From contig JAGWMJ010000008.1 in NCBI GenBank assembly GCA_028871815.1, positions 62,001-126,000 on the forward strand: a DNA stretch of 64,000 nt, in the 5' to 3' direction. The DNA comes from Armatimonadota bacterium. Its GTDB lineage: Bacteria > Armatimonadota > Chthonomonadetes > Chthonomonadales > Chthonomonadaceae. Position 1 is the first letter of the stretch; each line of letters begins with the position of its first letter. The translations under genes were made by a program, and so were the position numbers. Positions 1 to 64,000 of this stretch are shown in pieces. The notes beneath the pieces are model-generated. The model searched no databases, was not told where the DNA came from, and saw nothing but the letters and a program-made list of their open reading frames with translations.

Positions 1-454
1 GCGCGCCGGTATGGTCATCGCAAACGTAATCGTGGTTGCCGAGGACCGCATAGATGCCCAGCGGCGCATGCAGCCGTGAGAGTTCTTGCGTGCACGATGG
101 CATATAGCGCGACGAGCGGGTAACAAAATCGCCCGTAAGCAGGATGAGCGCGGGCATCTGCGCCATCGCCATATCCACAGCTTGTGCCACAAACTGCTGC
201 GACACACACCAGGAGCGATGTAGGTCGCTGATCTGCACGGCTCGGATGGGCGCAGTCAACCCGCGTACGGGCACGCGATGGCGCGTGACCTGCATCGAAC
301 TGACCTCGCCAAGGCCCTCGCCGAGCGCAGCGGTGCCTACGACGGCGGCCAGCCGGGTAATCGCGTCTCGGCGTGTGATCCATTCGCTCGATGGATCGTC
401 ATCCAGTTGGCATGCCACCAGCGCTTTGCGGGGGGCCTGTGGCGCGGCGTCCAT
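1..454 (-). CDS. Metallophosphoesterase, 3' end outside window
   Basis: Calcineurin-like phosphoesterase, cut by the left edge after about 151 codons. Read from the ATG complementary to 452-454, the frame gives a hydrophilic N-terminus, then a twin-arginine segment (TRRDAITRLAA) and a short hydrophobic stretch, which looks like a Tat signal or membrane anchor. The metal-binding blocks follow in the expected order: SDLH (D-x-H motif), LTGDFV (GD motif) and LGNHDY (GNHD motif). Family knowledge: such proteins bind two metals and hydrolyse phosphoesters, often UDP-diacylglucosamine or nucleotides; the substrate cannot be told here. It is divergent from the YchF-like gene with only 19 bp between starts, and an AT-rich block (461-470) in that gap could serve either gene. 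Confidence 0.85.
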   Translation of the reverse strand, partial: MDAAPQAPRKALVACQLDDDPSSEWITRRDAITRLAAVVGTAALGEGLGEVSSMQVTRHRVPVRGLTAPIRAVQISDLHRSWCVSQQFVAQAVDMAMAQMPALILLTGDFVTRSSRYMPSCTQELSRLHAPLGIYAVLGNHDYVCDDHTGA

Positions 455-473
455 CGTGCTACTATTATAGAAC

Positions 474-1553
474 ATGAAGACTGGCATCATCGGCCTGCCG
501 CAGAGCGGCAAGACCACGCTGTACAACGCGGTTTCGCGTTCCTCTGTAGATCTTTACGCAGACAGCGAGCCTCGTATCGCCGTCATCCAGGTTCCGGATC
601 CCCGATTTGAACATGCGGTGGCCGTTTGCAGCCCCAAGAAGCGCACCCCCGCCACGCTGGAGATCACCGACGGCGCCGCACGGATTGAGGCTGCTGCGCA
701 CTCCAGGTCCGGCGGGCGCGGCACGGGCGACTTTCTAGCCGGTGTGAGGTTGATGGACGCGCTGGTGCTGGTTGTGCGGGCTTTTCGCGACGCGGCCGGC
801 GCCGCTACCGATCCGGTTCGCGACGCCCAGCAGCTGATGGAGGAGCTGGTGCTCGCCGACCAGATACTGGTGGAGACGCGCCTGGAGCGGCTGGAGAAGG
901 GTCACCTTCAGAAGCGCGAGTCACCTGCGGAGGCCGCTGAGCGTCACGCCCTCTTGAAGGTGCTGGTACACCTTGAGGCCGGCCTCGCCCTGCGGACGCT
1001 GGAGATGACCGAAGACGAGCAGCGCTGCCTTCGCGGCTTTGCGTTCGTTTCCGCAAAGCCGCTTATCGTGGTGGCCAACACCGACGAGGGGGCGGATGCC
1101 GACTCTCCGGAAATCAGTGCGCTCTCCGCGTTTGCCGGTCAGCATGGCGCCGGATTTACCGCGCTCTGCTGCAAACTGGAGGCCGAAATTGCTCAGATGA
1201 ATCCCGCGGAAGAGCGCGAGTTTCTGGAGGCGCTGGGCCTGGCGGCTCCAGCGCGCGACAGGTTGATCCGCGAGGCCTACTCCGCGTTGGGGCTGATCTG
1301 CTTCTTTACCGTAGGCGATGACGAAGTCCGCGCCTGGACCGTAGCGAAAGGGACAATAGCTGTTCAGGCAGCCGAGAAGATTCACTCCGATATCGCCCGT
1401 GGTTTCATCCGGGCCGAGGTGATTGCGTGGGAGTTGTTTGAAGCGGCCGGCGGATGCTGGGACGACGCTCGCGGCGCCGGCCATGCGAGGTTGGAAGGCA
1501 AAGAGTATATCGTCCGGGACGGCGACGTTATGCACATCCGGTTCAAGGTTTAG
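474..1553 (+). CDS. YchF/OLA1-like P-loop NTPase with TGS domain
   Basis: 359 residues, close to YchF length (about 363). The P-loop is GLPQSGKTT at residues 7-15. The C-terminal TGS-like segment includes AWTVAKGTIAVQAA and ends in GKEYIVRDGDVMHIRF, the DUF933/TGS signature of the YchF subfamily of Obg GTPases. The central coiled-coil insertion is present. Oddities: the G3 segment reads ITDGAAR where YchF normally has D-x-A-G, and the specificity motif is NTDE rather than N-K-x-D or N-M-x-E, so this is a diverged subfamily, perhaps not the canonical YchF. YchF proteins bind ribosomes and prefer ATP; whether this one does is inference. The ATG lies about 5 nt from a possible -10 (TATTAT, 463-468), so the transcript may be nearly leaderless. 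Confidence 0.85.
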   Translation: MKTGIIGLPQSGKTTLYNAVSRSSVDLYADSEPRIAVIQVPDPRFEHAVAVCSPKKRTPATLEITDGAARIEAAAHSRSGGRGTGDFLAGVRLMDALVLVVRAFRDAAGAATDPVRDAQQLMEELVLADQILVETRLERLEKGHLQKRESPAEAAERHALLKVLVHLEAGLALRTLEMTEDEQRCLRGFAFVSAKPLIVVANTDEGADADSPEISALSAFAGQHGAGFTALCCKLEAEIAQMNPAEEREFLEALGLAAPARDRLIREAYSALGLICFFTVGDDEVRAWTVAKGTIAVQAAEKIHSDIARGFIRAEVIAWELFEAAGGCWDDARGAGHARLEGKEYIVRDGDVMHIRFKV

Positions 1554-1559
1554 GCTGCG

Positions 1560-2687
1560 TTGACCACCAACTCCGTGCGACAAGCTCGATCACAATGGCC
1601 GCCGGTTACGACCGGCCTTCTTGTGATCATTGGTCTCATTTTTGTCGCGATGATGAATGTGGGTCACCAGCGACCCGATGTTGTGGGCATGGCGTTTGGG
1701 GACCAGGAGCCCGCGATGGTGCGAGCTGGACAGTGGTGGCGCCTGATCACTCCGATTTTTCTGCACGCGAGCGTCCCGCATGTTGCGCTGAACGGCCTTT
1801 CGCTCTGGATGCTCGGAAGCTTTATGGAGCGGACCTATGGCTCGCGGCGCTTCTTCCTTATCTTTGTGGTCACGGGAATTTGCGGAAGCCTGCTCAGCCA
1901 GTTTTTTCTCCACAACGCGTCACTTGGGGCGTCGGGCGCGATCTTCGGATTGGTGGGCGCCGGCATGGCGTTTCCGATACGCTTCAAGCGGCTGGTCAAT
2001 CCCGAAGCCGGCCGGTCGATCTTCCGTCAGTTACTGTTTATCACGGTTATCAACCTTGGCTACGGCTTGATGGAGTCGCAGACGATTGATAACTACGCGC
2101 ATATTGGGGGCTTGATCAGTGGATTGGCAATGGGATGCCTGCTTATTCCCGAGGTTCTGGACCGCCGTCGAGACAGCCGCCGGGCGGCTGCCCTTGCCGC
2201 CACGTGCGGGGCGTTGGGTCTGCTGATACTGGTTTCCGGCGGCTTGCAGGCGCTGTGGACGCATCGGATGCTCGCAGAAGGCGGTTCGTGGGCGTACAAG
2301 CTCGAGGAATATGGGTCACAATCGGCACAACGAGCATGGCAGTGCCAGCTTCCCGTCACTTGGAAGACCGTGGAAGGCGCCTCTAACGGGCTTGGAATTG
2401 CGACTGGGCCAAATGGTTTGCAGTTGAGCGTGACGTACACGCCGGACCTACCGCGCACCGTGGTCACCGCAACGGCCGCCGCCAACGGGTATCGGGTGAG
2501 CCCGTACAGTAGCCGTGACCGTACTGTTTGGGTGCTGCCTCGCGCTACAACGGCGACTCAGTCGGCGCTGCTGTGGTCGTCGCAAGCCGGACTTCTGCAG
2601 ATGTCTCTCACGGGCCCTAAGGCAAAGCGGACCCTGTTTGAAGTGCTGATTGCATTCACGGTTCCAGCACAGGGGACCGGCCGGTAG
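1560..2687 (+). CDS. Rhomboid-family intramembrane serine protease with C-terminal extension
   Basis: Six-helix rhomboid core in residues about 15-230. The catalytic serine lies in GASGAIFG (Ser125) and the catalytic histidine in NYAHIGG (His181). The L1-loop region WWRLITPIFLHASVPHVALN (59-78) is typical of bacterial rhomboids. The first in-frame start is TTG at 1560; using the internal ATGs near residue 31 would remove the first membrane helix, so TTG is preferred. After the last helix come about 130 residues with no rhomboid homology, predicted beta-rich (SAQRAWQCQLPVTWKTV to the end), which may be a soluble domain on one membrane face. The gene starts 6 nt after the YchF-like stop and is probably co-transcribed with it. 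Substrates are unknown. Confidence 0.88.
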   Translation: MTTNSVRQARSQWPPVTTGLLVIIGLIFVAMMNVGHQRPDVVGMAFGDQEPAMVRAGQWWRLITPIFLHASVPHVALNGLSLWMLGSFMERTYGSRRFFLIFVVTGICGSLLSQFFLHNASLGASGAIFGLVGAGMAFPIRFKRLVNPEAGRSIFRQLLFITVINLGYGLMESQTIDNYAHIGGLISGLAMGCLLIPEVLDRRRDSRRAAALAATCGALGLLILVSGGLQALWTHRMLAEGGSWAYKLEEYGSQSAQRAWQCQLPVTWKTVEGASNGLGIATGPNGLQLSVTYTPDLPRTVVTATAAANGYRVSPYSSRDRTVWVLPRATTATQSALLWSSQAGLLQMSLTGPKAKRTLFEVLIAFTVPAQGTGR

Positions 2688-2719
2688 GATCGTTGTGCAG
2701 GACGTTGGCTAACGGGCCG

Positions 2720-2747
2720 GGAACTGAATGCGCAGCATCCCACGATA
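2720..2747 (+). promoter_or_regulatory. Candidate ECF sigma (autoregulatory) promoter
   Basis: GGAACT at 2720-2725 is followed after 17 nt by CGATA at 2743-2747, 40 nt before the proposed sigma-factor ATG. GAACT-type -35 elements with this spacing are the usual target of RpoE-like ECF sigma factors, which often transcribe their own operons. No TTGACA/TATAAT pair is seen here. The assignment rests on motif resemblance only. Confidence 0.4.
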
Positions 2748-2787
2748 TTAAGTGTTGAGAGTGACGCTTCGGAGGGAACCACGCGGT

Positions 2788-3363
2788 ATGTACCGGCGCA
2801 ACGGACAGACGGAAGACACGGCGGCGCTGTTTGAGGAGCTGCTGCACGAGCATGAAGCGGCGATATACCGCGTTGGCTTCCGCCTGACCGGCAACCACGA
2901 AGACGCGGAGGACCTTGTTCAGGATGCGCTCTTCGACGCCTTCCTGGGCTTCGACCGGTTTGAATCCGGCACGAACTTTGATCGGTGGATATTCCGGATT
3001 CTGCACACCACGTATGTGGATGCGCAGCGGCGAGCTATCAGCAGGCTGAATGGGCATCGCAACCTCAGTCTTGACGACGAAGGGCTGGAGAAGTTAGCGG
3101 ACCACTCGCTTCCGCCGGACGCCAGACTAATGGCCGGCGCTCTGGATGAACCCTGGCAGCAGGGGCTGATGAGGCTGAAGCCGGACCAGCGCATGCTGCT
3201 GGTATTGTGCGATATCGAGGGACTCTCTTATGAGGAGGCGGCTCAGGTAATGGGCCGCTCAGTGGGTACCGTGCGGTCTCGTCTGCATCGGGCGCGGCTC
3301 CAGTTGCGCAAGCTTCTGCAGCCGATGCTCTCTTTAAAACCGAAGGAACCTGCGCGAAAATGA
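2788..3363 (+). CDS. RNA polymerase ECF sigma factor (RpoE-like)
   Basis: 191 residues from the ATG at 2788. An upstream in-frame GTG exists at 2752, but GGAGGG at 2771-2776 sits 11 nt before the ATG and the extra residues look non-conserved. Region 2 is clear (YRVGFRLTGNHEDAEDLVQ, then FDRWIFRILHTTYVD), and region 4 carries the helix-turn-helix LSYEEAAQVMGRSVGTVRSR. It overlaps the next gene by 4 nt (ATGA), and that gene has an anti-sigma zinc-finger motif, followed by an RseB-like gene. Family and context make this an envelope-stress or extracytoplasmic regulator whose activity is held by the membrane partner downstream. Confidence 0.93.
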   Translation: MYRRNGQTEDTAALFEELLHEHEAAIYRVGFRLTGNHEDAEDLVQDALFDAFLGFDRFESGTNFDRWIFRILHTTYVDAQRRAISRLNGHRNLSLDDEGLEKLADHSLPPDARLMAGALDEPWQQGLMRLKPDQRMLLVLCDIEGLSYEEAAQVMGRSVGTVRSRLHRARLQLRKLLQPMLSLKPKEPARK

Positions 3364-3938
3364 ATCTTGATTGCAAACACGTAGAGGCCTATTTGGGGCT
3401 TTGGGCGGATGACAGTCTGGGCGTGAAGCAGGCCCTGGCAGTTCGGCGCCACCTGGATGACTGCCAGCAATGCAGCCTTGCGGCAGCGGAGCTCCGACGC
3501 CTGAAGCGCGACATGCTTCGGGTTGCAGCCCCTGCTGCCCGCGCGGACTTCTGGGAGCGCATGCATCACGATCTGCGAGCAATTGGCGACCGCGGGCGCA
3601 TGTGTGCTGCAGCTGCACGTGCCGCGGAGCGGCGTCGCATTCGTGACCACCACAGGCGGCATGGTCAGGTGATACGGTCGGCGGCGGTAGCCGCCGTAGG
3701 TATTACGATGATGGCAGTTCTGCCGTACGTCCCATTCGCCCGCTACCGGCGGCCGGCCCTCATCGCCGGCAAGGGCTCCGCGGCGCCGAGCCAATCGATC
3801 AGTATCGATTCGATTGTTGCGGCTCACATGGCGAGCGGCGCCACTTTGCCATGGGCCGATTCCGGGCGAGCGCGATACGTGGTTGCCCAGGCCCGCGCCG
3901 CCGATTGGAGTGGCGACGGCGATCTGGACCTGAAGTAA
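3360..3938 (+). CDS. Membrane anti-sigma factor, zinc-finger type
   Basis: 192 residues. The N-terminus has CKHVEAYLGLWADDSL and then RRHLDDCQQC, the H-x3-C-x2-C anti-sigma (ZAS) signature that binds the cognate sigma factor in the cytoplasm. One membrane segment follows at about residues 105-125 (SAAVAAVGITMMAVLPYVPF), leaving about 65 residues outside. The gene starts inside the sigma-factor stop codon (ATGA overlap), a sign of translational coupling and balanced stoichiometry. The next gene is RseB-like, so the extracytoplasmic tail is a plausible docking site for that protein, as in RseA-RseB. The specific signal is not visible. Confidence 0.85.
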   Translation: MNLDCKHVEAYLGLWADDSLGVKQALAVRRHLDDCQQCSLAAAELRRLKRDMLRVAAPAARADFWERMHHDLRAIGDRGRMCAAAARAAERRRIRDHHRRHGQVIRSAAVAAVGITMMAVLPYVPFARYRRPALIAGKGSAAPSQSISIDSIVAAHMASGATLPWADSGRARYVVAQARAADWSGDGDLDLK

Positions 3939-3957
3939 CCTTGAAGATTTGGCTCCG

Positions 3958-5025
3958 ATGACGCGGTTCTGGCCGCAGTGCGCTGCTGTTGGTTGCTCGG
4001 CGCTAGCGGCTGCGGCAGGCGGCGCGCAGCAGCGGCCGTCGGCGGAGAGTGCGTTGCGCCGAGCGTTTAGCGCTCCGTTCCACTTACGATATGCCGGCAT
4101 CCAGACCGTTCTGACATTCGCCGCCGGGCAGGGAACCGCATCGGTCACTGCGGAACTGCACCCGGCGCCGGGCAAGTTCCGCATCGCCTACATCAATCCG
4201 GCCAGCAGCCGCGGTCGCCTTGAACAGAGCGACGGGCGGGTTGATCGGCTCTACCTGCCGGCCCAACGACTCGTGGTGGTTTCAGCCGCGACGGGCCAGT
4301 CTGCCGACCCGGCCGCCATTCGGAGGTCGATCCGGCGGCTCGAGCGGAACTATCGACTCCAGATTGCGCGAAGTGTCCATGGGGTAGACGGTCGCGCTGC
4401 CTGGCGAGTGCGCATCACACCGCTTGACCACGCACGCCCGCGCCAGGTTCTTTGGATTGACCGGTCGACCTGGCTGATAACCCGGCGGGCAACCTACACG
4501 GCCGATGGCGCGGAAGCGTCGCGCAGCTCGTGGAGGCTCCTGCGGGTTGGTGGTGCGGTGCCGACCAGCTTACCCAGCTGGCACGATCCGCCACATGCGC
4601 GGGTAGTTACCACCATCGGCAGCAGCAGCAGGCTGGCGACGCCGGCGGCGGCCCAGCGCGCCACCGGCGGCGCGGTGGTGCCTGCCAGGATCGGCGGTGG
4701 TTTCGGGTTTGATTCAGCCCGCACGATGCGTGCCAAGGGTAGCACCGGGGTATTGGTGACCTATTCGGACGGACTTAACGCAGTTTCGCTGCTGCTGCTG
4801 CCGGGCCGGCGCACCATTGCCGTCTCCCCGAGCGACGTAGCGTTAAAAGCTCCGGCGATGCCTGGACGACAGGATCAGCGCGAGATGCGTCGTGGGATGC
4901 TGACGATACTTTGGTGGTACGATCCGCGCCTGAACGCCACAGCATCGCTGCAGGGCGAAGTGACGCCGCAGCTCCTGCTGAAGCTGGCAATGAACGTTGT
5001 TCCAACCGCACATAAGCAGCGTTAG
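3958..5025 (+). CDS. Exported RseB/MucB-like sigma-E regulatory protein
   Basis: About 355 residues. The start is the ATG at 3958; a TTG at 3949 is in frame. The N-terminus looks like a signal peptide ending near AAAAGGAQQ. The body resembles the LolA-like fold of RseB/MucB: FRIAYINPASSRGRLEQSDG, an R-Q-V-L-W-I-D-R turn and, in the C-terminal domain, the GVLVTYSDGLNAVSLLLLPG block, which matches the MucB/RseB C-terminal signature. In RseB systems this protein senses misplaced lipid or lipoprotein and shields the anti-sigma factor from proteolysis. Its place directly after a sigma/anti-sigma pair supports that role. Its stop overlaps the stop of the convergent anti-sigma gene by 4 nt. Confidence 0.75.
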   Translation: MTRFWPQCAAVGCSALAAAAGGAQQRPSAESALRRAFSAPFHLRYAGIQTVLTFAAGQGTASVTAELHPAPGKFRIAYINPASSRGRLEQSDGRVDRLYLPAQRLVVVSAATGQSADPAAIRRSIRRLERNYRLQIARSVHGVDGRAAWRVRITPLDHARPRQVLWIDRSTWLITRRATYTADGAEASRSSWRLLRVGGAVPTSLPSWHDPPHARVVTTIGSSSRLATPAAAQRATGGAVVPARIGGGFGFDSARTMRAKGSTGVLVTYSDGLNAVSLLLLPGRRTIAVSPSDVALKAPAMPGRQDQREMRRGMLTILWWYDPRLNATASLQGEVTPQLLLKLAMNVVPTAHKQR

Positions 5026-5723
5026 CGGCGCCAGAGCTTGAGGTGCAGCTGGATCGGACTTGCGCCGCCACTTTCCGGAGTTGCCGTTATATCCAGCGAA
5101 TCACCAATAGGATCGCTGGTAATCGGTACAACCAATGTGATGATGCCATGCGCAGCCTGGGCGCCCGGAACCGAAGCGGCTGCCGCTCCGGCAACACGGA
5201 TGCTGTAGACCGTGCCCGTGGGGGTCACTGGCAGCTGGAGGTGCAGAAAAAGCCTGGCGCCGTTTGGCGCCTGCGTCCACTCCGCATACGAAGAGTTGGC
5301 CGGTGGCACGGCGCTTCCGTGATGCATCACCAGTTGGAGCAGCCAGCCGGGCCCAAGCTCCGCCTTCTGAACCTTGGGAACGGAAACGAATGCGCTAAGG
5401 ATGATCACCGCTGCGCCGGCAAGTGCGAGCGAGCGTGGGCGCAGCAAAAGTGCGAGCGATGGAAGCGAGAAACCAACGCGCCGGCTGGGAGACGCTTCCG
5501 GCCGGCGACTGGCGATACCGGCCCACACGGCTGTGTGGAGCTCGGCAGGCGCATCCACGGCCGGCAGCGCGTCCAACTCTCGCCACAACTTGCCGACACC
5601 GTCGTACGCCTCACGGCAGCTTGTGCAGTCGCCCAGGTGTGCGGCCACGGCGACGCGCAGCGGCTTTTCCATGGAACCGCCCACGTAGTCGGAGACCAGG
5701 TCCAACACCTCGTTGCACTTCAT
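5022..5723 (-). CDS. Membrane anti-sigma factor (zf-HC2 type)
   Basis: 233 residues beginning MKCNEVLDLVSDYVGG, with VAAHLGDCTSCREAY forming the H-x3-C-x2-C zinc-finger anti-sigma motif at about residues 29-36. A single membrane helix lies at about residues 94-112 (SLALAGAAVIILSAFVSV). The outer domain of about 120 residues contains WTQAPNGARLFLHLQLPVTP and is predicted to be mostly beta strand, possibly an anti-sigma-K-like (RskA) domain. It lies 42 nt downstream of an ECF sigma gene on the same strand and is the obvious partner. The gene converges on the first sigma module, and the two modules end on overlapping stop codons. Confidence 0.85.
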   Translation of the reverse strand: MKCNEVLDLVSDYVGGSMEKPLRVAVAAHLGDCTSCREAYDGVGKLWRELDALPAVDAPAELHTAVWAGIASRRPEASPSRRVGFSLPSLALLLRPRSLALAGAAVIILSAFVSVPKVQKAELGPGWLLQLVMHHGSAVPPANSSYAEWTQAPNGARLFLHLQLPVTPTGTVYSIRVAGAAAASVPGAQAAHGIITLVVPITSDPIGDSLDITATPESGGASPIQLHLKLWRR

Positions 5724-5765
5724 GACCGCGGCCTTTCCAAATCGATAATCAACGGTGAGACGATG

Positions 5766-6353
5766 CTATGGCAGCAAGAGTTCCCGCGATTCGAGCAGGC
5801 GCGAGCGCAATGTGAGGCGGGCGCGGTTCAGGCGCGACTTCACCGTTCCAATCGGCAGGTCCATCGCTTCGGCGATCTCCTCATACGACAGTCCCTCGGT
5901 ATGGTAGAGAACAATCATCGCACGCTGATAATCCGGCAGGGTTTCAATTGCCTGCTGAATGGTTTCGGCCCGCTCGCGCTGCTCTGCGACCTCGGACGGC
6001 CGCGGCGCCGGATCTTCCACCTGACGCGATACTGAACTCTCGTCCAGACTGATGTACTCCTCCAGCGAGAGGTGTGTCCGGTTTTGCGCGCGTTTCCGCC
6101 GGTCGAGGTAGACGTTGGTAACGATGCGGTACAGCCATGTGGAAAAGTTGGCGTCGCCGCGAAAGAGCTTGATCGCCTGAAAGACGCGGATAAAGGCATC
6201 CACGCTCACATCGTTGGCATCGTCGTAGTTGCCCGTAAGCCGATAGGCCAGGTTGTAGACGCGCTTTTGGTAGGTGGCCATCAACCGATCGAAGGCATTA
6301 CGGTCGCCACGTTTGCACTGCTCGATGATCCGCTGCTCGCTTGCATCTTCCAT
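5766..6353 (-). CDS. RNA polymerase ECF sigma factor (second module)
   Basis: 195 residues from the ATG at 6353 (MEDASEQRIIEQ). A longer in-frame start at 6458 would add 35 Arg/Pro-rich residues and run into the upstream gene, so it is rejected. Region 2: CKRGDRNAFDRLM, VYNLAYRLTGNYDDANDV and FSTWLYRIVTNVYLDRRKR. Region 4: YHTEGLSYEEIAEAMDLPIG followed by TVKSRLNRARLTLRSRL. It resembles the SigW/RpoE group more closely than the first sigma factor in this window does. The anti-sigma gene follows after 42 nt, and a DUF4446 gene lies 32 nt upstream on the same strand, so the three may share a transcript. Confidence 0.93.
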   Translation of the reverse strand: MEDASEQRIIEQCKRGDRNAFDRLMATYQKRVYNLAYRLTGNYDDANDVSVDAFIRVFQAIKLFRGDANFSTWLYRIVTNVYLDRRKRAQNRTHLSLEEYISLDESSVSRQVEDPAPRPSEVAEQRERAETIQQAIETLPDYQRAMIVLYHTEGLSYEEIAEAMDLPIGTVKSRLNRARLTLRSRLLESRELLLP

Positions 6354-6385
6354 GGTAAGTCGTGGACGCGTCGAACCGAACGGAC

Positions 6386-6880
6386 CTACGTGCGACTGCG
6401 TTCCAGGGCCAGCTCTTCTTCGTGCGAGAGCGTGTGGCTCGGCTTGCCGTTTGCGCATGCCTTTGCGTAGACCTGTACGCTGTTGCGGCTGCGTACGCTG
6501 CTCAGGATCACGCCATCACCTACGGCGTTGAGCAGCGCCACAGAAAAACTCTGCTCTCCACCCACATCGTCAAACGCGTTATACCGCACCATGCCGCACC
6601 GCTGCAGACACAAGGGCAGTCCTGCCTGCAGCACCGACACCGCAGTTTCAAGTTGAGCCATATCGCCCTGAATAGTCCGCACCGCATCGATATGGTGATT
6701 CAACGCACCCTCAAAGCTTCCATCGGTGGCGCCTCGCGTCATCTGATCCAGGCGTGCCCGTAGAGCACGACCGCGGTGAATCTCGCGACCAAGAAGGATG
6801 GCCATCAGCACAAGAAGAACGGCGAGCACCACGATGGCCACGCCGGCCTCCGGCATGAGTACCCTGTTCAGTGTCTCCAA
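6386..6880 (-). CDS. DUF4446 membrane protein
   Basis: 164 residues with one N-terminal membrane helix (AGVAIVVLAVLLVLMAILLG), a helical linker and the conserved DUF4446 core: VRYNAFDDVGGEQSFSVALL, then GDGVILSSVRSRNSVQVYAK and the terminal LSHEEELAL. The start is TTG at 6880; GGAGGGG (complement of 6886-6892) lies 5 nt upstream, which supports it over the ATG at 6856. The function of the family is not known; it is common in Firmicutes and neighbouring phyla near cell-division or ParB-type genes. Here it is divergent from lepB and precedes an ECF sigma gene. Confidence 0.85.
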   Translation of the reverse strand: METLNRVLMPEAGVAIVVLAVLLVLMAILLGREIHRGRALRARLDQMTRGATDGSFEGALNHHIDAVRTIQGDMAQLETAVSVLQAGLPLCLQRCGMVRYNAFDDVGGEQSFSVALLNAVGDGVILSSVRSRNSVQVYAKACANGKPSHTLSHEEELALERSRT

Positions 6881-6901
6881 ATATGCCCCTCCGCACGCGG
6901 G

Positions 6902-6907
6902 TATAAT
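6902..6907 (+). promoter_or_regulatory. Probable -10 element for lepB
   Basis: TATAAT at 6902-6907 lies 45 nt upstream of the lepB ATG in the 72-nt gap between two divergent genes. No good -35 hexamer is seen 16-18 nt upstream, so this is either a weak or an activator-assisted promoter. Confidence 0.45.
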
Positions 6908-6952
6908 TCCCCCGCGGCGCCGGACCCGACGACGAGGCGCCAGGAGTTCCGG

Positions 6953-7495
6953 ATGGCCCCCGCACGCCGCAGGCAGCAGGTGCTGCTGATTGCTTTCATA
7001 CTATTAGCAACGTTCTTCGTGTTGAACTACCGTATCGCCATCGTGCGTGGCGCCTCCATGGAACCGACCTACTTCGACGGCCGCGTGATACTTGCTCGGA
7101 GATATCCCTGGCCAGACCGGGATTTGAAGCGCGGTGACGTGGTGTTGATGCGTCACGATCGCGGCATCATCATCAAGCGCGTAGCGCGCCTACCGGGCGA
7201 CATCATCGACACCTCTTACCCAAACCTGCTCGCCTACGCGCAGGCGGGCGGGCTTACGGACTACTTTCAGCAGACCTCGATTCAGACCCCTCGGGGCATG
7301 CAGGTTACGTACACGGTTCCGGCAGGGTTTATTGAAGTACTGGGTGACAATCCGCGCGTTTCCGATGACAGTCGAATGTTCGGCCCGGTTTCGATTCGCG
7401 ACGTAGTCGGTGTAGTGGTTGGGGCGCCTGCCGGTCCGGCTCCGCTGCCGCAACACCCGCGCTACCAGACGCCCTCGCCGGGCCAGGCTGGATGA
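6953..7495 (+). CDS. lepB: Signal peptidase I
   Basis: 180 residues. The protein removes signal peptides from exported proteins at the outer face of the cytoplasmic membrane. It has one N-terminal membrane anchor (QQVLLIAFILLATFFVLNY), the catalytic serine box RGASMEPT (Ser35), the box GDVVLMRH, the catalytic lysine in IIKRVARLPGD (Lys75), and the conserved GDNPRVSDDSRMFGPV near the C-terminus. The ATG at 6953 follows AGGAG at 6942-6946. The length is that of short Gram-positive-type SPases with a single anchor. A TATAAT sits 45 nt upstream. Many of the exported proteins in this window would be substrates. Confidence 0.95.
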   Translation: MAPARRRQQVLLIAFILLATFFVLNYRIAIVRGASMEPTYFDGRVILARRYPWPDRDLKRGDVVLMRHDRGIIIKRVARLPGDIIDTSYPNLLAYAQAGGLTDYFQQTSIQTPRGMQVTYTVPAGFIEVLGDNPRVSDDSRMFGPVSIRDVVGVVVGAPAGPAPLPQHPRYQTPSPGQAG

Positions 7496-7546
7496 TCACC
7501 CGTATTGTAGCACCGCATCCGCGGATGGAATGAACCGACGGAAGGA

Positions 7547-8047
7547 ATGCAAACCTGTAGAATCCCGCGCTTCCCAAGCGTGGACTGGAGGCAAGGGCGC
7601 ACCACGTTTACTGCTGGAGCGCCGCCGATATCGGATCGCATCCTGGCCGCGATAGTCTTCGCCATCCAGGCTCAGCGATTTCTGTTGGCCGATATTGTTG
7701 GGCGCGGATGGTGTGTGCCGGGCGGCGGCCTGGAGCACGGCGAGACGCTGGAGGCGTGTGTCCGCCGTGAAACGCTGGAAGAAGCCGGCGCGCGATTGGG
7801 CAGCCTGGTGTATCTGGGCGTTTTCACCGTGGCCCGACGGCCGCTGCCGCCATTATGCGTCCCGGCGTACCGATCTCCGGTGCTGGCTCTGGGGCCGGTG
7901 GGTATGCCGGGTGAATCGCGTGGGGTGCGCCTGGTTCGCCCTAACGAACTCTCAACTGCCTATTACCGGTGGGATGCCCTGCTTGAAGCGGTGTTTGCCT
8001 ACGCCGAGCAACACCACACGAGCGGATACCCGCCTGCCGGCGCTTAA
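7547..8047 (+). CDS. Nudix hydrolase
   Basis: About 166 residues. The Nudix box is intact: GGGLEHGETLEACVRRETLE continues into EAGA, giving the G-x5-E-x7-R-E-U-x-E-E-x-G-U pattern. WCVPGGGLE precedes it as usual. The substrate cannot be predicted; this size fits small (d)NTP or sugar-nucleotide hydrolases. The start is uncertain: the ATG at 7547 directly abuts GGAAGGA, which is too close for normal ribosome binding, and a GTG at 7583 is an alternative. Its stop overlaps the stop of the convergent ThuA-like gene by 4 nt. Confidence 0.87.
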   Translation: MQTCRIPRFPSVDWRQGRTTFTAGAPPISDRILAAIVFAIQAQRFLLADIVGRGWCVPGGGLEHGETLEACVRRETLEEAGARLGSLVYLGVFTVARRPLPPLCVPAYRSPVLALGPVGMPGESRGVRLVRPNELSTAYYRWDALLEAVFAYAEQHHTSGYPPAGA

Positions 8048-8811
8048 GCGTCGGCGCGCAGCGCTTGCGGGGCGCACCAGAGCGCGGCATTGTAGAGTAT
8101 GCGCCGAACCGCGGGGTGGAAATAGGTTGGAAACGTCTCGTGGCCGGGCCGGAAATAGAACGCGCGGCAGATTCCTTCGCCTTCGCCCACGCCGCCACCC
8201 GGTCCACACGCAAAGCCTTCCGTTCTACCGGGTCCCACCGTCCAGCACAACCCGGAAGGAAACGTTTCGTTTCCGAGGGGGAAGTGTGATTGAAGCACCA
8301 TACAAAGCGGCGGTGGAACGTCGAACGGCGCTCCGTACATCTCTTCCTGGTGAAGCGTGAAATCCTCCACGCCCTGAGCGATGGGATGCCATGGGGCGCA
8401 GACTCGTACATGTTCCACGTCGGGCGGAGTGGTTTCGCGCCAGCCGCCTTTCAGATTGCCGGACGCGCCCACCACCCACTGGAACGCCTTGCTGTAGTGG
8501 GCGGAGTGCAGCGCTACAAGGCCCATGCCGCGCTCGTGGGCCTGCCGCTGGACACGCCCCGCAGTCTCGTCGGTAACTTCTCCATGCCGGGCGTGACCCC
8601 ACCAAAACAGGACGTCGGTCGCATCCAGATCCGCCTGCGACACGCCCTGCCCCGCCTCGTCGAGGTTCCCTACCGTCACCTGAAGACGGCCGGTGTCGAG
8701 CTCTTCCAGTCCCTCTGCGATACTGCCGTTGATGCTGGTCGGGTAGATATCGCGCGGGGCATGAGACGGGTGCTCATCCCACACGCGCACACGTAACCGT
8801 GTCGAAGCCAT
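8044..8811 (-). CDS. ThuA-like domain protein
   Basis: 255 residues. The frame carries the ThuA/trehalose-utilisation pattern, a class I glutamine amidotransferase-like fold: VRVWDEHPSH at the N-terminus, ATDVLFWWGHARHGEV, the GLVALHSAHYSKAF strand-loop where other members hold the binding pocket, and AFYFRPGHETFPTYFHP near the end. Family members are linked to disaccharide use in Rhizobium and occur widely in heterotrophs; the reaction is not settled. It sits 16 nt downstream of the GH172 gene and is likely its operon partner, which suggests a role in sugar catabolism. Confidence 0.8.
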   Translation of the reverse strand: MASTRLRVRVWDEHPSHAPRDIYPTSINGSIAEGLEELDTGRLQVTVGNLDEAGQGVSQADLDATDVLFWWGHARHGEVTDETAGRVQRQAHERGMGLVALHSAHYSKAFQWVVGASGNLKGGWRETTPPDVEHVRVCAPWHPIAQGVEDFTLHQEEMYGAPFDVPPPLCMVLQSHFPLGNETFPSGLCWTVGPGRTEGFACGPGGGVGEGEGICRAFYFRPGHETFPTYFHPAVRRILYNAALWCAPQALRADA

Positions 8812-8827
8812 AAAACGATCGCCTCCT

Positions 8828-9928
8828 CTATATCACTTCCAGTCCGTCTCGATCGGGCAGTGTTGGGAATCGCGCGTGGGGTTCGCGCTGATACCAGACA
8901 GCCAACGATGCGATGTCATCCTGAAGCGGCAGATACCGCCCGCCGGAACGCCACCCGAGCGCCTGTATGGTGACGCGTATATCGCTTTGAAACCGAATCG
9001 GGTCCGGCACGTGCCAACGGTACATGCCAAATCGCTGCTGCGAGCGGTAGAGGCCGCCGTCGCCGGCGCTGATCACCTGCGACAGGCCCAGCCATGGCGT
9101 CGAGAAGACGCAGTAGGTACCGATAGGCTGTTCAAAATCCCACGCGCCGCCAAAGTAGTCTTCAGTACCGGTGCCACAGATCGTCGGAAACTCCGTGTCA
9201 CCATCCAGATAGAACTTGGCTTCGCCCTCGCCCCACCACCCGGTATTGTTGCTTTGCCATGCGATGTAGGTTCCCACATAGTGGCCCTGACCGTGTACGC
9301 CATCCAGCAAAGTATGCACGTCACCATACTTGAGTGGGTTGCTGCGACGGAACTGCGCATGCAGATAGGCGCACTCCTCCGGAACATCGGTGAGCGTGTA
9401 GGTGACCTGATAGTAGTAGCCATGGCAGACATCGTCGGAGAGGTTCTGGATGGTAATGAGGGCGGACTTCCGGAACGGCATCTCCCAGTAGCTGTTGAAC
9501 CCACCGGCCGGGTTGACGGCAATAGGAGCCGAATTGACCAGGCTGCGCTGGCACCAGCCGTTACAGAAGAAATCACCCAGTGGCGCCTCTACCGAGGGCT
9601 CCGTCTCGCCGTCCCAGTAGATGCGGAGCACCAGGCGGCGCCACCACTCCGGGCTTACCGTGTTCCAGATATGTTGAATCGCGCCCGGTCCGTTGATTTC
9701 GGCCAGTGTCGTAACTGAGTTCGGCTGCAGCGATACGGATGGCGAGACCTTCCAGCCCTGGCCGAGGTCGCGAGCCGCGCGGGCGCCGGTACCCTCCGTG
9801 GCCATGCCGGCCCGGCCCTTTTCGCCGCTGTAATTCTCGGCGCTGATGGATCGCGTTTGCGCTGCGGAGAGGCGCGAGATATTGTGCAGTCCCATCCCAA
9901 GTCCATTGAACGATTCTTGCTGAGGCAT
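8828..9928 (-). CDS. GH172 / DUF2961 family glycoside hydrolase
   Basis: 366 residues from the ATG at 9928, which follows GGGGAG at a normal distance; a longer frame to 10060 is low-complexity and rejected. Family blocks are present: SISAENYSGEKGRAGMAT, the LRIYWDGETEPSVEAPLGDF strand (carboxylates), GFNSYWEMPF, YYYQVTYTL, FYLDGDTEFPTICGTGTEDY and ALGWRSGGRYLPLQDDIAS. Characterised GH172 members act on difructose dianhydride I or D-arabinan, i.e. alpha-D-fructofuranoside or D-arabinofuranoside links. No signal peptide is seen in the short form, so it may act in the cytoplasm. A GH32 fructan hydrolase lies 44 kb away in the same window, a possible functional partner. Confidence 0.85.
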   Translation of the reverse strand: MPQQESFNGLGMGLHNISRLSAAQTRSISAENYSGEKGRAGMATEGTGARAARDLGQGWKVSPSVSLQPNSVTTLAEINGPGAIQHIWNTVSPEWWRRLVLRIYWDGETEPSVEAPLGDFFCNGWCQRSLVNSAPIAVNPAGGFNSYWEMPFRKSALITIQNLSDDVCHGYYYQVTYTLTDVPEECAYLHAQFRRSNPLKYGDVHTLLDGVHGQGHYVGTYIAWQSNNTGWWGEGEAKFYLDGDTEFPTICGTGTEDYFGGAWDFEQPIGTYCVFSTPWLGLSQVISAGDGGLYRSQQRFGMYRWHVPDPIRFQSDIRVTIQALGWRSGGRYLPLQDDIASLAVWYQREPHARFPTLPDRDGLEVI

Positions 9929-10098
9929 CTTGCTCCCCGGTACATAGAAAGGTGCGGCGCATGGCGGCGCCGCCATCGGTTCGCCCCGTGCCCTAGCGAT
10001 ACCTGCCGCGGTCTGTATATAGGCGAACGGCGGCGGCGCCGGCAGCACGGAGGGTACCATCGGGCTGCAGCTTGCCCGCTACAAACGAAGGTGGAAGT

Positions 10099-11031
10099 AT
10101 GAAATGCGTGGTCACCGGAGCTACAGGGTTTATCGGCCGCACACTGTGTGCCTACCTGAAAGGGCAGCAGCACGAGGTAACGGCGCTCTCACGCAACGCG
10201 ATGCGGGCCGTTACGCAGCTGCCGCAGGGCGTTGAGTGCGTTAGCTGGGGGCCGGATGCCGAACCGGAGTGGAAGCGGCGGGTAGCCGCGGCAGATGCGG
10301 TCTTCCACCTTGCGGGCGAATCGATTGCCGCGAAACGGTGGACACCGCGGGTGAAGCAGGTGCTGAGGGCCTCGCGCACGGAGCCGACCCGTCTGCTGGT
10401 TTCGGCAATGCGCGAAGCTTCCACGCGGCCCGGGGTGCTGATCAGCGCCAGCGCAACCGGCTACTATGGCGATTGTGGTGACCGCGAGGTGACGGAAGCG
10501 ACACCGCAAGGGCACGACTTTCTGGCGCAGGTATGCGGCTCGTGGGAGGCGGAAGCATACAAAGCCGGCGAGTTCGGAGTGCGTGTGGTAGTGATCCGGT
10601 TCGGCGTGGTGCTGGGCAGCGGCGGCGCCTTGACGCGCATCCTCTATCCGTTTCCGTTTCATTTATCACCATGGAAGGCGGGTCTTGCCGGCCCACTGGG
10701 ATCGGGACGTCAGTGGATGCCGTGGATCGACGGTGTGGACGCGGTAAGGCTCATGTCGTGGGCAAGCGCACACACCGAGGCTGCCGGTGGCTTCAACGGG
10801 GTGTCGCCGAACCCTGTAACGAACCGCGAGTTTACGCAGACACTGGGGCGAGTGGTCGGAATGTGGACGCCGTTCCGTGTGCCGGCGTTCGCGCTCCGCC
10901 TGGCGCTCGGCGAGTTCGCCGAGACCCTGCTGACCGGGCAGCGCGCTATCCCGGCCGCGACGGAGGCACAGGGTTTCAAGTTCCACGCGCCGCTGCTGGA
11001 GCCCGTGCTGTGCGCGATCTTGGCGCGGTAG
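10099..11031 (+). CDS. TIGR01777-family NAD(P)-dependent epimerase
   Basis: 310 residues. An extended SDR protein with the N-terminal Rossmann motif TGATGFIGRTL, the VFHLAGESIAAKRW block typical of the TIGR01777 (YfcH) group, SASATGYYGDCGDREVTE (the Y of the active site region) and a C-terminal DUF1731 segment (LLTGQRAIPAATEAQGF). The ATG at 10099 follows AAGGTGG; nine upstream in-frame residues from 10072 are unlikely to be translated. The physiological substrate of this family is not established. It is divergent from GH172 across a 170-nt gap. Confidence 0.9.
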   Translation: MKCVVTGATGFIGRTLCAYLKGQQHEVTALSRNAMRAVTQLPQGVECVSWGPDAEPEWKRRVAAADAVFHLAGESIAAKRWTPRVKQVLRASRTEPTRLLVSAMREASTRPGVLISASATGYYGDCGDREVTEATPQGHDFLAQVCGSWEAEAYKAGEFGVRVVVIRFGVVLGSGGALTRILYPFPFHLSPWKAGLAGPLGSGRQWMPWIDGVDAVRLMSWASAHTEAAGGFNGVSPNPVTNREFTQTLGRVVGMWTPFRVPAFALRLALGEFAETLLTGQRAIPAATEAQGFKFHAPLLEPVLCAILAR

Positions 11032-11103
11032 CGGTGGCCGATCCGGCGCTCCGGTGTGCTCCCGCCTCAATGCGTTGCGGTTGGCAGTAAACTAAGCGCC
11101 AGA

Positions 11104-11940
11104 ATGGCGCACATCTTTTCGGCAGCACATTGGATGGTAACGGCGCGTGGAGCGTGGCTCCAGGCCGGATCCGCTCTCCTCCGAGTGGTGGCCGTTGTTC
11201 TGGTCTATGCCATCGTGCGGTTTGTGCTTCTGCGATCCGTTGAGGTCTTGCTTGCCGGGCTGATCCGGCGCGAACAGCGAATTGAGGCTACCGCCTTGCA
11301 GGTCGGCCGCCTGGAAACGATCCGCAGTCTGCTCCGGAGCGTAGTGAACTACATTCTCATCTTCACCTTCGGCGTTCTGCTCCTCAAGGCGGTCGGCTTC
11401 GACATGCTTCCGTTCATAACCACCGCCGGTGTGGTGGGCCTGGCCGTTGGCTTCGGCTCGCAAAAACTGGTCAAGGACGTGATCTCCGGCTTCTTCATGA
11501 TCCTGGATCAGCAGTACGTCGTTGGCGAAACAGTAACCATCGCCGGATTCACCGGACTGGTTCAGGAACTGGGAATGCGTTCAACGCGCATACTGGATTC
11601 ATCCGGACGCGTTGTGATATTTGCCAACGGAGATATCGGCACAGTGGTCAATCTGTCACGGCACCCGGTGATGGATCCGCTGGAGATATCGGTTGCGGCC
11701 AACACCGATCTGCAGAAACTGACTACCACCATCAACTCGGCTGCGGATGTGCTGATGCAGGGCAGCGCCGGCCGCTTGCGGGCCGCTCCAACTGTTGAGG
11801 GAATCTCGGGCTTCAGCGCTGCGGCGCTCGTGGTGCGCGTTCAGGTCACCGCGGACCCAACGCACCTGGCCGAACAGACCATGGCGGTCCGGGCGGGACT
11901 GCGCCAGGCGCTTCTCGGCGCGGGCATCGTACTGGCGTAG
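11104..11940 (+). CDS. Small mechanosensitive channel (MscS family)
   Basis: 278 residues from the ATG at 11104; a GTG at 11056 would add 16 residues. Two or three membrane helices lead into the conserved pore helix, ITTAGVVGLAVGFGSQKLVK at about residues 108-127, followed by DVISGFFMILDQQYVVGETV, the MscS beta-domain entrance. The length fits the YkuT/YnaI-type minimal channels that open under osmotic downshock and release solutes. It lies 72 nt after the TIGR01777 gene on the same strand. Confidence 0.92.
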   Translation: MAHIFSAAHWMVTARGAWLQAGSALLRVVAVVLVYAIVRFVLLRSVEVLLAGLIRREQRIEATALQVGRLETIRSLLRSVVNYILIFTFGVLLLKAVGFDMLPFITTAGVVGLAVGFGSQKLVKDVISGFFMILDQQYVVGETVTIAGFTGLVQELGMRSTRILDSSGRVVIFANGDIGTVVNLSRHPVMDPLEISVAANTDLQKLTTTINSAADVLMQGSAGRLRAAPTVEGISGFSAAALVVRVQVTADPTHLAEQTMAVRAGLRQALLGAGIVLA

Positions 11941-12029
11941 GCGACACGCAGGCGAACAAAACGCAGGAAGAGGCCAGGCCGATGTGGAAAAGAACCGGCG
12001 TTGCATATTGCCCAGCGCGAGGTTAAATA

Positions 12030-12494
12030 ATGCCTGTTGAGATTGCCGTGTGTGCGAACGATTCGGCGGCGAACGTGCCCTACTCCGAGATCGCGGCGTA
12101 CCTATCCGCCTTGCCCGGCGTTGTGGTGCAGGGCAACGACTTTACCTATCGCGACGAAGAGACCGGCGTTTTCTTCGTTGCCAAGCCGGCTCACGGTCCC
12201 ACGGAGGCCTTCGGGGCTGATGCCGACGGAAACTGCGACCGCGTGCTGGTTCGCATTCCCGGGGAGATGGTGGCGACCACTCGCACCACCGCTGCCGACT
12301 TTTGCGCGGCGCTCGCCGCGCACTTCAACTGGAAGATCATTGGTACGGATGGCGCCGTGCTCATCTCGAGTCCCGAGGTACTAAAGAGCCTGGGCGGCGG
12401 TCCGTCGTCGGTTCGCTCGGCTGCAGCCGGATGTGGCTCGGTGATCGCTACGTTGATTCTGTGCGCCGTGCTGATTGCGGCCGCCCCCCACTAG
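12030..12494 (+). CDS. Hypothetical protein with C-terminal membrane helix
   Basis: 154 residues, not recognised. A soluble N-terminal domain of about 115 residues, mixed alpha/beta in appearance, begins MPVEIAVCANDSAANVPYSE and contains TGVFFVAKPAHGPTEAFG. The last 25 residues form one hydrophobic helix (GCGSVIATLILCAVLIAAA), so the protein is probably tail-anchored with the domain in the cytoplasm. Codon use matches the neighbours and the competing frames have no domain signatures. It lies between the MscS gene and an oxidoreductase on the same strand; the context gives no functional hint. Confidence 0.65.
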   Translation: MPVEIAVCANDSAANVPYSEIAAYLSALPGVVVQGNDFTYRDEETGVFFVAKPAHGPTEAFGADADGNCDRVLVRIPGEMVATTRTTAADFCAALAAHFNWKIIGTDGAVLISSPEVLKSLGGGPSSVRSAAAGCGSVIATLILCAVLIAAAPH

Positions 12495-12551
12495 ACTGCC
12501 CTTGCTCGTCAAGCATCCGAATAACTCCGAGTGGAAGGACCCATCGTCTCG

Positions 12552-13571
12552 ATGACAGCAACCTATCGCGTTGGTGCGGCCGGACTATCGCATGATCACG
12601 TTTGGGGCGAGCTGAATCACTGGAAGGCCGCCGGTAATGTGGTGCTGGCGGCCGCCGCCGACCCGGACCCTGCCCTGCTGGAGCAGTTTCAGGCAGCCTT
12701 CTCCGACGCGCGTGTGTACCGCGATTACCACGAGATGCTTGAGAAAGAGGAGCTTCAGTTTGTGCAGGCCGCTGCCGGCAACAGCGAAGGAGCCAACATT
12801 GTAGAAGCCGCCGCTGCTCGCGGTCTGCACGTTGTGAGTGAGAAGCCGATGGCGGCCACGCTGGATCAGGCGACGCGCATGCGTAACGCGGCAGCGCGAG
12901 CCGGCACGCTGCTGCTTGTCAACTGGCCGACCGCCTGGAGCGCGGCGTGGCAGGAGCTGGAGCGTCGCGTACTGGCAGGCGATATCGGCGAACCGCGTCA
13001 CACGCGTTACCGCAGCGCGCACAGCGGCCCGATTGACATCGGATGCTCGCCACAGTTTGTGCATAACCTGATCACGCCGGAGATAAATGGCGCCGGCGCT
13101 CTGATGGATTACTGCTGCTATGGCGCCGATCTGGCAGCCCGGCTGCTTGGCCGGCCGATGGCCGTGACGGGAATGCGAGGCTGGTTTGGCGACGAGCAGG
13201 CGTACGCGGCATCCGATGACAGCGCGGTGATTGTGGCGCAATACGCGCACGCCTTTGGAGTGTGCGAAGCCAGTTGGTGCCAGCCGGTGGAGACCATCGA
13301 GGCGAACCCACTGGTATACGGCAGCGAAGGCGCCATCGGCGTGGTTCGCGGTGAATTGGTGGTATCGCACCGCGGCAAGCAGCGCGAAACGGTTCTCCCA
13401 CTGCCCACCGAGGCGCCACGCCGCAGCGCCGCAGAGTACATCATTTACCTGGCAGAGAACCGGGCAGCGGCCGAAGGCTTCTGCAGTCCTGAAGTGAGCC
13501 TGGTCGCGCAGGAGATCCTGGAACTTGGCCTCCGCGCGGCGAATACGGGCTTGCGCCAGCCGCTTTCGTGA
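12552..13571 (+). CDS. Gfo/Idh/MocA-family oxidoreductase
   Basis: 339 residues. An N-terminal dinucleotide-binding Rossmann fold (VGAAGLSHDHVWGE, then VVLAAAADPDPALLEQF) is followed by the diagnostic HVVSEKPMAATLDQATRM, in which EKP contains the catalytic lysine, and by ALMDYCCYGADLAARLLG in the C-terminal substrate domain. The ATG at 12552 is preceded by GGAAGGA. Family members reduce or oxidise sugars and cyclitols with NAD(P); the substrate is unknown. The following feature is a tRNA with its own promoter. Confidence 0.9.
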   Translation: MTATYRVGAAGLSHDHVWGELNHWKAAGNVVLAAAADPDPALLEQFQAAFSDARVYRDYHEMLEKEELQFVQAAAGNSEGANIVEAAAARGLHVVSEKPMAATLDQATRMRNAAARAGTLLLVNWPTAWSAAWQELERRVLAGDIGEPRHTRYRSAHSGPIDIGCSPQFVHNLITPEINGAGALMDYCCYGADLAARLLGRPMAVTGMRGWFGDEQAYAASDDSAVIVAQYAHAFGVCEASWCQPVETIEANPLVYGSEGAIGVVRGELVVSHRGKQRETVLPLPTEAPRRSAAEYIIYLAENRAAAEGFCSPEVSLVAQEILELGLRAANTGLRQPLS

Positions 13572-13603
13572 CGCAGCGTTGTAAGTGAAACGCCGGGAGC
13601 CGG

Positions 13604-13632
13604 TTGACGCCCGGCGACCCTCCAAGTATAAT
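13604..13632 (+). promoter_or_regulatory. Sigma-70-type promoter of the tRNA-Val gene
   Basis: TTGACG at 13604-13609, 17-nt spacer, TATAAT at 13627-13632, 13 nt before the tRNA 5' end. This is one of the cleanest housekeeping promoters in the window. Confidence 0.85.
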
Positions 13633-13645
13633 TGCCGGTGCCTGC

Positions 13646-13717
13646 AGGCGGTTAGCTCAGTGGTAGAGCACCTCGTTGACACCGAGGGGGTCACTGGTTC
13701 AAATCCAGTATCGCCTA
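13646..13717 (+). tRNA. tRNA-Val (anticodon GAC)
   Basis: The 72-nt sequence folds as a full cloverleaf. The acceptor AGGCGGT pairs with ATCGCCT (one G-T pair) and is followed by discriminator A. The D stem is GCTC/GAGC, and the anticodon arm is CCTCG-TTGACAC-CGAGG with anticodon GAC. The T arm ACTGG-TTCAAAT-CCAGT carries the TTC loop. CCA is not encoded; the next bases are TAT, so CCA must be added after transcription. Confidence 0.95.
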
Positions 13718-13741
13718 TATAACGTCTATCGCCGGATCGGC

Positions 13742-13766
13742 CCGAACCGGGCCGGTTCGGCATTTT
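13742..13766 (+). terminator. Probable intrinsic terminator after tRNA-Val
   Basis: CCGAACC-GGGCC-GGTTCGG (13742-13760) forms a 7-bp GC-rich stem with a 5-nt loop, followed by CATTTT. It starts 25 nt downstream of the tRNA and faces a convergent gene that ends at 13820. Confidence 0.7.
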
Positions 13767-13819
13767 GATTCGCCCGAGTGGACGTCACTGCGGCCAGCGA
13801 TAGGCACCGTGGCTGGCTC

Positions 13820-15625
13820 TCATTCCCGCTTCAACGATTGAATGTCTCGTTTGCTCGCAGGGCTGATTTCGGCCGCCGACCTCACGTGCCGAAGCAACTC
13901 CGTCAGAGCCGCAGCATCGCCGAACTCAAGCTCGGTGACACCATCCACGCCGTGCAGACCGCATTCCTCGGTTGCCACGATGGGCAGACCGGCGGCGGCG
14001 GCGGCCAGCAGCGCGCGCGGCGCATCCTCCACCAACGCCGGCTGAACAACGAGTCCGACACCGTTTAGCCAGCCGGCGGCGCCGCGGACTACGCGTCTCG
14101 TGCGGCATCCCTCCCAAAAGGTCTCGCCTTCCAGCTCGACGCCGCACAGCACGATTTCCAGATCCAAGGAGCGTGCTGCCTCTCGCAGCTCGAATGCGCC
14201 CTTGCGCGCGGCTGTCGGACCAGGGAAAAGGACGGCATTACCAGGCTCAAACCGCACCGCCGACGGTAGGCGCCATGGCAGCCGTAGCGCCTGGCCGGGA
14301 AACAGTGCAGCGACTGCTGCATGCGGCGTGATAATATGCTGCGCAGCGCGCAGAGCCGCGGTTTCGGCATCGACCATCCAGGCCGGCGCGCGAAACTCAC
14401 CCAGCGTCTTGCGTTCGGGATTCAGCGCCATCGCGCCGTCCAGTTTGGCATGGAGCGAGGCCAGCGGCATGCGCGTCATCAATACCTGGAAGCTGCGGCC
14501 GCCGAGATGGCCATCGCGCCACAGAAATGGCAGCAGCGACTGCGCCACTGTGACGTCGGTATTATGCGGAGCAAGCGAGCCTGCAAGCGTTGTCGCCAAA
14601 CGCTCCGCACCCTTAAGCTGGGCGGTCAGCCGGGCGGCGCCGTAACGGCTCAGCCTGCGCGTCTGCCACGACCGCACGAGAGATTGCAAGGAGGCGGCGC
14701 GCACGGCGGCGAAACCGGCTGTGTTCCAGGCATGCCGCGGCCGGTTCCAGCGTGCGCCGTCTAGCGGTATTGCAAGCACATCCTGGTCAGTCCGGAAGTC
14801 GGTGACGTATTGCTCGAACTCGGGCCAACGTTCATCCATGATCCAGACTCGCGCGCCGGACGGGCCGGGTGAGCGATGTGAATGTTCATATTCGCGGTGC
14901 CGGAAACAGGAGTCGACGCCGCATGTCGGGCAGCTGTGCGCCACAACATCGATGCGCGGTCGCAGCGGCAGTATCGCAATTGAGCTCTTGCGTACCGCGC
15001 GAGCCGGGGCCTGGCCCCACGCCCGGACGACGAGTTCCGCCCGGGTCATTTCCGCCTGAAGGCGCACGGGCTGCGCCGGCCGGAACCGGAGGTCGATGTA
15101 GTTCCACGCAACGGTCGCGTCACGGCCGACCTCGGCCGCCGATCCGGGAATGATGGCGCCGTGCGCGTGTCGCTCCACTATCTCAAAGCCCGCGTCGAGC
15201 GCCACGCAGTAGAGTGCGTTGGATAGCTGACACAGGCCGCCGCCAATGGCGGGGTAGAGGCAGCCTTCGCGAAGTTGGCGCCCCTGCGTATAGCCTCGTG
15301 CCGGGGTGGCTCTGCCGATCTGCTTCCAGAAGCTGAAGGTTGCGCCGGCCGGCACTGCCGCGCCGTTCAAGCGCCGCAGCGCGCAGCGAAGGTTTTGCAC
15401 CTTACCCTGCTGCAGGTCGCGCTCCTGAACGGTCGTGTCACTCCAGAGCGGAGTGCGCGACTCTGCGAGCAGGTGAGGAAAACCATCTTGCGGCTGCGCG
15501 GGCCATGCCCGGATGCCGGCGCGACCATCTGCAAGAATGCGAAGGCACTGAAGGCAAAGCGCACGGGCGCGGAAGAGCGCGGCGGAAAACCGCGTCGGGC
15601 TGCCCGTACCGGCCGTTTCTTGCAT
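13820..15625 (-). CDS. VanW-domain / GT-B glycosyltransferase-like fusion protein
   Basis: 601 residues from the ATG at 15625 (a TTG two codons upstream is possible). Residues about 75-200 are a VanW domain: NLRCALRRLNGAAVPAGATF, then SFWKQIGRATPARGY, LREGCLYPAIGGGLCQLSNA and FEIVERHAHG. A cysteine cluster CPTCGVDSC lies near residue 240. The rest resembles a GT-B glycosyltransferase: a donor-domain strand VLFPGPTAARKGAFEL, LEIVLCGVELEGE and the closing PALVEDAPRALLAAAAAGLP with IVATEECGLHG. VanW occurs in some vancomycin-resistance clusters, but its reaction is unknown. No signal peptide is evident. A fusion of this kind suggests cell-wall glycan or exopolysaccharide work. The convergent tRNA terminator lies at its 3' end. 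Confidence 0.8.
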   Translation of the reverse strand: MQETAGTGSPTRFSAALFRARALCLQCLRILADGRAGIRAWPAQPQDGFPHLLAESRTPLWSDTTVQERDLQQGKVQNLRCALRRLNGAAVPAGATFSFWKQIGRATPARGYTQGRQLREGCLYPAIGGGLCQLSNALYCVALDAGFEIVERHAHGAIIPGSAAEVGRDATVAWNYIDLRFRPAQPVRLQAEMTRAELVVRAWGQAPARAVRKSSIAILPLRPRIDVVAHSCPTCGVDSCFRHREYEHSHRSPGPSGARVWIMDERWPEFEQYVTDFRTDQDVLAIPLDGARWNRPRHAWNTAGFAAVRAASLQSLVRSWQTRRLSRYGAARLTAQLKGAERLATTLAGSLAPHNTDVTVAQSLLPFLWRDGHLGGRSFQVLMTRMPLASLHAKLDGAMALNPERKTLGEFRAPAWMVDAETAALRAAQHIITPHAAVAALFPGQALRLPWRLPSAVRFEPGNAVLFPGPTAARKGAFELREAARSLDLEIVLCGVELEGETFWEGCRTRRVVRGAAGWLNGVGLVVQPALVEDAPRALLAAAAAGLPIVATEECGLHGVDGVTELEFGDAAALTELLRHVRSAAEISPASKRDIQSLKRE

Positions 15626-15793
15626 GTTCAAACGCCCGATGCGGCGGAAGGTTCAGCGGCCGCGGGCTGGTCTGCAAAAGGTGATCGAAGCAGATCATGA
15701 TACCACCTGGGCGCAGATAGCGTCGGAAACCTCGGCGGGCGACGGACCGTCAGACCCAGTTGCGGGCGCTTCAAGCAGAGCTCCGCGGCACAT

Positions 15794-16567
15794 TCAAGGA
15801 TCGATTGCCGGTTTCTGCGCCCCGGATGTTCTATGGTGTAAACGCCTGTTCGTTACCGCCAGAGCGCCGGCTGCCAGGGCACGGACCATCTTTCCGGCTC
15901 CGTCGGTCGAGGTGATGAACGCTTCATCGTGTGGGTTTGTGAGGACGCACATCTCCACGAGAATAACCGGGACGCGCGCGTAGATGGAGCCTTCCAGCGC
16001 GCCATGCAGGCGCCTGCCCACCTGCGTTTGCATATCCGTCATGATTCCACGATCATGCAGTGCGCCGTGTAGGGCGGCGATGAATGCATGGTGGAAGAGA
16101 GAGGCCGCAGATCTGCTCTCGATGCGCACGTATGCCGGCGGGCCGCTTACGCCGCGGATCGTACCGGCGATCGCGGGATAGTAGATACCGGCGCCGGTGG
16201 CAGAGCCGGCATCGCAGTGAAGGCGGAGAAACAGCGCGGCATGGGCTCTGTTTGCAATTCGGGCGCGCGCTCGGTTTGAAACGTTCTCGCCGGCGCTTGT
16301 CTTTGTCAACACAACGCTGCATCCGGCGTGAAGCAGGGCGCGGCGAAGAAGCAGAGCAATGTGCCAGGCAACCCGGTATTCGGCGCTATGGCGGCCGCGC
16401 GCACCAACGGTTGCCGCCGAGTGGCCCGGGTCGATGCATACGATTGGCGGGAGAACGCGTGTACGGCTGGCTGGACGGCAACTGCGCGCGGGCATTGCAA
16501 CGGCGGACGCGGCAGCCCAGAGAATCGCCGCGATGGCTGCGCAGCGAACGGGGACTCGGTTCATCAT
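15794..16567 (-). CDS. N-acetylmuramoyl-L-alanine amidase (Amidase_3)
   Basis: About 257 residues from the ATG at 16567; a few upstream codons are also open. A signal peptide is visible (CAAIAAILWAAASAVAMPA). The zinc amidase blocks are in order: VCIDPGHSAATVGARG (first His), SAEYRVAWHIA (Glu), LFLRLHCDAG (second His) and VPVILVEMCVLTNPHDE (catalytic Glu). The enzyme cleaves the amide between MurNAc and the stem peptide outside the membrane. It lies downstream of no obvious partner; the VanW-fusion gene starts 169 nt after its stop on the same strand. Confidence 0.9.
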   Translation of the reverse strand: MMNRVPVRCAAIAAILWAAASAVAMPARSCRPASRTRVLPPIVCIDPGHSAATVGARGRHSAEYRVAWHIALLLRRALLHAGCSVVLTKTSAGENVSNRARARIANRAHAALFLRLHCDAGSATGAGIYYPAIAGTIRGVSGPPAYVRIESRSAASLFHHAFIAALHGALHDRGIMTDMQTQVGRRLHGALEGSIYARVPVILVEMCVLTNPHDEAFITSTDGAGKMVRALAAGALAVTNRRLHHRTSGAQKPAIDP

Positions 16568-16731
16568 AATCGTCGATTCCGGGGCGGGCAACATCAGCAG
16601 ATTGCGTGTGGTTGAGAGGCGCGCGAAGCTGGAGCCGAAGCTGCCGAAATGCGTGACTTCATTGAAGGGACAACGGTTTCAAATGGGTAATAGGGTACTC
16701 GTAGATCGGGAATTTGGAGGAACTTACGTCG

Positions 16732-17001
16732 ATGGTTTGCTCCGCTGCTCTGCCGAACTTCATCACCGAGAATTACGAAGTTGTGGAGTGGCGTAATGCG
16801 TGCGCGATTCTCGAAACGGACTTTCCGAGCGAATGGGACGATATACTGGCGGTTCTGACGCGATTCCGCCTCAAGAACGGAACCATCAATAAGCCCGGGG
16901 GAAACAAGCCAATGGCGCCGGCAGCGGACGGTGTCCGGTGCTCGTGCCTGGAATCGGCAAGTTACTCTTCACGCACGATGACGATATCGACGCTGCGATA
17001 A
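16732..17001 (+). pseudogene. Truncated BglII-family type II restriction endonuclease
   Basis: 89 codons from an ATG preceded by TGGAGGA at 16715-16721. The stretch VVEWRNACAILETDFPSEWD, then DILAVLTRFRLKNGTINKPG and GNKPMAPAADG resembles the N-terminal part of BglII-type restriction enzymes as I recall the family (a hydrophobic-AILxTDFPxEW block, then a PGGxKSPI-like block). After about residue 70 the similarity stops and the frame ends, so the catalytic domain with its acidic residues is missing. It is followed within 28 nt by an equally damaged MT-A70 methyltransferase, the usual partner. Confidence is moderate because recognition rests on about 55 residues. Confidence 0.6.
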
Positions 17002-17029
17002 TAGTCGCCGCTGACGACGAAGATCCAGA

Positions 17030-17544
17030 ATGAGCGACCATATCACAGCGGGCGAAGATTTGCTGATGCGCGTCGGAAATGAGCGTTACGGCACGGTGTT
17101 GGCCGATCCGCCCCGGCATTTTGCCAACAGCAACGGCAAGATGGCCCCGGAGCACAAGCGCCTGCGGGGCTATGAGACGCTATCGTTTCAGGAGATCAAC
17201 GACTTCCGGTGGTCCAACCGGCCCTACCGTGATCGCACCGGCACATTTGGGTTCCGAATGCGCCCGTTCAAGAGGGTTTGGAAGTCATGAGCCGGTGGGG
17301 CTTCACCGACAAAACTCACATCGTCTGGTACAAAACCCGAAAGGACGGCGGCCCAGACGGTCGCGGAGCAGGCTGCTATTTCCGCAAGGCTACAGAGATG
17401 TTTGCACGAGCCACGCGGGATGGTTGGAAGCAATGGGGAAACGAAGTCGATAAGAACGGTACTGTTGACGAGACAGACCGTGAAGCTCAGCTGCAGTTTG
17501 TCATGGAGACACGCGGGGGCCCTACGACCGTTGACGGGAGTTGA
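17030..17544 (+). pseudogene. Broken MT-A70 DNA adenine N6-methyltransferase
   Basis: The first frame (17030-17290) reads ERYGTVLADPPRHFANSNGK and MAPEHKRLRGYETLSFQEIN, the MT-A70 start, but the catalytic DPPW is DPPR. The match continues in another frame: from about 17249 the codons read WVPNAPVQEGLEVMSRWGF, then KTHIVWYKTRKDGGPDGRG, ending at 17544. A frameshift near 17240-17249 therefore splits the gene, and residues before it are also deleted relative to the family. A second loss joins GAGCYFRKA directly to TEMFARATRDGWKQWGNEVD, which belongs near the family C-terminus. The enzyme would have methylated adenine to protect DNA from the nuclease upstream. It is certainly inactive as written. 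Confidence 0.85.
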
Positions 17545-17597
17545 CGCCGTCGCGGGCACCCACGTAGGAACTGGGCTCCGGCTAAAGGATTGCTACA

Positions 17598-18074
17598 TTG
17601 TCAGTCCCTGCAAAAACCTGCGCAGCATGCGGCGCCGACGCACATCTCCAGGCCGAAAGGTGTCCGTCGTGCGGGCATGCGTTTGTGCCGCCCGATCCAG
17701 GCATCGCACCAGCCGGTCCTGTTCGGGCGCCGGCCGGATATGAGGTAACGCCAGCGGCGGGCCAGGGCGCTCGTCTGGGTACGAACGAGCCGTATGCTGC
17801 GAAGCCAATACGACAGAAGAGTAAGGTGATTGCGGCGCTCCTGGCGCTTTTCCTCGGAGGGACTGGCGCCCACGGCTTCTACCTTGGCAACAGACGGATG
17901 GGCTTTACCATACTGGCGGTGAATCTTCTGGGTATACCACTGCTGCTGATCGGAGTTGGGGTGGTGGTCATCGGCGCCGTCAGCCTGCTCTGTTTCGTCC
18001 AGACATTCGTCTATCTCATCCGCAGCGAGGCAGACTTCTACCAGGACTATGTGGTTGAGAAGCGGTGGCTTTGA
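17598..18074 (+). CDS. Zinc-ribbon TM2-domain membrane protein (copy 1)
   Basis: 158 residues. An N-terminal zinc ribbon (CAACGADAHLQAERCPSCGH, two C-x2-C pairs) is followed by a flexible Pro/Ala segment and a TM2 domain: KSKVIAALLALFLGGTGAHG, then FYLGNRRMGFTILAVNLLGI and a second helix pair. TM2 proteins have two helices joined by a short turn and no firm function. The start is TTG at 17598 with AAAGGA 8 nt upstream. The next gene is a paralogue with the same architecture 90 nt downstream, so a tandem duplication took place. Confidence 0.85.
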   Translation: MSVPAKTCAACGADAHLQAERCPSCGHAFVPPDPGIAPAGPVRAPAGYEVTPAAGQGARLGTNEPYAAKPIRQKSKVIAALLALFLGGTGAHGFYLGNRRMGFTILAVNLLGIPLLLIGVGVVVIGAVSLLCFVQTFVYLIRSEADFYQDYVVEKRWL

Positions 18075-18164
18075 TTCGTCGTGGATGTGACGCAGCCGGT
18101 GCGGCACGCGGCATTGCAATGGGACGCGAGGGCAGGAAGGCAGCGTACAAACCGGAGAATCGAA

Positions 18165-18635
18165 ATGGCAATACCTGGTAAGACCTGCGCCGCCTGCGGC
18201 GCAACAGCACATCTCCAGGCGGAGAAGTGTCCAAAGTGCGGGGCCGGCTTTTCGAGCGTGAATCCGGCTGGGCCGGCGCCTCATGGAACCGCGCAGCCAG
18301 GCTTCCAGCAGCCACTGCCGGGCCAGTATCCGTACCCGGGTGCGATGCAGCCCCATCCAGCCTTTTGGCCCGCACCCAAGAGCAACGTGACGGCCGGTCT
18401 GCTGGCGCTGTTCCTCGGATGGACGGGCGCACACGCCTTCTACCTGGGCAACCTGCCGATGGGCTTTATTATCCTGGCCATAAACCTGTTAGCCCTGCCC
18501 TTGCTGTTGCTCGGAATCGGGTTTCTGATTCTTCCGGTCGTCGGCACGTTCACTTTCGTTCAGGCGATCCTCTACTTCTGCAGCAATGAGGCAGACTTTT
18601 ACCACAAGTATGTGGTTGGCAAGCGGTGGCTTTGA
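18165..18635 (+). CDS. Zinc-ribbon TM2-domain membrane protein (copy 2)
   Basis: 156 residues from the ATG at 18165, which has CGGAGAA just upstream; 28 more upstream codons are open but unlike the paralogue. It repeats the architecture of the previous gene: zinc ribbon CAACGATAHLQAEKCPKCG, linker rich in Pro/Gln/Tyr, then a TM2 domain (NVTAGLLALFLGWTGAHAFY). The two proteins share the ends (EADFY-x-x-YVV-x-KRWL) as well as both domains. They are separated from uvrB by 250 nt. Confidence 0.87.
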   Translation: MAIPGKTCAACGATAHLQAEKCPKCGAGFSSVNPAGPAPHGTAQPGFQQPLPGQYPYPGAMQPHPAFWPAPKSNVTAGLLALFLGWTGAHAFYLGNLPMGFIILAINLLALPLLLLGIGFLILPVVGTFTFVQAILYFCSNEADFYHKYVVGKRWL

Positions 18636-18885
18636 GCCAGGGTGGGTATTGCGGAGCCGCTATGCTCGCGCCTCGATGCACCGGACGGCAGCACGCCGGC
18701 ACTCGCTCCCATCTCGCAATGGCGAGCGTTCGTCCGTTATGAACTGGCCGTAACCGGTCCGCCGTCGCGGCTCGTATGATCGGCGCGTTCCGGATTCGAC
18801 CATCAGGCGCGAGTATCTTACCGGGCACGCCCTTACCTGACGGCAGGTACAATGCCGCTGAGGGCTGCGCTTTGCGGGAGATCCC

Positions 18886-20948
<2,063 letters not shown>

Positions 20949-20952
<4 letters not shown>

Positions 20953-21992
20953 CCGGCGCAGCGGTAGCCGTGCTTGGCGCCGGGAGCTGGGGCACCGCGC
21001 TGGCGAGGCTCCTCGCCGACAACGGATGCAGCGTGCGCTTGTGGGACAGAGACCCGGCACACTCCGCCCGGATTGGCATTGATCGCGAGAACAAGCGGTA
21101 TCTTCCCGGCGCAGCGCTGCCACCTACTGTAGAGGTGACCGCCGACCTTCCGGCCGCGCTCAACGGCGCGGATGCCGTCGTGTTCGCGGTACCCGGCGGT
21201 GCGATGCGCAACGTTGCCGAGCGTGCCCGACTCGCACTTCCGCCGGACGCTCTGATCATCTCGGCCGCGAAAGGGCTGGAGCCCTCCGGGCTGCGCATGA
21301 GTGAAGTGGCTGCAGAGGCGCTGGAGTGTGGCGCCGCGCAGATCGTTGCGCTAAGTGGGCCGAATCTGGCAGTTGAGTTGGCTGCCGGCATGCCGACGGC
21401 AACCGTTGTGGCCTCCGTGGCGTCGGAGGCAAGACAGCGTGCGCAGCAGCTATTTCACACGCGTCATACCCCGGTATTCCGCGTCTATACCAGCGATGAC
21501 GTCGCCGGCGTCGAGCTCGGCGGCGCGGTGAAGAATGTAATCGCTATTGGCGCGGGCCTATGTGACGGACTGGGCTTTGGTGACAACACGAAAGCCGCGC
21601 TCATGACTCGCGGACTGGCGGAGACCGTACGGCTCGGCACAGCCATTGGTGCGCGAGCCGACACTTTTATGGGGTTGAGCGGCGTTGGAGATCTTATGGC
21701 TACCGGCGCCAGCAATCTCTCTCGCAACTATCGCATCGGCGCCGCCATCGGCCGCGGAGCTTCGCTGGACGATGCGCTGGCCACCGTTGGGCAGGTGGCT
21801 GAGGGCGTTCCCACAACCAGCGCGCTTTACCGGCTTGCCGGCTCGGCGGGTATCGAGATGCCGCTCGCGTGCGCTCTCTACGGTGTACTGTTTTCCGGAT
21901 CCGATCCACGCGAGGCAATCACCGCGCTGATGCTGCGACCTCCGCGAGCCGAAGGTGGTGAGACCAGGCCGGACCGATTTGAGCCGGCGTAA
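20949..21992 (+). CDS. gpsA: Glycerol-3-phosphate dehydrogenase [NAD(P)+]
   Basis: 347 residues. It reduces dihydroxyacetone phosphate to sn-glycerol 3-phosphate, the backbone of phospholipids. The Rossmann motif [19 protein letters not shown] is at the N-terminus; [41 protein letters not shown] and [16 protein letters not shown] (with the catalytic lysine) follow. The start is a GTG inside the uvrB stop codon (GTGA overlap), so the two genes are co-transcribed and probably translationally coupled. Confidence 0.97.
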
Positions 21993-22330
21993 ACGCGGGC
22001 GCTGCAAGCGGCAAACACAGCGATGACCGGGATGCCGCTCACCGGGCGCCGAACGAGACCGTCCTTTGTGTTCCTCATGGTTGCGCGCAGCGCCAACGCG
22101 CTTGATCCTGATGGGACGTATGCGATCTGTGGGACGCATCACGACACCGTGACGACGCCGGAGCTCGGCTGACGGAGCGAGACGCGTGCGTTCGCGAGGC
22201 GCCGACACTGCTGCCGTGCATAGGCGGCTCGGGAGCTGCAGTCCGATGCGGAACGCGAATGTCCCGCATCCGTAGGCAGCGCGCTAACCGGCAACTTGCA
22301 TATGATGTAACACTGCTGGCAATACAGGCA
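21993..22330. other. Gene-free stretch upstream of ftsK
   Basis: No reading frame here has a recognisable domain or ribosome site. The only structure seen is a 9-nt-periodic block at 22111-22140 and the promoter that follows the stretch. Confidence 0.5.
22111..22140 (+). repeat. Degenerate 9-nt periodic repeat
   Basis: ATGGGACGT / ATGCGATCT / GTGGGACGC plus ATC runs with a 9-nt period and resembles the ATGGGACCA / ATGCGACAT / ATAGGACAT units near 62.6 kb. It is a short, decayed member of the same repeat family in the gpsA-ftsK gap. Confidence 0.5.
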
Positions 22331-22359
22331 TTGACCGTAACCCCGCATTCGGATATACT
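22331..22359 (+). promoter_or_regulatory. Sigma-70-type promoter of ftsK
   Basis: TTGACC at 22331-22336, 17-nt spacer, TATACT at 22354-22359, 24 nt before the ftsK ATG. Confidence 0.8.
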
Positions 22360-22382
22360 GTGCGCCTGGAGGAAGCTGGCGG

Positions 22383-24740
22383 ATGTCGACAGATCGGCGC
22401 AGGAGCGCCGCCGCCGCGCCGATGCCGGCGCGGAGAATGCAGGACCTCATCGGGTTGGCGCTCTTTTGCTTTGGCGCAATCAGCCTGATATCGCTTGCTA
22501 CGCCTCAACCCGGACCCGTACCCACCGCGCTCAATGCAGCGCTGCGGCTGGCAGCGGGCGATGGGTCGTGGGCGATCCCGCTCGGCACAATGTTCGCCGG
22601 CTCGATGTTCCTCATCGGCTACCAGCGGCTATCACTTTCTCACTCCTCCATCGGCACACTGCTTCTCTGGCTCGCCTTTGTCTGCAGCCGGCAGTTAGAC
22701 ACGATGCCCGCGGGGGCAACCTGGAACCCAGCGCTGGCTTCGGGCGCAGGAGGCGCAGCGGGCTGGGCGATCGGCGCCGGTCTCTCGGCAGCCGCCGGCG
22801 GCCTGATTGCACGACTGGTGATAGTATTCTCCGCACTCGCCGGTATTGTGCTCCTGGCTGACCGCCCGCTGATTGATGTCGCCCGCCGCTGCCTCGATCT
22901 CGCCGCTCCGGCCGGGCGAGCCGGAACTGCCATGACCCGACGCGCCGGCAGTGGCTTTATCTCCCGTTTGCGGGCTTACCTGGATCGGCGTGCCGAGGTC
23001 CGGGCCGAGGCGTTGATTGAGCAGGAAGACGACGAGGAGGGTGAAGAGGATCTACGCGAGTATGACGGACTCGCTTCAACCGTGCCCGAGCCTGCGGAGA
23101 TGAAGGAACCGGCACGGGTATTTGCCCTGCCGGCATCCGAAGCCGTAGCGGCCGATACCACCGCCGCTACCATCACTGCAGCGGTGGAGCAGAAGACCGA
23201 GCCGGCGCCGGTACCGCTTACCGCGCGACCGGAGAGCAACGGCAAGCCAGCCCAGCCCAGTCTAACCGGCTTTGCCCTGCCGCCGTTGAGCCTGCTGAAG
23301 GATACCGGCGCGGCTACGGCACAGCGCACTCAGGCAGAGGTGGACGAAAAGGCCCGCATCATCGAGCGCACGCTTGAGGAGTTCCGCATCGGTGCTACGG
23401 TGGTCGAGGTGGCTGCCGGACCCACAATCACGCGGTTTGAGATTCAGCTGGCGCCAGGCATCAAGGTCAGCAAGATCGTGAGTCTGGCCGATAACCTGAC
23501 GATGAGCCTGGCAGCCATTGATGTGCGCGTGGAGGCGCCGATTCCCGGCAAATCTGCGATTGGCGTGGAGGTGCCGAACGCGCACCCGGTCACTGTGCGG
23601 CTGCGTGAATGCCTGAACACGCAGGAGTTTCAGGAGGCGCCATCGCTGCTCACCATTGCGCTTGGAAAGGATGTTGCCGGCCAACACCGCTACGCAGACC
23701 TGACCCGAATGCCGCACCTTCTCATTGGAGGCAGTACCAACTCCGGCAAGTCGGTCTTCTTGAACACACTCATCGCCAGCCTGGTCTATCGCGCGACACC
23801 CGAAGAGGTGAAGCTGCTTATGGTCGATCCCAAGCAGGTGGAACTCAGCCTCTGGGACGGCATTCCGCACCTGCTGCATCCGGTGGTCAAAGACGTGAAG
23901 CAGGCTGCCGGCCTGTTTCGAGCCGCACTCAAGGAGATGTCGCGGCGCTTCGATCTGTTTGCGGCGATAGGCACACGGGGTATTGATGGTTACAATTCGC
24001 GCGTAACTCGCGAGGAACGCCTGCCCTATATGGTTTTGATTGTGGACGAACTATCGGACCTGATGATGCAGCAGGGCCCTGAAGTTGAGGCGAGCATCTG
24101 TCGCCTGGCTCAGATGGCGCGCGCAACCGGCATTCATCTGGTTCTGGCCACGCAGCGGCCTTCGGTCAACGTGGTCACCGGTACCATCAAGGCCAATATC
24201 TGCTCGCGCATCGCCTTTGCCGTTGCCTCTCAGGTCGACTCGCGCACCATCCTGGATGCCGGGGGAGCGGATCGACTGATTGGCCGCGGAGATCTGCTCT
24301 TCCTGCCGTTGGATGCCGCCAAACCAACACGGATTCAAGGTTGCTATATGAGCGAGGCAGATACTAACGCGCTCGTGAGCTACCTACGCGCGCAGGGCCG
24401 TCCGGACTACTCGTTTGAGATACCGGATCCGCTCGGAGGCGGCGGACGGGACGCCGACGAGCCTGGCGACGACGTGGATGACGAGTTCTTTGAGCAGGCG
24501 GTGCGGCTGGTGGTCACGCAGGGCCAGTGCTCCGTATCGAGCCTGCAGCGCAAGTTCCGGATCGGATACACGCGCGCGGCACGCATCGCGGAGATGATGG
24601 AGGAGCGCGGGATCGTAGGCCCACCGAACGGAGCCAAGCCGCGCGACCTCCTGATCTCGCCGGTGCAGGCCGAAGAGTTGTTTCGAGTACAGATGGCGCC
24701 CGCTATGGACGGCGCAGAACGCGAGACCGACGCGGTTTGA
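22383..24740 (+). CDS. ftsK: DNA translocase FtsK/SpoIIIE
   Basis: 785 residues. It pumps chromosome ends away from the closing septum. The N-terminus has about four membrane helices (residues 25-170), then an acidic and Pro/Ala linker. The motor follows: alpha domain VVEVAAGPTITRFEIQLAPG, Walker A GGSTNSGKS near residue 450, LLMVDPKQVELSLWDGIPHL, Walker B YMVLIVDELSDLMM near 550, and LVLATQRPSVNVVTGTIKAN. The winged-helix gamma domain ends the protein (QCSVSSLQRKFRIGYTRAAR, then IAEMMEERGIVGP), which reads orientation sequences. GGAGGAAG at 22368-22375 supports the ATG. The linker is shorter than in E. coli FtsK and similar to SpoIIIE. Confidence 0.97.
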   Translation: MSTDRRRSAAAAPMPARRMQDLIGLALFCFGAISLISLATPQPGPVPTALNAALRLAAGDGSWAIPLGTMFAGSMFLIGYQRLSLSHSSIGTLLLWLAFVCSRQLDTMPAGATWNPALASGAGGAAGWAIGAGLSAAAGGLIARLVIVFSALAGIVLLADRPLIDVARRCLDLAAPAGRAGTAMTRRAGSGFISRLRAYLDRRAEVRAEALIEQEDDEEGEEDLREYDGLASTVPEPAEMKEPARVFALPASEAVAADTTAATITAAVEQKTEPAPVPLTARPESNGKPAQPSLTGFALPPLSLLKDTGAATAQRTQAEVDEKARIIERTLEEFRIGATVVEVAAGPTITRFEIQLAPGIKVSKIVSLADNLTMSLAAIDVRVEAPIPGKSAIGVEVPNAHPVTVRLRECLNTQEFQEAPSLLTIALGKDVAGQHRYADLTRMPHLLIGGSTNSGKSVFLNTLIASLVYRATPEEVKLLMVDPKQVELSLWDGIPHLLHPVVKDVKQAAGLFRAALKEMSRRFDLFAAIGTRGIDGYNSRVTREERLPYMVLIVDELSDLMMQQGPEVEASICRLAQMARATGIHLVLATQRPSVNVVTGTIKANICSRIAFAVASQVDSRTILDAGGADRLIGRGDLLFLPLDAAKPTRIQGCYMSEADTNALVSYLRAQGRPDYSFEIPDPLGGGGRDADEPGDDVDDEFFEQAVRLVVTQGQCSVSSLQRKFRIGYTRAARIAEMMEERGIVGPPNGAKPRDLLISPVQAEELFRVQMAPAMDGAERETDAV

Positions 24741-24784
24741 GCAAATCAGGGGCGCAGCGCGACCGGCGGCCCATACGGAGGATC

Positions 24785-25204
24785 ATGCAAAGAACGTTTG
24801 TTATGGTGAAACCCGACGGCGTGCAGCGCCGTTTAGCCGGCGAGATTCTGCGCCGGTTTGAGTCGCGCGGCTTGCGGATTGTCGGCCTGAAGCAGCTGGT
24901 TCCAAATCGACAGCTGGCTGAAGCGCACTACGCCATCCATGCGTCACGACCCTTCTATGGTGAACTGGTGCAGTTCATCATCAGCGGCCCTGTGGTTGCT
25001 ATGGTGCTTGAGGGTACTGAGGCAATTGCACTCTGCCGTACGATGATTGGTGCTACCAAACCGCTGGACGCGCTGCCCGGCACGATCCGCGGTGACTTCA
25101 CCACGGAACTGAAAGCCAATCTGGTGCACGGATCGGACAGCGAGCTGTCGGCCAAGACTGAGATCGCGCTCTGGTTCCGGCCCGAGGAACTGCTGCCCGA
25201 GTAG
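24785..25204 (+). CDS. ndk: Nucleoside-diphosphate kinase
   Basis: 139 residues, standard length. It moves the gamma-phosphate between nucleoside triphosphates through a phosphohistidine. The frame opens with RTFVMVKPDGVQRRLAGEI, contains FYGELVQFIISGPVVAMVLE and the active-site LVHGSDS, where His115 is the phospho-acceptor, and ends with EIALWFRPEEL. It follows ftsK by 44 nt on the same strand. Longer in-frame extensions upstream would overlap ftsK and are not conserved. Confidence 0.97.
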   Translation: MQRTFVMVKPDGVQRRLAGEILRRFESRGLRIVGLKQLVPNRQLAEAHYAIHASRPFYGELVQFIISGPVVAMVLEGTEAIALCRTMIGATKPLDALPGTIRGDFTTELKANLVHGSDSELSAKTEIALWFRPEELLPE

Positions 25205-25223
25205 CGGAACGCCTGCCCGTCGA

Positions 25224-27050
25224 TCAATCGTGCGTAGTGGTTACGCCGCTGTCGGCGCCCGGGGCGGGCGGCGATAGACGGGCGTCGCCCGCGGTCAGCT
25301 CTCGTAACGCGTCGACGGCGCTGGACTGTATATCGTTCACCTGGTCGGCGATTGGCGCCTTGAGGTAGTTTCGGAACATGTCCACCGTTTGCAGTGCGAT
25401 CTGCGCGCCCTGCTGGTAGTGCGCCTGCGCCACGTCAAGCCCGGCGGCAGCCGGCAGCTTATCCAGGTAGTCGGCGGCTGCGAAAGCGCGATCGTGCAAA
25501 TCCGAGGCAAAGCGCAGAAGGTCATTCTGGGTATGCGCACCGCTGGTTGCGGCCGCCAGATCCGACTGCAGCTCCGTAATCAGGTCGCGTTCACGCGCAG
25601 TGATCACCTTGACCAGCGACTTGTAAGCTTTCAGCCAGGTCTCCGTATCAGCCGGAGGCAGCAGTGACCGCTCTTTTTGCACCGCGTCGATGCTCCTGGG
25701 ATATTGTGTCAGGTCGGATGCGGCCTTCAGCAGGTAGGTGTGCGCCAGCCTACTCCAGGGCAGCGGGCTTTTGGGATCCAGCTTCGAGGCATCCAGGTAG
25801 GTTTGTATAGCGGCGTCGAACTGATCCTGCGCCAGCTCGGTATCCCCCAGCGCCACTTTGAGGCTTACATCGGTTGGGTTTGCCGCTGCGGCCGCCTGGA
25901 ACACCGCCGTCGCCTGCGTCACATTGCCGCCGGCTAGCAGCGCCTGGCCGTAGGCTCGCTGAAGGCCGGGGTTGGTTGGAGAAAGCGCAATGGCCCGCTT
26001 GACCTCGGCAACCGCCGAATCCGGCATGTTGCGGTCGAGATACGCCTGAACGAGCTGCTGGCGCAACCCAACGTCCATAGGCTTGTCGTTGATGGCTCGA
26101 CGCAGCGCAACGATCACATTAGCTGTATCGCCCGTTTGGCGGTAACGCACGGCAAGCGCGGTGGGGTCTTCGGCAGGCGTTGCCGGCGCGCCGGTGTGTG
26201 GATCGATCTGTATGCTCGGCGTCGTTGGCGGTGTCGGCTGCTGCGCCGGCGGCAGCACGGGAGGGCCGAGGGGGTGCACGGAGTTCGGTGGCGTTATGGT
26301 TGTAGCGGGCGGCGCCGTGACGCTGGTTGCCGGTCCGACCGGCGGCCCATCCGGCGGGGGGCTCTTCGATGGCGGAGTGGCTGGCGGCGCATTACCTGCC
26401 GGTGTTTTGATGATTTTGGCTTGCGCCACCTGAACCACCGTCTTGTGGTTGAAGCGCTTGAGGCTGGCCGGCAGCCGATACGGTATCTGCAGATCGGCCG
26501 CCACGGCTTGCGCAGTTAGCGCGGCCATTTCGTCCTGCGTCAGCTTCTTTTTCTGAATCTTACTGGGCGCGGCGACATCCTGCGCAAGGTCCGTTTGCCA
26601 CACGCCGATGGCCGCCTCGCTCTGAAAGCGTATCGATGTGGTGATGCCGTTTCGATCCTTTTGAGGATTGAACCAGAAGATATACTGAGCGCCGATGGCG
26701 TCGGCGATGCGCTGCTGCGCCCCGGAGTCACCAGCGTTGATCACGTCCGCCGCCTGAATCGTGTTTTCCCGGATCGCGCGCTCGACGCTGGGTTCATTCG
26801 CGCTGAACTGGATGACCTGAAACCGGTTCTCGCCGCGAAACAGCTCACGCAGCCTGAGTGCGAGCGTGGCCTGAAAGCCGCGCTTAAGATCGGCGCCATG
26901 CACCGCGGCTTCCGGGATCAGCAGCAGAGTGTTGGCGGACGATCTGTGCGCAGTATTCTGCCCGATGCATGGAGCGGTAGCCGCCAAAAGAGCGGTCGCC
27001 ACCGCCGATGTGCCGATCAGGGTCCGCAAAGCTTCTTGCCCGTTTGACAT
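25224..27050 (-). CDS. Exported TPR-repeat protein with proline-rich linker
   Basis: 608 residues. A signal peptide (TLIGTSAVATALLAATAPC) is followed by an N-terminal domain of about 170 residues that contains RFQVIQFSANEPSVERAIRE and QYIFWFNPQ and looks like a GNA1162/TolB-N-type nucleotide-free fold, though I cannot name it. A linker of about 100 residues rich in Pro/Thr (residues 215-315) leads to four or five TPR units: VALRRAINDKPMDVGLRQQL, SAVAEVKRAIALSPTNPGLQ, QATAVFQAAAAANPTDVSLK and DAAIQTYLDASKLDPKSPLP. The start overlaps the 3' end of the upstream TPR gene by 34 nt, so the two form an operon. Confidence 0.8.
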   Translation of the reverse strand: MSNGQEALRTLIGTSAVATALLAATAPCIGQNTAHRSSANTLLLIPEAAVHGADLKRGFQATLALRLRELFRGENRFQVIQFSANEPSVERAIRENTIQAADVINAGDSGAQQRIADAIGAQYIFWFNPQKDRNGITTSIRFQSEAAIGVWQTDLAQDVAAPSKIQKKKLTQDEMAALTAQAVAADLQIPYRLPASLKRFNHKTVVQVAQAKIIKTPAGNAPPATPPSKSPPPDGPPVGPATSVTAPPATTITPPNSVHPLGPPVLPPAQQPTPPTTPSIQIDPHTGAPATPAEDPTALAVRYRQTGDTANVIVALRRAINDKPMDVGLRQQLVQAYLDRNMPDSAVAEVKRAIALSPTNPGLQRAYGQALLAGGNVTQATAVFQAAAAANPTDVSLKVALGDTELAQDQFDAAIQTYLDASKLDPKSPLPWSRLAHTYLLKAASDLTQYPRSIDAVQKERSLLPPADTETWLKAYKSLVKVITARERDLITELQSDLAAATSGAHTQNDLLRFASDLHDRAFAAADYLDKLPAAAGLDVAQAHYQQGAQIALQTVDMFRNYLKAPIADQVNDIQSSAVDALRELTAGDARLSPPAPGADSGVTTTHD

Positions 27051-28294
27051 ACCCGGATACCCTCTCGAGCGACCTCTACATTGGAACCCGAATCGATCTG
27101 CTTCTGGTACGCGGAGATGGCGTTATCGTAGTTGGCCGATGCCGACGTGGTATCACCGAGCCGGTAGAAGGTGAGCGCGATCTGCTGGTACACATAACCG
27201 CGCTGCGAGGAGGCTCCTGCAAGCGCGGCTTGATACTCGCGCAGTGCGCCGGAGTAGTTGCCCTTCATTTTCAGGTCGTCGGCAATGGCGATTTGCGACT
27301 GCGATTCGGAGGATGGGCCAGACGCCGGCTGCGCCCCACCCTGCGCCGGCTTGGATACCGTGATGCGGATAATCGCCGGATCGGCGGGGGGAGCTTTGGC
27401 GTGGTGTCCATGGACCGGAATGACGAGCGTGCCACCATTTGGGCCATGGGTCGATTCCAGTCGAACGTGGTTCGCATCCGGCGACGTGCCCGTGGGCGCC
27501 GTTGGCTGCGAGGGTGGCGCCACCGCTGAGAGGCGCACGGGCGCCGGCGCCGGCGTCGGCACATATCGGATTTGCGGCTGCGGCGGGCTTTGTACCGGCT
27601 GTCCCGACAGCGGACCATAAATGTAGATGGGCGGCGCGCCGCCGGGAGTTGCAGGTTTCGGGGCGCCACCCGGCTGCGTGGAACTGGTGCCACTGCCCGG
27701 CAAATTGAGCGCAATGCGGCCGGGATTGAACGCTGCGGCAGGCGCAGGCGCATGGCGCTGCAAGTTGCGGAGGCGGATTGCAGCTCCGGCATAACCTAAA
27801 ACGAGCACGCCAAGAATGGCTGCGACAACCAGGATTGCGCGCCCCGTCGCCCGTGACGGCGGCTGCGACGCCGCGGTGATACGAGCGGCGGCCGCCGGGT
27901 CGGAGACCCTGTCGCCATCTCGCAGCTGATCCAGCTTCATCCTGTCGGCGATGCTGCCCGGATTGCTGGCCACCACATGCTCATATTCGCCGATGGCGCG
28001 CTGGCGATCTCCGGCTCGCTCGTAGAGCTGGCCCAGAAAGGCATGGAGCGAGGTGTTGGCGGGCAGCGACCGCAGCGCCGCCCTGCAAACCTCGATGGCG
28101 CCCGGCAAGTCACCGGTCCGCGAAAGCCGATAAGCGCGATCGACAACGGCCTGAACCTGCTCGGCCTCAGGAAGCGCCTGATCGAAGGCATCCTCAGAGA
28201 CGTTGGCCCGTGCAGGCGCATCCAGCGCTGCGCCGCAGTGCTTGCAGTAGGCCGCATCACGTCTATTCTGTTTGCCGCACGCGCTGCAAAACAT
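27017..28294 (-). CDS. Zinc-ribbon, TPR, single-pass membrane protein
   Basis: About 425 residues from the ATG at 28294 (MFCSACGKQNRRDAAYCKHC), which gives the usual N-terminus of such zinc ribbons. Longer in-frame starts exist: a GTG at 28339 would be leaderless with respect to the promoter at 28346-28374, while the ATG at 28366 lies upstream of its -10 and is excluded if that promoter is used. TPR units (LSRTGDLPGAIEVCRAALRS, QRAIGEYEHVVASNPGSIAD) precede one membrane helix (AILVVAAILGVLVLGYAGAA), a Pro/Gly-rich segment and a second TPR pair near the C-terminus. It resembles a scaffold; the function is unknown. It is co-transcribed with the exported TPR gene downstream. Confidence 0.8.
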   Translation of the reverse strand: MFCSACGKQNRRDAAYCKHCGAALDAPARANVSEDAFDQALPEAEQVQAVVDRAYRLSRTGDLPGAIEVCRAALRSLPANTSLHAFLGQLYERAGDRQRAIGEYEHVVASNPGSIADRMKLDQLRDGDRVSDPAAAARITAASQPPSRATGRAILVVAAILGVLVLGYAGAAIRLRNLQRHAPAPAAAFNPGRIALNLPGSGTSSTQPGGAPKPATPGGAPPIYIYGPLSGQPVQSPPQPQIRYVPTPAPAPVRLSAVAPPSQPTAPTGTSPDANHVRLESTHGPNGGTLVIPVHGHHAKAPPADPAIIRITVSKPAQGGAQPASGPSSESQSQIAIADDLKMKGNYSGALREYQAALAGASSQRGYVYQQIALTFYRLGDTTSASANYDNAISAYQKQIDSGSNVEVAREGIRVCQTGKKLCGP

Positions 28295-28345
28295 CGCGGT
28301 ATTGTCCGATTCCGGGTGCGTGACGGGGGGAGTTGACACGCGCTC

Positions 28346-28374
28346 ATTATAGTATACGCAACGCATTTTCGCAA
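28346..28374 (-). promoter_or_regulatory. Sigma-70-type promoter of the zinc-ribbon TPR operon
   Basis: On the minus strand TTGCGA (complement of 28369-28374), 17-nt spacer and TATAAT (complement of 28346-28351). The expected start of transcription is close to 28339, exactly at an in-frame GTG. Confidence 0.75.
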
Positions 28375-28657
28375 GGTTCTGCCGCGCGGCGAGACCGGCG
28401 CGTGCCGCCGCCGCTGCGCACGGACCTGTTCAGTTCGGCCTTCCGGGTTGGCGCCGGTCTCACGATTAAGGACTGACTGGAGCCAGGCACCACGATCCCG
28501 CCGCCGCTCAAGCCGCCCATCGGCGCCGACACACCTGGCCGCCGCCGCCACAATGACTCGGCTTGGACGGCCGCAAGCGCACCTGGGCTGTACGTCCGTT
28601 CATCCATGCGACAATGTGTCCTCTCCGGTCAGGTTTCCCGTGAGGCAACGCGCTGAA

Positions 28658-28687
28658 TTGACAAAGGCGGAACACGCCGATTATAAT
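28658..28687 (+). promoter_or_regulatory. Sigma-70-type promoter of the Ig-like membrane protein gene
   Basis: Consensus TTGACA at 28658-28663, 18-nt spacer, TATAAT at 28682-28687. The last bases of the -10 coincide with an in-frame ATG at 28686, which therefore cannot be the translation start of a transcript made here. Confidence 0.85.
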
Positions 28688-28769
28688 GACTGATTGGGTA
28701 CGAGGCAGCGTTGCGAGGTTGATCTCTGGTAGCGCGGCGTTGTTCGAACCCCGAAAGATTGACACAGAC

Positions 28770-30461
28770 ATGGCCTCGGCCACACCGGACCTTCAAAAGA
28801 TTCACGTCACGCTTGCGCCCGCCGACCTTGTGATTGAACCCGGTGGCGTTGCCCAGCTTACGGTAACCGTCCGAAATACGCAGACAGAACCCGACCGCGT
28901 CTCGTTTGAGGTTGAGGGCATCGATATGGAGTGGTACGCCATTCCGGTGCCGGCTGTGAATGTTGCGCCGCGCGACTCCGCCACTGAGCGTATCATCTTC
29001 CGGATCGGACGATCCACCGATAACCAGGCCGGCGCCTACCCGTTTCTGGTTCGGGTGCAGGCGATGGAGAGCGGCGAGGTGGCTGTCGCGCAGGCGAGTC
29101 TGCAGATCAAGCCATTCCACTCGCTGCAGGTTGAGCTGATACCCAAGCGGGCCACCTCCACGTTCTTCCAGCCAAACAACCAGTTTGAGGTATCGCTCTC
29201 CAACCTGGGGAACACGCCGGTGACGCTGGATGTATCTGCCACCGACCCCGACTCGGCTTGCATGTACGAGTTTGAGACCAATGGGATGCAGCTGCAGCCG
29301 GGCCAGATACAGCAGGTCGAGCTGATTACGCGGCCAAAAGCGGCCTCACTCCTCTCCGGCGTGCGGCTCTACGGATTCAGCGTGCTGGCCCGGTCTCGCG
29401 AGGACGGGTACATCACGGCGACGGCCAATGGGCAGATTGAGAAGCACGCCATGGTGTCGCCTCTGGCCGGCATCTTCCTCTCTGTGCTCGTGCTCTGCTC
29501 GCTCGGCTGGTACCTCTTCCGTCCGAAACCGCTGCCACCGCTGATAATCCGCACCTTTTCGGCTTCTCCGGCCGCCACGCAGGAGGATAAGGACATCACG
29601 CTGACGTGGGACGTTTCGCCGGGCTTTACCCAGCTACTGATCGAGCACCGCGTATTGGGTCGCGATGCCACGGACGTGGTGGATGATGAGCCGCGGGATT
29701 CGGCGGGCAGTATCCACGTGCAGCCGGAGCCACCGCAGACCATCTACTCGCTGGTGCTGCGTGGGGCAAGCGGTCAGAAGGAGCAGCGTGAGCAGATAAA
29801 GGTGAATGTCCAGCCGCTGCCACCTCCGCCAAAGCCGGTGCTCACTGCATTCTGGGCCGATCCGCCGATCTGCCACGTCGGCGACATGGTGATGCTCACC
29901 TGGAAGGGACGCGCGGCGAATTACGTGCTCGATCCCGGCAGCATTCACCTGGAGAGCATCGACCGGTCGCATCAGGTAACGACCGATACGGTGGGTGATA
30001 TGCAGTTCACGCTGCGGGCGTACGGCCAGGATCCGAACACGCCGCCATCCACCAAGACCATCACGGTGCACGTTGCGGGCAAAGACGAGAGCGTCGCGAA
30101 GATCGACCGGTTCAGTGCGTGGCCCGCTGCGCCAACGATCGGCGCTACCGTGCACCTGCGTTGGCACACGCTGTACGCAAAGGGCGGCGTGAAGATCCAG
30201 AGTAACAACGGCACGCCAATCGGCGACGCCAACGGCAACGTCGGCGCAAGCGGAACAACCGTATTCACCATCACAACGCCGACCACATTTACCATAACGG
30301 CCGTGGATGGCGCGGGCCTGCCGGCCGCGACAACGCTCACCATTACGCCTCACGCGGCGCCACCCCCCGTCTCCACCACCCCACCCGACACCACGCAGCC
30401 CGACACGTCCGGTCAGCCGGCCGGTGGCGCGAATCCTCCATCCGGAAGTCCGCCGCCGTAG
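28770..30461 (+). CDS. Membrane protein with Ig-like/NPCBM-associated domains
   Basis: 563 residues from the ATG at 28770; an earlier ATG at 28686 overlaps the promoter -10 and is rejected. Residues about 10-235 hold two beta-sandwich domains of the COG1470 type (IEPGGVAQLTVTVRNTQTEP, VELIPKRATSTFFQPNNQFE and VSLSNLGNTPVTLDV). One membrane helix follows (LAGIFLSVLVLCSLGWYLFR). The second half carries at least three more beta domains, each with a repeated opening (FSASPAATQEDKDITLTWDV; FWADPPICHVGDMVMLTWKG; FSAWPAAPTIGATVHLRWHT), and ends in a Pro/Thr/Ser tail. Repeated Ig-like units on both sides of one helix are unusual. The function is unknown. Confidence 0.82.
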   Translation: MASATPDLQKIHVTLAPADLVIEPGGVAQLTVTVRNTQTEPDRVSFEVEGIDMEWYAIPVPAVNVAPRDSATERIIFRIGRSTDNQAGAYPFLVRVQAMESGEVAVAQASLQIKPFHSLQVELIPKRATSTFFQPNNQFEVSLSNLGNTPVTLDVSATDPDSACMYEFETNGMQLQPGQIQQVELITRPKAASLLSGVRLYGFSVLARSREDGYITATANGQIEKHAMVSPLAGIFLSVLVLCSLGWYLFRPKPLPPLIIRTFSASPAATQEDKDITLTWDVSPGFTQLLIEHRVLGRDATDVVDDEPRDSAGSIHVQPEPPQTIYSLVLRGASGQKEQREQIKVNVQPLPPPPKPVLTAFWADPPICHVGDMVMLTWKGRAANYVLDPGSIHLESIDRSHQVTTDTVGDMQFTLRAYGQDPNTPPSTKTITVHVAGKDESVAKIDRFSAWPAAPTIGATVHLRWHTLYAKGGVKIQSNNGTPIGDANGNVGASGTTVFTITTPTTFTITAVDGAGLPAATTLTITPHAAPPPVSTTPPDTTQPDTSGQPAGGANPPSGSPPP

Positions 30462-30507
30462 TCCCCCGGGGCCGTTCGGCAGATCTCATCACCACGAAAG
30501 GCCGCAG

Positions 30508-31449
30508 ATGGAACAACGCGCGTTGGGCACAACGGGCTTGACGGTGACCACGCTCGGGCTGGGCTGCGGCGGCCCAAGTCGCCTCGGGCTTTCCGGCGGC
30601 GCGCCGGAGGAATTGGCTGCCGGCGTCATCGATCTGGCCCTCCAGCGCGGCATCAGTTTTGTCGATACGGCGGAGGCCTACGGCAATGAGGAGGTGGTGG
30701 GCCGCGCTCTCTCGGGCCGCCGGGACCGGGTTGTGTTGTGCACCAAGGTGACGGCTCGCAGCCGGGACGGGCGTCTTTCAGCAGCGGAGTTTACGCGCCG
30801 GGCTGAAGCTTGCCTGCAGCGGTTGGATACGGGCTGCGTGGATGTGCTGTATCTCCACGGTGTTTCACCCGAGGACTACGAATTTGCGCTGGGCGAGATC
30901 CTGCCGGCAGCAGAAAGGCTGCGCGAGCAGGGAAAAGTAAGACACGTCGGCGTGACCGAAGCGTTTGGTGGAGATACCGAGCACGCCATGCTGAAGCGAG
31001 CCGCCCACGAACCACGATGGGAGGTGCTCATGGTTGGCTACAATTTCCTGAACCAGGGTGCGGCACGCAGCGTAATCGCGCCTGCCGCGGCACGAGGCGC
31101 CGGCATTGTGATCATGTTCGCCGTACGCCGAGCGCTGCGCGACAACGAAGCCCTCACGGCCGCAGTGGCAGACCTGGTTTCGCGCGAACCGGACGGCGCT
31201 TGTGCGCAGTGTGAAGCCGAAGAGCCGTTGGCAGCCTTTCTTGAGCGAAACGGCATCCCCAGCGTTCCGGATGCTGCCTACCGCTTTTGCCTTCACACTC
31301 CGGGTGTGCACAGCGTGCTGAGTGGGACGGGTGACGCGGAACACCTCACCGCAAACGTCGCCTCTGCGCTGGCGCCACCCCTGCCGGCCGCCGTCACCGA
31401 ACGGTTGGAGCGGCAATTCGCCGGCGTCACCCACCTATCCGGCGGCTAA
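30508..31449 (+). CDS. Aldo/keto reductase
   Basis: 313 residues. The frame opens MEQRALGTTGLTVTTLGLGC, then FVDTAEAYGNEEVVGRALSG (catalytic Asp/Tyr), VVLCTKVTAR (catalytic Lys), DVLYLHGVSP (catalytic His) and RFCLHTPGVHSVLSGTGDAE. It is an NADPH-dependent TIM-barrel oxidoreductase; the substrate is not predictable. A short cysteine-containing segment (GACAQCEAEEPL) in the last third is an unusual insert, though no iron-sulfur motif is complete. A second reductase of the same family lies at 54986-55876, only distantly similar. Confidence 0.92.
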   Translation: MEQRALGTTGLTVTTLGLGCGGPSRLGLSGGAPEELAAGVIDLALQRGISFVDTAEAYGNEEVVGRALSGRRDRVVLCTKVTARSRDGRLSAAEFTRRAEACLQRLDTGCVDVLYLHGVSPEDYEFALGEILPAAERLREQGKVRHVGVTEAFGGDTEHAMLKRAAHEPRWEVLMVGYNFLNQGAARSVIAPAAARGAGIVIMFAVRRALRDNEALTAAVADLVSREPDGACAQCEAEEPLAAFLERNGIPSVPDAAYRFCLHTPGVHSVLSGTGDAEHLTANVASALAPPLPAAVTERLERQFAGVTHLSGG

Positions 31450-31570
31450 CAGCCGGAAGGTAACCGGTTCACACCCATCTGGCGGGCCAGAGCGCGAGTT
31501 CAGCCGCCTGGAGCGAGCCTGCAAAGCGGATGGGAGCGCCGTTCCGCTTACGCCCTTTGGCAGCAGCCCA

Positions 31571-31831
31571 CTACATGGTTGTGTTGCTGAGAGACTGGCG
31601 CCAGATATGGCGCAGCCAGATTCCAAAGCCGACCAGCGCGCACGCCAATGCCGCAAACATGCCCAACGATAGACCCATAGACCACAACCAGATGCCGGCG
31701 GAAGAGGCGAACCAGGCGGCCGCACAGGCGGCAAGGGGTCGGCGCTGCGCCGGCTGACCGCGCAGGAACATGATGCGAGCCGTAAGAGCAAGGCCGGCTG
31801 ATGCCGCCAGGACCGCGAGAGCTATGGGCAT
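31571..31831 (-). CDS. Small membrane protein
   Basis: 86 residues with three predicted membrane helices: IALAVLAASAGLALTARIMF, ACAAAWFASSAGIWLWSMGL and GMFAALACALVGFGIWLRHI. Basic loops (RGQPAQRRP, RHIWRQS) suggest the N-terminus lies outside. It starts 3 nt after the stop of the lipoprotein hydrolase gene and should be co-transcribed with it. Not a known family to me. Confidence 0.6.
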   Translation of the reverse strand: MPIALAVLAASAGLALTARIMFLRGQPAQRRPLAACAAAWFASSAGIWLWSMGLSLGMFAALACALVGFGIWLRHIWRQSLSNTTM

Positions 31832-31834
31832 GGC

Positions 31835-32617
31835 TCAGGGCCGCATGCCACCGTGCGCGAGCATGTGCGTGAGAAATGCGGCAGTGATGGCATCCACATC
31901 GGCGCCAAGAAGCGCCGTACCATGCCTTGTGCCGGCAAACAGCTTGAGCGTGTGTTCGCCACCAAGCTTCGCGATTATCTGCGCCGGCCCACTCCCTGCG
32001 ATGGGGTCGCTGCTCGAGTGGAAAATGAGTACCGGAGCGGTGCAGCGTGGCGCGGCAGCCAGCGCGTTGAGGCCGCGATAGTCCGCTCCGGGCGAAAACA
32101 GCACGACGGCGCCGGCCGCACCGGGATGGGCGGCCGCGTACAGCAGAGCATTATTGGCTCCGTAGGATGCGCCAACCAGTGCAACGCGCGTACCGGGAGC
32201 CGTTTTATTCAGAACCGCGGTCACGTCGCCGCTGGTATCCCATGGTGCATTCAGGCCACTGGGTCCGGGACCGCTGGTGGACCGACCGTTACCGCGTTGA
32301 TCAATAGCAATACATACTATATGTTGCTTCTGGAGCAGCAGGCACAAAGGTTTCCAGTCGGCCGCGGATCCATCGCGCTCGTGCAGCAGCACCGCTTCAC
32401 CGGTCGGCTTGCGCGCATCGTACTCGTCGCCGACAATGGTCCAGCCATCGGCGGTATGGAACCTCACGGTACGCACGGTCGGGGCAGGCGCCAGATCCGG
32501 CGCCGGCGGCGCGTACGCACCTGCGCTCGTGGGATTGCGGGCGTGGCATGCGCCGACGGAGGCCGCGGCGATACCAACGGTCAAAGCGCTACAGAGTCGA
32601 CGGAATCTGTCAGCCAT
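31835..32617 (-). CDS. Alpha/beta-hydrolase lipoprotein
   Basis: 260 residues from the ATG at 32617, with GGTAGGG just upstream; 18 further codons are open but unlikely. A lipobox (ASVGAC) ends the signal peptide, so the protein is probably a membrane-anchored lipoprotein. The hydrolase core shows AVLLHERDGSAADW (oxyanion strand, with HERD in place of HG), CIAIDQRGNGRS, the nucleophile elbow VGASYGANNAL (Ser), VLIFHSSSDPIAG (acid Asp) and ..GTRHGTALL (His). Substrate unknown. The DinB gene is 26 nt upstream. Confidence 0.85.
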   Translation of the reverse strand: MADRFRRLCSALTVGIAAASVGACHARNPTSAGAYAPPAPDLAPAPTVRTVRFHTADGWTIVGDEYDARKPTGEAVLLHERDGSAADWKPLCLLLQKQHIVCIAIDQRGNGRSTSGPGPSGLNAPWDTSGDVTAVLNKTAPGTRVALVGASYGANNALLYAAAHPGAAGAVVLFSPGADYRGLNALAAAPRCTAPVLIFHSSSDPIAGSGPAQIIAKLGGEHTLKLFAGTRHGTALLGADVDAITAAFLTHMLAHGGMRP

Positions 32618-32643
32618 GGCTGCCCTACCTTTCCTGCCGCCGG

Positions 32644-33147
32644 TTAACGCTCGGTCGAAGCACGCAGCCACTCAGCGCATTGCTGCAGGTGGTAGCCATC
32701 GTGGCCCAGCATGAGCACGGCCGTATCGCTGATGCTCAACCGCGGCACGTTCGGCAGTCGCGATCCCCATCGCAGCCACTGATCCCCGGAGAGACCGTGC
32801 AAAAACGTGAGGCTAGCCTTGCGCTCCGCCACATAGACGGCAAGTTGCGCTAGTGGATCGCACGACGCATAGTCGTTATCGATGGCCAACCGCTCTTCGT
32901 CAATGCCTTCCAGCGCCGGATGATCTTCCCGCAGAATGCGCACCATCCGAGACCGGAAGATAACCTCCCAGTCGGCCAGGTGAGCCACCATTTCGCGGAG
33001 CGTGAACCGCTCCGGATCGGGCCGATGGTTCCAGCGCCGATCGGCGACAGCCACCGGCTCGAGCATGGAGGCCAGCACCGCCGGCGTGGCGTCGAGGCCG
33101 TGAAGCAGATAGTCCGTTACTATCGGCGGCATACCCAATTCAGCCAC
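32644..33147 (-). CDS. DinB-family metal-binding protein
   Basis: 167 residues, the standard length of a DinB four-helix bundle. The putative metal ligands are the histidines in MVAHLADWEV and LGHDGYHLQQC, with an N-terminal helix beginning DYLLHGLDATPAVLASML. Family members include thiol-dependent S-transferases (bacillithiol, mycothiol) and many of unknown activity. The same fold forms the N-terminal domain of EgtB elsewhere in this window. It is the first gene of a three-gene group on the minus strand. Confidence 0.85.
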   Translation of the reverse strand: MAELGMPPIVTDYLLHGLDATPAVLASMLEPVAVADRRWNHRPDPERFTLREMVAHLADWEVIFRSRMVRILREDHPALEGIDEERLAIDNDYASCDPLAQLAVYVAERKASLTFLHGLSGDQWLRWGSRLPNVPRLSISDTAVLMLGHDGYHLQQCAEWLRASTER

Positions 33148-33172
33148 TTTAGCGCTCCCTTTCGTAGACGAT

Positions 33173-34591
33173 CTATGGAACGGCGGGATCAGCGACCCCG
33201 GCGCCTACCGTGGTAGGCAATTGCGGTGGTTGACTGAGCCACGTGTACTTGAGATAGTTGGCGCGGTAGGCCAGCTTGTGCACGATCTCACGTTCCCACG
33301 GGGCCAGTTGCGGGATCGTTGCAAGGTCATGCTCCAGCATCACTTCCTGGCAGACTGCGGCAAAGGGATCTATGGATCCACGGTTCACATTCCGATCGAA
33401 GAGGGTGGTCAGGCCGGCCTCCGAATGGATCACGTCGGAAACCTTACCGGTGAGCGTAACTCCGTTCACCACCACGCTGAACGTGAGGTTCGCGGGCCAG
33501 TAGAGCTGCTTTGCCATCTCGATCTGCGCTACACGGAACGCTCTGCCAAGCTGGCCGGCGTGCTGAAACACGGCAATCAGGCGCTTGTCGTCGATCAGCT
33601 TCTGCACTGCGTCCTGGTTGGTCAGCTCCGCGCCGGTATCCGGATCGATGACGTCCAGGTCGCCGCGTGCGTTGACATCTATCCCATATTGGCGGAAGTC
33701 GCTCTGAAAAGCCGTCGGGTCATCGGCCTTCTCCCGGGCAAGTACGTCGGTGAGAGATTGGTGGCCATCGCCCATGGTTATGAACTGCAGAAAGCCGACC
33801 GATACGAATCCGGTGTCGTAGGTGTTGATCGAATCGAAGCCACCCTCCTGCATGGAGACGGCCTTCATCACGCGCTGTTCGGAGCGGTTCAAACCGGCGA
33901 CTGCGAAGAGCGGATCGAGTTCCGACGCCCCCAGGCTGCGCACCGGAACGCCACCGGTATCGACGCCCTCCGCGAACCGGTAGTAAGCAAACCTCGGACG
34001 TACCGGAACATGATCCTGATAGCGGTACGTGGAGCCGTCCGGAAAGTCAACGGTATAGTCCATGGGGTCCACAGCCTCGGCGAACGGAGGAGGATTGCCG
34101 CATGCCGCCACCAGCCCGTCCGGAGCTGGGCCCGGCTGCGGAGGGCTCGTCGCCGGCGCGGTCGATGGTGTGGCGCCGAACCGCGCATTGGCCGCGGCCG
34201 CCACTTGCGCTGCCTGGTATCTATCCCACGCGACGCGCGCCTGTACCCACTGCTCCCACGACTGCGTGGTTGCCGTTGTACCGGACGCATCCTGCGTTGG
34301 CGGCATGCGGGCTTGCCCAACTGCGATCTGGTATTTAAGGAACCATCGGGATGCATCGGCCGTGAGCCGAACGCAAAATGGGCCGTGCGCGCCAAGGTCA
34401 ATGGAGGTTTGGTAGCGGTTCGGCTGCGCCCACCATGCCACGATGGCAGCACGCTCTGCCGGTGTAAACGCCGGTTGAACCACCGGTTTGGCCGTTGGTC
34501 CCGCAATCCCGGTCTGAGTTAGAATGAGGGTAGCGCCAAGCAGCGTGTGCTGGAGGCTGTGACGCAAAACGGTGAGGGATGCTGGCATCAT
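33173..34591 (-). CDS. Secreted lysozyme-like/peptidoglycan-interacting protein
   Basis: 472 residues with a signal peptide (LLGATLILTQTGIAG). Residues about 45-160 are helical and Ala/Gln-rich. The C-terminal half has the pattern RVMKAVSMQEGGFDSINTYD followed by TGFVSVGFLQFITMGDGHQS, which resembles lysozyme-like enzymes where a Glu at the end of a helix is catalytic and a G-x-x-Q-F turn follows. Downstream text (LIDDKRLIAVFQHAGQLGRA, SVVVNGVTLTGKVSDVIHSE) also fits peptidoglycan-hydrolase families. Its target could be the cell's own wall. No phage genes are nearby. Confidence 0.65.
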   Translation of the reverse strand: MMPASLTVLRHSLQHTLLGATLILTQTGIAGPTAKPVVQPAFTPAERAAIVAWWAQPNRYQTSIDLGAHGPFCVRLTADASRWFLKYQIAVGQARMPPTQDASGTTATTQSWEQWVQARVAWDRYQAAQVAAAANARFGATPSTAPATSPPQPGPAPDGLVAACGNPPPFAEAVDPMDYTVDFPDGSTYRYQDHVPVRPRFAYYRFAEGVDTGGVPVRSLGASELDPLFAVAGLNRSEQRVMKAVSMQEGGFDSINTYDTGFVSVGFLQFITMGDGHQSLTDVLAREKADDPTAFQSDFRQYGIDVNARGDLDVIDPDTGAELTNQDAVQKLIDDKRLIAVFQHAGQLGRAFRVAQIEMAKQLYWPANLTFSVVVNGVTLTGKVSDVIHSEAGLTTLFDRNVNRGSIDPFAAVCQEVMLEHDLATIPQLAPWEREIVHKLAYRANYLKYTWLSQPPQLPTTVGAGVADPAVP

Positions 34592-34831
34592 GTTGGAACC
34601 CCGTTAGCGATCCGCCGTCAGAATACCTGAAGCCAAACAGCGGCGGAGAGGAGTGCTGGACGCCGCCGGCTGGCCGCGCTCTCTGATCAAATCGGTTCGC
34701 GGCGCCGTTGGCAATGCCTGAATGTCACCATCGCGTGTCTCAGCAACTCGCGGCGCTGCAGCCGGGCAACCTCTTTACGGCCCGAGCGCGCGGATGCACG
34801 CGCAATTGTGGTATGGTTGGCTGACCAGGCG
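34592..34831. other. Gene-free stretch upstream of murA
   Basis: Between the divergent lysozyme-like gene and the murA promoter no frame has a recognisable domain; I see only a promoter at its right end. Confidence 0.5.
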
Positions 34832-34860
34832 TTGACCTGCGCCTCGCTCTCCAGTATAAT
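34832..34860 (+). promoter_or_regulatory. Sigma-70-type promoter of the murA operon
   Basis: TTGACC at 34832-34837, 17-nt spacer, TATAAT at 34855-34860. It is the only strong promoter seen ahead of the unbroken gene run that reaches the ADP-ribose pyrophosphatase gene at 44385, though internal promoters are possible. It leaves a leader of about 98 nt. Confidence 0.82.
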
Positions 34861-34965
34861 TGCAAAGTTGGCTCCGCAGGGCGTCGTGGCTTCCTTGCAT
34901 ATTGGCGGCAGCGCGTGTTCCCGGCGTCTGGTGCAACAGTTCGACGGAGAGGCTCTAACAACCCA

Positions 34966-36261
34966 TTGGACAAGATCATCATACGCGGGGGACGGCCGCT
35001 GACGGGCACGATTGATGTTGGCGGCAGCAAGAACGATTCCGTACCGATCATGGCCGCGGCACTCCTGGTGCCCGGCGTCACAGTGCTTCAGAACGTACCG
35101 CGCATCACCGACGTCTACACCTTCCTTGAGATTCTTGGCAAGCTGGGGGCAATGTGGAGATTTCGCGACGATGGCGCTCTGGAGATCGACGCCACCAACC
35201 TGAACACCTACGTGGCGCCGCACGAGCTGGTTCGCCGGATGCGCGCATCGTTCTGCCTGCTTGGTGTGTTACTCGCACGGTTCCGGCAGGCCAATGTGGC
35301 GATGCCCGGTGGCTGTGATATCGGAGCGCGGCCCGTTAACTACCACGTCAAGGGCCTGGAACAGTTGGGCTGCAATCTGCAGCTGGAGCATGGCATCTAC
35401 GTTGGCGAGGTAGAGCGGTTCGTTGGCGCTACCATCCATCTGGATGGTCCCAGCGCGGGAGCAACCCAGCACCTGATGATCGCGGCCGCCACGGCTCTCG
35501 GTGTAACGGTGCTTGAGAACTGCGCCGCCGAGCCTGAAATCGTAAATCTGGCCGCGTTCCTTAACGCGTGCGGCGCCCAAATTGAGGGTGCAGGCACGCC
35601 CGTGATCCGAATTCACGGAGTTGATGAACTCAAGCCTTGTACTTTTGCCATTCTACCGGACCGACTTCAGGCGTGCACGTACATGCTGGCTGCCGCCATC
35701 ACCGATGGCGACGTGACCATTCGCAATGCCAATCTGGATCACTGCCGACCCGTGATCGCCAAGCTGAAAGAGTGCGGTATCGAAGTGCGGCCGTCCCCGC
35801 ACGGTATACGGGTCCGGCGCAGTGGCGTGCGGATTCTGCCCACCGACATCACCACGATGCCGCACCCCGGCTTTCCAACCGATATGCAGCAGCCGTTCTG
35901 TGCCATGCTGGCGATGGCGGATGGCGTATCGCTGATCACCGAAACCGTCTACGACGGCCGTTTCCGGTACACCACCGAGCTGGAGCGCATGGGCGCCGAC
36001 ATTCGCGTACAGGGCCGAACGGCCAAGATAACCGGCGTTCCGAGGCTTACCGGCGCGCCTGTAACCTGCACCGACCTGCGAGCGGGCGCCGCGCTTGTGG
36101 TAGCCGCGCTGGCCGCAGAAGGTGAAACGGAGGTTTCGGGCCTGGAACACCTGGACCGTGGGTACGAGGACTTTTCTCTGAAGCTGATGGGGTTGGGAGC
36201 GGAGATTCACCGCGCCACCGGCACATCGGATCCCGGCGATCTACGGCTTTGTTCGGCCTGA
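34966..36261 (+). CDS. murA: UDP-N-acetylglucosamine 1-carboxyvinyltransferase
   Basis: 431 residues from a TTG at 34966, reading M-D-K-I-I-I-R-G-G, the normal MurA N-terminus, with GGAGAGG at 34946-34952. An upstream GTG at 34915 would add 17 non-conserved residues. It makes the first committed peptidoglycan precursor. GSKN (Lys22-Asn23) and the catalytic loop [15 protein letters not shown] with Cys117 are present, so the enzyme has the fosfomycin-sensitive form. Later blocks [16 protein letters not shown] and [19 protein letters not shown] are also typical. The end overlaps mreB by 13 nt. Confidence 0.97.
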
Positions 36262-37271
36262 CCCCGGACCTTGGCGTTGACCTCGGCACTGCCAACATTC
36301 TGGTCTATTTGCGCGGCAAGGGCATTGTGCTGCGGGAGCCTTCGGTTGTAGCGATTGCGGCGCACAGCCGGCGCGTACTTGCGGTAGGCGAAGAAGCGCG
36401 CCTGATGCTTGGCCGAACTCCGGGCGATATTGTAGCGATACGGCCGATGAGCGATGGGGTCATCGCCGACTACACCACGACGCAGAAGATGCTGGAGTAT
36501 CTCTTTCGCAAAGTGGTTGGCCATAAGCGCATCTTCAAGCCACGCGTATTGATTTGCGTGCCCTCGCAGGTTACCAGCGTTGAGAAGCGTGCCGTTATTC
36601 AGGCGGCGCGTGAAGCCGGCGCCAGCGAGGCCTTTACCATTGAAGAGCCGATGGCCGCCGCGATTGGGGCGGGTCTGCCGATCTCCTCACCGGGCGGCAA
36701 CATGGTGGTTGACATCGGCGGCGGCACGACCGATATTGCAGTCATTTCGTTAGATGGTATTGTAACCAGTGAAAGTCTGCGCGTAGCCGGCAACCGAATG
36801 GATGAGGTTATCATCCGTCACGTCAAAGCGGCCTACAGCCTTATGATCGGCGAGCGGACCGCCGAAGAGATCAAGACGCGCATCGGTTCGGCTTATCCAT
36901 TGGAGGATGAGTTGACGATGCAGGTGCGTGGTCGCGACATGGTAGCCGGCCTACCGAAGACGGTGGAAGTAACTTCCTTAGAGGTACGGACTGCCTTGTC
37001 GGAGCCGGTAATGGCCATTGTGGAGAAGGTGAAGCGCGTGCTGGAGAAGACGCCTCCGGAACTTGCCGCCGACATCATTGAGCGCGGAGTCGTATTGACC
37101 GGTGGTGGCGCTCTGCTGAGAGGTCTCGACAATCTGCTTTCGGCCGCCACCGGTATTCCGGTTGTGGTGGCGGAGGATCCGCTATCGTGCGTTGCCATCG
37201 GCACCGGCCGCGCGCTGGACGAAATGCCCGCCATCCGCGAGAGCGCCTACATGGCAGGCGCATACCGGTAG
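36249..37271 (+). CDS. mreB: Rod shape-determining protein MreB
   Basis: 340 residues. Bacterial actin that guides lateral wall synthesis under the inner membrane. ATP-binding blocks: [39 protein letters not shown], and [18 protein letters not shown] near the C-terminus. The start is TTG at 36249, the only initiation codon that keeps the complete phosphate-1 loop; it overlaps the last 13 nt of murA in another frame. The juxtaposition of murA and mreB couples precursor synthesis with elongation. Confidence 0.97.
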
Positions 37272-37296
37272 CGGTTCTGCGGTTGGGAGGCGAGAG

Positions 37297-38046
37297 ATGA
37301 TGCTGCGAATGAAAGTGAACAGGCTTCTCGGCTCGGCGTGGTTGCTGTGCCTGACTGCGTCCGCCATTCCATGCGCGGCTCAGGGTGCGTTGCCGCGCGA
37401 CGTGCCGCGGAGCAACTGGGCGGCTAAAAGCGTGCATGCCTGCCTGGCCAACGGCGTGATGCGCACCGCGGGCGGTCTGTTCCGTGGTTCGGCCGAGGCT
37501 ACCCAGCAAGATGTGGTAATCGCGCTGGCGCAGCTTGGGCGCCTGCTGTACGCGGGCAGGTGGCAGGGCGGCCCGTCGCGGCCCGTAAACACCGAATCAT
37601 CACGGGCCTCCATCAACAACACCCACTTCTTTCATGGAACTGTTACGCGCTATGTACTGGCCGATTCGCTGTGCCGCATGGCCGATTACTTCCAGAACGC
37701 TGTGCACCTCCCGTGGAAGGGCGGCAAGCAGCTTGGCCACTCCGCGGCGCTGCCGGCCATCGTCAAGTCGCGGCTGCCGGCTGGCAATCCGGCAAGGGTG
37801 GCGTTTGCGTATCTGGCCACTCATCGCGAATTATGGCCGGATAGCCCTCTTCTGCACGCCACACACGCCGGTATAACGGGTGATGAACTCAGCTCGGCGC
37901 TCGCTGAGCTTGTGGTGGGGCTGAACAATCTCAGGACGCCTTTGGGTCTGGACGCCAATGGCAACACGCCCGATTTCACCTTCCACAAGCGGACGCCTAA
38001 ATCGGTGCGACCCGGCGCCCCCGCTCACAAGGTACCGGGCGTCTGA
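37297..38046 (+). CDS. Exported SLH-like protein
   Basis: 249 residues from the ATG at 37297, preceded by GGGAGG at 37285-37290. A signal peptide (LLGSAWLLCLTASAIPCAAQ) is followed by DVPRSNWAAKSVHACLANGV, then MRTAGGLFRGSAEATQQDVV and IALAQL, which matches the S-layer-homology pattern (D-V-P-x-x-H/N-W-A, then G-x-F-x-P-x-x-x-x-T-R). A second weaker unit may start near VTRYVLADSLCRMADYFQ. SLH units usually bind secondary cell-wall polymers. The C-terminus is basic and low complexity. It follows mreB by 25 nt. Confidence 0.65.
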   Translation: MMLRMKVNRLLGSAWLLCLTASAIPCAAQGALPRDVPRSNWAAKSVHACLANGVMRTAGGLFRGSAEATQQDVVIALAQLGRLLYAGRWQGGPSRPVNTESSRASINNTHFFHGTVTRYVLADSLCRMADYFQNAVHLPWKGGKQLGHSAALPAIVKSRLPAGNPARVAFAYLATHRELWPDSPLLHATHAGITGDELSSALAELVVGLNNLRTPLGLDANGNTPDFTFHKRTPKSVRPGAPAHKVPGV

Positions 38047-38054
38047 ACGCGGTT

Positions 38055-38588
38055 GTGAGTCCCTCGACGGATGGCTCTGAGGCGCCACGCTGCCACTGTC
38101 GCCGGCACGAACCGACGATGCTGCGCTGCGCGCGGTGCACCGTGCCAATCTGCCCCGCCTGCACCGTGTCGGCGCCGGGCGGAATGATCTGCAAGAATTG
38201 CGCTACCACGCATGTGCGCTCCATTGTGGAGATCGAGCCGGGACCGGCCGTGCTCTCAGCTGCTGCCGGCTTTGCCGTATCTGCCGCGGGTACGTGGTTG
38301 ATGCTCCACATCCCGTTCGGCGGCTACTTTGTTCTGATTTTGAGCTGGGTACTTGGACGCGCGGTGGGAGAGGTTGTTCTCCGTGTGTCCGGACGAAAGC
38401 GTGGGCAGACGCTTGAGCTGCTCACGGGCGTCGCGGCTGGTGTGGGGTATCTTGTTGGGTCCATCGGTCCCTCGCTGCTTTCAGGCGTGCCGATAGCCTG
38501 GGTCGGGCGGGAACTCATCGATCCCTGGCTGCTGATCGGCCTCGGAATCACCATCTGGGCGGCCGTATCGCGAATCCGCTACCTGTGA
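38055..38588 (+). CDS. Zinc-finger membrane protein
   Basis: 177 residues starting with GTG at 38055, 8 nt after the previous stop. The N-terminus has a B-box/RING-like cysteine array (CHCRRHEPTMLRCARCTVPI, CPACTVSAPGGMICKNCA), a metal-binding knuckle seen in bacterial proteins of unknown role. Three or four membrane helices follow (VLSAAAGFAVSAAGTWLMLH; GYFVLILSWVLGRAVGEVVL; LLTGVAAGVGYLVGSIGPSL; LLIGLGITIWAAVSRI). It lies 15 nt before egtD and so belongs to that transcript. Confidence 0.75.
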   Translation: MSPSTDGSEAPRCHCRRHEPTMLRCARCTVPICPACTVSAPGGMICKNCATTHVRSIVEIEPGPAVLSAAAGFAVSAAGTWLMLHIPFGGYFVLILSWVLGRAVGEVVLRVSGRKRGQTLELLTGVAAGVGYLVGSIGPSLLSGVPIAWVGRELIDPWLLIGLGITIWAAVSRIRYL

Positions 38589-38603
38589 GCTTGCACCAAC
38601 CCC

Positions 38604-39587
38604 ATGGCAAAACCGGATCGGATCCGCCTCCTGACGGCGCCGCACACCGATACGACGCAGGCACTGCTGGGCGTGGTGATGGCTGGTCTCCAGGCGCCGC
38701 AGAAGCACCTGCCATGCCGGCTGCTCTACGATCGGCGCGGTTCGGAGCTGTTCGAGCAAATCTGCCGCCTGGACTCCTACTACCTGACGCGCTGCGAACA
38801 GGCAATCTTTGACGCTTCTGCGGCACAGATTGTACAGGTGGCCGACATGCCGCGCGATGTCGTGGAGTTCGGCTGCGGCTCCGCCCGCAAAACGCGTGCT
38901 CTGCTGGAGGCGGCCGGCGGCCGGCGCAGACCCATGCGGTTCACGGCGATCGACATCTCTCGCGACTTCCTGATCGGCAGCGCTCAGGCTCTGCTGGATG
39001 AGTTTCCGCTGATGCAAATCACATGCATCGCTGCGGAATACAACGCTGCGCTCACCATGCTGCCCGCTGCAAGTGGGCCAAGGCTGTTTCTCTTCCTCGG
39101 CAGCAATATCGGTAACTTTGATGACCCGGATGCCGTAGCGTTTCTCACGAGTGTACGCGCCGTGATGGCTCCCACCGATCACTTGCTTACTGGTGTCGAC
39201 CTGGTAAAGGATCCGGCCCTGCTTCACGCCGCTTACAACGACCCGGAAGGCGTTACCGCCGCGTTCAATCTCAACATCCTCTCGCACCTGAACCAGGCGT
39301 TCAACGCCAACTTCGCACCGGAACAGTTTCTTCACGAGGCTGTATGGGCTGCCGAGCCGGGCCGGATCGAAATCTCGCTTCGGAGCCGGTGCGACCAGGA
39401 GGTCTGGATCGGCGCTGCGGGAGCACACGTTCGGTTTGCCTCGGGTGAGCGGCTGTATACCGAAAGCAGCAACAAATACGATGGAGCCCGATTCGCCGCT
39501 ATCAGCCGGTCAGCCGGGCTGAAGCCGGTGAACCAGTGGCTTGATGATCGTGGTTGGTTCGCTGAGTTTCTATCCAGGCCCGCATGA
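38604..39587 (+). CDS. egtD: L-histidine N(alpha)-methyltransferase
   Basis: 327 residues, the usual EgtD length. It trimethylates histidine to hercynine with S-adenosylmethionine, the first step of ergothioneine synthesis. Diagnostic text: LPCRLLYDRRGSELFEQICR, LDSYYLTRCEQAI, VVEFGCGSARKTRALLEA (SAM site), FTAIDISRDFL, LFLFLGSNIGNFDDPDA, LTGVDLVKDPALLHAAYND and the substrate-domain IEISLRSRC. The stop overlaps egtB by 4 nt (ATGA), so the two are translationally coupled. Confidence 0.96.
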   Translation: MAKPDRIRLLTAPHTDTTQALLGVVMAGLQAPQKHLPCRLLYDRRGSELFEQICRLDSYYLTRCEQAIFDASAAQIVQVADMPRDVVEFGCGSARKTRALLEAAGGRRRPMRFTAIDISRDFLIGSAQALLDEFPLMQITCIAAEYNAALTMLPAASGPRLFLFLGSNIGNFDDPDAVAFLTSVRAVMAPTDHLLTGVDLVKDPALLHAAYNDPEGVTAAFNLNILSHLNQAFNANFAPEQFLHEAVWAAEPGRIEISLRSRCDQEVWIGAAGAHVRFASGERLYTESSNKYDGARFAAISRSAGLKPVNQWLDDRGWFAEFLSRPA

Positions 39588-40867
39588 TGACCACCACGGC
39601 CCGCAAAGCAGCGCTCGCTGCCGAAATGGCTGCCACGCGCTTGCGGACCATACAGTTGATGAGCTTCGCACCGACCGCCTGGTGGAACCTCAGGGTGCAT
39701 GATTTCTACAGTCCGATAGGCTGGCACTTCGGCCACATCGGCATGACCGAGGAGCTTTGGACGGTTTGCCGTACCGGCGCGCAAAGCCCGCTGGACGACG
39801 GCCTCGCCTTCCTGTTTGCCAACGTCCCGGAGAACCCGAAGGAAGACCGCGTCCGGGTGCCGGATCCTGAAACAACATCACGCTACCTCAGCGCCACGCG
39901 GGATCGGTCGCTGGAGGCGATGGCGAGCGCCGGGTTCGAGAACAACGACCGGCTGCTTCAAAACGGTTATGCGTGGGAGTTTGCGCTGAGGCATGAGCAG
40001 CAGCACCAGGAAACGATCGCCGAACTGCTGCACATTCTGACCCTGCACGCCGGATCGCCATCAGAGAGTTTGCGGAGCCTTGCAGACCCGGTGTCGTCAC
40101 GGACCGGTTATGTACAGCATCCCGCCATCACGTTCGAAATGGGTTCTTGCAACCCGTTGCACTACGACAACGAGGGCCGAAGGCACGCCGTACGGACCGA
40201 TGGATTCGAACTTGCCGCACTTGCCGTTACATGCGGAGAGTGGCTGGCGTTTATGGCCGATGGCGGGTATCGACGGCGCGAATTGTGGGGTGAGGCCGGC
40301 CGCGCGTGGTTGGAGTCCTTTGGGCTTGCGCACCCGGCGTACTGGCGGGAAGCGCCAGATGGCGGATGGGTGTCGGCCGGTCTGCAAGGTTACCGCGAAC
40401 TTGCGGCGGACGAGCCGGTTTTTGGCATCTGCGCCCTGGAGGCCGAGGCATACGTCCGATGGGCCGGAGCGCGCCTTCCTACCGAGGTGGAGTGGGAGGC
40501 CGCTGCCTCTGGCGGCTGTAAAACCTATCCATGGGGCGATGAGGAGCCGGATGGTGAGCGCGCAGACTTTGCTCTGAACGGTCACTCGCCGAGTGCCGTT
40601 GGCGCGCACCCGGCAGGCGCGACCGCAGCCGGGATTCAGGATCTGGCCGGCGGGGTGTGGGAGCACACGGCCACCATCTTTGCCCCATATCCCGGGTTTG
40701 AGCCATATCCGTACGACGGCTATTCGCTGGAGCATTTCAACGGCGAACACCGGGTATGCCGCGGCGGATCGTTCGCGACGGCCGGCCCGCTGCTGCGCTG
40801 CACGTTCCGCAATTGGTACATACCCACATATCGCCAGGGGTTCTTGGGCGTGAGGCTGGCAAGATGA
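39584..40867 (+). CDS. egtB: Ergothioneine sulfoxide synthase
   Basis: 427 residues. Iron(II)-dependent enzyme that joins hercynine to a thiol with O2. It has an N-terminal DinB-like domain and a C-terminal FGE/sulfatase-modifying domain. The iron ligands are visible: HFGHIGMTEE (His48/His51) and LRHEQQHQETIAELLH (His137, His141). FGE blocks include WLAFMADGGYRRRELWGEAG, ARLPTEVEWEAAASGG and RVCRGGSFATAGPLLRCTFR with the closing NWYIP-x-YRQGFLGVRLAR. No egtA or egtC lies nearby, so the sulfur donor may be cysteine itself, as in the type II EgtB enzymes; that is inference. The C-S lyase step (egtE) is also not in the window. Confidence 0.94.
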   Translation: MMTTTARKAALAAEMAATRLRTIQLMSFAPTAWWNLRVHDFYSPIGWHFGHIGMTEELWTVCRTGAQSPLDDGLAFLFANVPENPKEDRVRVPDPETTSRYLSATRDRSLEAMASAGFENNDRLLQNGYAWEFALRHEQQHQETIAELLHILTLHAGSPSESLRSLADPVSSRTGYVQHPAITFEMGSCNPLHYDNEGRRHAVRTDGFELAALAVTCGEWLAFMADGGYRRRELWGEAGRAWLESFGLAHPAYWREAPDGGWVSAGLQGYRELAADEPVFGICALEAEAYVRWAGARLPTEVEWEAAASGGCKTYPWGDEEPDGERADFALNGHSPSAVGAHPAGATAAGIQDLAGGVWEHTATIFAPYPGFEPYPYDGYSLEHFNGEHRVCRGGSFATAGPLLRCTFRNWYIPTYRQGFLGVRLAR

Positions 40868-41610
40868 TTCGATTTGAGGGTGTAAGCCGGAAGTTTGGTG
40901 CAGTACGCGCGCTGGACCAGGTAAGCCTGGAGGTACAGACGGGCCGTACCACGGCGCTCATCGGGCCGAGCGGATGCGGAAAATCAACACTGCTCAAGCT
41001 GGTGCTGCGGCTCCTGGCGCCAACGGAGGGTCGCATTCTGCTGGACGGAAAGCCGATTGAAGCGACGCCGGCGGCGGACCTGCGCCGCCGCATTGGGTAT
41101 GTGACGCAGGATGGTGGCCTGTTTCCACATCTTACCGCGCGGCGAAATGTGACGTTGATGGCCCACCATCTGCAAATGGACGCCGAGAGCGCTGCTCTGC
41201 GTGTATCCGAGTTGTGCCGGCTGACGCGCTTTCCCGAAAGTGCGCTCGACCGATATCCCCTTGAGATATCGGGCGGGCAGCGTCAGCGCGTCGCGCTCAT
41301 GCGCGCTCTGATGCTCAAGCCCGAGCTGCTTCTGTTGGACGAGCCGCTGGCTGCGCTTGACCCAATGGTACGTGCCGGGCTCCAGACCGATCTCAAGGCG
41401 ATCTTCGGCGAATTGGCGACCGTGGTGTTCGTAACGCATGATATGGCCGAGGCGGCGTACCTTGGCGACGAGATTGTGCTGCTTCGAGATGGCCGCCTGG
41501 TGATGAACGGCTCGCTGGAAGACCTGTGTCTTCGGCCCGCCGACGGCTTCGTCACTGAGTTTCTTGCGGCCCAACGCGGATTCCAGATGCCGATGGAGGC
41601 GTCCCGATGA
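40864..41610 (+). CDS. ABC transporter ATPase, OpuBA/EgtV-like
   Basis: 248 residues. Walker A GPSGCGKST (34-42), Q-loop GYVTQDGGLFPHLT, signature LEISGGQRQRVALMRALMLK, Walker B ELLLLDEPLAALD and the switch histidine VFVTHDMAEAAYL. This is the OpuBA/ProV branch of quaternary-amine importers but lacks the C-terminal CBS domains, so it has no nucleotide-sensing tail. It overlaps egtB and the permease gene by ATGA on both sides, which ties it to ergothioneine synthesis. The ergothioneine importers EgtUV belong to this same branch. Transport direction of an OpuB-type system with a binding protein is inward. Confidence 0.93.
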   Translation: MIRFEGVSRKFGAVRALDQVSLEVQTGRTTALIGPSGCGKSTLLKLVLRLLAPTEGRILLDGKPIEATPAADLRRRIGYVTQDGGLFPHLTARRNVTLMAHHLQMDAESAALRVSELCRLTRFPESALDRYPLEISGGQRQRVALMRALMLKPELLLLDEPLAALDPMVRAGLQTDLKAIFGELATVVFVTHDMAEAAYLGDEIVLLRDGRLVMNGSLEDLCLRPADGFVTEFLAAQRGFQMPMEASR

Positions 41611-43097
41611 TGCGACTTGCCTTACGGGTCGGCGTCGTATTCGCACTTGCCACCCTTACCGTCGTTGGCAACGCGCAGAGCGTCATCGTCGGCTCGAAGC
41701 GGTTTACCGAAAGTTACGTTCTGGGCGATATCGCGCAGATGCAGCTGCGGCGCGCTGGGATAGCCGCCCAACACAAGCAGGGCATGGGCGGGACCATCAT
41801 ACTCTGGCGCGCCCTTACCAGCAACGCCATTTCGCTCTACCCGGAGTACACGGGCACCATCAGCGAAGAGATTCTGAAGCACCCGTCGGCAATGACCGAC
41901 GATGCGCTTCGAGCCGCGCTGAAGCCGATGGGAATCGGCATGACGCCGGGATTGGGCTTCAACGACACGTACGCCCTGGTTATGCTGGCCAGCCGTGCGC
42001 GCGCGCTGGGCATCAGCCGCATCAGCGACCTCCGGAACCATCCGAACCTCGTTTGTGCACCAACTCCGGAGTTCCTGGGCCGCAAGGATGGATGGAAGCC
42101 GATGTGTGCGCGATACGGTCTGCACATGACCAATGTGCGCGGCGTTGACCACGCCCTTGGCTACGAAGCGCTCAAGAAGGGCGAAATCGACCTCAAGGAT
42201 GCCTACTCCACCGACGCCCAGATTGCAGACGATCACCTGACGGTACTCACCGACGATCTCAACTTCTTCCCGGGATACCGCGCCGTATACCTCTACCGCC
42301 TGTCGCTTCCCCAGACTGCGGTGTCGGCGCTGGATCGCCTCTCCGGTACGATTGACGACGCCAAAATGCAGCAGCTGAATGCGCTGGCGGAGCACCAGAA
42401 AGACTATCGGGCTGCCGCCCGAGCGTACTTTGGTGAAAGCCCTCACGCCGGCGGCGGCCGACTGCGCCTTGCTCGTGACATTGTCGGCTACACACTGGTG
42501 CACCTCAAGCTTACGGGCCTCTCGCTGCTGCTGGCCGTGGTGGTCGGCATTCCGCTCGGCATCGTCGCCGCGACTCCCGGCGCGCGGGCTTCGGTGATCC
42601 TCGGCGCCGTCGGCACCATTCAGACGATCCCGTCGCTGGCGCTGCTTGCACTGCTGGTTGCCGTGCCGATGCTTGGCATCAGCGCCCGGACAGCCATCGT
42701 GGCGCTTTTTCTCTACAGCCTGCTGCCAATTGTGCAGAACACGGCGACCGGCCTGCGCGATATACCCGCGCCGACTCGCGAGTCGGCGGAAGCGCTTGGC
42801 CTTCCATCCACAGCGCGCCTGCGAAGCATCTATCTGCCGATGGCGTCGAGATCGATTCTGGCGGGCATCCGCACCAGCGCGGTCATCAATGTTGGCACGG
42901 CAACGTTGGCGGCCCTCATCGGCGCCGGTGGACTGGGTGAGCCCATTATCAGCGGACTGAACCTGAACGACACCGGCCTGATTCTGGAGGGAGCGATCCC
43001 GGCAGCAGTACTGGCGCTGCTGCTCCAGTGGGGCTTCGAACTGCTGGATCGCGTGGTGATCCCGCGTGGACTGCGGCTACAGAACGTAAAGGATTGA
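41607..43097 (+). CDS. Binding protein-permease fusion, OpuBC/EgtU-like (reversed order)
   Basis: 496 residues in two parts. Residues 1-23 are a signal sequence, and about 24-270 a periplasmic quaternary-amine binding protein (VIVGSKRFTESYVLGDIAQM, KQGMGGTIILWRALTSNAIS, LYPEYTGTISEEIL; hinge CAPTPEFLGRKDGW). From residue 285 on is the permease, five or six helices with the EAA loop TRESAEALGLPSTARLRSIY and GAGGLGEPIISGLNL. In the EgtU and OpuBC fusions known to me the permease comes first and the binding protein last, so this order is reversed. With egtD-egtB directly upstream and overlapping, ergothioneine or hercynine is the likely cargo; betaine or choline is the alternative. Confidence 0.92.
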   Translation: MMRLALRVGVVFALATLTVVGNAQSVIVGSKRFTESYVLGDIAQMQLRRAGIAAQHKQGMGGTIILWRALTSNAISLYPEYTGTISEEILKHPSAMTDDALRAALKPMGIGMTPGLGFNDTYALVMLASRARALGISRISDLRNHPNLVCAPTPEFLGRKDGWKPMCARYGLHMTNVRGVDHALGYEALKKGEIDLKDAYSTDAQIADDHLTVLTDDLNFFPGYRAVYLYRLSLPQTAVSALDRLSGTIDDAKMQQLNALAEHQKDYRAAARAYFGESPHAGGGRLRLARDIVGYTLVHLKLTGLSLLLAVVVGIPLGIVAATPGARASVILGAVGTIQTIPSLALLALLVAVPMLGISARTAIVALFLYSLLPIVQNTATGLRDIPAPTRESAEALGLPSTARLRSIYLPMASRSILAGIRTSAVINVGTATLAALIGAGGLGEPIISGLNLNDTGLILEGAIPAAVLALLLQWGFELLDRVVIPRGLRLQNVKD

Positions 43098-43108
43098 ACG
43101 GAGAGCAT

Positions 43109-43828
43109 ATGTGGGACTATTCGCCGACTGAGCCGGTGAGCCGGGTTCGCAGCGTGCCGATTGTGGAGTGTGGCGAGCCACTGACCGATTACATCACCGG
43201 CTGTCCGCGCCTGCTGGTCCGGGTGGGCCGGTACCGCTATCGGCGCGAGACGCTCTTGCGTACTACACCGGCGCAGATGCTGTGTGAGGCAAGCCGCCTG
43301 CTGCCGCCGGGTTACCGCCTGGCAGTGGTTGAGGGATGGAGGCCGCCGCACATTCAGCGCCGGATGTATCTCGCGGCCTGGCGGATGTTTCGAGATCGGC
43401 ATCCCGACTGGAGCGAAGTGACGCTCAAGCGCGTGGTAAACCGCTTTACAGCTCCCGTGAATTCGCGGGTGCCACCACCCCACTCGACCGGCGGCGCGGT
43501 TGACCTGATGCTGACGGATGAGTCAGGGACGGTGCTGGACCATCGCACGCCTTACAAGATGGATGACCCGCGGGCGTTCTCGATGGATGCGCCCGGACTC
43601 TCCGGCACGGCGATGGAGGTTCGGGCGATACTGACGGCGGCGATGCTCTCTGCCGGCTTTACCAACTATCCCAGCGAGTTCTGGCACTGGAGTTACGGGG
43701 ATCAGGGCTGGGCCTACCGCGGCGGCCACCCGAACGCCATCTACGGGCCAATCACTCCGGAAGGCTACCTGCCGGCGCCGGAAGATGACGTTGAGGCGCC
43801 GCTCGAGCTTCTGGAGCAGCCAATATGA
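43109..43828 (+). CDS. D-alanyl-D-alanine dipeptidase (VanX/DdpX family)
   Basis: 239 residues from the ATG at 43109. All zinc and catalytic residues are present with VanX spacing: EGWRPPHIQRR (Arg78), PHSTGGAVDLML (His125, Asp132) and SEFWHWSYGDQGWAY (Glu190, His193). No signal peptide is seen, so the enzyme is cytoplasmic and would split D-Ala-D-Ala. It lies 11 nt after the transporter gene. No vanH, vanA or vanRS homologue is present, so this is the housekeeping, wall-recycling type rather than glycopeptide resistance. Confidence 0.93.
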   Translation: MWDYSPTEPVSRVRSVPIVECGEPLTDYITGCPRLLVRVGRYRYRRETLLRTTPAQMLCEASRLLPPGYRLAVVEGWRPPHIQRRMYLAAWRMFRDRHPDWSEVTLKRVVNRFTAPVNSRVPPPHSTGGAVDLMLTDESGTVLDHRTPYKMDDPRAFSMDAPGLSGTAMEVRAILTAAMLSAGFTNYPSEFWHWSYGDQGWAYRGGHPNAIYGPITPEGYLPAPEDDVEAPLELLEQPI

Positions 43829-44385
43829 GTTACGAGCGCGTGCGCAGTCGCGACACGATGTACCGCGGCATTATCCTGTCGCTGGATCGTGTCACCGTGC
43901 AGCTGGAGGACGGGCGCGAGGCGATCCGCGAAATCGTACGGCATGACGGCGCCGTTTGCATTGTCCCGGTTCTGGATGACGCCAGCATCGTCTTCGTGCG
44001 GCAGTTCCGCCTGGCCGCGGCGGGCGAACTGCTGGAGATTCCCGCCGGCAAGCTTGAGGCGGGTGAAGATCCGGCCGAGGCAGCTGCTCGCGAGCTATCT
44101 GAGGAGACCGGATATCGGGCGGGAAAGATTCGCAAACTTGGCAGCTACTTCCTGGCGCCGGGATACTCCACCGAGCTGATGCACACCTACCTCGCCACCA
44201 GTCTAACTCCGGGCGAAACGCAGCCCGATGAAGACGAACACGTCTCCGTAGAGATCGTGCCGGCTGAGCGCATTACCGAGATGATCGCTGAAGGCGCTAT
44301 CCGCGACGCGAAGACCCTTGCGGCGCTGATGCTGGCGCGCATTGCCGGAGTGCAGCAGGCTGCGCCTAAAGACGGCGGCAGCTGA
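43825..44385 (+). CDS. ADP-ribose pyrophosphatase, Nudix family
   Basis: 186 residues, overlapping the dipeptidase gene by ATGA. The Nudix box is GKLEAGEDPAEAAARELSEE continuing into TGY, preceded by LLEIPAGKLE and followed after about 16 residues by a proline-containing LAPGYSTELMHTYLA, the NudF-type specificity pattern for ADP-ribose. It yields AMP and ribose 5-phosphate. It is the last gene of the run that starts at murA. Confidence 0.92.
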   Translation: MSYERVRSRDTMYRGIILSLDRVTVQLEDGREAIREIVRHDGAVCIVPVLDDASIVFVRQFRLAAAGELLEIPAGKLEAGEDPAEAAARELSEETGYRAGKIRKLGSYFLAPGYSTELMHTYLATSLTPGETQPDEDEHVSVEIVPAERITEMIAEGAIRDAKTLAALMLARIAGVQQAAPKDGGS

Positions 44386-44851
44386 TGCAGGGAGTCATCC
44401 GAGCATGGCCGGCGCGATGCGGAGCAGAATGTGAAGCCCGTATGCCGTGCAGAAGCCGCCCGCGCGTACAGCACTATCGCCGTGGCGTATGCGATTGAGA
44501 GGTCCACGGAGGCGCGGATCCGACAGGTCGATGAGATCCATTCGGTGCCGGCTGTTATTGAGGGCGATTTACGGCATCACACGCTGCGCTTCGCTAATGG
44601 GTGGAATGACTCTGCTGCGATGCGTGATAATGGTCTTCTAGCGCCACGAACGTTTTTGACTCCGTCTTCGCCGTGTGTTCAGGTGACGCCCCGCCCATGG
44701 CAGTACGCGTTGGTGAGCCTCACGTTAAACTGCTCGCAGCGCCGCAATTCAGCCAGTGACGCGCGCGAAAGGGTGATTAGTTTGCACTCATGTGGTCAAT
44801 TGGCGACATGGCAAGCAGGATTCTAAACTGTGCGCCTGTAACCTTCTGTCG
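44386..44851. other. Gene-free stretch before the first propeller gene
   Basis: Roughly 465 nt with no credible gene. A 131-codon frame (44431-44826) lacks any domain, has poor composition and no ribosome site, and I do not call it. From 44831 the sequence begins to resemble that before the second propeller gene. Confidence 0.5.
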
Positions 44852-44929
44852 TGTTGTCAACTGCGTCGACTCGTGACGGCGCCGGTAACCGGCGCATGCA
44901 GAACTCTACAGAATCAGGAGGCTGTTGGA
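44852..44929 (+). repeat. Duplicated 78-nt leader, copy 1
   Basis: Identical base for base to 46652-46729, exactly 1800 nt away, with weaker similarity reaching back to 44831. It contains the dyad GTTGTCAAC (44853-44861), the near-perfect palindrome GCGCCGGT-A-ACCGGCGC (44879-44895) that can form a hairpin or bind a dimeric regulator, and the ribosome site AGGAGG (44916-44921) of the propeller gene. Confidence 0.9.
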
Positions 44930-44930
44930 A

Positions 44931-46292
44931 ATGAAGGTACCGGCACGTAACGCGATCGGTGTGTTGCTGCTAATGATTTCCTGCAGCACGTCCCAGGCTC
45001 AATGGCGCCATACTTTCGCCGATCCGCTGAAGGCGGGTGGGACTACCGGTTGCATTGGGATGGGCGTGGATGCCAACGGAAACGTGGATGCGCTGTTTAC
45101 TGTAGCCACGACCTCGGCAACCAATCCATTTACATTTGTAATAGCCCAATACAGCCAGTCCGGCGCCAGGATATGGGAACGCACCGGACCGGCAGGCTGC
45201 CTGGCAGGATCCCTACTAGTTCGACCTGCCGGCGACATTTACATCAGCGCACAACTGGAATCACCCTTCAGCGCCATGCTGTTTCACCTTGCATCCAACG
45301 GTGCATATCTGTTCGCTCGCACATACAGCGGTGTACCGTTCAACGCGTTTCCGGTGACCTCTTCGCGGGGATTGGCTTCGGACAGCAGCGGTAATGTGTC
45401 TATCGCTATGGCAGGCCTGCGTATCGTGTTTTTGCCGTCAGCTACCGACCAGCCTATTGCGGTTGTGTTGAAAGTGAATCAGAACGGATTCCCTCTGTGG
45501 GCCAACTCTTACGTCGGCACAGCAGGCGCGGCTTTGACCGGCATTGCCACCGACGCCGTCGGGGACGTGATATTCGAAGGGACCCGGCTTTCTTCGAATC
45601 CAACCGAACTCACCGGAATGTTCGCGACCGGTAACGGACAACTCCTTTGGGCGCGGCAGTTCCAGGATCCAGGGAATCTCGGCGCGGCGGGGCTCGGCAT
45701 CGCCTCCGACCCGCTGAGTGGGGCGATATTCACGGCAGGATCGGCCCAGATTAGTTCGTCCAACGCTGGAGTGGTGCTGCAGAAGCTGGACGTTGCGGGC
45801 CAGGTGCTGTGGCGCCGTGTGTTGTCGAATGGCGACTTTGCCAACGCCGTCTATCCACATATCGCCATTGACGCCAATGACAACGTATTCATCGGAGGCT
45901 CGCAAAACGGCGAGCCAGGCGTGGCGCAGTTCGACGCGAACGGCGACTTCCGCTGGCTGCGCAAATATGCGATGCCGGCCGGGTTTGGCCCGCCCTCCGT
46001 CTTTGGATCCGCGGTCTCAAACCTCGCCGTAACCAAAAGCGGAAACTCGATAATCGACGGAGCCATGTTCTCAACAGCGAACGGCGGCACCGGCTACTAC
46101 TTTGTGCTGAAGTACTCGCCAACCGGAGCGAGGCTGAACGCAGACTTCGTCAAAGCGCCAGTCGGCTTCACATTCGATCAATCCAGCGCCGGCCTGGCTT
46201 CGGACCTGTCGGGACATATCGACTGGATAACCGACCAACTGAAGGAACAAGACAGCTCCGGCGAGGTAGGGGTGTTGGGCCAATTCCCCTAG
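44931..46292 (+). CDS. Secreted beta-propeller-like repeat protein (copy 1)
   Basis: 453 residues from the ATG at 44931, 9 nt after AGGAGG. A signal peptide (GVLLLMISCSTSQAQ) is followed by sheet-forming repeats of the SBBP/delta-60 kind: GMGVDANGNVDALF, LASDSSGNVSIAM, GIATDAVGDVIFEGTR, GIASDPLSGAIFTAGS, AIDANDNVFIGGSQNG and GLASDLSGHIDWI. These D-x-x-G-N-V turns at about 60-residue steps suggest a six- or seven-bladed propeller. The protein is about two-thirds identical by eye to the next copy, with the signal region most divergent. The function is unknown; secretion and adhesion or cell-surface binding are the usual guesses. Confidence 0.85.
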   Translation: MKVPARNAIGVLLLMISCSTSQAQWRHTFADPLKAGGTTGCIGMGVDANGNVDALFTVATTSATNPFTFVIAQYSQSGARIWERTGPAGCLAGSLLVRPAGDIYISAQLESPFSAMLFHLASNGAYLFARTYSGVPFNAFPVTSSRGLASDSSGNVSIAMAGLRIVFLPSATDQPIAVVLKVNQNGFPLWANSYVGTAGAALTGIATDAVGDVIFEGTRLSSNPTELTGMFATGNGQLLWARQFQDPGNLGAAGLGIASDPLSGAIFTAGSAQISSSNAGVVLQKLDVAGQVLWRRVLSNGDFANAVYPHIAIDANDNVFIGGSQNGEPGVAQFDANGDFRWLRKYAMPAGFGPPSVFGSAVSNLAVTKSGNSIIDGAMFSTANGGTGYYFVLKYSPTGARLNADFVKAPVGFTFDQSSAGLASDLSGHIDWITDQLKEQDSSGEVGVLGQFP

Positions 46293-46390
46293 ACGCCGCG
46301 CAGTGCGATTGCAGGCGCCTGGACAGCACTTCCTGACGCCGGTGCTGACGTCAGAGCGCGGACCGGTTTGCGCATCTGACTGGCCGGTGG

Positions 46391-46430
46391 AGCGGTAATC
46401 CGGAAGGCTCGCAACTGCGGGATTACCGCT
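46391..46430 (+). terminator. Inverted repeat after propeller copy 1
   Basis: AGCGGTAATCC (46391-46401) and GGATTACCGCT (46420-46430) pair perfectly over 11 bp with an 18-nt loop. It lies 98 nt after the stop and is followed by CATTTACC, so the U-run is weak; a terminator or 3' stabiliser is likely. Confidence 0.55.
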
Positions 46431-46651
46431 CATTTACCTCACCAGTGCCCTATGTTCAGGCATCCGTGACGACCGCCGAAGTTGGCCTAACACCACCGTG
46501 ACGCTTCGGAGGGACACGCGCGGGGCGGTACTCTTCCGCACGGCGGTCGCACCTGCGATGCCTGAAGTCCCAGGAGTCTCTTGATATCGGACGGCAAATT
46601 CACATTGTGGAAAAGAAGGATGATTAATGGTGCGCATGCAATCTTCTGCAC

Positions 46652-46729
46652 TGTTGTCAACTGCGTCGACTCGTGACGGCGCCGGTAACCGGCGCATGCA
46701 GAACTCTACAGAATCAGGAGGCTGTTGGA
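46652..46729 (+). repeat. Duplicated 78-nt leader, copy 2
   Basis: Second identical copy of the leader before the second propeller gene, with the same dyads, the palindrome at 46679-46695 and AGGAGG at 46716-46721. The 220 nt between the first gene's terminator-like repeat and this leader hold nothing recognisable. Confidence 0.9.
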
Positions 46730-46730
46730 C

Positions 46731-48095
46731 ATGAAGACCCGGGTACATGACCTGATTTGCGCGCTGGTGCTAACGCTCTGTTGCGGAGCGGCACACGCGC
46801 AATGGCGCCATACCGTGCAAGATCCGCTGTTCGTCGGTGGTTCAACGCACTGCATCGCCATGGGTGTAGACGCCAATGGCAATGTCGACGCGCTGTTTCA
46901 GGACGCGACAACTGCCAATGCCAGTCCGGTCACGTTTGTGATAGCGCAGTACAGCCAAGCGGGCGCCAAAATCTGGGAACGGACGGGTCCTTCGAATTGT
47001 ACGCCATTGTCGCTTCTAGTTCAGAAGACTGGAGATATCTACATCACTGCAGAGCAGACATCTTCCACACCTGCGCCAATGCTGTTTCACCTGGCATCCG
47101 ACGGCACGTATCTGTTCGCGCGCACCTACATTGGCGTACCGTTCGGCGCTACTCCGATTGAGGCTCCGGGCGGCGTGGTAGCCGATAGCAATGGTAATAT
47201 TTCGATTGCGTTGGGCGGTCAACGCCTCGTCTCAACCAACACGGAGTATATTGCGGTTGTGATGAAAGTGAATTCGAACGGCTTCCCGATGTGGACCAGC
47301 TCTTACACGGGCACTGGAGGCACGGCGCTGGCCGGCATCGCGACCGACAGTGCGGGGAATGTGATTTTCGAGGGTACCAGATTCGCTTCGGCGAGCAGCC
47401 TCGCAACATCGAGTCAGCTCACCGGAATGTTTGCATCCGGTACCGGGCAACTGGTCTGGACGCGGCAGTACCACGACTCCGTCGGCGGCGCCGACCTTGG
47501 TCAGAACCTCGTTGTAGACACGCTTAGCGGCGCAATATTCACGGTGGGGTCGGCTCGCGTCTCCGCCACCGTCGAAGGCGTCGTACTGCAGAAGCTGGAC
47601 GATTCCGGCCAGGTCTTCTGGCGCCACGTCTTATCAGACGGCCCCTTCGATTTGGCTGTCTACCCAAATATCGCCATCGATGCTAATGATGACGTATTCA
47701 TCGCCGGCTCGCAAAACGGCCAACCGGGAATAGCACAGTTTGATGCGAATGGCGACTTTCGATGGCTGCGCCGGTACGCGTTACCCGCCGGGTTCATCAG
47801 CATATTCAACAACAACAGTACGAGTAACCTCGTGGTTACCAAGAGCGGTAACGCGATATTGGATGCCTCCATGGTTTCGACCGCCAACGGGGGAACCAGC
47901 TATCTCATCGTCCTGAAGTACTCTCCAACCGGCGACAGGCTGAGTGCCGACTTCGCTAAGGCGCCGACCGGCTTCGACATCTTGACCGACCCGGCCGGCC
48001 TGGCATCGGACCTTTCGGGCCACATTGACTGGATAGCCGATCAGTTCCCGGCCACCGGCACCGGGTTTGCCGGCGTTATCGGTCAGTTTCCGTAG
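46731..48095 (+). CDS. Secreted beta-propeller-like repeat protein (copy 2)
   Basis: 454 residues from the ATG at 46731. Same plan as copy 1: a signal peptide (ALVLTLCCGAAHAQ), then propeller-type repeats GMGVDANGNVDALF, VADSNGNISIALG, GIATDSAGNVIFEGTRF, VVDTLSGAIFTVGSA, AIDANDDVFIAGSQNG and GLASDLSGHIDWIADQF. Both proteins begin QWRHT after signal cleavage. Difference between the copies is spread along the length, so the duplication is not recent at protein level although the leader is unchanged. Confidence 0.85.
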   Translation: MKTRVHDLICALVLTLCCGAAHAQWRHTVQDPLFVGGSTHCIAMGVDANGNVDALFQDATTANASPVTFVIAQYSQAGAKIWERTGPSNCTPLSLLVQKTGDIYITAEQTSSTPAPMLFHLASDGTYLFARTYIGVPFGATPIEAPGGVVADSNGNISIALGGQRLVSTNTEYIAVVMKVNSNGFPMWTSSYTGTGGTALAGIATDSAGNVIFEGTRFASASSLATSSQLTGMFASGTGQLVWTRQYHDSVGGADLGQNLVVDTLSGAIFTVGSARVSATVEGVVLQKLDDSGQVFWRHVLSDGPFDLAVYPNIAIDANDDVFIAGSQNGQPGIAQFDANGDFRWLRRYALPAGFISIFNNNSTSNLVVTKSGNAILDASMVSTANGGTSYLIVLKYSPTGDRLSADFAKAPTGFDILTDPAGLASDLSGHIDWIADQFPATGTGFAGVIGQFP

Positions 48096-48141
48096 CGCCG
48101 ATAGGCCGTTGAGGCTGTAACGGCCCAGGCAAAGTGCAGCC

Positions 48142-48241
48142 CCGGATTGCCCGTGGGCGGCATCCGCAGGCGGGCATGTCCGCCTTGCCATTGGGTGGGC
48201 AATCCGGCAGGCTGCAGCTGCCGGACTGCCGACCCAATGGC
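48142..48241 (+). other. Structured inverted repeats after propeller copy 2
   Basis: Three long dyads lie in 100 nt: CCGGATTGCCC (48142-48152) with GGGCAATCCGG (48197-48207), GCCATTGGGT (48187-48196) with ACCCAATGGC (48232-48241), and CCGGCAG-GCTGCAG-CTGCCGG starting at 48204. The first pairing shares CCGG with the third, so they may exclude each other. It could be a terminator region or a structured RNA. The remaining 220 nt to the next gene show nothing further. Confidence 0.5.
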
Positions 48242-48461
48242 TATACGACTGCATGGTTTGTCCTCTGTGCGGCAACCGCCAAACGTGGGATCGCCCGGTC
48301 GTGGCTCAGCGCTTCAACGCACAAGAGATGCGATTCCTACGTGCACAGCCAGGGAACGCATGCACCGGCAGCGCTGAACCTTAGCGACTTGCGCGCGTCT
48401 CTCTCTGTAACCGTACCCGGCACAGCGTGTCGGCATAGTTTGCCCTGTGAGGAAGATGCCC

Positions 48462-49592
48462 ATGTATTTGCGCAGATTATTGGTTCAGCGGGCCCTTGCG
48501 GCGGGCTTCGGAACGATCCTTCTTGCCGCTGACATCGGCCTGGCAGCGGCACAAAACAGCCTCAGCGGCGCCAATGGTTCGTCGTTTAGCACACTCCTCT
48601 CCGGAACGCCGCAACACACTCTGCTGCGGCCCGCCACAACCGGCGACGTTACCGGCGTAGCCATGCCGTGGCTGGCACTACCGGCGAATCGGCACACCTA
48701 TCCGCATCCCCGGCTGACGCAGCTGGCGCTGTTTCGCGATCCCGCCGTGGAAGCCGCATTTGCCTCGCCGGATTTCGGAGCGCAGTTGGCCGCCTCTGCG
48801 CAACGCACCATCGCGGTGATCGGGCTGCCGGTGGCGCCCGGAGAGTTTGGCAGTTTCAGCATGTTCAGCGGTCCGTTTGCGCTCCGGAAGGCGGCTGCCG
48901 CCAGGACCGCGCCGGCGGCAAACGCTGCGGCTCCTGCCGGCGCAGCCCTGCCGGCTCCAGCGCCCACATCCGCCGCCGGCTTGATACGGCAAATCCGCGT
49001 GACACCGGCCCAGCGTTTGGCGAACGCCCGCCGCGTGATGATCGACCGTTTTGACGCGTGGGTAACGCTGGATCGTGACAACAAGGGAGTCACGCTGCAT
49101 GTGGTCGGCAGCCTGCCGCCGGCGCTCAACAGCAACACGCCCGTAAACCTCACCGTGGAAGCGACGCAGTACGACTCATCGAGCAACCAGGGAACCGGCC
49201 TCCAAACGCCATCCGCCTCCGTGCTGCTGGACAAGGAGCTTTTACCGGCGGCCGTCGACGGCGGCGCGCAGTACTTTTACGCCTCGTATCCGCTCACCGC
49301 TCCGGCGCCGGGCACGCAGACCAACCTCCTGATCCGCTACTGGGGGGATCCTGGTGTAGCGCTGACGCAGGCGATTGCGATAGCGCGATCGTCCAGTCGC
49401 TCCCCCAGTTCGCCACGATCGTGGGTGGCCGTACCGGCATCGCGGCTGCAGTTGTACCGCTTGCCGATCGAATACCTGGTGATCAACCGCGCGCAACCCG
49501 GCGACGCGCTCAACTACAATCAAACGCTGCGCCAGTTGGGCGTGGCGTACGTACGGCTAAAAGCAGCACAGAAGAAGAAGCCGGGGACCTGA
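48462..49592 (+). CDS. Exported protein of unknown function
   Basis: 376 residues from the ATG at 48462, with GTGAGGA 9-10 nt upstream (an ATG at 48456 is also possible). A signal peptide (ALAAGFGTILLAADIGLAAA) is followed by an Ala/Pro-rich segment (residues 140-175) and a C-terminal half that looks beta-rich: RRVMIDRFDAWVTLDRDNKG, VTLHVVGSLPPALNSNTPVN and IRYWGDPGVALTQAIAIARS. I do not recognise the family. The gene follows the propeller pair on the same strand but with a 366-nt gap, so a shared transcript is doubtful. Confidence 0.7.
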   Translation: MYLRRLLVQRALAAGFGTILLAADIGLAAAQNSLSGANGSSFSTLLSGTPQHTLLRPATTGDVTGVAMPWLALPANRHTYPHPRLTQLALFRDPAVEAAFASPDFGAQLAASAQRTIAVIGLPVAPGEFGSFSMFSGPFALRKAAAARTAPAANAAAPAGAALPAPAPTSAAGLIRQIRVTPAQRLANARRVMIDRFDAWVTLDRDNKGVTLHVVGSLPPALNSNTPVNLTVEATQYDSSSNQGTGLQTPSASVLLDKELLPAAVDGGAQYFYASYPLTAPAPGTQTNLLIRYWGDPGVALTQAIAIARSSSRSPSSPRSWVAVPASRLQLYRLPIEYLVINRAQPGDALNYNQTLRQLGVAYVRLKAAQKKKPGT

Positions 49593-49666
49593 TATCGGCT
49601 CGACGCCGGCCGACCCGGCCGCCGCGGAGCGCGGCGACCGGATCCCAGGGCCAGGCGGCGGTACGC

Positions 49667-50914
49667 TCACTCCGGTACCACAAAATCGCTTAACCGGTAC
49701 CGCGTCGCCATCGCCTTTATGCTTTTGGCGGTCACCGGAAAGCGCCATTGGCGGAACACAGGAACCAGGTCGACGCGCGCCTCGCGCGCAAGAATCGCGG
49801 CAATCAGATTGATCTTTCCCTCGGGCGTTTGCGGTGGCTTCAGACCGGCGTCCTGAAGCTTGCCGTATGTGCGGTACCAGCCTCGGAAAATGCGCCAGCC
49901 ATATGCCACCTGCAGCCGTTGGAAAAAGGTGTGCATTTCGTCCGAGGAGAGCGTGTCCCACGTCCGGTGCGGATCGGCCAGGTAGCGGTCGCCTACCAGC
50001 AGGAAGAACCGCTCTACCAGCTGAGGGCCGGTAAGGCGCATGTTTTGATCAGGCGATGGGTAGCCGGGCGCCTGGAACGTCCACTTGATGCGAAACGACT
50101 GGTCTTTGATGTGCTCAAATGCGTAGCAGAGTTTGAAGTTTGCCTGGAACTCTGCAGCCGCTCCGCTCCAGATGTACCAATCGCCCAGCGTATCAAAGTT
50201 GTGGCCCATTTCGTGCACCCAGCCAAACGAAATAAGGCCGTCGTCGAAGTCCTTCAGGGTGGAGGCAACGTAGTCGGTGTTCAGAATCATGTGCTCGCCG
50301 GCATACGCCCACCAGGGATGCGGCGGCGATTCCTGGAACACCATGCGCCGACCCTGAAACGGAACCTGACCGGTGAGCTGAATCATCGCCTGGTACGCCT
50401 CGTCCATCCAACGCAGCGTTCGATTCAGCTGGTGAAACTGTAGATAGCGCGACCGCATCAGCGCCAGTTCAACGGTTTTGCCGCGGACCGTCTTTAGCGG
50501 CTCCGGCAGCACGGCTGCCGGCACGGTGATGGTATAGGGAATCCGCAGGCGTGAGCCTTCCGCCAGCACGGTGAACGCGCCATGGATTTCGGCGGAGCCC
50601 GGCCGGGCGGCGGCTGCGACGGTGGACGGCAGCTCTCCAATTTCACTACGCGTTACCGTTGCACGGGCAGCCAGGCTCTGTCCGATATTCCCGCCCCACG
50701 GATCGCCCACTCGCTTACCGCCGGCAACCCAGTGCGCCGACCACTTCACCAACTGCACCGGCGCGGCCGTGCCATTCGTGATAACAAACTGATAACCGCC
50801 CCACCCGCCGGCCATCCATCCGGTTGTCTGGGTGTTTGCGGCCTTTATCGTCACAGACGGCGTTTGGATCATCGCCGCAAGCGCAGCGACAAACGGCGCA
50901 GGAGCAAGCCTCAT
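49667..50914 (-). CDS. M60-like zinc metallopeptidase
   Basis: 415 residues with a short signal peptide (APFVAALAAMIQTPS). The gluzincin site is complete: WVHEMGHNFDTLGDWYIWSG (His234, Glu235, His238) and the third ligand in AAAEFQANF (Glu255), in the H-E-x-x-H-x16-E spacing of the M60/enhancin group. An N-terminal beta domain (residues 20-135) and a C-terminal helical domain (SDEMHTFFQRLQVAYGWRIF) flank it. M60 enzymes cleave glycoproteins such as mucins. The start overlaps the end of the GH51 gene by 4 nt, so both would be expressed together. Confidence 0.83.
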   Translation of the reverse strand: MRLAPAPFVAALAAMIQTPSVTIKAANTQTTGWMAGGWGGYQFVITNGTAAPVQLVKWSAHWVAGGKRVGDPWGGNIGQSLAARATVTRSEIGELPSTVAAAARPGSAEIHGAFTVLAEGSRLRIPYTITVPAAVLPEPLKTVRGKTVELALMRSRYLQFHQLNRTLRWMDEAYQAMIQLTGQVPFQGRRMVFQESPPHPWWAYAGEHMILNTDYVASTLKDFDDGLISFGWVHEMGHNFDTLGDWYIWSGAAAEFQANFKLCYAFEHIKDQSFRIKWTFQAPGYPSPDQNMRLTGPQLVERFFLLVGDRYLADPHRTWDTLSSDEMHTFFQRLQVAYGWRIFRGWYRTYGKLQDAGLKPPQTPEGKINLIAAILAREARVDLVPVFRQWRFPVTAKSIKAMATRYRLSDFVVPE

Positions 50915-53328
50915 CGCGCCGCGGGGCTTATTCGCCCGAGCGGAGCGCTCAGAACGGTAACCGACCAGGCCGGAAATGTATGTGCGAAGGCAGCGCGCAA
51001 GCGCACCGGCGCCCGGAGTCTGGGCGCAACGGCGGCCGGATCGGATGCGGTGTTCTCGGCGTCCGGGCTGGCGGCTGTAAGCACCTGCTGTTCGGCGATG
51101 AGGCTGCGCCGTCCAAGGGCCGGTATCTGCACATCGGCAACCTCGTTTGCGGAAGCGCTATTCACGACCGTGATAATAAGTCGCCGATGCGTGCTATCGA
51201 TACCGGCCGACGCGAAGAGCGATGGCGGTGGTGCGTCGGTAACCGACTCCACCAGTCGACCATCCAGCCAGCATCGGATCGTGGCGCCGGCAACCTGAAT
51301 ACGGATCCGGTACCACCGGCCGGTCTCCACATGATCCGGAACGTAGCCGCCTACCAGCGACTTTCCGCCATCTACCGACTTTTCGATTCCATCCTGCGTG
51401 TTTGCCCAACCGCCGATGTTCCACCACGTCCAGTTGCGGGCATCCTTCACGTGGAACATCACCAGAAAGCCCTCCGATCCTCCAAGCTTCCGGGCATCCA
51501 GCGTCAGCGTGTAGTTTGTCCAGCTCGGATCACCCGCCGTGCCGAAGTGGTTGTCGCCGGGGGCGGTCTGCTCCAGGCCATCGTCACCGTTGCTCCATGC
51601 CCCACTTTGCGGCGCGAAACCGCCACCACTGCCGACGGTCAGTGGGCCGTTCAGGAGCCTGGCGCCGTCCGGCGCCGTCACCCTCACGTTCCGGAACACA
51701 GCCTGGGTGTTCCAGGTTCCAAGTCCGATGCCTCCGGATGCGGCCGCCGGCGCCGGCGCAGGCTGCCGGAGCTTGAGTGGAAGCATGACTGTTGGTCGGT
51801 TCCGGCCAAACATCTGCTGTACATAGTACGAGGGCGTGCCCCATGAGTGCGCGTCGTTGAACTGGATGGCGTCGGGGTTCCAGAACCGGTCGTGCACGTT
51901 CACAAAGAGCGGCGCATACGAGGCCATGCGCACGATGTCGGAGTTCCGTTCCAGGCCGGTCATAAAGGCCGCCTCCGCCACCGCGGCACGCAGGTTACCG
52001 TGGCCGCAATCCTGCGTTACGGCGTACTCACCCACGAAGATGCGGGGTCCGCTCCGCTTGTAGCTATCGTATCGCGCGGCATTCTGGAAAAACCACTGCG
52101 GTGATGCATAGTAGTGCTCGTCCAGATAGTCCATCGGGCGGCTGGTAACGGGCCAGGTGGCAATCAGCCGGAGGTACGGGTAGTGTGCCTTGAGCGCGTC
52201 GTAGAACATGGCGTAGCGCGCGTTGTATGCCGGCCCACTCTCTTCGTTGCCCACCTCCACCAGCCTCAGGTTGAACGGTCTCGGGTGCCCGTACCTGGCG
52301 CGCAGAGCGCCAAACTTTGTTGTAACCGCGCCGTTGGCAAACTCGATGGCATCGAGGGCGCTCTGTATCCATGGCTGCAGTTGATCCAGGGGCACATTGG
52401 CCGTATGCGACATCCCGCAGTTGAAGCCGAACAGCGGCTGTGCGTGCAAATCCTCGCACATCTGCAGGTACTCAAAGAAGCCAAGTCCATCGGTGGAATG
52501 GTAACCCCAGAGGTCCCAGTGACCGGGGCGGAGCGCCGGATTGCCCAGGCTCTTCTTCCACTGAAACGCATCCTGCAGCTTGTCGCCCTCCACGTAGCAG
52601 CCGCCGGGAAACCGGATGAATGCCGGATGGACGGAGGCGAGTTTCGCCGCCAGGTCGGCGCGCAGGCCGTTCGGCCTGCGGTGGAAGGTATCGGTTGGAA
52701 AGAGCGAAGCAAACGCCACTTCGGCCCCGCTTCCGGGCGGCACAGCCAGCAGCAGGCTGGCATGTGCGTCCGAGACTTTCGGGATCATCCGGACGGTGAT
52801 CCGTCGCCATTCCCGGCCCAGCGCGACGCGATATGGAGGGCTGCCCGGATGCAGGCCCGCGGTGAGAATCTGCGCCTCAATGGCGCCGTTGACCGCAGCG
52901 GTCGACCGGGCGTAGAGCGTAAGCGTGCAGCCAGTGCCGGCCTGAACGCTTATGCCCCAATATCCCACGTTGCGCGCGCCGCACCAGGCGGCGGCGCGCG
53001 GCGGGGCAGCGAGCTTCAGGTAGTTGGGGTGTGCCGTGGAGAGCGGTCGGGCATGACCAACCTGCAGCGGCGGCTCCGCCGATGGGAACGGCAGCCACGC
53101 GGTCAGTGGGTTACGGGCATCAAACTCGCGGTTGCGCAGCATCTCGGCATACAAGCCGCCATCGCCCGCATGGTTTATCTCTTCAAAAAAGATGCCGAAT
53201 AGGCGCGGACTGACGGCAACCCCGCGGTGGGCGAGATCGATGCGGATAGCTGCCGGCGGCGCCGCGGCAGCGATAAACGGCGCGAGCACGCAGACGGCAG
53301 CGAAAAGCGGATTCAGTGTTGGTTTCAT
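50911..53328 (-). CDS. GH51 alpha-L-arabinofuranosidase with inserted CBM-like domain
   Basis: 805 residues with a signal peptide (LFAAVCVLAPFIAAAAP). The GH51 barrel shows SPRLFGIFFEEINHAGDGGL, FIRFPGGCYVEGD, the acid/base LVEVGNEE (Glu362) and the nucleophile RIFVGEYAVTQD (Glu434), then ERNSDIVRMASYAPLFVNVH. It removes arabinofuranosyl units from arabinan or arabinoxylan outside the cell. Between about residues 525 and 690 a jelly-roll module is inserted into the C-terminal sandwich (GLEQTAPGDNHFGTAG, LVMFHVKDARNWTWWNIGGW); it resembles CBM66/DUF1080-type carbohydrate-binding domains. The start lies 134 nt from the divergent GH32 gene. Confidence 0.9.
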   Translation of the reverse strand: MKPTLNPLFAAVCVLAPFIAAAAPPAAIRIDLAHRGVAVSPRLFGIFFEEINHAGDGGLYAEMLRNREFDARNPLTAWLPFPSAEPPLQVGHARPLSTAHPNYLKLAAPPRAAAWCGARNVGYWGISVQAGTGCTLTLYARSTAAVNGAIEAQILTAGLHPGSPPYRVALGREWRRITVRMIPKVSDAHASLLLAVPPGSGAEVAFASLFPTDTFHRRPNGLRADLAAKLASVHPAFIRFPGGCYVEGDKLQDAFQWKKSLGNPALRPGHWDLWGYHSTDGLGFFEYLQMCEDLHAQPLFGFNCGMSHTANVPLDQLQPWIQSALDAIEFANGAVTTKFGALRARYGHPRPFNLRLVEVGNEESGPAYNARYAMFYDALKAHYPYLRLIATWPVTSRPMDYLDEHYYASPQWFFQNAARYDSYKRSGPRIFVGEYAVTQDCGHGNLRAAVAEAAFMTGLERNSDIVRMASYAPLFVNVHDRFWNPDAIQFNDAHSWGTPSYYVQQMFGRNRPTVMLPLKLRQPAPAPAAASGGIGLGTWNTQAVFRNVRVTAPDGARLLNGPLTVGSGGGFAPQSGAWSNGDDGLEQTAPGDNHFGTAGDPSWTNYTLTLDARKLGGSEGFLVMFHVKDARNWTWWNIGGWANTQDGIEKSVDGGKSLVGGYVPDHVETGRWYRIRIQVAGATIRCWLDGRLVESVTDAPPPSLFASAGIDSTHRRLIITVVNSASANEVADVQIPALGRRSLIAEQQVLTAASPDAENTASDPAAVAPRLRAPVRLRAAFAHTFPAWSVTVLSAPLGRISPAAR

Positions 53329-53341
53329 GCAGCGGGCCCAT

Positions 53342-53439
53342 ACGAAATATCCGGCATATTCGTGGCGCCGGCGGGTTATTCCTCGTGAGGCGCCGGGACC
53401 CGGTACACTGGAGGAGATGACCGCGGAACGACGTTCCGC
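53342..53439. promoter_or_regulatory. Palindromes in the GH51-GH32 divergent gap
   Basis: GCGGAAC-GAC-GTTCCGC (53423-53439) is a perfect 7-bp inverted repeat, and ACGAAATAT...ATATTCGT (53342-53363) is a near-perfect one. Both lie between the divergent GH51 and GH32 starts and look like dimeric operator sites that could co-regulate the two sides. No regulator gene is adjacent. Confidence 0.35.
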
Positions 53440-53462
53440 AACGGCAAGGGAGCTCGCAGATT

Positions 53463-54974
53463 TTGAAAAGCTTCGTTGGGCTCACGGTGACCTGGTTGGC
53501 GTTGGCCACTACCCTAGTCGGCCATGCCGGAGGAGGTTCCACGTTGATGAAACGCGACCCGAATGCAATGACCGACCGTATGCGCCCACAGTACCACTTT
53601 CTGCCGGCGTCCAATTGGATGAACGACCCCAATGGGCTGATCCAGTTCAACGGTGTGTACCACATCTTCTACCAGCGCAATCCATTTGCCGCCACCTGGG
53701 GGCCCATGTACTGGGGCCACGCCGAAAGCCATGACCTGGTCCACTGGCGGTTGATGCCGGATGCACTCAAGCCCGACTCACCGGCCGATAAGGGTGGTGT
53801 GTGGACCGGCTGCATGGTGGATGACAAGGGCGCTCCTACGGCGATATACACCGGCGTCGAACCGCAGTGCGTATGCATCGCCACCGGCAATCGCGATCTG
53901 TCGCGATTCACCAAGTACGTTGGCAATCCGGTCGTCCCGGCCCAACAGCAAGCCATGGGGCTCACCGGGTTTCGCGACCCCTATGTCTGGAAGCAGGGCA
54001 GCTGGTGGATGATGGTGGTCGGCGCCGGCATCCCGGGCAAGGGCGGCGAGCTGCTGCTATACCGCTCACGTGATCTGAGGCAGTGGGAGTCGCGCGGAAC
54101 GGCATTTGTGGGCGATCGCGATCAGCATCCCGACATGTGGGAGTGTCCAAACCTGTTCCGCCTTGGCACAAAGTGGGTGCTAATCATCTCGAACGGGCAG
54201 ACCTGGTGGTATACCGGCACGTTCCGCAACGGCCGCTTTTCACCGGAGAAGACCGGCCTTCTCGACGCGGGCAATTCCCTGTATGCACCACAGACTTTCA
54301 AGGATGCTCGCGGCCGACGCATCCTGTTCGGATGGCTTCGCGAAAACCGCAGCGACGCGGAAGCACATGGATGGCAGGGCGTGATGTCGCTGCCACGCAT
54401 CCTGAAGGTGGATGCGAATGGTGATCTTACACAGGCGCCCGCGCCTGAATTGCAGCGCCTCCGTGCCAGGTCTACGCACGCAACCGCGATCAAACTGACG
54501 CAGCGCGAAGGCTTTTTGCCACTCAAAGACTTTGAGAAGCTGGGCGATGAGTGCGAACTGCAGGCTGTTCTAAAGCCGGGCCAGGCAGGCCGCGTGGGAT
54601 TGGTGGTTGCCGCTACGCCGGACGGTGTGGAGCAGACGCGGATTGAGTACAACGTGCGGCGTGGCGGCATCGATGTGGACCGCTCTCGCTCCAGCCTGTC
54701 AAAGTCGGCCGATGCCGGTACGGTATTCTTACCGGCGGAGTTGGATTCAGCGGGTGAAATACGGCTCCGCATATTCGTCGACCGATCGGTAATTGAGATA
54801 TACACTGCCGACGGGCAGTGCATGGCTGTGCGGATCTACCCCACGCGGCCCGACGCAATGGCGATGGGTGTTACAGGGGATCCGGGCGGCGCCATCGAGG
54901 CGCTTCGTGTGAACCGTATGCGGTCCGCGATCCCGAGCGTAGGCGCCGCCGAAATCGAACCAACGCAAGAGTAG
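53463..54974 (+). CDS. GH32 fructan hydrolase (levanase/invertase family)
   Basis: 503 residues from a TTG at 53463, chosen because it supplies a signal peptide (FVGLTVTWLALATTLVG); the first ATG at 53547 would lose it. The five-bladed propeller has the nucleophile ASNWMNDPNGLIQFNG (Asp55), the transition-state stabiliser FRDPYVW (Asp172) and the acid/base MWECPNLF (Glu227). A C-terminal beta sandwich follows with IFVDRSVIEIYTADG. It releases fructose or fructo-oligosaccharides from fructan or sucrose outside the cell. The aldo/keto reductase gene begins 11 nt later. Confidence 0.94.
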   Translation: MKSFVGLTVTWLALATTLVGHAGGGSTLMKRDPNAMTDRMRPQYHFLPASNWMNDPNGLIQFNGVYHIFYQRNPFAATWGPMYWGHAESHDLVHWRLMPDALKPDSPADKGGVWTGCMVDDKGAPTAIYTGVEPQCVCIATGNRDLSRFTKYVGNPVVPAQQQAMGLTGFRDPYVWKQGSWWMMVVGAGIPGKGGELLLYRSRDLRQWESRGTAFVGDRDQHPDMWECPNLFRLGTKWVLIISNGQTWWYTGTFRNGRFSPEKTGLLDAGNSLYAPQTFKDARGRRILFGWLRENRSDAEAHGWQGVMSLPRILKVDANGDLTQAPAPELQRLRARSTHATAIKLTQREGFLPLKDFEKLGDECELQAVLKPGQAGRVGLVVAATPDGVEQTRIEYNVRRGGIDVDRSRSSLSKSADAGTVFLPAELDSAGEIRLRIFVDRSVIEIYTADGQCMAVRIYPTRPDAMAMGVTGDPGGAIEALRVNRMRSAIPSVGAAEIEPTQE

Positions 54975-54985
54975 AGGAGGCAATA

Positions 54986-55876
54986 ATGGAAAAGAGGATT
55001 CTGGGCGGTACCGGCATGCCTGTCACGGTTTTGGGATTCGGCGGCGCTGAGATTGGGTATGGAAGCGCAGCGCAGGATGCCGTCGATCGGCTGCTGGGAA
55101 GCGCTCTGGATGCCGGATTGAACACCATCGATACGGCCGAATGCTACGCCGCCAGCGAGGAGTTGATCGGCAACGCAGTGGCCCACCGGCGCAACTCGTT
55201 CTTCCTTTTCACCAAATGCGGTCACGCATCCGGATTCCCGCAGCCGGACTGGGACCTCGATATGCTTGCGTTCAGCATCGATCGCAGCCTCGAGCGGCTA
55301 AAGACCGATTGCGTGGACCTGCTTCAGCTCCATACCTGCTCGGAGGAGATGCTTCGGCAGGGCGACGTGATTGCCGTGGTTCAGAAGGCGCGCGATGCCG
55401 GCAAGACGCGGTTTATCGGCTACAGCGGCGACGGAGCCGCGGCGCGGTATGCCATTGAATGTGGGGCATTCGATACCTTGCAGACCTCGATCAGCATCTG
55501 CGATCAGGAGTGCCTGGACGTCAACATCCCACTTGCCCTGGAGCGCAATGTGGGGGTAATCGCAAAGCGTCCGATTGCGAATGCGGTATTCAAGTACGCC
55601 GACAAGCCCGACAACGGCTACATCGTGGACTACTGGCGACGCCTGCAGTCGCTGGATTATCCATTTGCAAACCGCGCAGACGCCGCTTCCACGGCACTGC
55701 GATTCACCCTCTCAACGCCTGGGGTCCACACGGCGATTGTTGGAACCATGAATCCGGACCGTTGGCCGGCTAATGCAGCGATGCTAGAAGCCGGCGCACT
55801 TGCGCCCGCCGAGTACCGGGCGATTCGCGACCGCTGGCAAGAGGTACGGGCGGCAGACTGGACGGGGCGCGGCTGA
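54986..55876 (+). CDS. Aldo/keto reductase
   Basis: 296 residues from the ATG at 54986, with GAGGAGG 5 nt upstream. RILGGTGMPVTVLGFGGAEI opens the barrel; NTIDTAECYAASEELIG has the catalytic Asp/Tyr, FLFTKCGHA the Lys and DLLQLHTCS the His. RFTLSTPGVHTAIVGTMNPD ends the barrel. It follows the GH32 gene by 11 nt, so it may act on a product of sugar breakdown. It is a different subfamily from the reductase at 30508. Confidence 0.92.
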   Translation: MEKRILGGTGMPVTVLGFGGAEIGYGSAAQDAVDRLLGSALDAGLNTIDTAECYAASEELIGNAVAHRRNSFFLFTKCGHASGFPQPDWDLDMLAFSIDRSLERLKTDCVDLLQLHTCSEEMLRQGDVIAVVQKARDAGKTRFIGYSGDGAAARYAIECGAFDTLQTSISICDQECLDVNIPLALERNVGVIAKRPIANAVFKYADKPDNGYIVDYWRRLQSLDYPFANRADAASTALRFTLSTPGVHTAIVGTMNPDRWPANAAMLEAGALAPAEYRAIRDRWQEVRAADWTGRG

Positions 55877-55891
55877 CCTGGCGTCCGCGTG

Positions 55892-56590
55892 TCAGGTTTG
55901 GTCCAGCGCCCGAACAGCCGCTGGAATTCGCGCTGCGACGCGCACGACGAGGTCCGACGTTTCCGCTTCGGTGCGCGGATCGTACAGCGAGTAGAGGGTT
56001 CCGCGCCGAAACCGGATTGTCTTCATACCCAGCGATTTTGCGGGCTTTACGTCGTTTTCGGGGCGGTCGCCAATCATGATCGCATCTCGCGGAGCACACT
56101 GCGCCTGATCGAGCGCCCAGACGAACAGCGCGGGATCGGGCTTGGAGACCCCAACTACCGAGTCGATCGCGGTGACGCGAAAGGCATCGGCGATGCCGTA
56201 ATCGTGCAGCGCGTCGACGATCGGCGGGTGTTGATTCGCGATGATGCCCAATGAATAGCTTGCCTGCAGCTCCCGTACTACGGCTGTGATGTTGTCGAGC
56301 AGCATGCCGTACGGGCGCGGAGCACGCATCTGTTCATACTCCGCGCGGCCTTCGCGATAGATCGCCGCCCACAGTGCGTCGTCCGGCACCCACCGGCGAC
56401 AGGCCTGTACAATCGCCGTGCCGGGCTCGATGCGAACCAGCGCCTCGAGCTCGGTGTGGTAGGCATCCCAGGTGACAGGAACGCCGTTACGGCGCATCGA
56501 AAGCAGCAGCGAGTGCAGCCAGTATTGGTGCTGCGCATCCTCATCAAAGAGCACATCGCCAATATCGAAAAAGACCCATTTTACCGACAC
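55892..56590 (-). CDS. HAD-superfamily hydrolase
   Basis: 232 residues. Motif I is FFDIGDVLFDED (nucleophile Asp and acid/base Asp), motif II lies at LGIIANQHPPIVDALHDYG (Asn in place of the usual Ser/Thr), motif III is SVVGVSKPDPALF (Lys) and motif IV MIGDRPENDVKPAKSLGM (GD-x5-D). A helical cap sits between motifs I and II. Likely a small-molecule phosphatase; the substrate is unknown. It converges with the aldo/keto reductase. Confidence 0.9.
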   Translation of the reverse strand: MSVKWVFFDIGDVLFDEDAQHQYWLHSLLLSMRRNGVPVTWDAYHTELEALVRIEPGTAIVQACRRWVPDDALWAAIYREGRAEYEQMRAPRPYGMLLDNITAVVRELQASYSLGIIANQHPPIVDALHDYGIADAFRVTAIDSVVGVSKPDPALFVWALDQAQCAPRDAIMIGDRPENDVKPAKSLGMKTIRFRRGTLYSLYDPRTEAETSDLVVRVAARIPAAVRALDQT

Positions 56591-56734
56591 GGAAGACTCC
56601 CGGCGCGCGCGGCGTTAGAGCTGGCTGGCCACAGTTGGTGGTACAAAGAAGTGGCCGCTGATGCGACTATGGTAGCACGCATCGCTGCCGGCGCGCCGGC
56701 AGCAGATTGCCGGGCGCCGTCACAGGAGGTGAGG

Positions 56735-57181
56735 ATGCCCGGCGCACCGGAGCTCAACCTTAGAATAGTACTGGCCGAACCGCCGGAAGGTGTGCGCTAC
56801 TGCCTGCAGCGCCGGAGTCGCGCCGATTGCGTTGACCATGCCACCTCTTCGGGCGGCGATATGGTGTTCCATGTACCGGTTCGCGTGAAACCGGGAGGCG
56901 AGGCGCCCGACTTCCTGGGCCCAATGGTTCGCGGCAGGCCCGGTGACCGTCACATAGCAATTCTCATCGGCACACTGGCGGGAGACGAGGGTTCCTGCTG
57001 GACGCGCGGACTGAAGATCCGCTTGCTGCGTATCAGTTGGGCACAGGTTGAGGCAGCTCAAGCGACCCCCGGTGGCGCGTTACAGGGCCGGTTTATTGCC
57101 CGGGCTCGCGACGGAAGCCCCGCGTGCGCTACGGCGAAAGTTGCCGAGGATGGAGCGTGGCGAACTGTTCCGTCGCGCTAA
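56735..57181 (+). CDS. DUF5990 family protein
   Basis: 148 residues from the ATG at 56735, where AGGAGGTGAGG gives one of the strongest ribosome sites in the window. The pattern LRIVLAEPPEGVRYCLQRRS, GGDMVFHVPVRVKPGGEAPD, FLGPMVRGRPGDRHIAILIG, TLAGDEGSCWTRGLKIRL and PACATAKV matches DUF5990 as I know it. The function is unknown. A longer reading frame upstream is antisense to the HAD gene and discarded. The stop overlaps the stop of the convergent gene by 4 nt. Confidence 0.82.
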   Translation: MPGAPELNLRIVLAEPPEGVRYCLQRRSRADCVDHATSSGGDMVFHVPVRVKPGGEAPDFLGPMVRGRPGDRHIAILIGTLAGDEGSCWTRGLKIRLLRISWAQVEAAQATPGGALQGRFIARARDGSPACATAKVAEDGAWRTVPSR

Positions 57182-59271
57182 GGCAACGGATCGACACATA
57201 CGCCTTGAATCAACGATGGGGCCATCGTGAGCGAACTCACCCGAATCACGATTTTGCCGGTAAAACGCCAGGTAAGCCACACGCCATCGCCATAATTCGC
57301 AACGAGCCGGCTGTCCAGCAGGTCGCCCTGGGTATCGAATACCGAGACGTCGGATTCGTAGCCGGCACGATTGAAATCGAGTAGATAGATCGCGGCCCGG
57401 TGCGCTTTACCGTCACTGGTATCCATTCGCACCGCCATCGGAATTGGACCGCCGGAAAACGCCGCCGGCGCTCGCGCGGGCAGCCCCGGGCCGGAGTTTG
57501 GCAGCCTCGTATCGGTGCTGTTGCGCTGGTGCAGGAAGGCAAATATGCTGCCCTCCATGATTTCGTTGGAGCCGGTGGTGATCTCCGGCCGGACAGGAAG
57601 AATGATGCCCAAACCCCGGTACAGGATCAGCTCGGGCTTCTGCATCTCGGAGAGGCCGTCAAAAAGCGGGATGAGGAATCCTTCGCTTCCGTATACGCCG
57701 CTCCATGCACCTTGCGTCTTGCTGTCGAGCGCCATGAACTGAACCGTAGCTCCGGTGCTGCCCGGTGGGACCAGCACAAACTGCTCGCCGGCCCGGTAAC
57801 GCAATTTACTGCCCTGCTCCAGGCTCATCCACAGGTTGAGCCGCGTATTCTGAGCTACCTGCGGAACCGGCACTGCAACGGGCACGGAAACCTGCGCCCC
57901 CGCTGGTACCGACACCGTTTGAACCACCGCGGGCAGCATAATGCCACCGGCTCTGGCACGAGGCTTGCGCGTTACACCGATTTGAGCGCCATTTCCGCCG
58001 ATCGCCACCTGGCCCGTACCACGCTGCAGCGGCAGAACCGAGGCGAGGCCCGGGGAATGCATCAACTCGGGCCGCAGAACCAGGCGGTAGGTTTGTGGTG
58101 CAAATGTATCGTTAAAGACGGTGAGTGTGCGGAGGAGAGGATGTCCGGCCGGTATCTGAAGCGGGCTTGCCGGAAACCGGCCAACTCCGTTCGAGCGCTC
58201 GTTGGCTGCGTCATACGCGGAGTCGTACACAGCCGATGGCGCCCACGTTGAGGTTAGAAGAGCCAGCGATGCGAGCATGCCGGAACGCTGCGTATCCAGC
58301 TGACCGGGTACGGGCGCCGGCGGCACCTCCAGCGGGTACGCGGCAACAGCGGCGGGCAGCCACACCGTTGGTGATCGGTACCGATCCCTGCGCGCATCCA
58401 GCGCCAGGCGTACAGAATTGCCCGAAAGCGTGAAACCGTCAGGAGGTCTCGTATAGCCGTTGCGCGACACTTGACGACCGAGCTCGGCCGATAGCAGTGG
58501 CCGTCGCAAATCCATCCCCGGAGGCGCTAGTGCTGCCCGGCCCGGCAAGCGCCACGCGAAGAGTGAAGGGTGCAGGCACGCGTCGGCAGTCAGGGCGCCG
58601 GCCGCGGAACCCTCCGGCAGGGTGGCGACAACCATGATGCCCAACGAGTCGCAGATGCGCAGAACATAGTGCGGCAGTGGGCCGGTAACCAACACCGCGT
58701 TTCCACAAAGTCCCTGAAGCCAAACGATAGCACGCCTGAATGCAGCCGGTGTCGTCGTCGGACCTGCGCGCAACGAGACGCCGCGGAGACGTACCGGAAC
58801 ACCATTCAGGGATAGCCCTGAGGATGCGGTGCGCGGTGTACAGAAGCCGAACACCAATCCGGCCGAGGCAGATGGACCGGCAGCGGCAGCGCGGACCACC
58901 AGCCGGTGCAGCACGGGCGGCGGCATTCCACGCAGTTTGGGCCACCACCAGGAGGCGCGGCCGGGCGTCCAACGGATTGGACCAAATCTGCGCGTCACGC
59001 GGGAAGACGCCGGTACGTTGATGGAGGCTGACGGAAGGATCGGATACCGGAAGCGGCTTCCTGCCGCGGCTGCGCTAACGGACGCCGTGACGCGCAATCT
59101 CAAGGCTCGAGGCGTGTTGTTGATGAAGGTTGCTTGCCAGCTGAAAAGATTCTGTGGCGCCAACGGCAGCGCCGCCAGGCCGGAAATCGAGATGGGAGCC
59201 TGCGCACGCAGCGGCGCCACCGATCCGAACATGAGCAGCGAGAAAGCAAAGACGATGCGGGTATTAATCAT
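57178..59271 (-). CDS. Large exported GH2-like protein, probably inactive
   Basis: 697 residues from the ATG at 59271, with a signal peptide (RIVFAFSLLMFGSVAPLRAQ). The middle resembles the glycoside hydrolase family 2 barrel entry: GLSLNGVPVRLRGVSL, then FRRAIVWLQGLCGNAVLVTG and YVLRICDSLGIMVVATLPEG, as in G-N-A-V-R-x-x-H-Y-P...C-D-x-x-G-I. The expected His-Tyr and catalytic Glu residues do not appear, so catalysis is unlikely. N- and C-terminal regions are beta-rich, with repeated V-x-V-P-A-G-A-Q-V-S-V-P stretches. The protein may bind glycans. Family assignment is tentative. Confidence 0.6.
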   Translation of the reverse strand: MINTRIVFAFSLLMFGSVAPLRAQAPISISGLAALPLAPQNLFSWQATFINNTPRALRLRVTASVSAAAAGSRFRYPILPSASINVPASSRVTRRFGPIRWTPGRASWWWPKLRGMPPPVLHRLVVRAAAAGPSASAGLVFGFCTPRTASSGLSLNGVPVRLRGVSLRAGPTTTPAAFRRAIVWLQGLCGNAVLVTGPLPHYVLRICDSLGIMVVATLPEGSAAGALTADACLHPSLFAWRLPGRAALAPPGMDLRRPLLSAELGRQVSRNGYTRPPDGFTLSGNSVRLALDARRDRYRSPTVWLPAAVAAYPLEVPPAPVPGQLDTQRSGMLASLALLTSTWAPSAVYDSAYDAANERSNGVGRFPASPLQIPAGHPLLRTLTVFNDTFAPQTYRLVLRPELMHSPGLASVLPLQRGTGQVAIGGNGAQIGVTRKPRARAGGIMLPAVVQTVSVPAGAQVSVPVAVPVPQVAQNTRLNLWMSLEQGSKLRYRAGEQFVLVPPGSTGATVQFMALDSKTQGAWSGVYGSEGFLIPLFDGLSEMQKPELILYRGLGIILPVRPEITTGSNEIMEGSIFAFLHQRNSTDTRLPNSGPGLPARAPAAFSGGPIPMAVRMDTSDGKAHRAAIYLLDFNRAGYESDVSVFDTQGDLLDSRLVANYGDGVWLTWRFTGKIVIRVSSLTMAPSLIQGVCVDPLP

Positions 59272-59363
59272 AACGCGAAAGCCAAACATCGACCCGTTCG
59301 ACGCCCGAGAGCAAGTTACCTGCTTGCGGCCGGCGCGAGAGGCGGCACGAGTGCGGAGGGTTT

Positions 59364-60110
59364 ATGGAGCGGGATGATCGGGTGCGAATGAGCTTCTGCG
59401 CGGTACGCGCCATGCCGGCGGCGTTTGCCTTACTGGCGCTGGCGGGCTGCACGCGACCCATCAACCGGGCAGCCGAGCGGCGCATCCGGGATCTGCTCCC
59501 ACAAGCGCTTGGTCCCGCTAACTCGTATCAGGTACACGTCTCCGGCTCTCCATTTCGCACCGCTTCGGGCAGGCTGCACGACGTGACGATTGACGGACAG
59601 GACGTGCAGCTTGGCCATGGCATGCTGCTGGATGAGTTGGACCTCCATCTGCAGGGTGTTGATGTGGATACCCTCCACAAGCGCCTTAAAGGCATCCGTT
59701 CGGCGTCGTTTGCCGCTACGGTTGGCGCCACTACGCTCGACGAATACTTTGCCGGCGAGAACCCGCAGGGCGCCGACCTGCGGAACGTGGCAGTACACTT
59801 TGCGCCGGGCAACCACGTGGTGATATCGGGTGACCGGATGGTGCTGGGCGTGGGCGTGCCGTTTACGGTTAGCGGACCGGTGCGTCCCGAGGGCGGCAGG
59901 CGGCTTGAGCTGGATGCGACCGCGCTGCGCGTGGCCGGCATCCCGCTGGGCGGCGTCGTTCTGGGATTTGTAAAGGATCACTTCGACAGCGCCGTGGATC
60001 TCTCGCAGCTGCCATTTGGCGTAAGGATCACCGGTGTGGCCACGTCGGCAGGCAAGCTCACGCTCAGCGGCGCAGCCAGTACGGCCGCGATTCTGGCGGC
60101 GGCGCACTAG
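59364..60110 (+). CDS. LmeA-like (DUF2993) lipoprotein
   Basis: About 248 residues. The signal ends in a lipobox LALAGC, so the protein is lipid-anchored. The DUF2993/LmeA pattern is seen in AAERRIRDLLPQALG, GRLHDVTIDGQDVQLGHGML, LDELDLHLQGVDVDTLHKRL and GVRITGVATSAGKLTLSGAA. In mycobacteria LmeA binds phosphoinositides and acts in lipomannan synthesis; elsewhere the role is open. Start uncertain: the ATG at 59364 follows GGAGGG closely (3-4 nt), and the ATG at 59388 would also keep the signal. The stop overlaps the lipB stop by 4 nt (convergent). Confidence 0.8.
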   Translation: MERDDRVRMSFCAVRAMPAAFALLALAGCTRPINRAAERRIRDLLPQALGPANSYQVHVSGSPFRTASGRLHDVTIDGQDVQLGHGMLLDELDLHLQGVDVDTLHKRLKGIRSASFAATVGATTLDEYFAGENPQGADLRNVAVHFAPGNHVVISGDRMVLGVGVPFTVSGPVRPEGGRRLELDATALRVAGIPLGGVVLGFVKDHFDSAVDLSQLPFGVRITGVATSAGKLTLSGAASTAAILAAAH

Positions 60111-60856
60111 CCGGGTTCGCAGCCGGCTGCCGGTGGCGCCGCGTCAGGCGCAAACCGGATCGAGGCGCCCATCACCGATTCAAATGCCGCCACCACCGGC
60201 TGCACCAACTCCGGCACGGTGACCTGCCTCCTCAGTTCATTGGCGACCGATGTTACGCCATAGCCGCTGATACCACACGGCACTATGGCTCCAAACGCCG
60301 TCAGACTGGTGTTTACATTGAGTGCGAAGCCATGCGTCGTGACCCAGCGTGATGCCTTGATGCCGATTGCGGCGATCTTTGCGGGCGCCGGCGTGTTGAG
60401 ACCGACCCATACGCCGGTGAACCCGGGAAACCGGCCGGCGGCAATCCCAACCGAGCCCAGTGCGGCGATCAGAACGGCTTCCAGACCTCGCAGGTACCGG
60501 TGCAGATCGCGGCGCCATACGGGCCCACCGAGATGGAACACCGGATAGCCAACCAGCTGGCCCGGACCGTGGTATGTTACGTCGCCACCGCGGTCCGACT
60601 CAACCACATCGATACCCTGCATCTCAAGCTGCGCGTCGCTCAGCAGGATATGGCTCCGGTCGGCGCCGCGGCCCAGTGTGATCGTTGGCGGATGCTCCAG
60701 CAGGAGCAGCGTATCTCCACAGGCGCCATCGATACGGGCGGCGGCAAGCTGCTGCTGCATCCGCCACGCCAGCCGGTAATCGACGCGGCCAAGCCAGCGA
60801 GCCTCAACGATGGCGGCGCTAGCTGTTGGCGTCGAAGGTGAAGTCGCCGTCGTCAT
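60107..60856 (-). CDS. lipB: Octanoyl-[ACP]:protein N-octanoyltransferase
   Basis: 249 residues from the ATG at 60856. It moves octanoate from ACP to lipoyl domains. Family blocks: LLLLEHPPTITLGRGADRSH, DRGGDVTYHGPGQLVGYPVF, GVWVGLNTPAPAKIAAIGIK with the catalytic Lys, then ASRWVTTHGFALNVN and VPCGISGYGVTS, which carries the catalytic Cys. The start overlaps the upstream gene's 3' end by 38 nt; no in-frame start lies between that overlap and the first conserved block except non-ATG codons. Translational coupling is likely. Confidence 0.94.
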   Translation of the reverse strand: MTTATSPSTPTASAAIVEARWLGRVDYRLAWRMQQQLAAARIDGACGDTLLLLEHPPTITLGRGADRSHILLSDAQLEMQGIDVVESDRGGDVTYHGPGQLVGYPVFHLGGPVWRRDLHRYLRGLEAVLIAALGSVGIAAGRFPGFTGVWVGLNTPAPAKIAAIGIKASRWVTTHGFALNVNTSLTAFGAIVPCGISGYGVTSVANELRRQVTVPELVQPVVAAFESVMGASIRFAPDAAPPAAGCEPG

Positions 60857-61430
60857 TGGCCGTGTTAGCCGCGCGCCACGCCTCGCAGAATGACCCCGCC
60901 ATCTCCATGACCTGGTCATACAGCTCTTCTTCCGGCTGGTCGCCAAGTACAGCGATAACGCCGGTGCTCCAGGTATTGGCGTCGAGCAGCAGGATGCCGG
61001 TATCTCGCGGCAGGAAGCACGGCTGAAGCAGACTGAGATCCATGCTGACGAAGTGCTCATCCTCGTCGGAGAGTATATCGATCGACAGTTCGAGCTGAGG
61101 CGGCGGAACTTCGTCGTCGTCTTCGTCAGGCACGCTCAGCACGTTAATACCGGCATCTTTCAGCGCGCCGCGCAGCAGCGCCACCAAGCCATCTTCATTT
61201 ACATTGAGCGCCGGGGAGAGTTCCTGCGGGAGTCCCACATTGATGACCACTCCGGGCAGGCCGCAGAGCGCGCGTCCCTCGCCGGTTGTGGTGATCTCGA
61301 TGTCGCCGAGGTCCAACTCCTCATCCTCGGGCCCGCTGCCGTTATCACCCTGGCCGGAGCCGGAATGGCCGGCGCCCGCGCACAAGGAAGCCGAAATCGC
61401 GAGGGCCAGCAAACCGAGCGAGAACCACAT
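60819..61430 (-). CDS. Acidic exported protein of unknown function
   Basis: 203 residues with a signal peptide (LGLLALAISASLCAGA) and possible lipobox-like or Ala-x-Ala cleavage. The mature part is very acidic (GPEDEELDLGDIEIT, VPDEDDDEVPPP, DILSDEDEHF) with alternating strand-like text (VVINVGLPQELSPALNVNED, LDANTWSTGVIAVLGDQPEE). No family recognised. It sits directly upstream of lipB and overlaps it by 38 nt. Confidence 0.7.
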   Translation of the reverse strand: MWFSLGLLALAISASLCAGAGHSGSGQGDNGSGPEDEELDLGDIEITTTGEGRALCGLPGVVINVGLPQELSPALNVNEDGLVALLRGALKDAGINVLSVPDEDDDEVPPPQLELSIDILSDEDEHFVSMDLSLLQPCFLPRDTGILLLDANTWSTGVIAVLGDQPEEELYDQVMEMAGSFCEAWRAANTANDDGDFTFDANS

Positions 61431-61642
61431 GGCACACTCTCCTGGCGGGCATCACCGCAACGCGCGCTCATTCAAGGCAGATGGAAACATCATACCGCGC
61501 GGAGGTGGAATAGCGGGCCGTCTAACGGAAACGCCGGCCGTGGGGTACGATTCGCTGCAGATGCCGGAACCGAATCGGTTTGTGAACGCGTCAAGTGAGT
61601 TGTGGCAGCCTGCGCCTGCCGCGATGCCGGGAGATCTCGGCC

Positions 61643-62533
61643 ATGAAGTGCCCAAACTGTAAAACCAATTTGCCCGCGGAAGCGGCCTTCTGCCTGAGGT
61701 GCGGCTCGTCGCTCTCGCCGATGCCCGGCGGTTCGGTGACGCCGAGTGGCGCCTTTCCTGCGCCTCCCTGGCCGCAAAAGCGCAGCAATCGGAAAGCCGG
61801 CGCCGTCGCCGCAGCGGTTGGCGCCATTGCCGTATTCGCGGTGGCCGCAGCCGCGTTGCACGCCGCCCGCGGAAGGGACTCGACGCGGCTTGCCGCGGCC
61901 GGCGGCGCTGCCGGCGGTGGCAATCTGGTGCAGGCGCCGGCGGTCAACTCGCCGGCGAACCTGGTTCAGGCTGCCGGCTCTTCACAGCCCGCGCCGCTCG
62001 CCTCCACCGCGCAGACCGGTCCTCCCGCGAATGTGGTGGACTACCTCAAGTTTCTCAAAGGCGTTGAACGGCGCAAGGAGGCATTGATCCGTAAGGAGAC
62101 CGGCGATGCCTTGTTGATGCTGGATAACGTCAAGGCGCTTTCGGGCTCGATCGATGACAGCACATACAACAAAACCTTTCAGGGCGTATCCGGCAATACA
62201 ACATCCATGGCGGATGATTGGAACTCGCTGACGCAGTACTTCAACAGCGTTCCCCCACCCGTTGCGTGTCAGCAGCTTCATGATAGGTACTATGACCACC
62301 TTGGCAAAATCCAGGGCATGATGGCGGAGGTACAGGACGCACTGGGCAAAGTGGGATCCAACGCACCCGACGCCATTCATGAGCTCTCCAACATGCAGGG
62401 CAAGGCCTCGGCGGATGCCGACACGGCCATCCAGAAGGCCGATGACGCGCTTGCCGCTGTCTGCAGCGAGTATCAGATCCCGAAGGATTTCTCGGTCCGC
62501 GGCGACGGCGGAGCGAGCAGTATTCTGCAGTAA
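61643..62533 (+). CDS. Zinc-ribbon membrane protein of unknown function
   Basis: 296 residues from the ATG at 61643, 9-10 nt after GGGAG at 61629-61633. An N-terminal zinc ribbon (CPNCKTNLPAEAAFCLRCG) is followed by a membrane helix (AGAVAAAVGAIAVFAVAAAA), an Ala/Gly/Pro linker and a helical extracytoplasmic domain (YLKFLKGVERRKEALIRKET; DHLGKIQGMMAEVQDALGKV; SADADTAIQKADDALAAVCS). The same zinc-ribbon-plus-anchor plan recurs in several genes here. The function is unknown. Confidence 0.75.
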   Translation: MKCPNCKTNLPAEAAFCLRCGSSLSPMPGGSVTPSGAFPAPPWPQKRSNRKAGAVAAAVGAIAVFAVAAAALHAARGRDSTRLAAAGGAAGGGNLVQAPAVNSPANLVQAAGSSQPAPLASTAQTGPPANVVDYLKFLKGVERRKEALIRKETGDALLMLDNVKALSGSIDDSTYNKTFQGVSGNTTSMADDWNSLTQYFNSVPPPVACQQLHDRYYDHLGKIQGMMAEVQDALGKVGSNAPDAIHELSNMQGKASADADTAIQKADDALAAVCSEYQIPKDFSVRGDGGASSILQ

Positions 62534-62607
62534 ACCCGCAGCGTTGAGGCTGTTTGGCGAGCTCCGCATGACGACGTAACGGCGCGCCCCGGGCAGGCGC
62601 CCACCAA

Positions 62608-62997
62608 ATGGGACCAATGCGACATATAGGACATATAGGTTCGCGCACGCGTTGTCAGCAAGTGGAATGGTTCCGGCTTTGCCCCCGGGCTGTGCGCCAG
62701 GCGCAGATTCCGGCTACCGCATATGTCTCATATGTCCCATTGGTCGCATTTTCAGCAGGCGTTCCGCGGTGCCATCGCGTTTGGCTGGGGTACGCGCCCA
62801 CCAGATGCGACATATAGGTTCCCGCACACGTGCCCGGCAAGCGGAGTAGCGGCGCCCGGGCTGTGCGCCAGGCTTCGGTTCCGGTGCCGCATATGTCTCA
62901 TATGTCCCATTGGTCGCATTTTCAGCAGACGTTCCGCGGTGCCATCGCGATCGGCTGGGGTACGCGCCAACCACATGGGACCAATGCGACATATAGG
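62608..62997. repeat. 170-bp tandem array with inverted 9-nt periodic arms
   Basis: A forward arm with 9-nt period (ATGGGACCA/ATGCGACAT/ATAGGACAT/ATAGG, 62608-62639) faces a reverse arm (62720-62749) that is complementary over about 30 nt with four or so mismatches. The unit recurs: short forward arm 62805-62818, reverse arm 62890-62919, forward arm 62975-62997. Positions 62718-62800 and 62888-62970 are near-identical direct repeats at 170 nt spacing. The forward and reverse arms could form long hairpins. No gene is supported in 62534-63103. Confidence 0.85.
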
Positions 62998-63103
62998 AGG
63001 ATGACCACCGGCGACACGGTGGATGGTGCGGCTGAGACGCCGGCAATAGCGATGCCGACCGGCCGAAGCCGCGGGCTTGAGCCTGCCCGGCTGCCCGTTC
63101 GGG

Positions 63104-63109
63104 TATAAT
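63104..63109 (+). promoter_or_regulatory. Probable -10 element for hpnH
   Basis: TATAAT at 63104-63109, 43 nt before the hpnH ATG. A TTGAGC at 63077-63082 is 21 nt upstream, too far for a normal spacer, so only the -10 is claimed. Confidence 0.5.
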
Positions 63110-63152
63110 CGCGCCATTCCCGGCGGTCGCTGCGGTTCGGCGAGAGCACCTC

Positions 63153-64000
63153 ATGAGATATCCCATTGGCTTTACTCTAACTCAGGCGCGCCATCGCTCC
63201 AGGATGGAGCGCTCCGGCCAGCAGCGGTACCCTACCGTGCTGATGCTCGAGCCGCTGTACACCTGCAACCTGGCCTGCATCGGGTGCGCGGTGGAGCGCC
63301 ATACCGGCAAGCTGAAGGACCGGATGACGCTGGAGCAGTGCTTCAAGGCTGTGGATGACTGCGGCGCTCCCATAATCAACCTGTGCGGAGGCGAGCCGAC
63401 CCTCTACCCGGAGCTGCCGCAGTTGATCGAGGGGCTTATCCAGCGCGGCAAGTACATCATTCTTTGTACCAACGCCCTGAAACTGGATACCAAGGTTTTC
63501 GATGTCATTCCTCCAAGCTCGCATCTCTTCCTGATGATTCATCTGGACGGCATGAAGCAGACGCACGATTACGTATGCAACCGGGAGGGTGTGTTCGACA
63601 CTGCCATCAAAATGATCAAGGGCGCCCGGAAGCGCGGTTATCTCACGTACATCAACACCACGGTCTTCAAGGAGACCCAGGTGGAGGAGGTAGAGGAGAT
63701 GTGCAAACTGGTCGACAAGCTGCGCGCCAACGGAATCCTGATTTCGCCGGGTTACGAGTACGATAGCGTGGATGCCGATATCTTCCTTTCGCGCGAGCAA
63801 ATCCACGAGAAGTTCCAGACCATCCGGCAGTTTTCCAGGCGGTATAAGGTCAACGCAACCCCCATGTTTTTGGAGTTTGCCGCCGGCATTCGAGAGCTGC
63901 CATGCGCGCCCTGGTCTACCGTGAACTACACGCCAAACGGCTGGAAGGCGCCGTGCTACCTCATCGGCGAGTCGCACATCGCCACGTGGCAGGAGTTCTG
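63153..64000 (+). CDS. hpnH: Adenosyl-hopene transferase HpnH, 3' end outside window
   Basis: First 282 codons of a radical-SAM protein cut by the right edge. The cluster motif is LYTCNLACIGCAVER (Cys38, Cys42, Cys45, C-x3-C-x2-C), followed by IINLCGGEPTLYPELPQLIE (the G-G-E-P SAM site). FLMIHLDGMKQTHDYVCNRE, INTTVFKETQVEEVEEMCKL, ISPGYEYDSVDADIFLSREQ and APWSTVNYTPNGWKAPCYLI match HpnH closely. HpnH adds an adenosyl group to diploptene, the first step to extended C35 hopanoids, so the organism probably makes hopanoids; the cyclase is not in this window. Confidence 0.95.
   Translation, partial: MRYPIGFTLTQARHRSRMERSGQQRYPTVLMLEPLYTCNLACIGCAVERHTGKLKDRMTLEQCFKAVDDCGAPIINLCGGEPTLYPELPQLIEGLIQRGKYIILCTNALKLDTKVFDVIPPSSHLFLMIHLDGMKQTHDYVCNREGVFDTAIKMIKGARKRGYLTYINTTVFKETQVEEVEEMCKLVDKLRANGILISPGYEYDSVDADIFLSREQIHEKFQTIRQFSRRYKVNATPMFLEFAAGIRELPCAPWSTVNYTPNGWKAPCYLIGESHIATWQEF

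Follow-up and report, generated by a model that had tools for sequence, protein, structure and literature searches.

On the forward strand of the 64,000-nucleotide stretch of DNA analysed here (the window), positions 16732-17544 hold the remnant of a BglII/BstYI-type endonuclease (PF09195) followed by that of an MT-A70 adenine methyltransferase. Sequence and tblastn agree that remnants of both components of a type II system adjoin, the endonuclease lying first and the methyltransferase start overlapping the endonuclease stop in an ATGA at 17030-17033 (+). Read in this way, the locus is almost certainly a dead two-gene type II restriction-modification operon, once composed of a BglII/BstYI-type endonuclease and an MT-A70 methyltransferase and now decayed; judged by their sequences, neither gene is able to work as such. 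The first-pass annotation had proposed a decayed BglII-type/MT-A70 pair, and this agrees well with Pfam profiles, intact homologues, alignments and a profile (A2) built from 15 intact methyltransferase relatives and run against the whole genome. When both frames were aligned with intact systems, as that annotation had suggested, both remnants aligned and their lesions could be mapped, with corrected coordinates.

The N-terminal part of the endonuclease survives in frame 1 (16732-16911, +), where homology is clear from about 16747-16750. Residues 28-67 of the open reading frame at 16714-17001 match positions 1-40 of the 163 in PF09195 (Endonuc-BglII) at E 3e-5, although with 40 of 163 positions matched the score of 24.2 bits narrowly misses the curated family cut-off of 26. 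Five intact homologues are 47-59% identical to the window within 16729-16929 (tblastn, E 1.4e-14 to 1.7e-19 for a target of only 1,300 bases), a MAFFT alignment supports the same piece, and judging by these homologues it derives from the PF09195 family. Placed against the intact homologues in the alignment, the gene proves to have lost about 113 internal residues, with a change of frame, at a junction within 16900-16912 (+); the residues spanning this gap number 113 in 12 of 13 intact homologues and 125 in the other (L006). The missing 113 residues enclose a D-x8-E-x-E core, seen in a profile of the endonuclease (A1), which is consequently absent from the remnant. In the relatives this stretch aligns with BstYI, where it reads D..E.Q as aligned, and work on BglII leads us to take its residues as catalytic; the missing part therefore likely includes the catalytic core. 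Searched against solved structures, A1 matched BstYI at E 0.007, and phmmer with an intact endonuclease found no match.

Beyond the junction, the C-terminal end of the endonuclease persists in frame 3 (16905-17033, +; stop TGA at 17031-17033), as located by tblastn with five homologues and by alignment, and carries CPVLVPGI where relatives have CPVLVFGI. Taken alone this match is weak (tblastn E 0.001-0.009 with a target of 1,300 bases), and we assign the stretch to the endonuclease C-terminus because order, distance and the ATGA overlap also fit. The first-pass annotation missed this remnant and described a truncated nuclease. The gene is indeed broken, but it is not simply truncated, having lost residues internally while its end was kept in another frame. 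Its likeness to known BglII/BstYI-type endonucleases thus lies in the N-terminal 40 positions and the C-terminal end, and its differences in the changed frame and the deleted, putatively catalytic core, whose loss would leave the enzyme inactive.

The methyltransferase begins in frame 2 with an N-terminal MT-A70 remnant (17030-17200, +; A2 genome search E 2.9e-16) and continues in frame 1 with its middle and C-terminal parts (17203-17544, +; E 3.4e-30), both delimited by tblastn and alignments. Within the latter, the open reading frame at 17278-17544 passes the PF05063 (MT-A70) cut-off with 24.9 versus 23.9 bits. The DPPW motif, found in 26 of 26 aligned relatives, has become DPPR at 17105-17116, exactly as first annotated. 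A frameshift that had been reported near 17245 lies elsewhere, at about 17198-17205 (+), since tblastn traces homology in frame 2 as far as about 17197-17206 and picks it up in frame 1 from 17197-17203. The first reading also overlooked a TGA stop in the resumed frame (17230-17232, +), visible in the sequence, in tblastn and in the A2 genome search. It did recognise a large internal deletion, which the alignments show to be in frame, to span 51-52 residues and to have its junction near 17392-17400 (+); with it went 20 family-invariant positions, including the HSRKP stretch. In place of DPPW and one continuous frame, the window therefore has DPPR, a frame change and a TGA. Compared with MT-A70 methyltransferases of bacteria, plasmids and phages, the remnant keeps 46 of its 58 retained invariant residues and shares a position next to a BglII-type endonuclease, and it differs in its changed motif, frame change, stop codon and internal deletion, which together would render it inactive. 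The partner of BglII itself is an N4-cytosine methyltransferase, not an MT-A70 enzyme.

The endonuclease piece is the sole PF09195 match in the whole genome (E 1.8e-4), and A2 finds no other methyltransferase match there at E 1e-8, with 9 of 27 candidates scored. A PF05063 search of the same genome returned no match, missing even this locus and giving no control match, and we give it no weight as a sign of absence. NCBIfam searches gave no useful family. One N6_N4 methyltransferase match (C1) lies elsewhere in the genome.

The two remnants can also be compared for damage at positions that relatives conserve. Across 26 relatives (L035, ended by its contig edge, was excluded from this alignment) the methyltransferase has 78 invariant columns, of which 58 remain in the window, the other 20 being deleted or absent. 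Among those kept, 12 of 58 are altered, versus 0-2 in each intact relative when it is left out in turn. The altered columns of the endonuclease remnant amount to 1 of 8 invariant, 3 of 17 at 90% and 6 of 29 at 80%, against 0-2, 0-4 and 1-7 in control endonucleases at the same columns. The columns kept in the endonuclease hence show no clearer damage than divergent intact homologues do, and eight invariant columns give little power.

Related pairs in open frame occur in Geobacter, in Omnitrophota and in four other genomes of the window's phylum. PF09195 is present in 46 of 291 phylum genomes. A2 matches at E 1e-8 are found in 14 of the 291; only five besides the window's own reach E 1.8e-114 or better, and the other eight are weaker (E 5.6e-45 or worse). 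Strong matches to both genes on one contig are found in five other phylum genomes. The pairs of G226, G098, G145 and G275 are open (the TAG counted in the G226 methyltransferase is its natural end, and locus analysis shows no internal stop), and the endonuclease of G104 has an internal TGA. Within the window's family, A2 finds no methyltransferase at E 1e-8 in any of the 16 other genomes; one of these, G054, carries a PF09195 gene from a different subgroup.

We assembled 27 methyltransferase loci, 22 from a scan of genome contigs and five from the phylum. An endonuclease match without internal stop accompanies 16 of them, from the same phylum (L002, L003, L005, L006) and elsewhere (L034, L037, L039, L041, L042, L047-L051, L053, L054); the match is broken at two (L004, L038) and lacking at nine, of which L033 and L035 begin at a contig end. 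The intact endonuclease relatives span all 163 PF09195 positions. On viral contigs we found 116 methyltransferase relatives and kept 80, 51 of them with a nearby endonuclease match. A methyltransferase match occurs in 17 plasmid records, and 11 of these have an endonuclease match too. The gene pair is mobile: many viral contigs and some plasmids carry its two members in close proximity.

In a collection gathered mostly via the methyltransferase, and therefore under-sampling loci where that gene is broken, every locus with one broken partner (4/4) combines a broken nuclease with an open methyltransferase. L004, from genome G104, has an endonuclease with one internal TGA (L004:1627-1629, - strand), and L038 has an endonuclease remnant in two frames next to its methyltransferase. 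Two viral contigs (L114:2835-2993 and L153:2648-2767) retain no more of the endonuclease than its final 40-50 residues, immediately before the methyltransferase. These four loci show the same gene pair in partial decay as the window does, L114 and L153 with a C-terminal endonuclease stub like the window's, but their methyltransferase matches are without a stop, unlike the window's. One further locus, L168, combines an open endonuclease with a stop near the start of the methyltransferase match, possibly before the real start. The stops in L119, L129, L181 and L187, on viral contigs, fall at match ends.

PMC3488263 describes cases in which a lone frameshift or stop in a published methyltransferase gene turned out to be a sequencing error. 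That a sequencing or assembly error hides genes still intact in the organism is nevertheless very improbable here: two large deletions, a changed catalytic motif, a stop codon, a shift of frame and changes at 11 more invariant residues cannot all arise from one base-calling error. It is just as hard to credit that the two pieces have been retained to serve in some new capacity, perhaps as short peptides. The endonuclease N-terminal piece does retain its 47-59% identity to intact homologues, but the lesions are spread over both genes and no conserved remnant of such form appears in the other 16 family genomes at the thresholds used. The reading of a decayed operon leaves the question of which gene failed first, and this order is not readable from the locus. 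We somewhat favour the nuclease because a host whose type II nuclease still works does not normally survive losing its protection. The first-pass annotation had the system lost after its modification function failed, a sequence of events that the similar drops in identity of the two remnants do not single out and that the half-broken relatives lean against. Averaged over the five nearest intact relatives, identity goes from 0.60 to 0.50 for the nuclease and from 0.75 to 0.59 for the methyltransferase.

An endonuclease deletion that came earlier, leaving a methyltransferase that was unneeded and decayed in turn, has a slightly better than even chance of being correct. L004, L038, L114 and L153, with their broken endonucleases beside open methyltransferases, point this way, as do the methyltransferase loci with no endonuclease match in the examined DNA (9/27, and 29/80 on viral contigs); the sampling bias of the collection, the stop beside the open endonuclease of L168 and the greater damage to the window's methyltransferase count against it. 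The reverse order, in which the methyltransferase was inactivated beside a silent or weak endonuclease that was lost later, is unlikely on this evidence, since it would have exposed the host to its own nuclease and since the half-broken loci all show the opposite state. It does gain some support from the window itself: the methyltransferase is more altered than the nuclease remnant predicts, lying below a line fitted to the intact pairs of 13 loci (residuals -0.03 to -0.15, against an sd of 0.047 and a lowest value of -0.110 among the intact pairs), and only its remnant has clearly more altered invariant positions than intact relatives do, although eight invariant endonuclease columns are too few for a fair comparison. 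There is precedent as well, for the survey of solitary restriction endonucleases in PMC3488263 records 74 with methyltransferase pseudogenes nearby and a cell that survived deletion of the PaeR7I methyltransferase. It is tempting to speculate that the locus is a fossil of such modification-first loss, the lineage having survived because its endonuclease was already silent or partner-dependent; we regard this as a slightly more doubtful proposition still.

Family knowledge suggests that an intact pair would combine cleavage of a specific site by the endonuclease with protection of the host's copies of that site by the methyltransferase, probably through N6-adenine modification. The BglII site AGATCT occurs seven times in the window, versus 7.4 expected, an uninformative count because the specificity of this system may differ. 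The system was probably acquired horizontally, because the methyltransferase is missing at E 1e-8 from the other 16 family genomes; its patchy spread in the phylum and the mobility of the pair on viral contigs and plasmids support such a gain. Selection was then probably lost, with decay in place. Base composition was considered as a sign of foreign origin and set aside: G+C dips to 0.55-0.59 over 16600-17599, but nearby uvrB reaches 0.575. Neither the window's neighbourhood nor an empty site was found among 23 amidase/TM2 loci and 15 uvrB loci of family members (about 1.5 kb flanks), and the genomes examined included no sister species of the window's genus. A local repeat search at the locus found no convincing direct repeat to explain the deletions.

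The neighbouring genes have features of their own. Downstream lies a tandem pair of TM2-domain genes, each with a zinc-ribbon-like N-terminus (17598-18074 and 18081-18635, +), 56% identical to each other and seemingly a duplication. On the other side, an N-acetylmuramoyl-L-alanine amidase gene (PF01520; 15794-16594, -) is transcribed away from the dead operon, and a 603-residue open reading frame (13820-15631, -) joins a VanW domain to a weak glycosyltransferase group 1 match, an unusual-looking combination.

In summary, the pseudogene pair is an ordinary one of a known kind. It documents one further dead restriction-modification operon with its lesions properly mapped. The decay of restriction-modification systems is already well described, and the locus alone therefore changes little; L004, L038, L114 and L153 would be useful points for a wider study on the order in which the two genes are lost.

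Follow-up and report, generated by a model that had tools for sequence, protein, structure and literature searches.

A 78-nt leader shared by two diverged tandem propeller genes: probable recent short-tract gene conversion

Why would two duplicated genes that have diverged from each other carry exactly the same DNA in front of their start codons? The question is raised by two tandem genes in a window of 64,000 nucleotides, which is the whole stretch of DNA analyzed here. Both are on the + strand: gene 1 (positions 44931 to 46292) encodes a protein of 453 amino acids with a signal peptide and a beta-propeller, and gene 2 (46731 to 48095) encodes one of 454 amino acids, 63% identical to the first. 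When the two gene neighborhoods were compared exhaustively for exact matches, the result confirmed what the initial annotation had reported, namely that the 78 nt at 44852 to 44929 are identical to those at 46652 to 46729 (both on the + strand), with a spacing of exactly 1,800 nt. No exact match between the neighborhoods is longer than this leader, the next longest being 16 nt. The further claim that the noncoding DNA is more conserved than the genes also holds, with 78 of 78 positions identical in the leader versus 66.4% nucleotide identity (62.9% at the amino acid level) between the genes. The elements ascribed to the leader are all present: the short inverted repeat GTTGTCAAC (44853 to 44861 in copy 1, + strand), the 17-bp palindrome GCGCCGGTAACCGGCGC (44879 to 44895 and 46679 to 46695, no strand assigned), and the ribosome site, a Shine-Dalgarno AGGAGG (44916 to 44921 and 46716 to 46721, + strand). 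Directly after the hairpin starts a candidate open reading frame of 12 codons, MQNSTESGGCW(K/T), whose ATG lies at 44896 in copy 1 (MQNSTESGGCWK, 44896 to 44934, + strand) and at 46696 in copy 2 (MQNSTESGGCWT, 46696 to 46734, + strand). It is without a Shine-Dalgarno sequence of its own, and its overlap with the gene start as ATGA could be due to chance or to translational coupling.

Both edges of the identical tract are sharp. On the right, the identity stops 1 nt short of each ATG, at position -1 (A versus C); ATGAAG, common to both genes, follows right after this mismatch, and the identity of the two copies then drops to about 55 to 65%. On the left, the tract is bounded by a triple mismatch (TCG/CAC). 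Beyond it, the left shoulder of copy 1 (44813 to 44851, + strand), which may include the promoter or the 5′ end of the transcript, matches that of copy 2 (46613 to 46651, + strand) at 27 of 39 positions (69%). The 20 nt of the shoulder nearest to the tract (44829 to 44848) are about 80% identical, which makes for a gradient and not a clean step. Upstream of about 44811 the two sequences are unrelated, so that the homologous DNA upstream of each propeller gene totals about 120 nt.

The propeller genes are probably old tandem duplicates, and their products are probably secreted, to judge from their sequences; a signal-peptide-like N terminus was recognized by eye in each protein. The coding regions are near synonymous saturation (NG86 dN of 0.28 and dS of 1.37, with 47.8% identity at four-fold sites). 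Within them, no identical run exceeds 16 nt, about the length expected by chance at 66% identity, and no second conversion tract was visible inside the two genes. No homology block was found downstream of them. The product of gene 1 was predicted, from three sequences only, to fold as an all-beta propeller (mean pLDDT of 70, pTM of 0.76), and Pfam gave an SBBP repeat below threshold. Searches by profile and by fold both lead to CylK, an alkylating enzyme of cyanobacteria: the profile match has an E value of 3e-7 over residues 180 to 364, and the fold match extends over most of the chain. The propeller proteins thus resemble CylK and SBBP-type beta-propellers by profile and predicted fold, but CylK is longer and shares only 19 to 20% identity with them, and we take this as a likeness and not as an indication of function. 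A third paralogue is encoded on contig C18 (L033:668-2074), with about 51% identity over the aligned protein; the leader is absent from its upstream DNA. No close homologues of the propeller proteins were confirmed outside this genome in searches of the phylum genomes, the genome contigs, and viral contigs. Distant propellers are present in 14 other genomes of the phylum, among which there is one tandem propeller pair, with just 6 nt in common upstream.

The identity of the leaders exceeds chance and is statistically striking. An unbroken run of 78 matches has a probability of about 1e-25 at the identity of four-fold sites, 3.5e-13 at that of the shoulder, and 1.8e-10 at 75% identity. Under selection alone, 78 bases would stay unchanged with P ≥ 0.05 only if the leader evolved at 2.8% of the synonymous rate or less; the figure for the coding part is about 21% (dN/dS), and in the adjoining shoulder 31% of the bases differ. 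It is unusual for promoters, operators, ribosome sites, or riboswitches to be so constrained that hardly any base may change, even in the spacers. In 504 kb of this genome, the other tandem pairs of diverged open reading frames (37 to 57% protein identity), taken from a mechanical list in which some pairs are not genes, have only 7 to 16 nt in common within 300 nt upstream, showing that long-lasting conservation of leaders is not a habit of this genome. As a yardstick for conversion, four repeat pairs of high identity from 400 kb of contig C1 were considered and set aside, being partial duplications whose flanks are not homologous.

The leader occurs at only two places in its own genome, a few other matches there being short and due to chance. 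It is absent from 290 other genomes of the phylum, where only short chance matches were seen, it has no match in the plasmid collection, and its pattern was not found in viral contigs. A match in one of the other genomes (G098) covers 29 nt inside a coding gene, and phage matches cover 39 nt within a baseplate gene (E value of 0.01); both were taken as chance. A search of 251 genomes with a covariance model built on the leader and its predicted fold recovered the same two copies and nothing else, under strict filters that could miss weak matches. No orthologous locus was found in related genomes. The initial annotation had itself counted a lack of further copies against its regulatory reading, and there are indeed none in the genome or the phylum.

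That reading proposed an RNA regulator or an operator that keeps both proteins in step, and it gained no support from the analysis of the leader itself: besides the lack of further copies and of covariance-model matches elsewhere, the fold is ordinary. The whole leader folds no more strongly than shuffled sequences, with z scores of -0.13, -0.40, -1.05, and -1.28 for various choices of ends. The isolated palindrome hairpin (26 nt) reaches -14.2 kcal/mol (z score of -2.45). Perfect inverted repeats with arms of at least 8 nt and loops of 0 to 4 nt occur at about 17 distinct places in the window, that is, about once per 4 kb, and 23 such repeats were listed in the window versus 6 to 10 in Markov shuffles. 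Since such inverted repeats are common in this genome, the palindrome in the leader is unremarkable. Neither of the leader motifs defines a regulon. The palindrome has just two exact sites, and its single-mismatch sites lie inside long open frames and look like coding sequence; GTTGTCAACTGCGTCGAC occurs within two mismatches only in the two leaders, and up to three mismatches it gives 10 matches versus 11 in the control. No Rfam family matched the leader at an E value of 1, and a P10 match at 47981 to 48076 was far below threshold. Neither a consensus sigma-70 promoter nor a terminator was seen in the leader.

A more specific possibility is that the shoulder sequesters the ribosome site. The shoulder contains CCUUCUG in copy 1 and UCUUCUG in copy 2, both of which can pair with CAGGAGG, the one difference between them being kept as a G-U pair. 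The ribosome site was predicted to pair with this strand when the RNA starts around 44829 to 44842 and ends at the start codon. For copy 1 RNAs that include CCUUCUG, the predicted accessibility of the ribosome site ranged from 0.01 to 0.44 depending on the ends, and 2 to 55% of upstream shuffles gave an accessibility equally low. Such a sequestration of the Shine-Dalgarno sequence is therefore an attractive but fragile prediction that varies with the chosen ends. Taken to its full extent, the leader would be a lineage-specific 5′ untranslated regulator of about 100 nt, in which the CUUCUG anti-Shine-Dalgarno strand, the hairpin, and the 12-codon leader frame, all under near-absolute constraint, couple the translation of the two propellers. 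We regard this as improbable; it would be an unusually rigid regulatory RNA with no known relative. A new regulator is possible, with no positive evidence in its favor among these results.

The initial annotation had framed the choice as one between selection and gene conversion, and these are the right alternatives. Recent short-tract gene conversion, with background selection for shared expression, probably made the leaders identical; judging from the sequences, we give this a probability of about 0.6. The two old tandem duplicates would each have kept some 120 nt upstream, including the promoter region, the 5′ untranslated region, and the ribosome site. Direct repeats that lie in tandem, 1.8 kb apart, make good substrates for recombination, and a recent, short, nonreciprocal recombination between them, by gene conversion or template switching, would have copied about 78 to 85 bp from the leader of one gene onto that of the other, leaving the two identical. 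As suggested by the 69% identity of the shoulder, this region was probably already similar through ordinary selection on expression and translation initiation, and that similarity would have seeded the event. The tract is bounded as conversion predicts, with 78 of 78 positions identical versus 27 of 39 in the left flank, about 60% in the right flank, and 66% in the genes. Its 78 bp also fall within the interquartile range of 33 to 244 bp (median of 101 bp) published for gene-conversion tracts between paralogues of Mycobacterium tuberculosis (PMC13061034). The short upstream matches of the other tandem pairs and the leaderless third paralogue also speak for conversion, whereas the position of the tract end next to the start codon, the gradient in the shoulder, and the lack of a second tract inside the genes speak against it. 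We infer the conversion event rather than show it because no close relative carries the locus, and we likewise infer its direction, its age, and the transcription of the leader.

Purifying selection alone would make the leader a lineage-specific cis-regulatory element, a structured 5′ untranslated region and/or an operator palindrome with the ribosome site, that tolerates nearly no change and ensures equal expression of the propellers. We consider this unlikely, since all 78 bases would need a constraint of at least 97%, the fold of the whole leader is ordinary, and the Shine-Dalgarno pairing changes with the ends chosen. Moreover, neither the genome nor the phylum nor Rfam contains a homologue of such an element, and the third paralogue manages without it. 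What speaks for selection is that a strong isolated hairpin and a consensus ribosome site lie inside the tract, that the shoulder strand pairs with CAGGAGG in both copies with the G-U preserved, and that the tract stops almost at the start codon, a position more readily expected of a functional unit than of a tract end placed at random; because of this last coincidence we keep selection under consideration. Gene conversion is preferred over selection alone because one event suffices, no extreme constraint is needed, and the tract length fits. Under conversion, the locus would be a clean case in which duplicates keep an identical control region through recombination as their proteins diverge; it would also caution against taking a sequence perfectly conserved between paralogues of the same genome as evidence for a regulatory element. 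Under selection, the leader would be an exceptionally constrained, orphan 5′ untranslated element.

Three other explanations are less probable still. The short-read assembler may have collapsed truly different or wrongly joined leaders into one consensus; the genome is a 22-contig draft, and 78 nt is near common assembler word lengths. Such an artefact is nevertheless very unlikely, given that both flanks differ, that the two loci are coherently placed 1,800 nt apart, and that assemblers normally resolve tracts that fit within one read. The leaders could also act as direct-repeat crossover points, through which gene 1 is lost or gene bodies are swapped while the 5′ end stays constant. In favor of this, variable gene bodies do follow an identical 5′ segment that includes a ribosome site. 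There are just two genes, however, both complete and both with a leader of their own; neither a silent archive nor a homology block downstream is present, the third paralogue has no leader, and we hold little expectation that it is the case. Finally, the presence of the same sequence at two places might suggest a small mobile or repeat element inserted ahead of both genes. This is hardly credible, as the flanking homology is in register on both sides of the tract, the genome has two copies only and none at unrelated sites, nothing matched in plasmids, and phages gave only short matches within a baseplate gene.

Crossover at constant 5′ segments is known from the vmp genes of Borrelia hermsii, where an upstream homology sequence (UHS) of 61 to 62 bp works as the crossover segment (PMC6011951). 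Like the leader, the UHS is a short, (near-)identical 5′ segment with a ribosome site and palindromes before diverged paralogues, but it runs on into coding sequence and belongs to a system of one expression site with about 60 silent genes (PMC6011951). The locus described here differs in having a leader for each gene, no archive, and no downstream block; no silent cassettes of the Borrelia type share the leader, both copies of which precede complete genes. The PE/PPE and other paralogous regions of M. tuberculosis offer a closer parallel, since they too combine a short tract, diverged paralogues, and a sharp change of identity (PMC13061034), whereas the tract here is noncoding leader DNA and conversion is deduced from one genome. 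In the long-lasting concerted evolution of prokaryotic duplicates, paralogues are likewise kept alike by recombination, but whole genes are homogenized (PMC6053082), while here it is the leader alone and the genes have diverged.

Other loci of the genome deserve mention. Upstream of the propeller genes, at 38604 to 43097, Pfam domains indicate an EgtD-type histidine methyltransferase and an EgtB-type protein with DinB and FGE domains, which looks like ergothioneine biosynthesis; an ABC ATPase and a fused OpuAC-permease protein follow, presumably an arrangement akin to the EgtUV-type ergothioneine transporter. On the other side of the propeller genes lie an M60-like peptidase (49667 to 50914) and an arabinofuranosidase with an inserted 3-keto-disaccharide-hydrolase domain that adjoins a GH32 protein (50911 to 53328 and 53463 to 54974). 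Elsewhere in the genome, an open reading frame at L086:17812-19173 (G000:C1:97812-99173), which we take to be Rhs/YD-repeat-like from its repeat motifs, has a partial duplicate of 657 nt about 1.5 kb downstream, with 92% identity and unrelated flanks.
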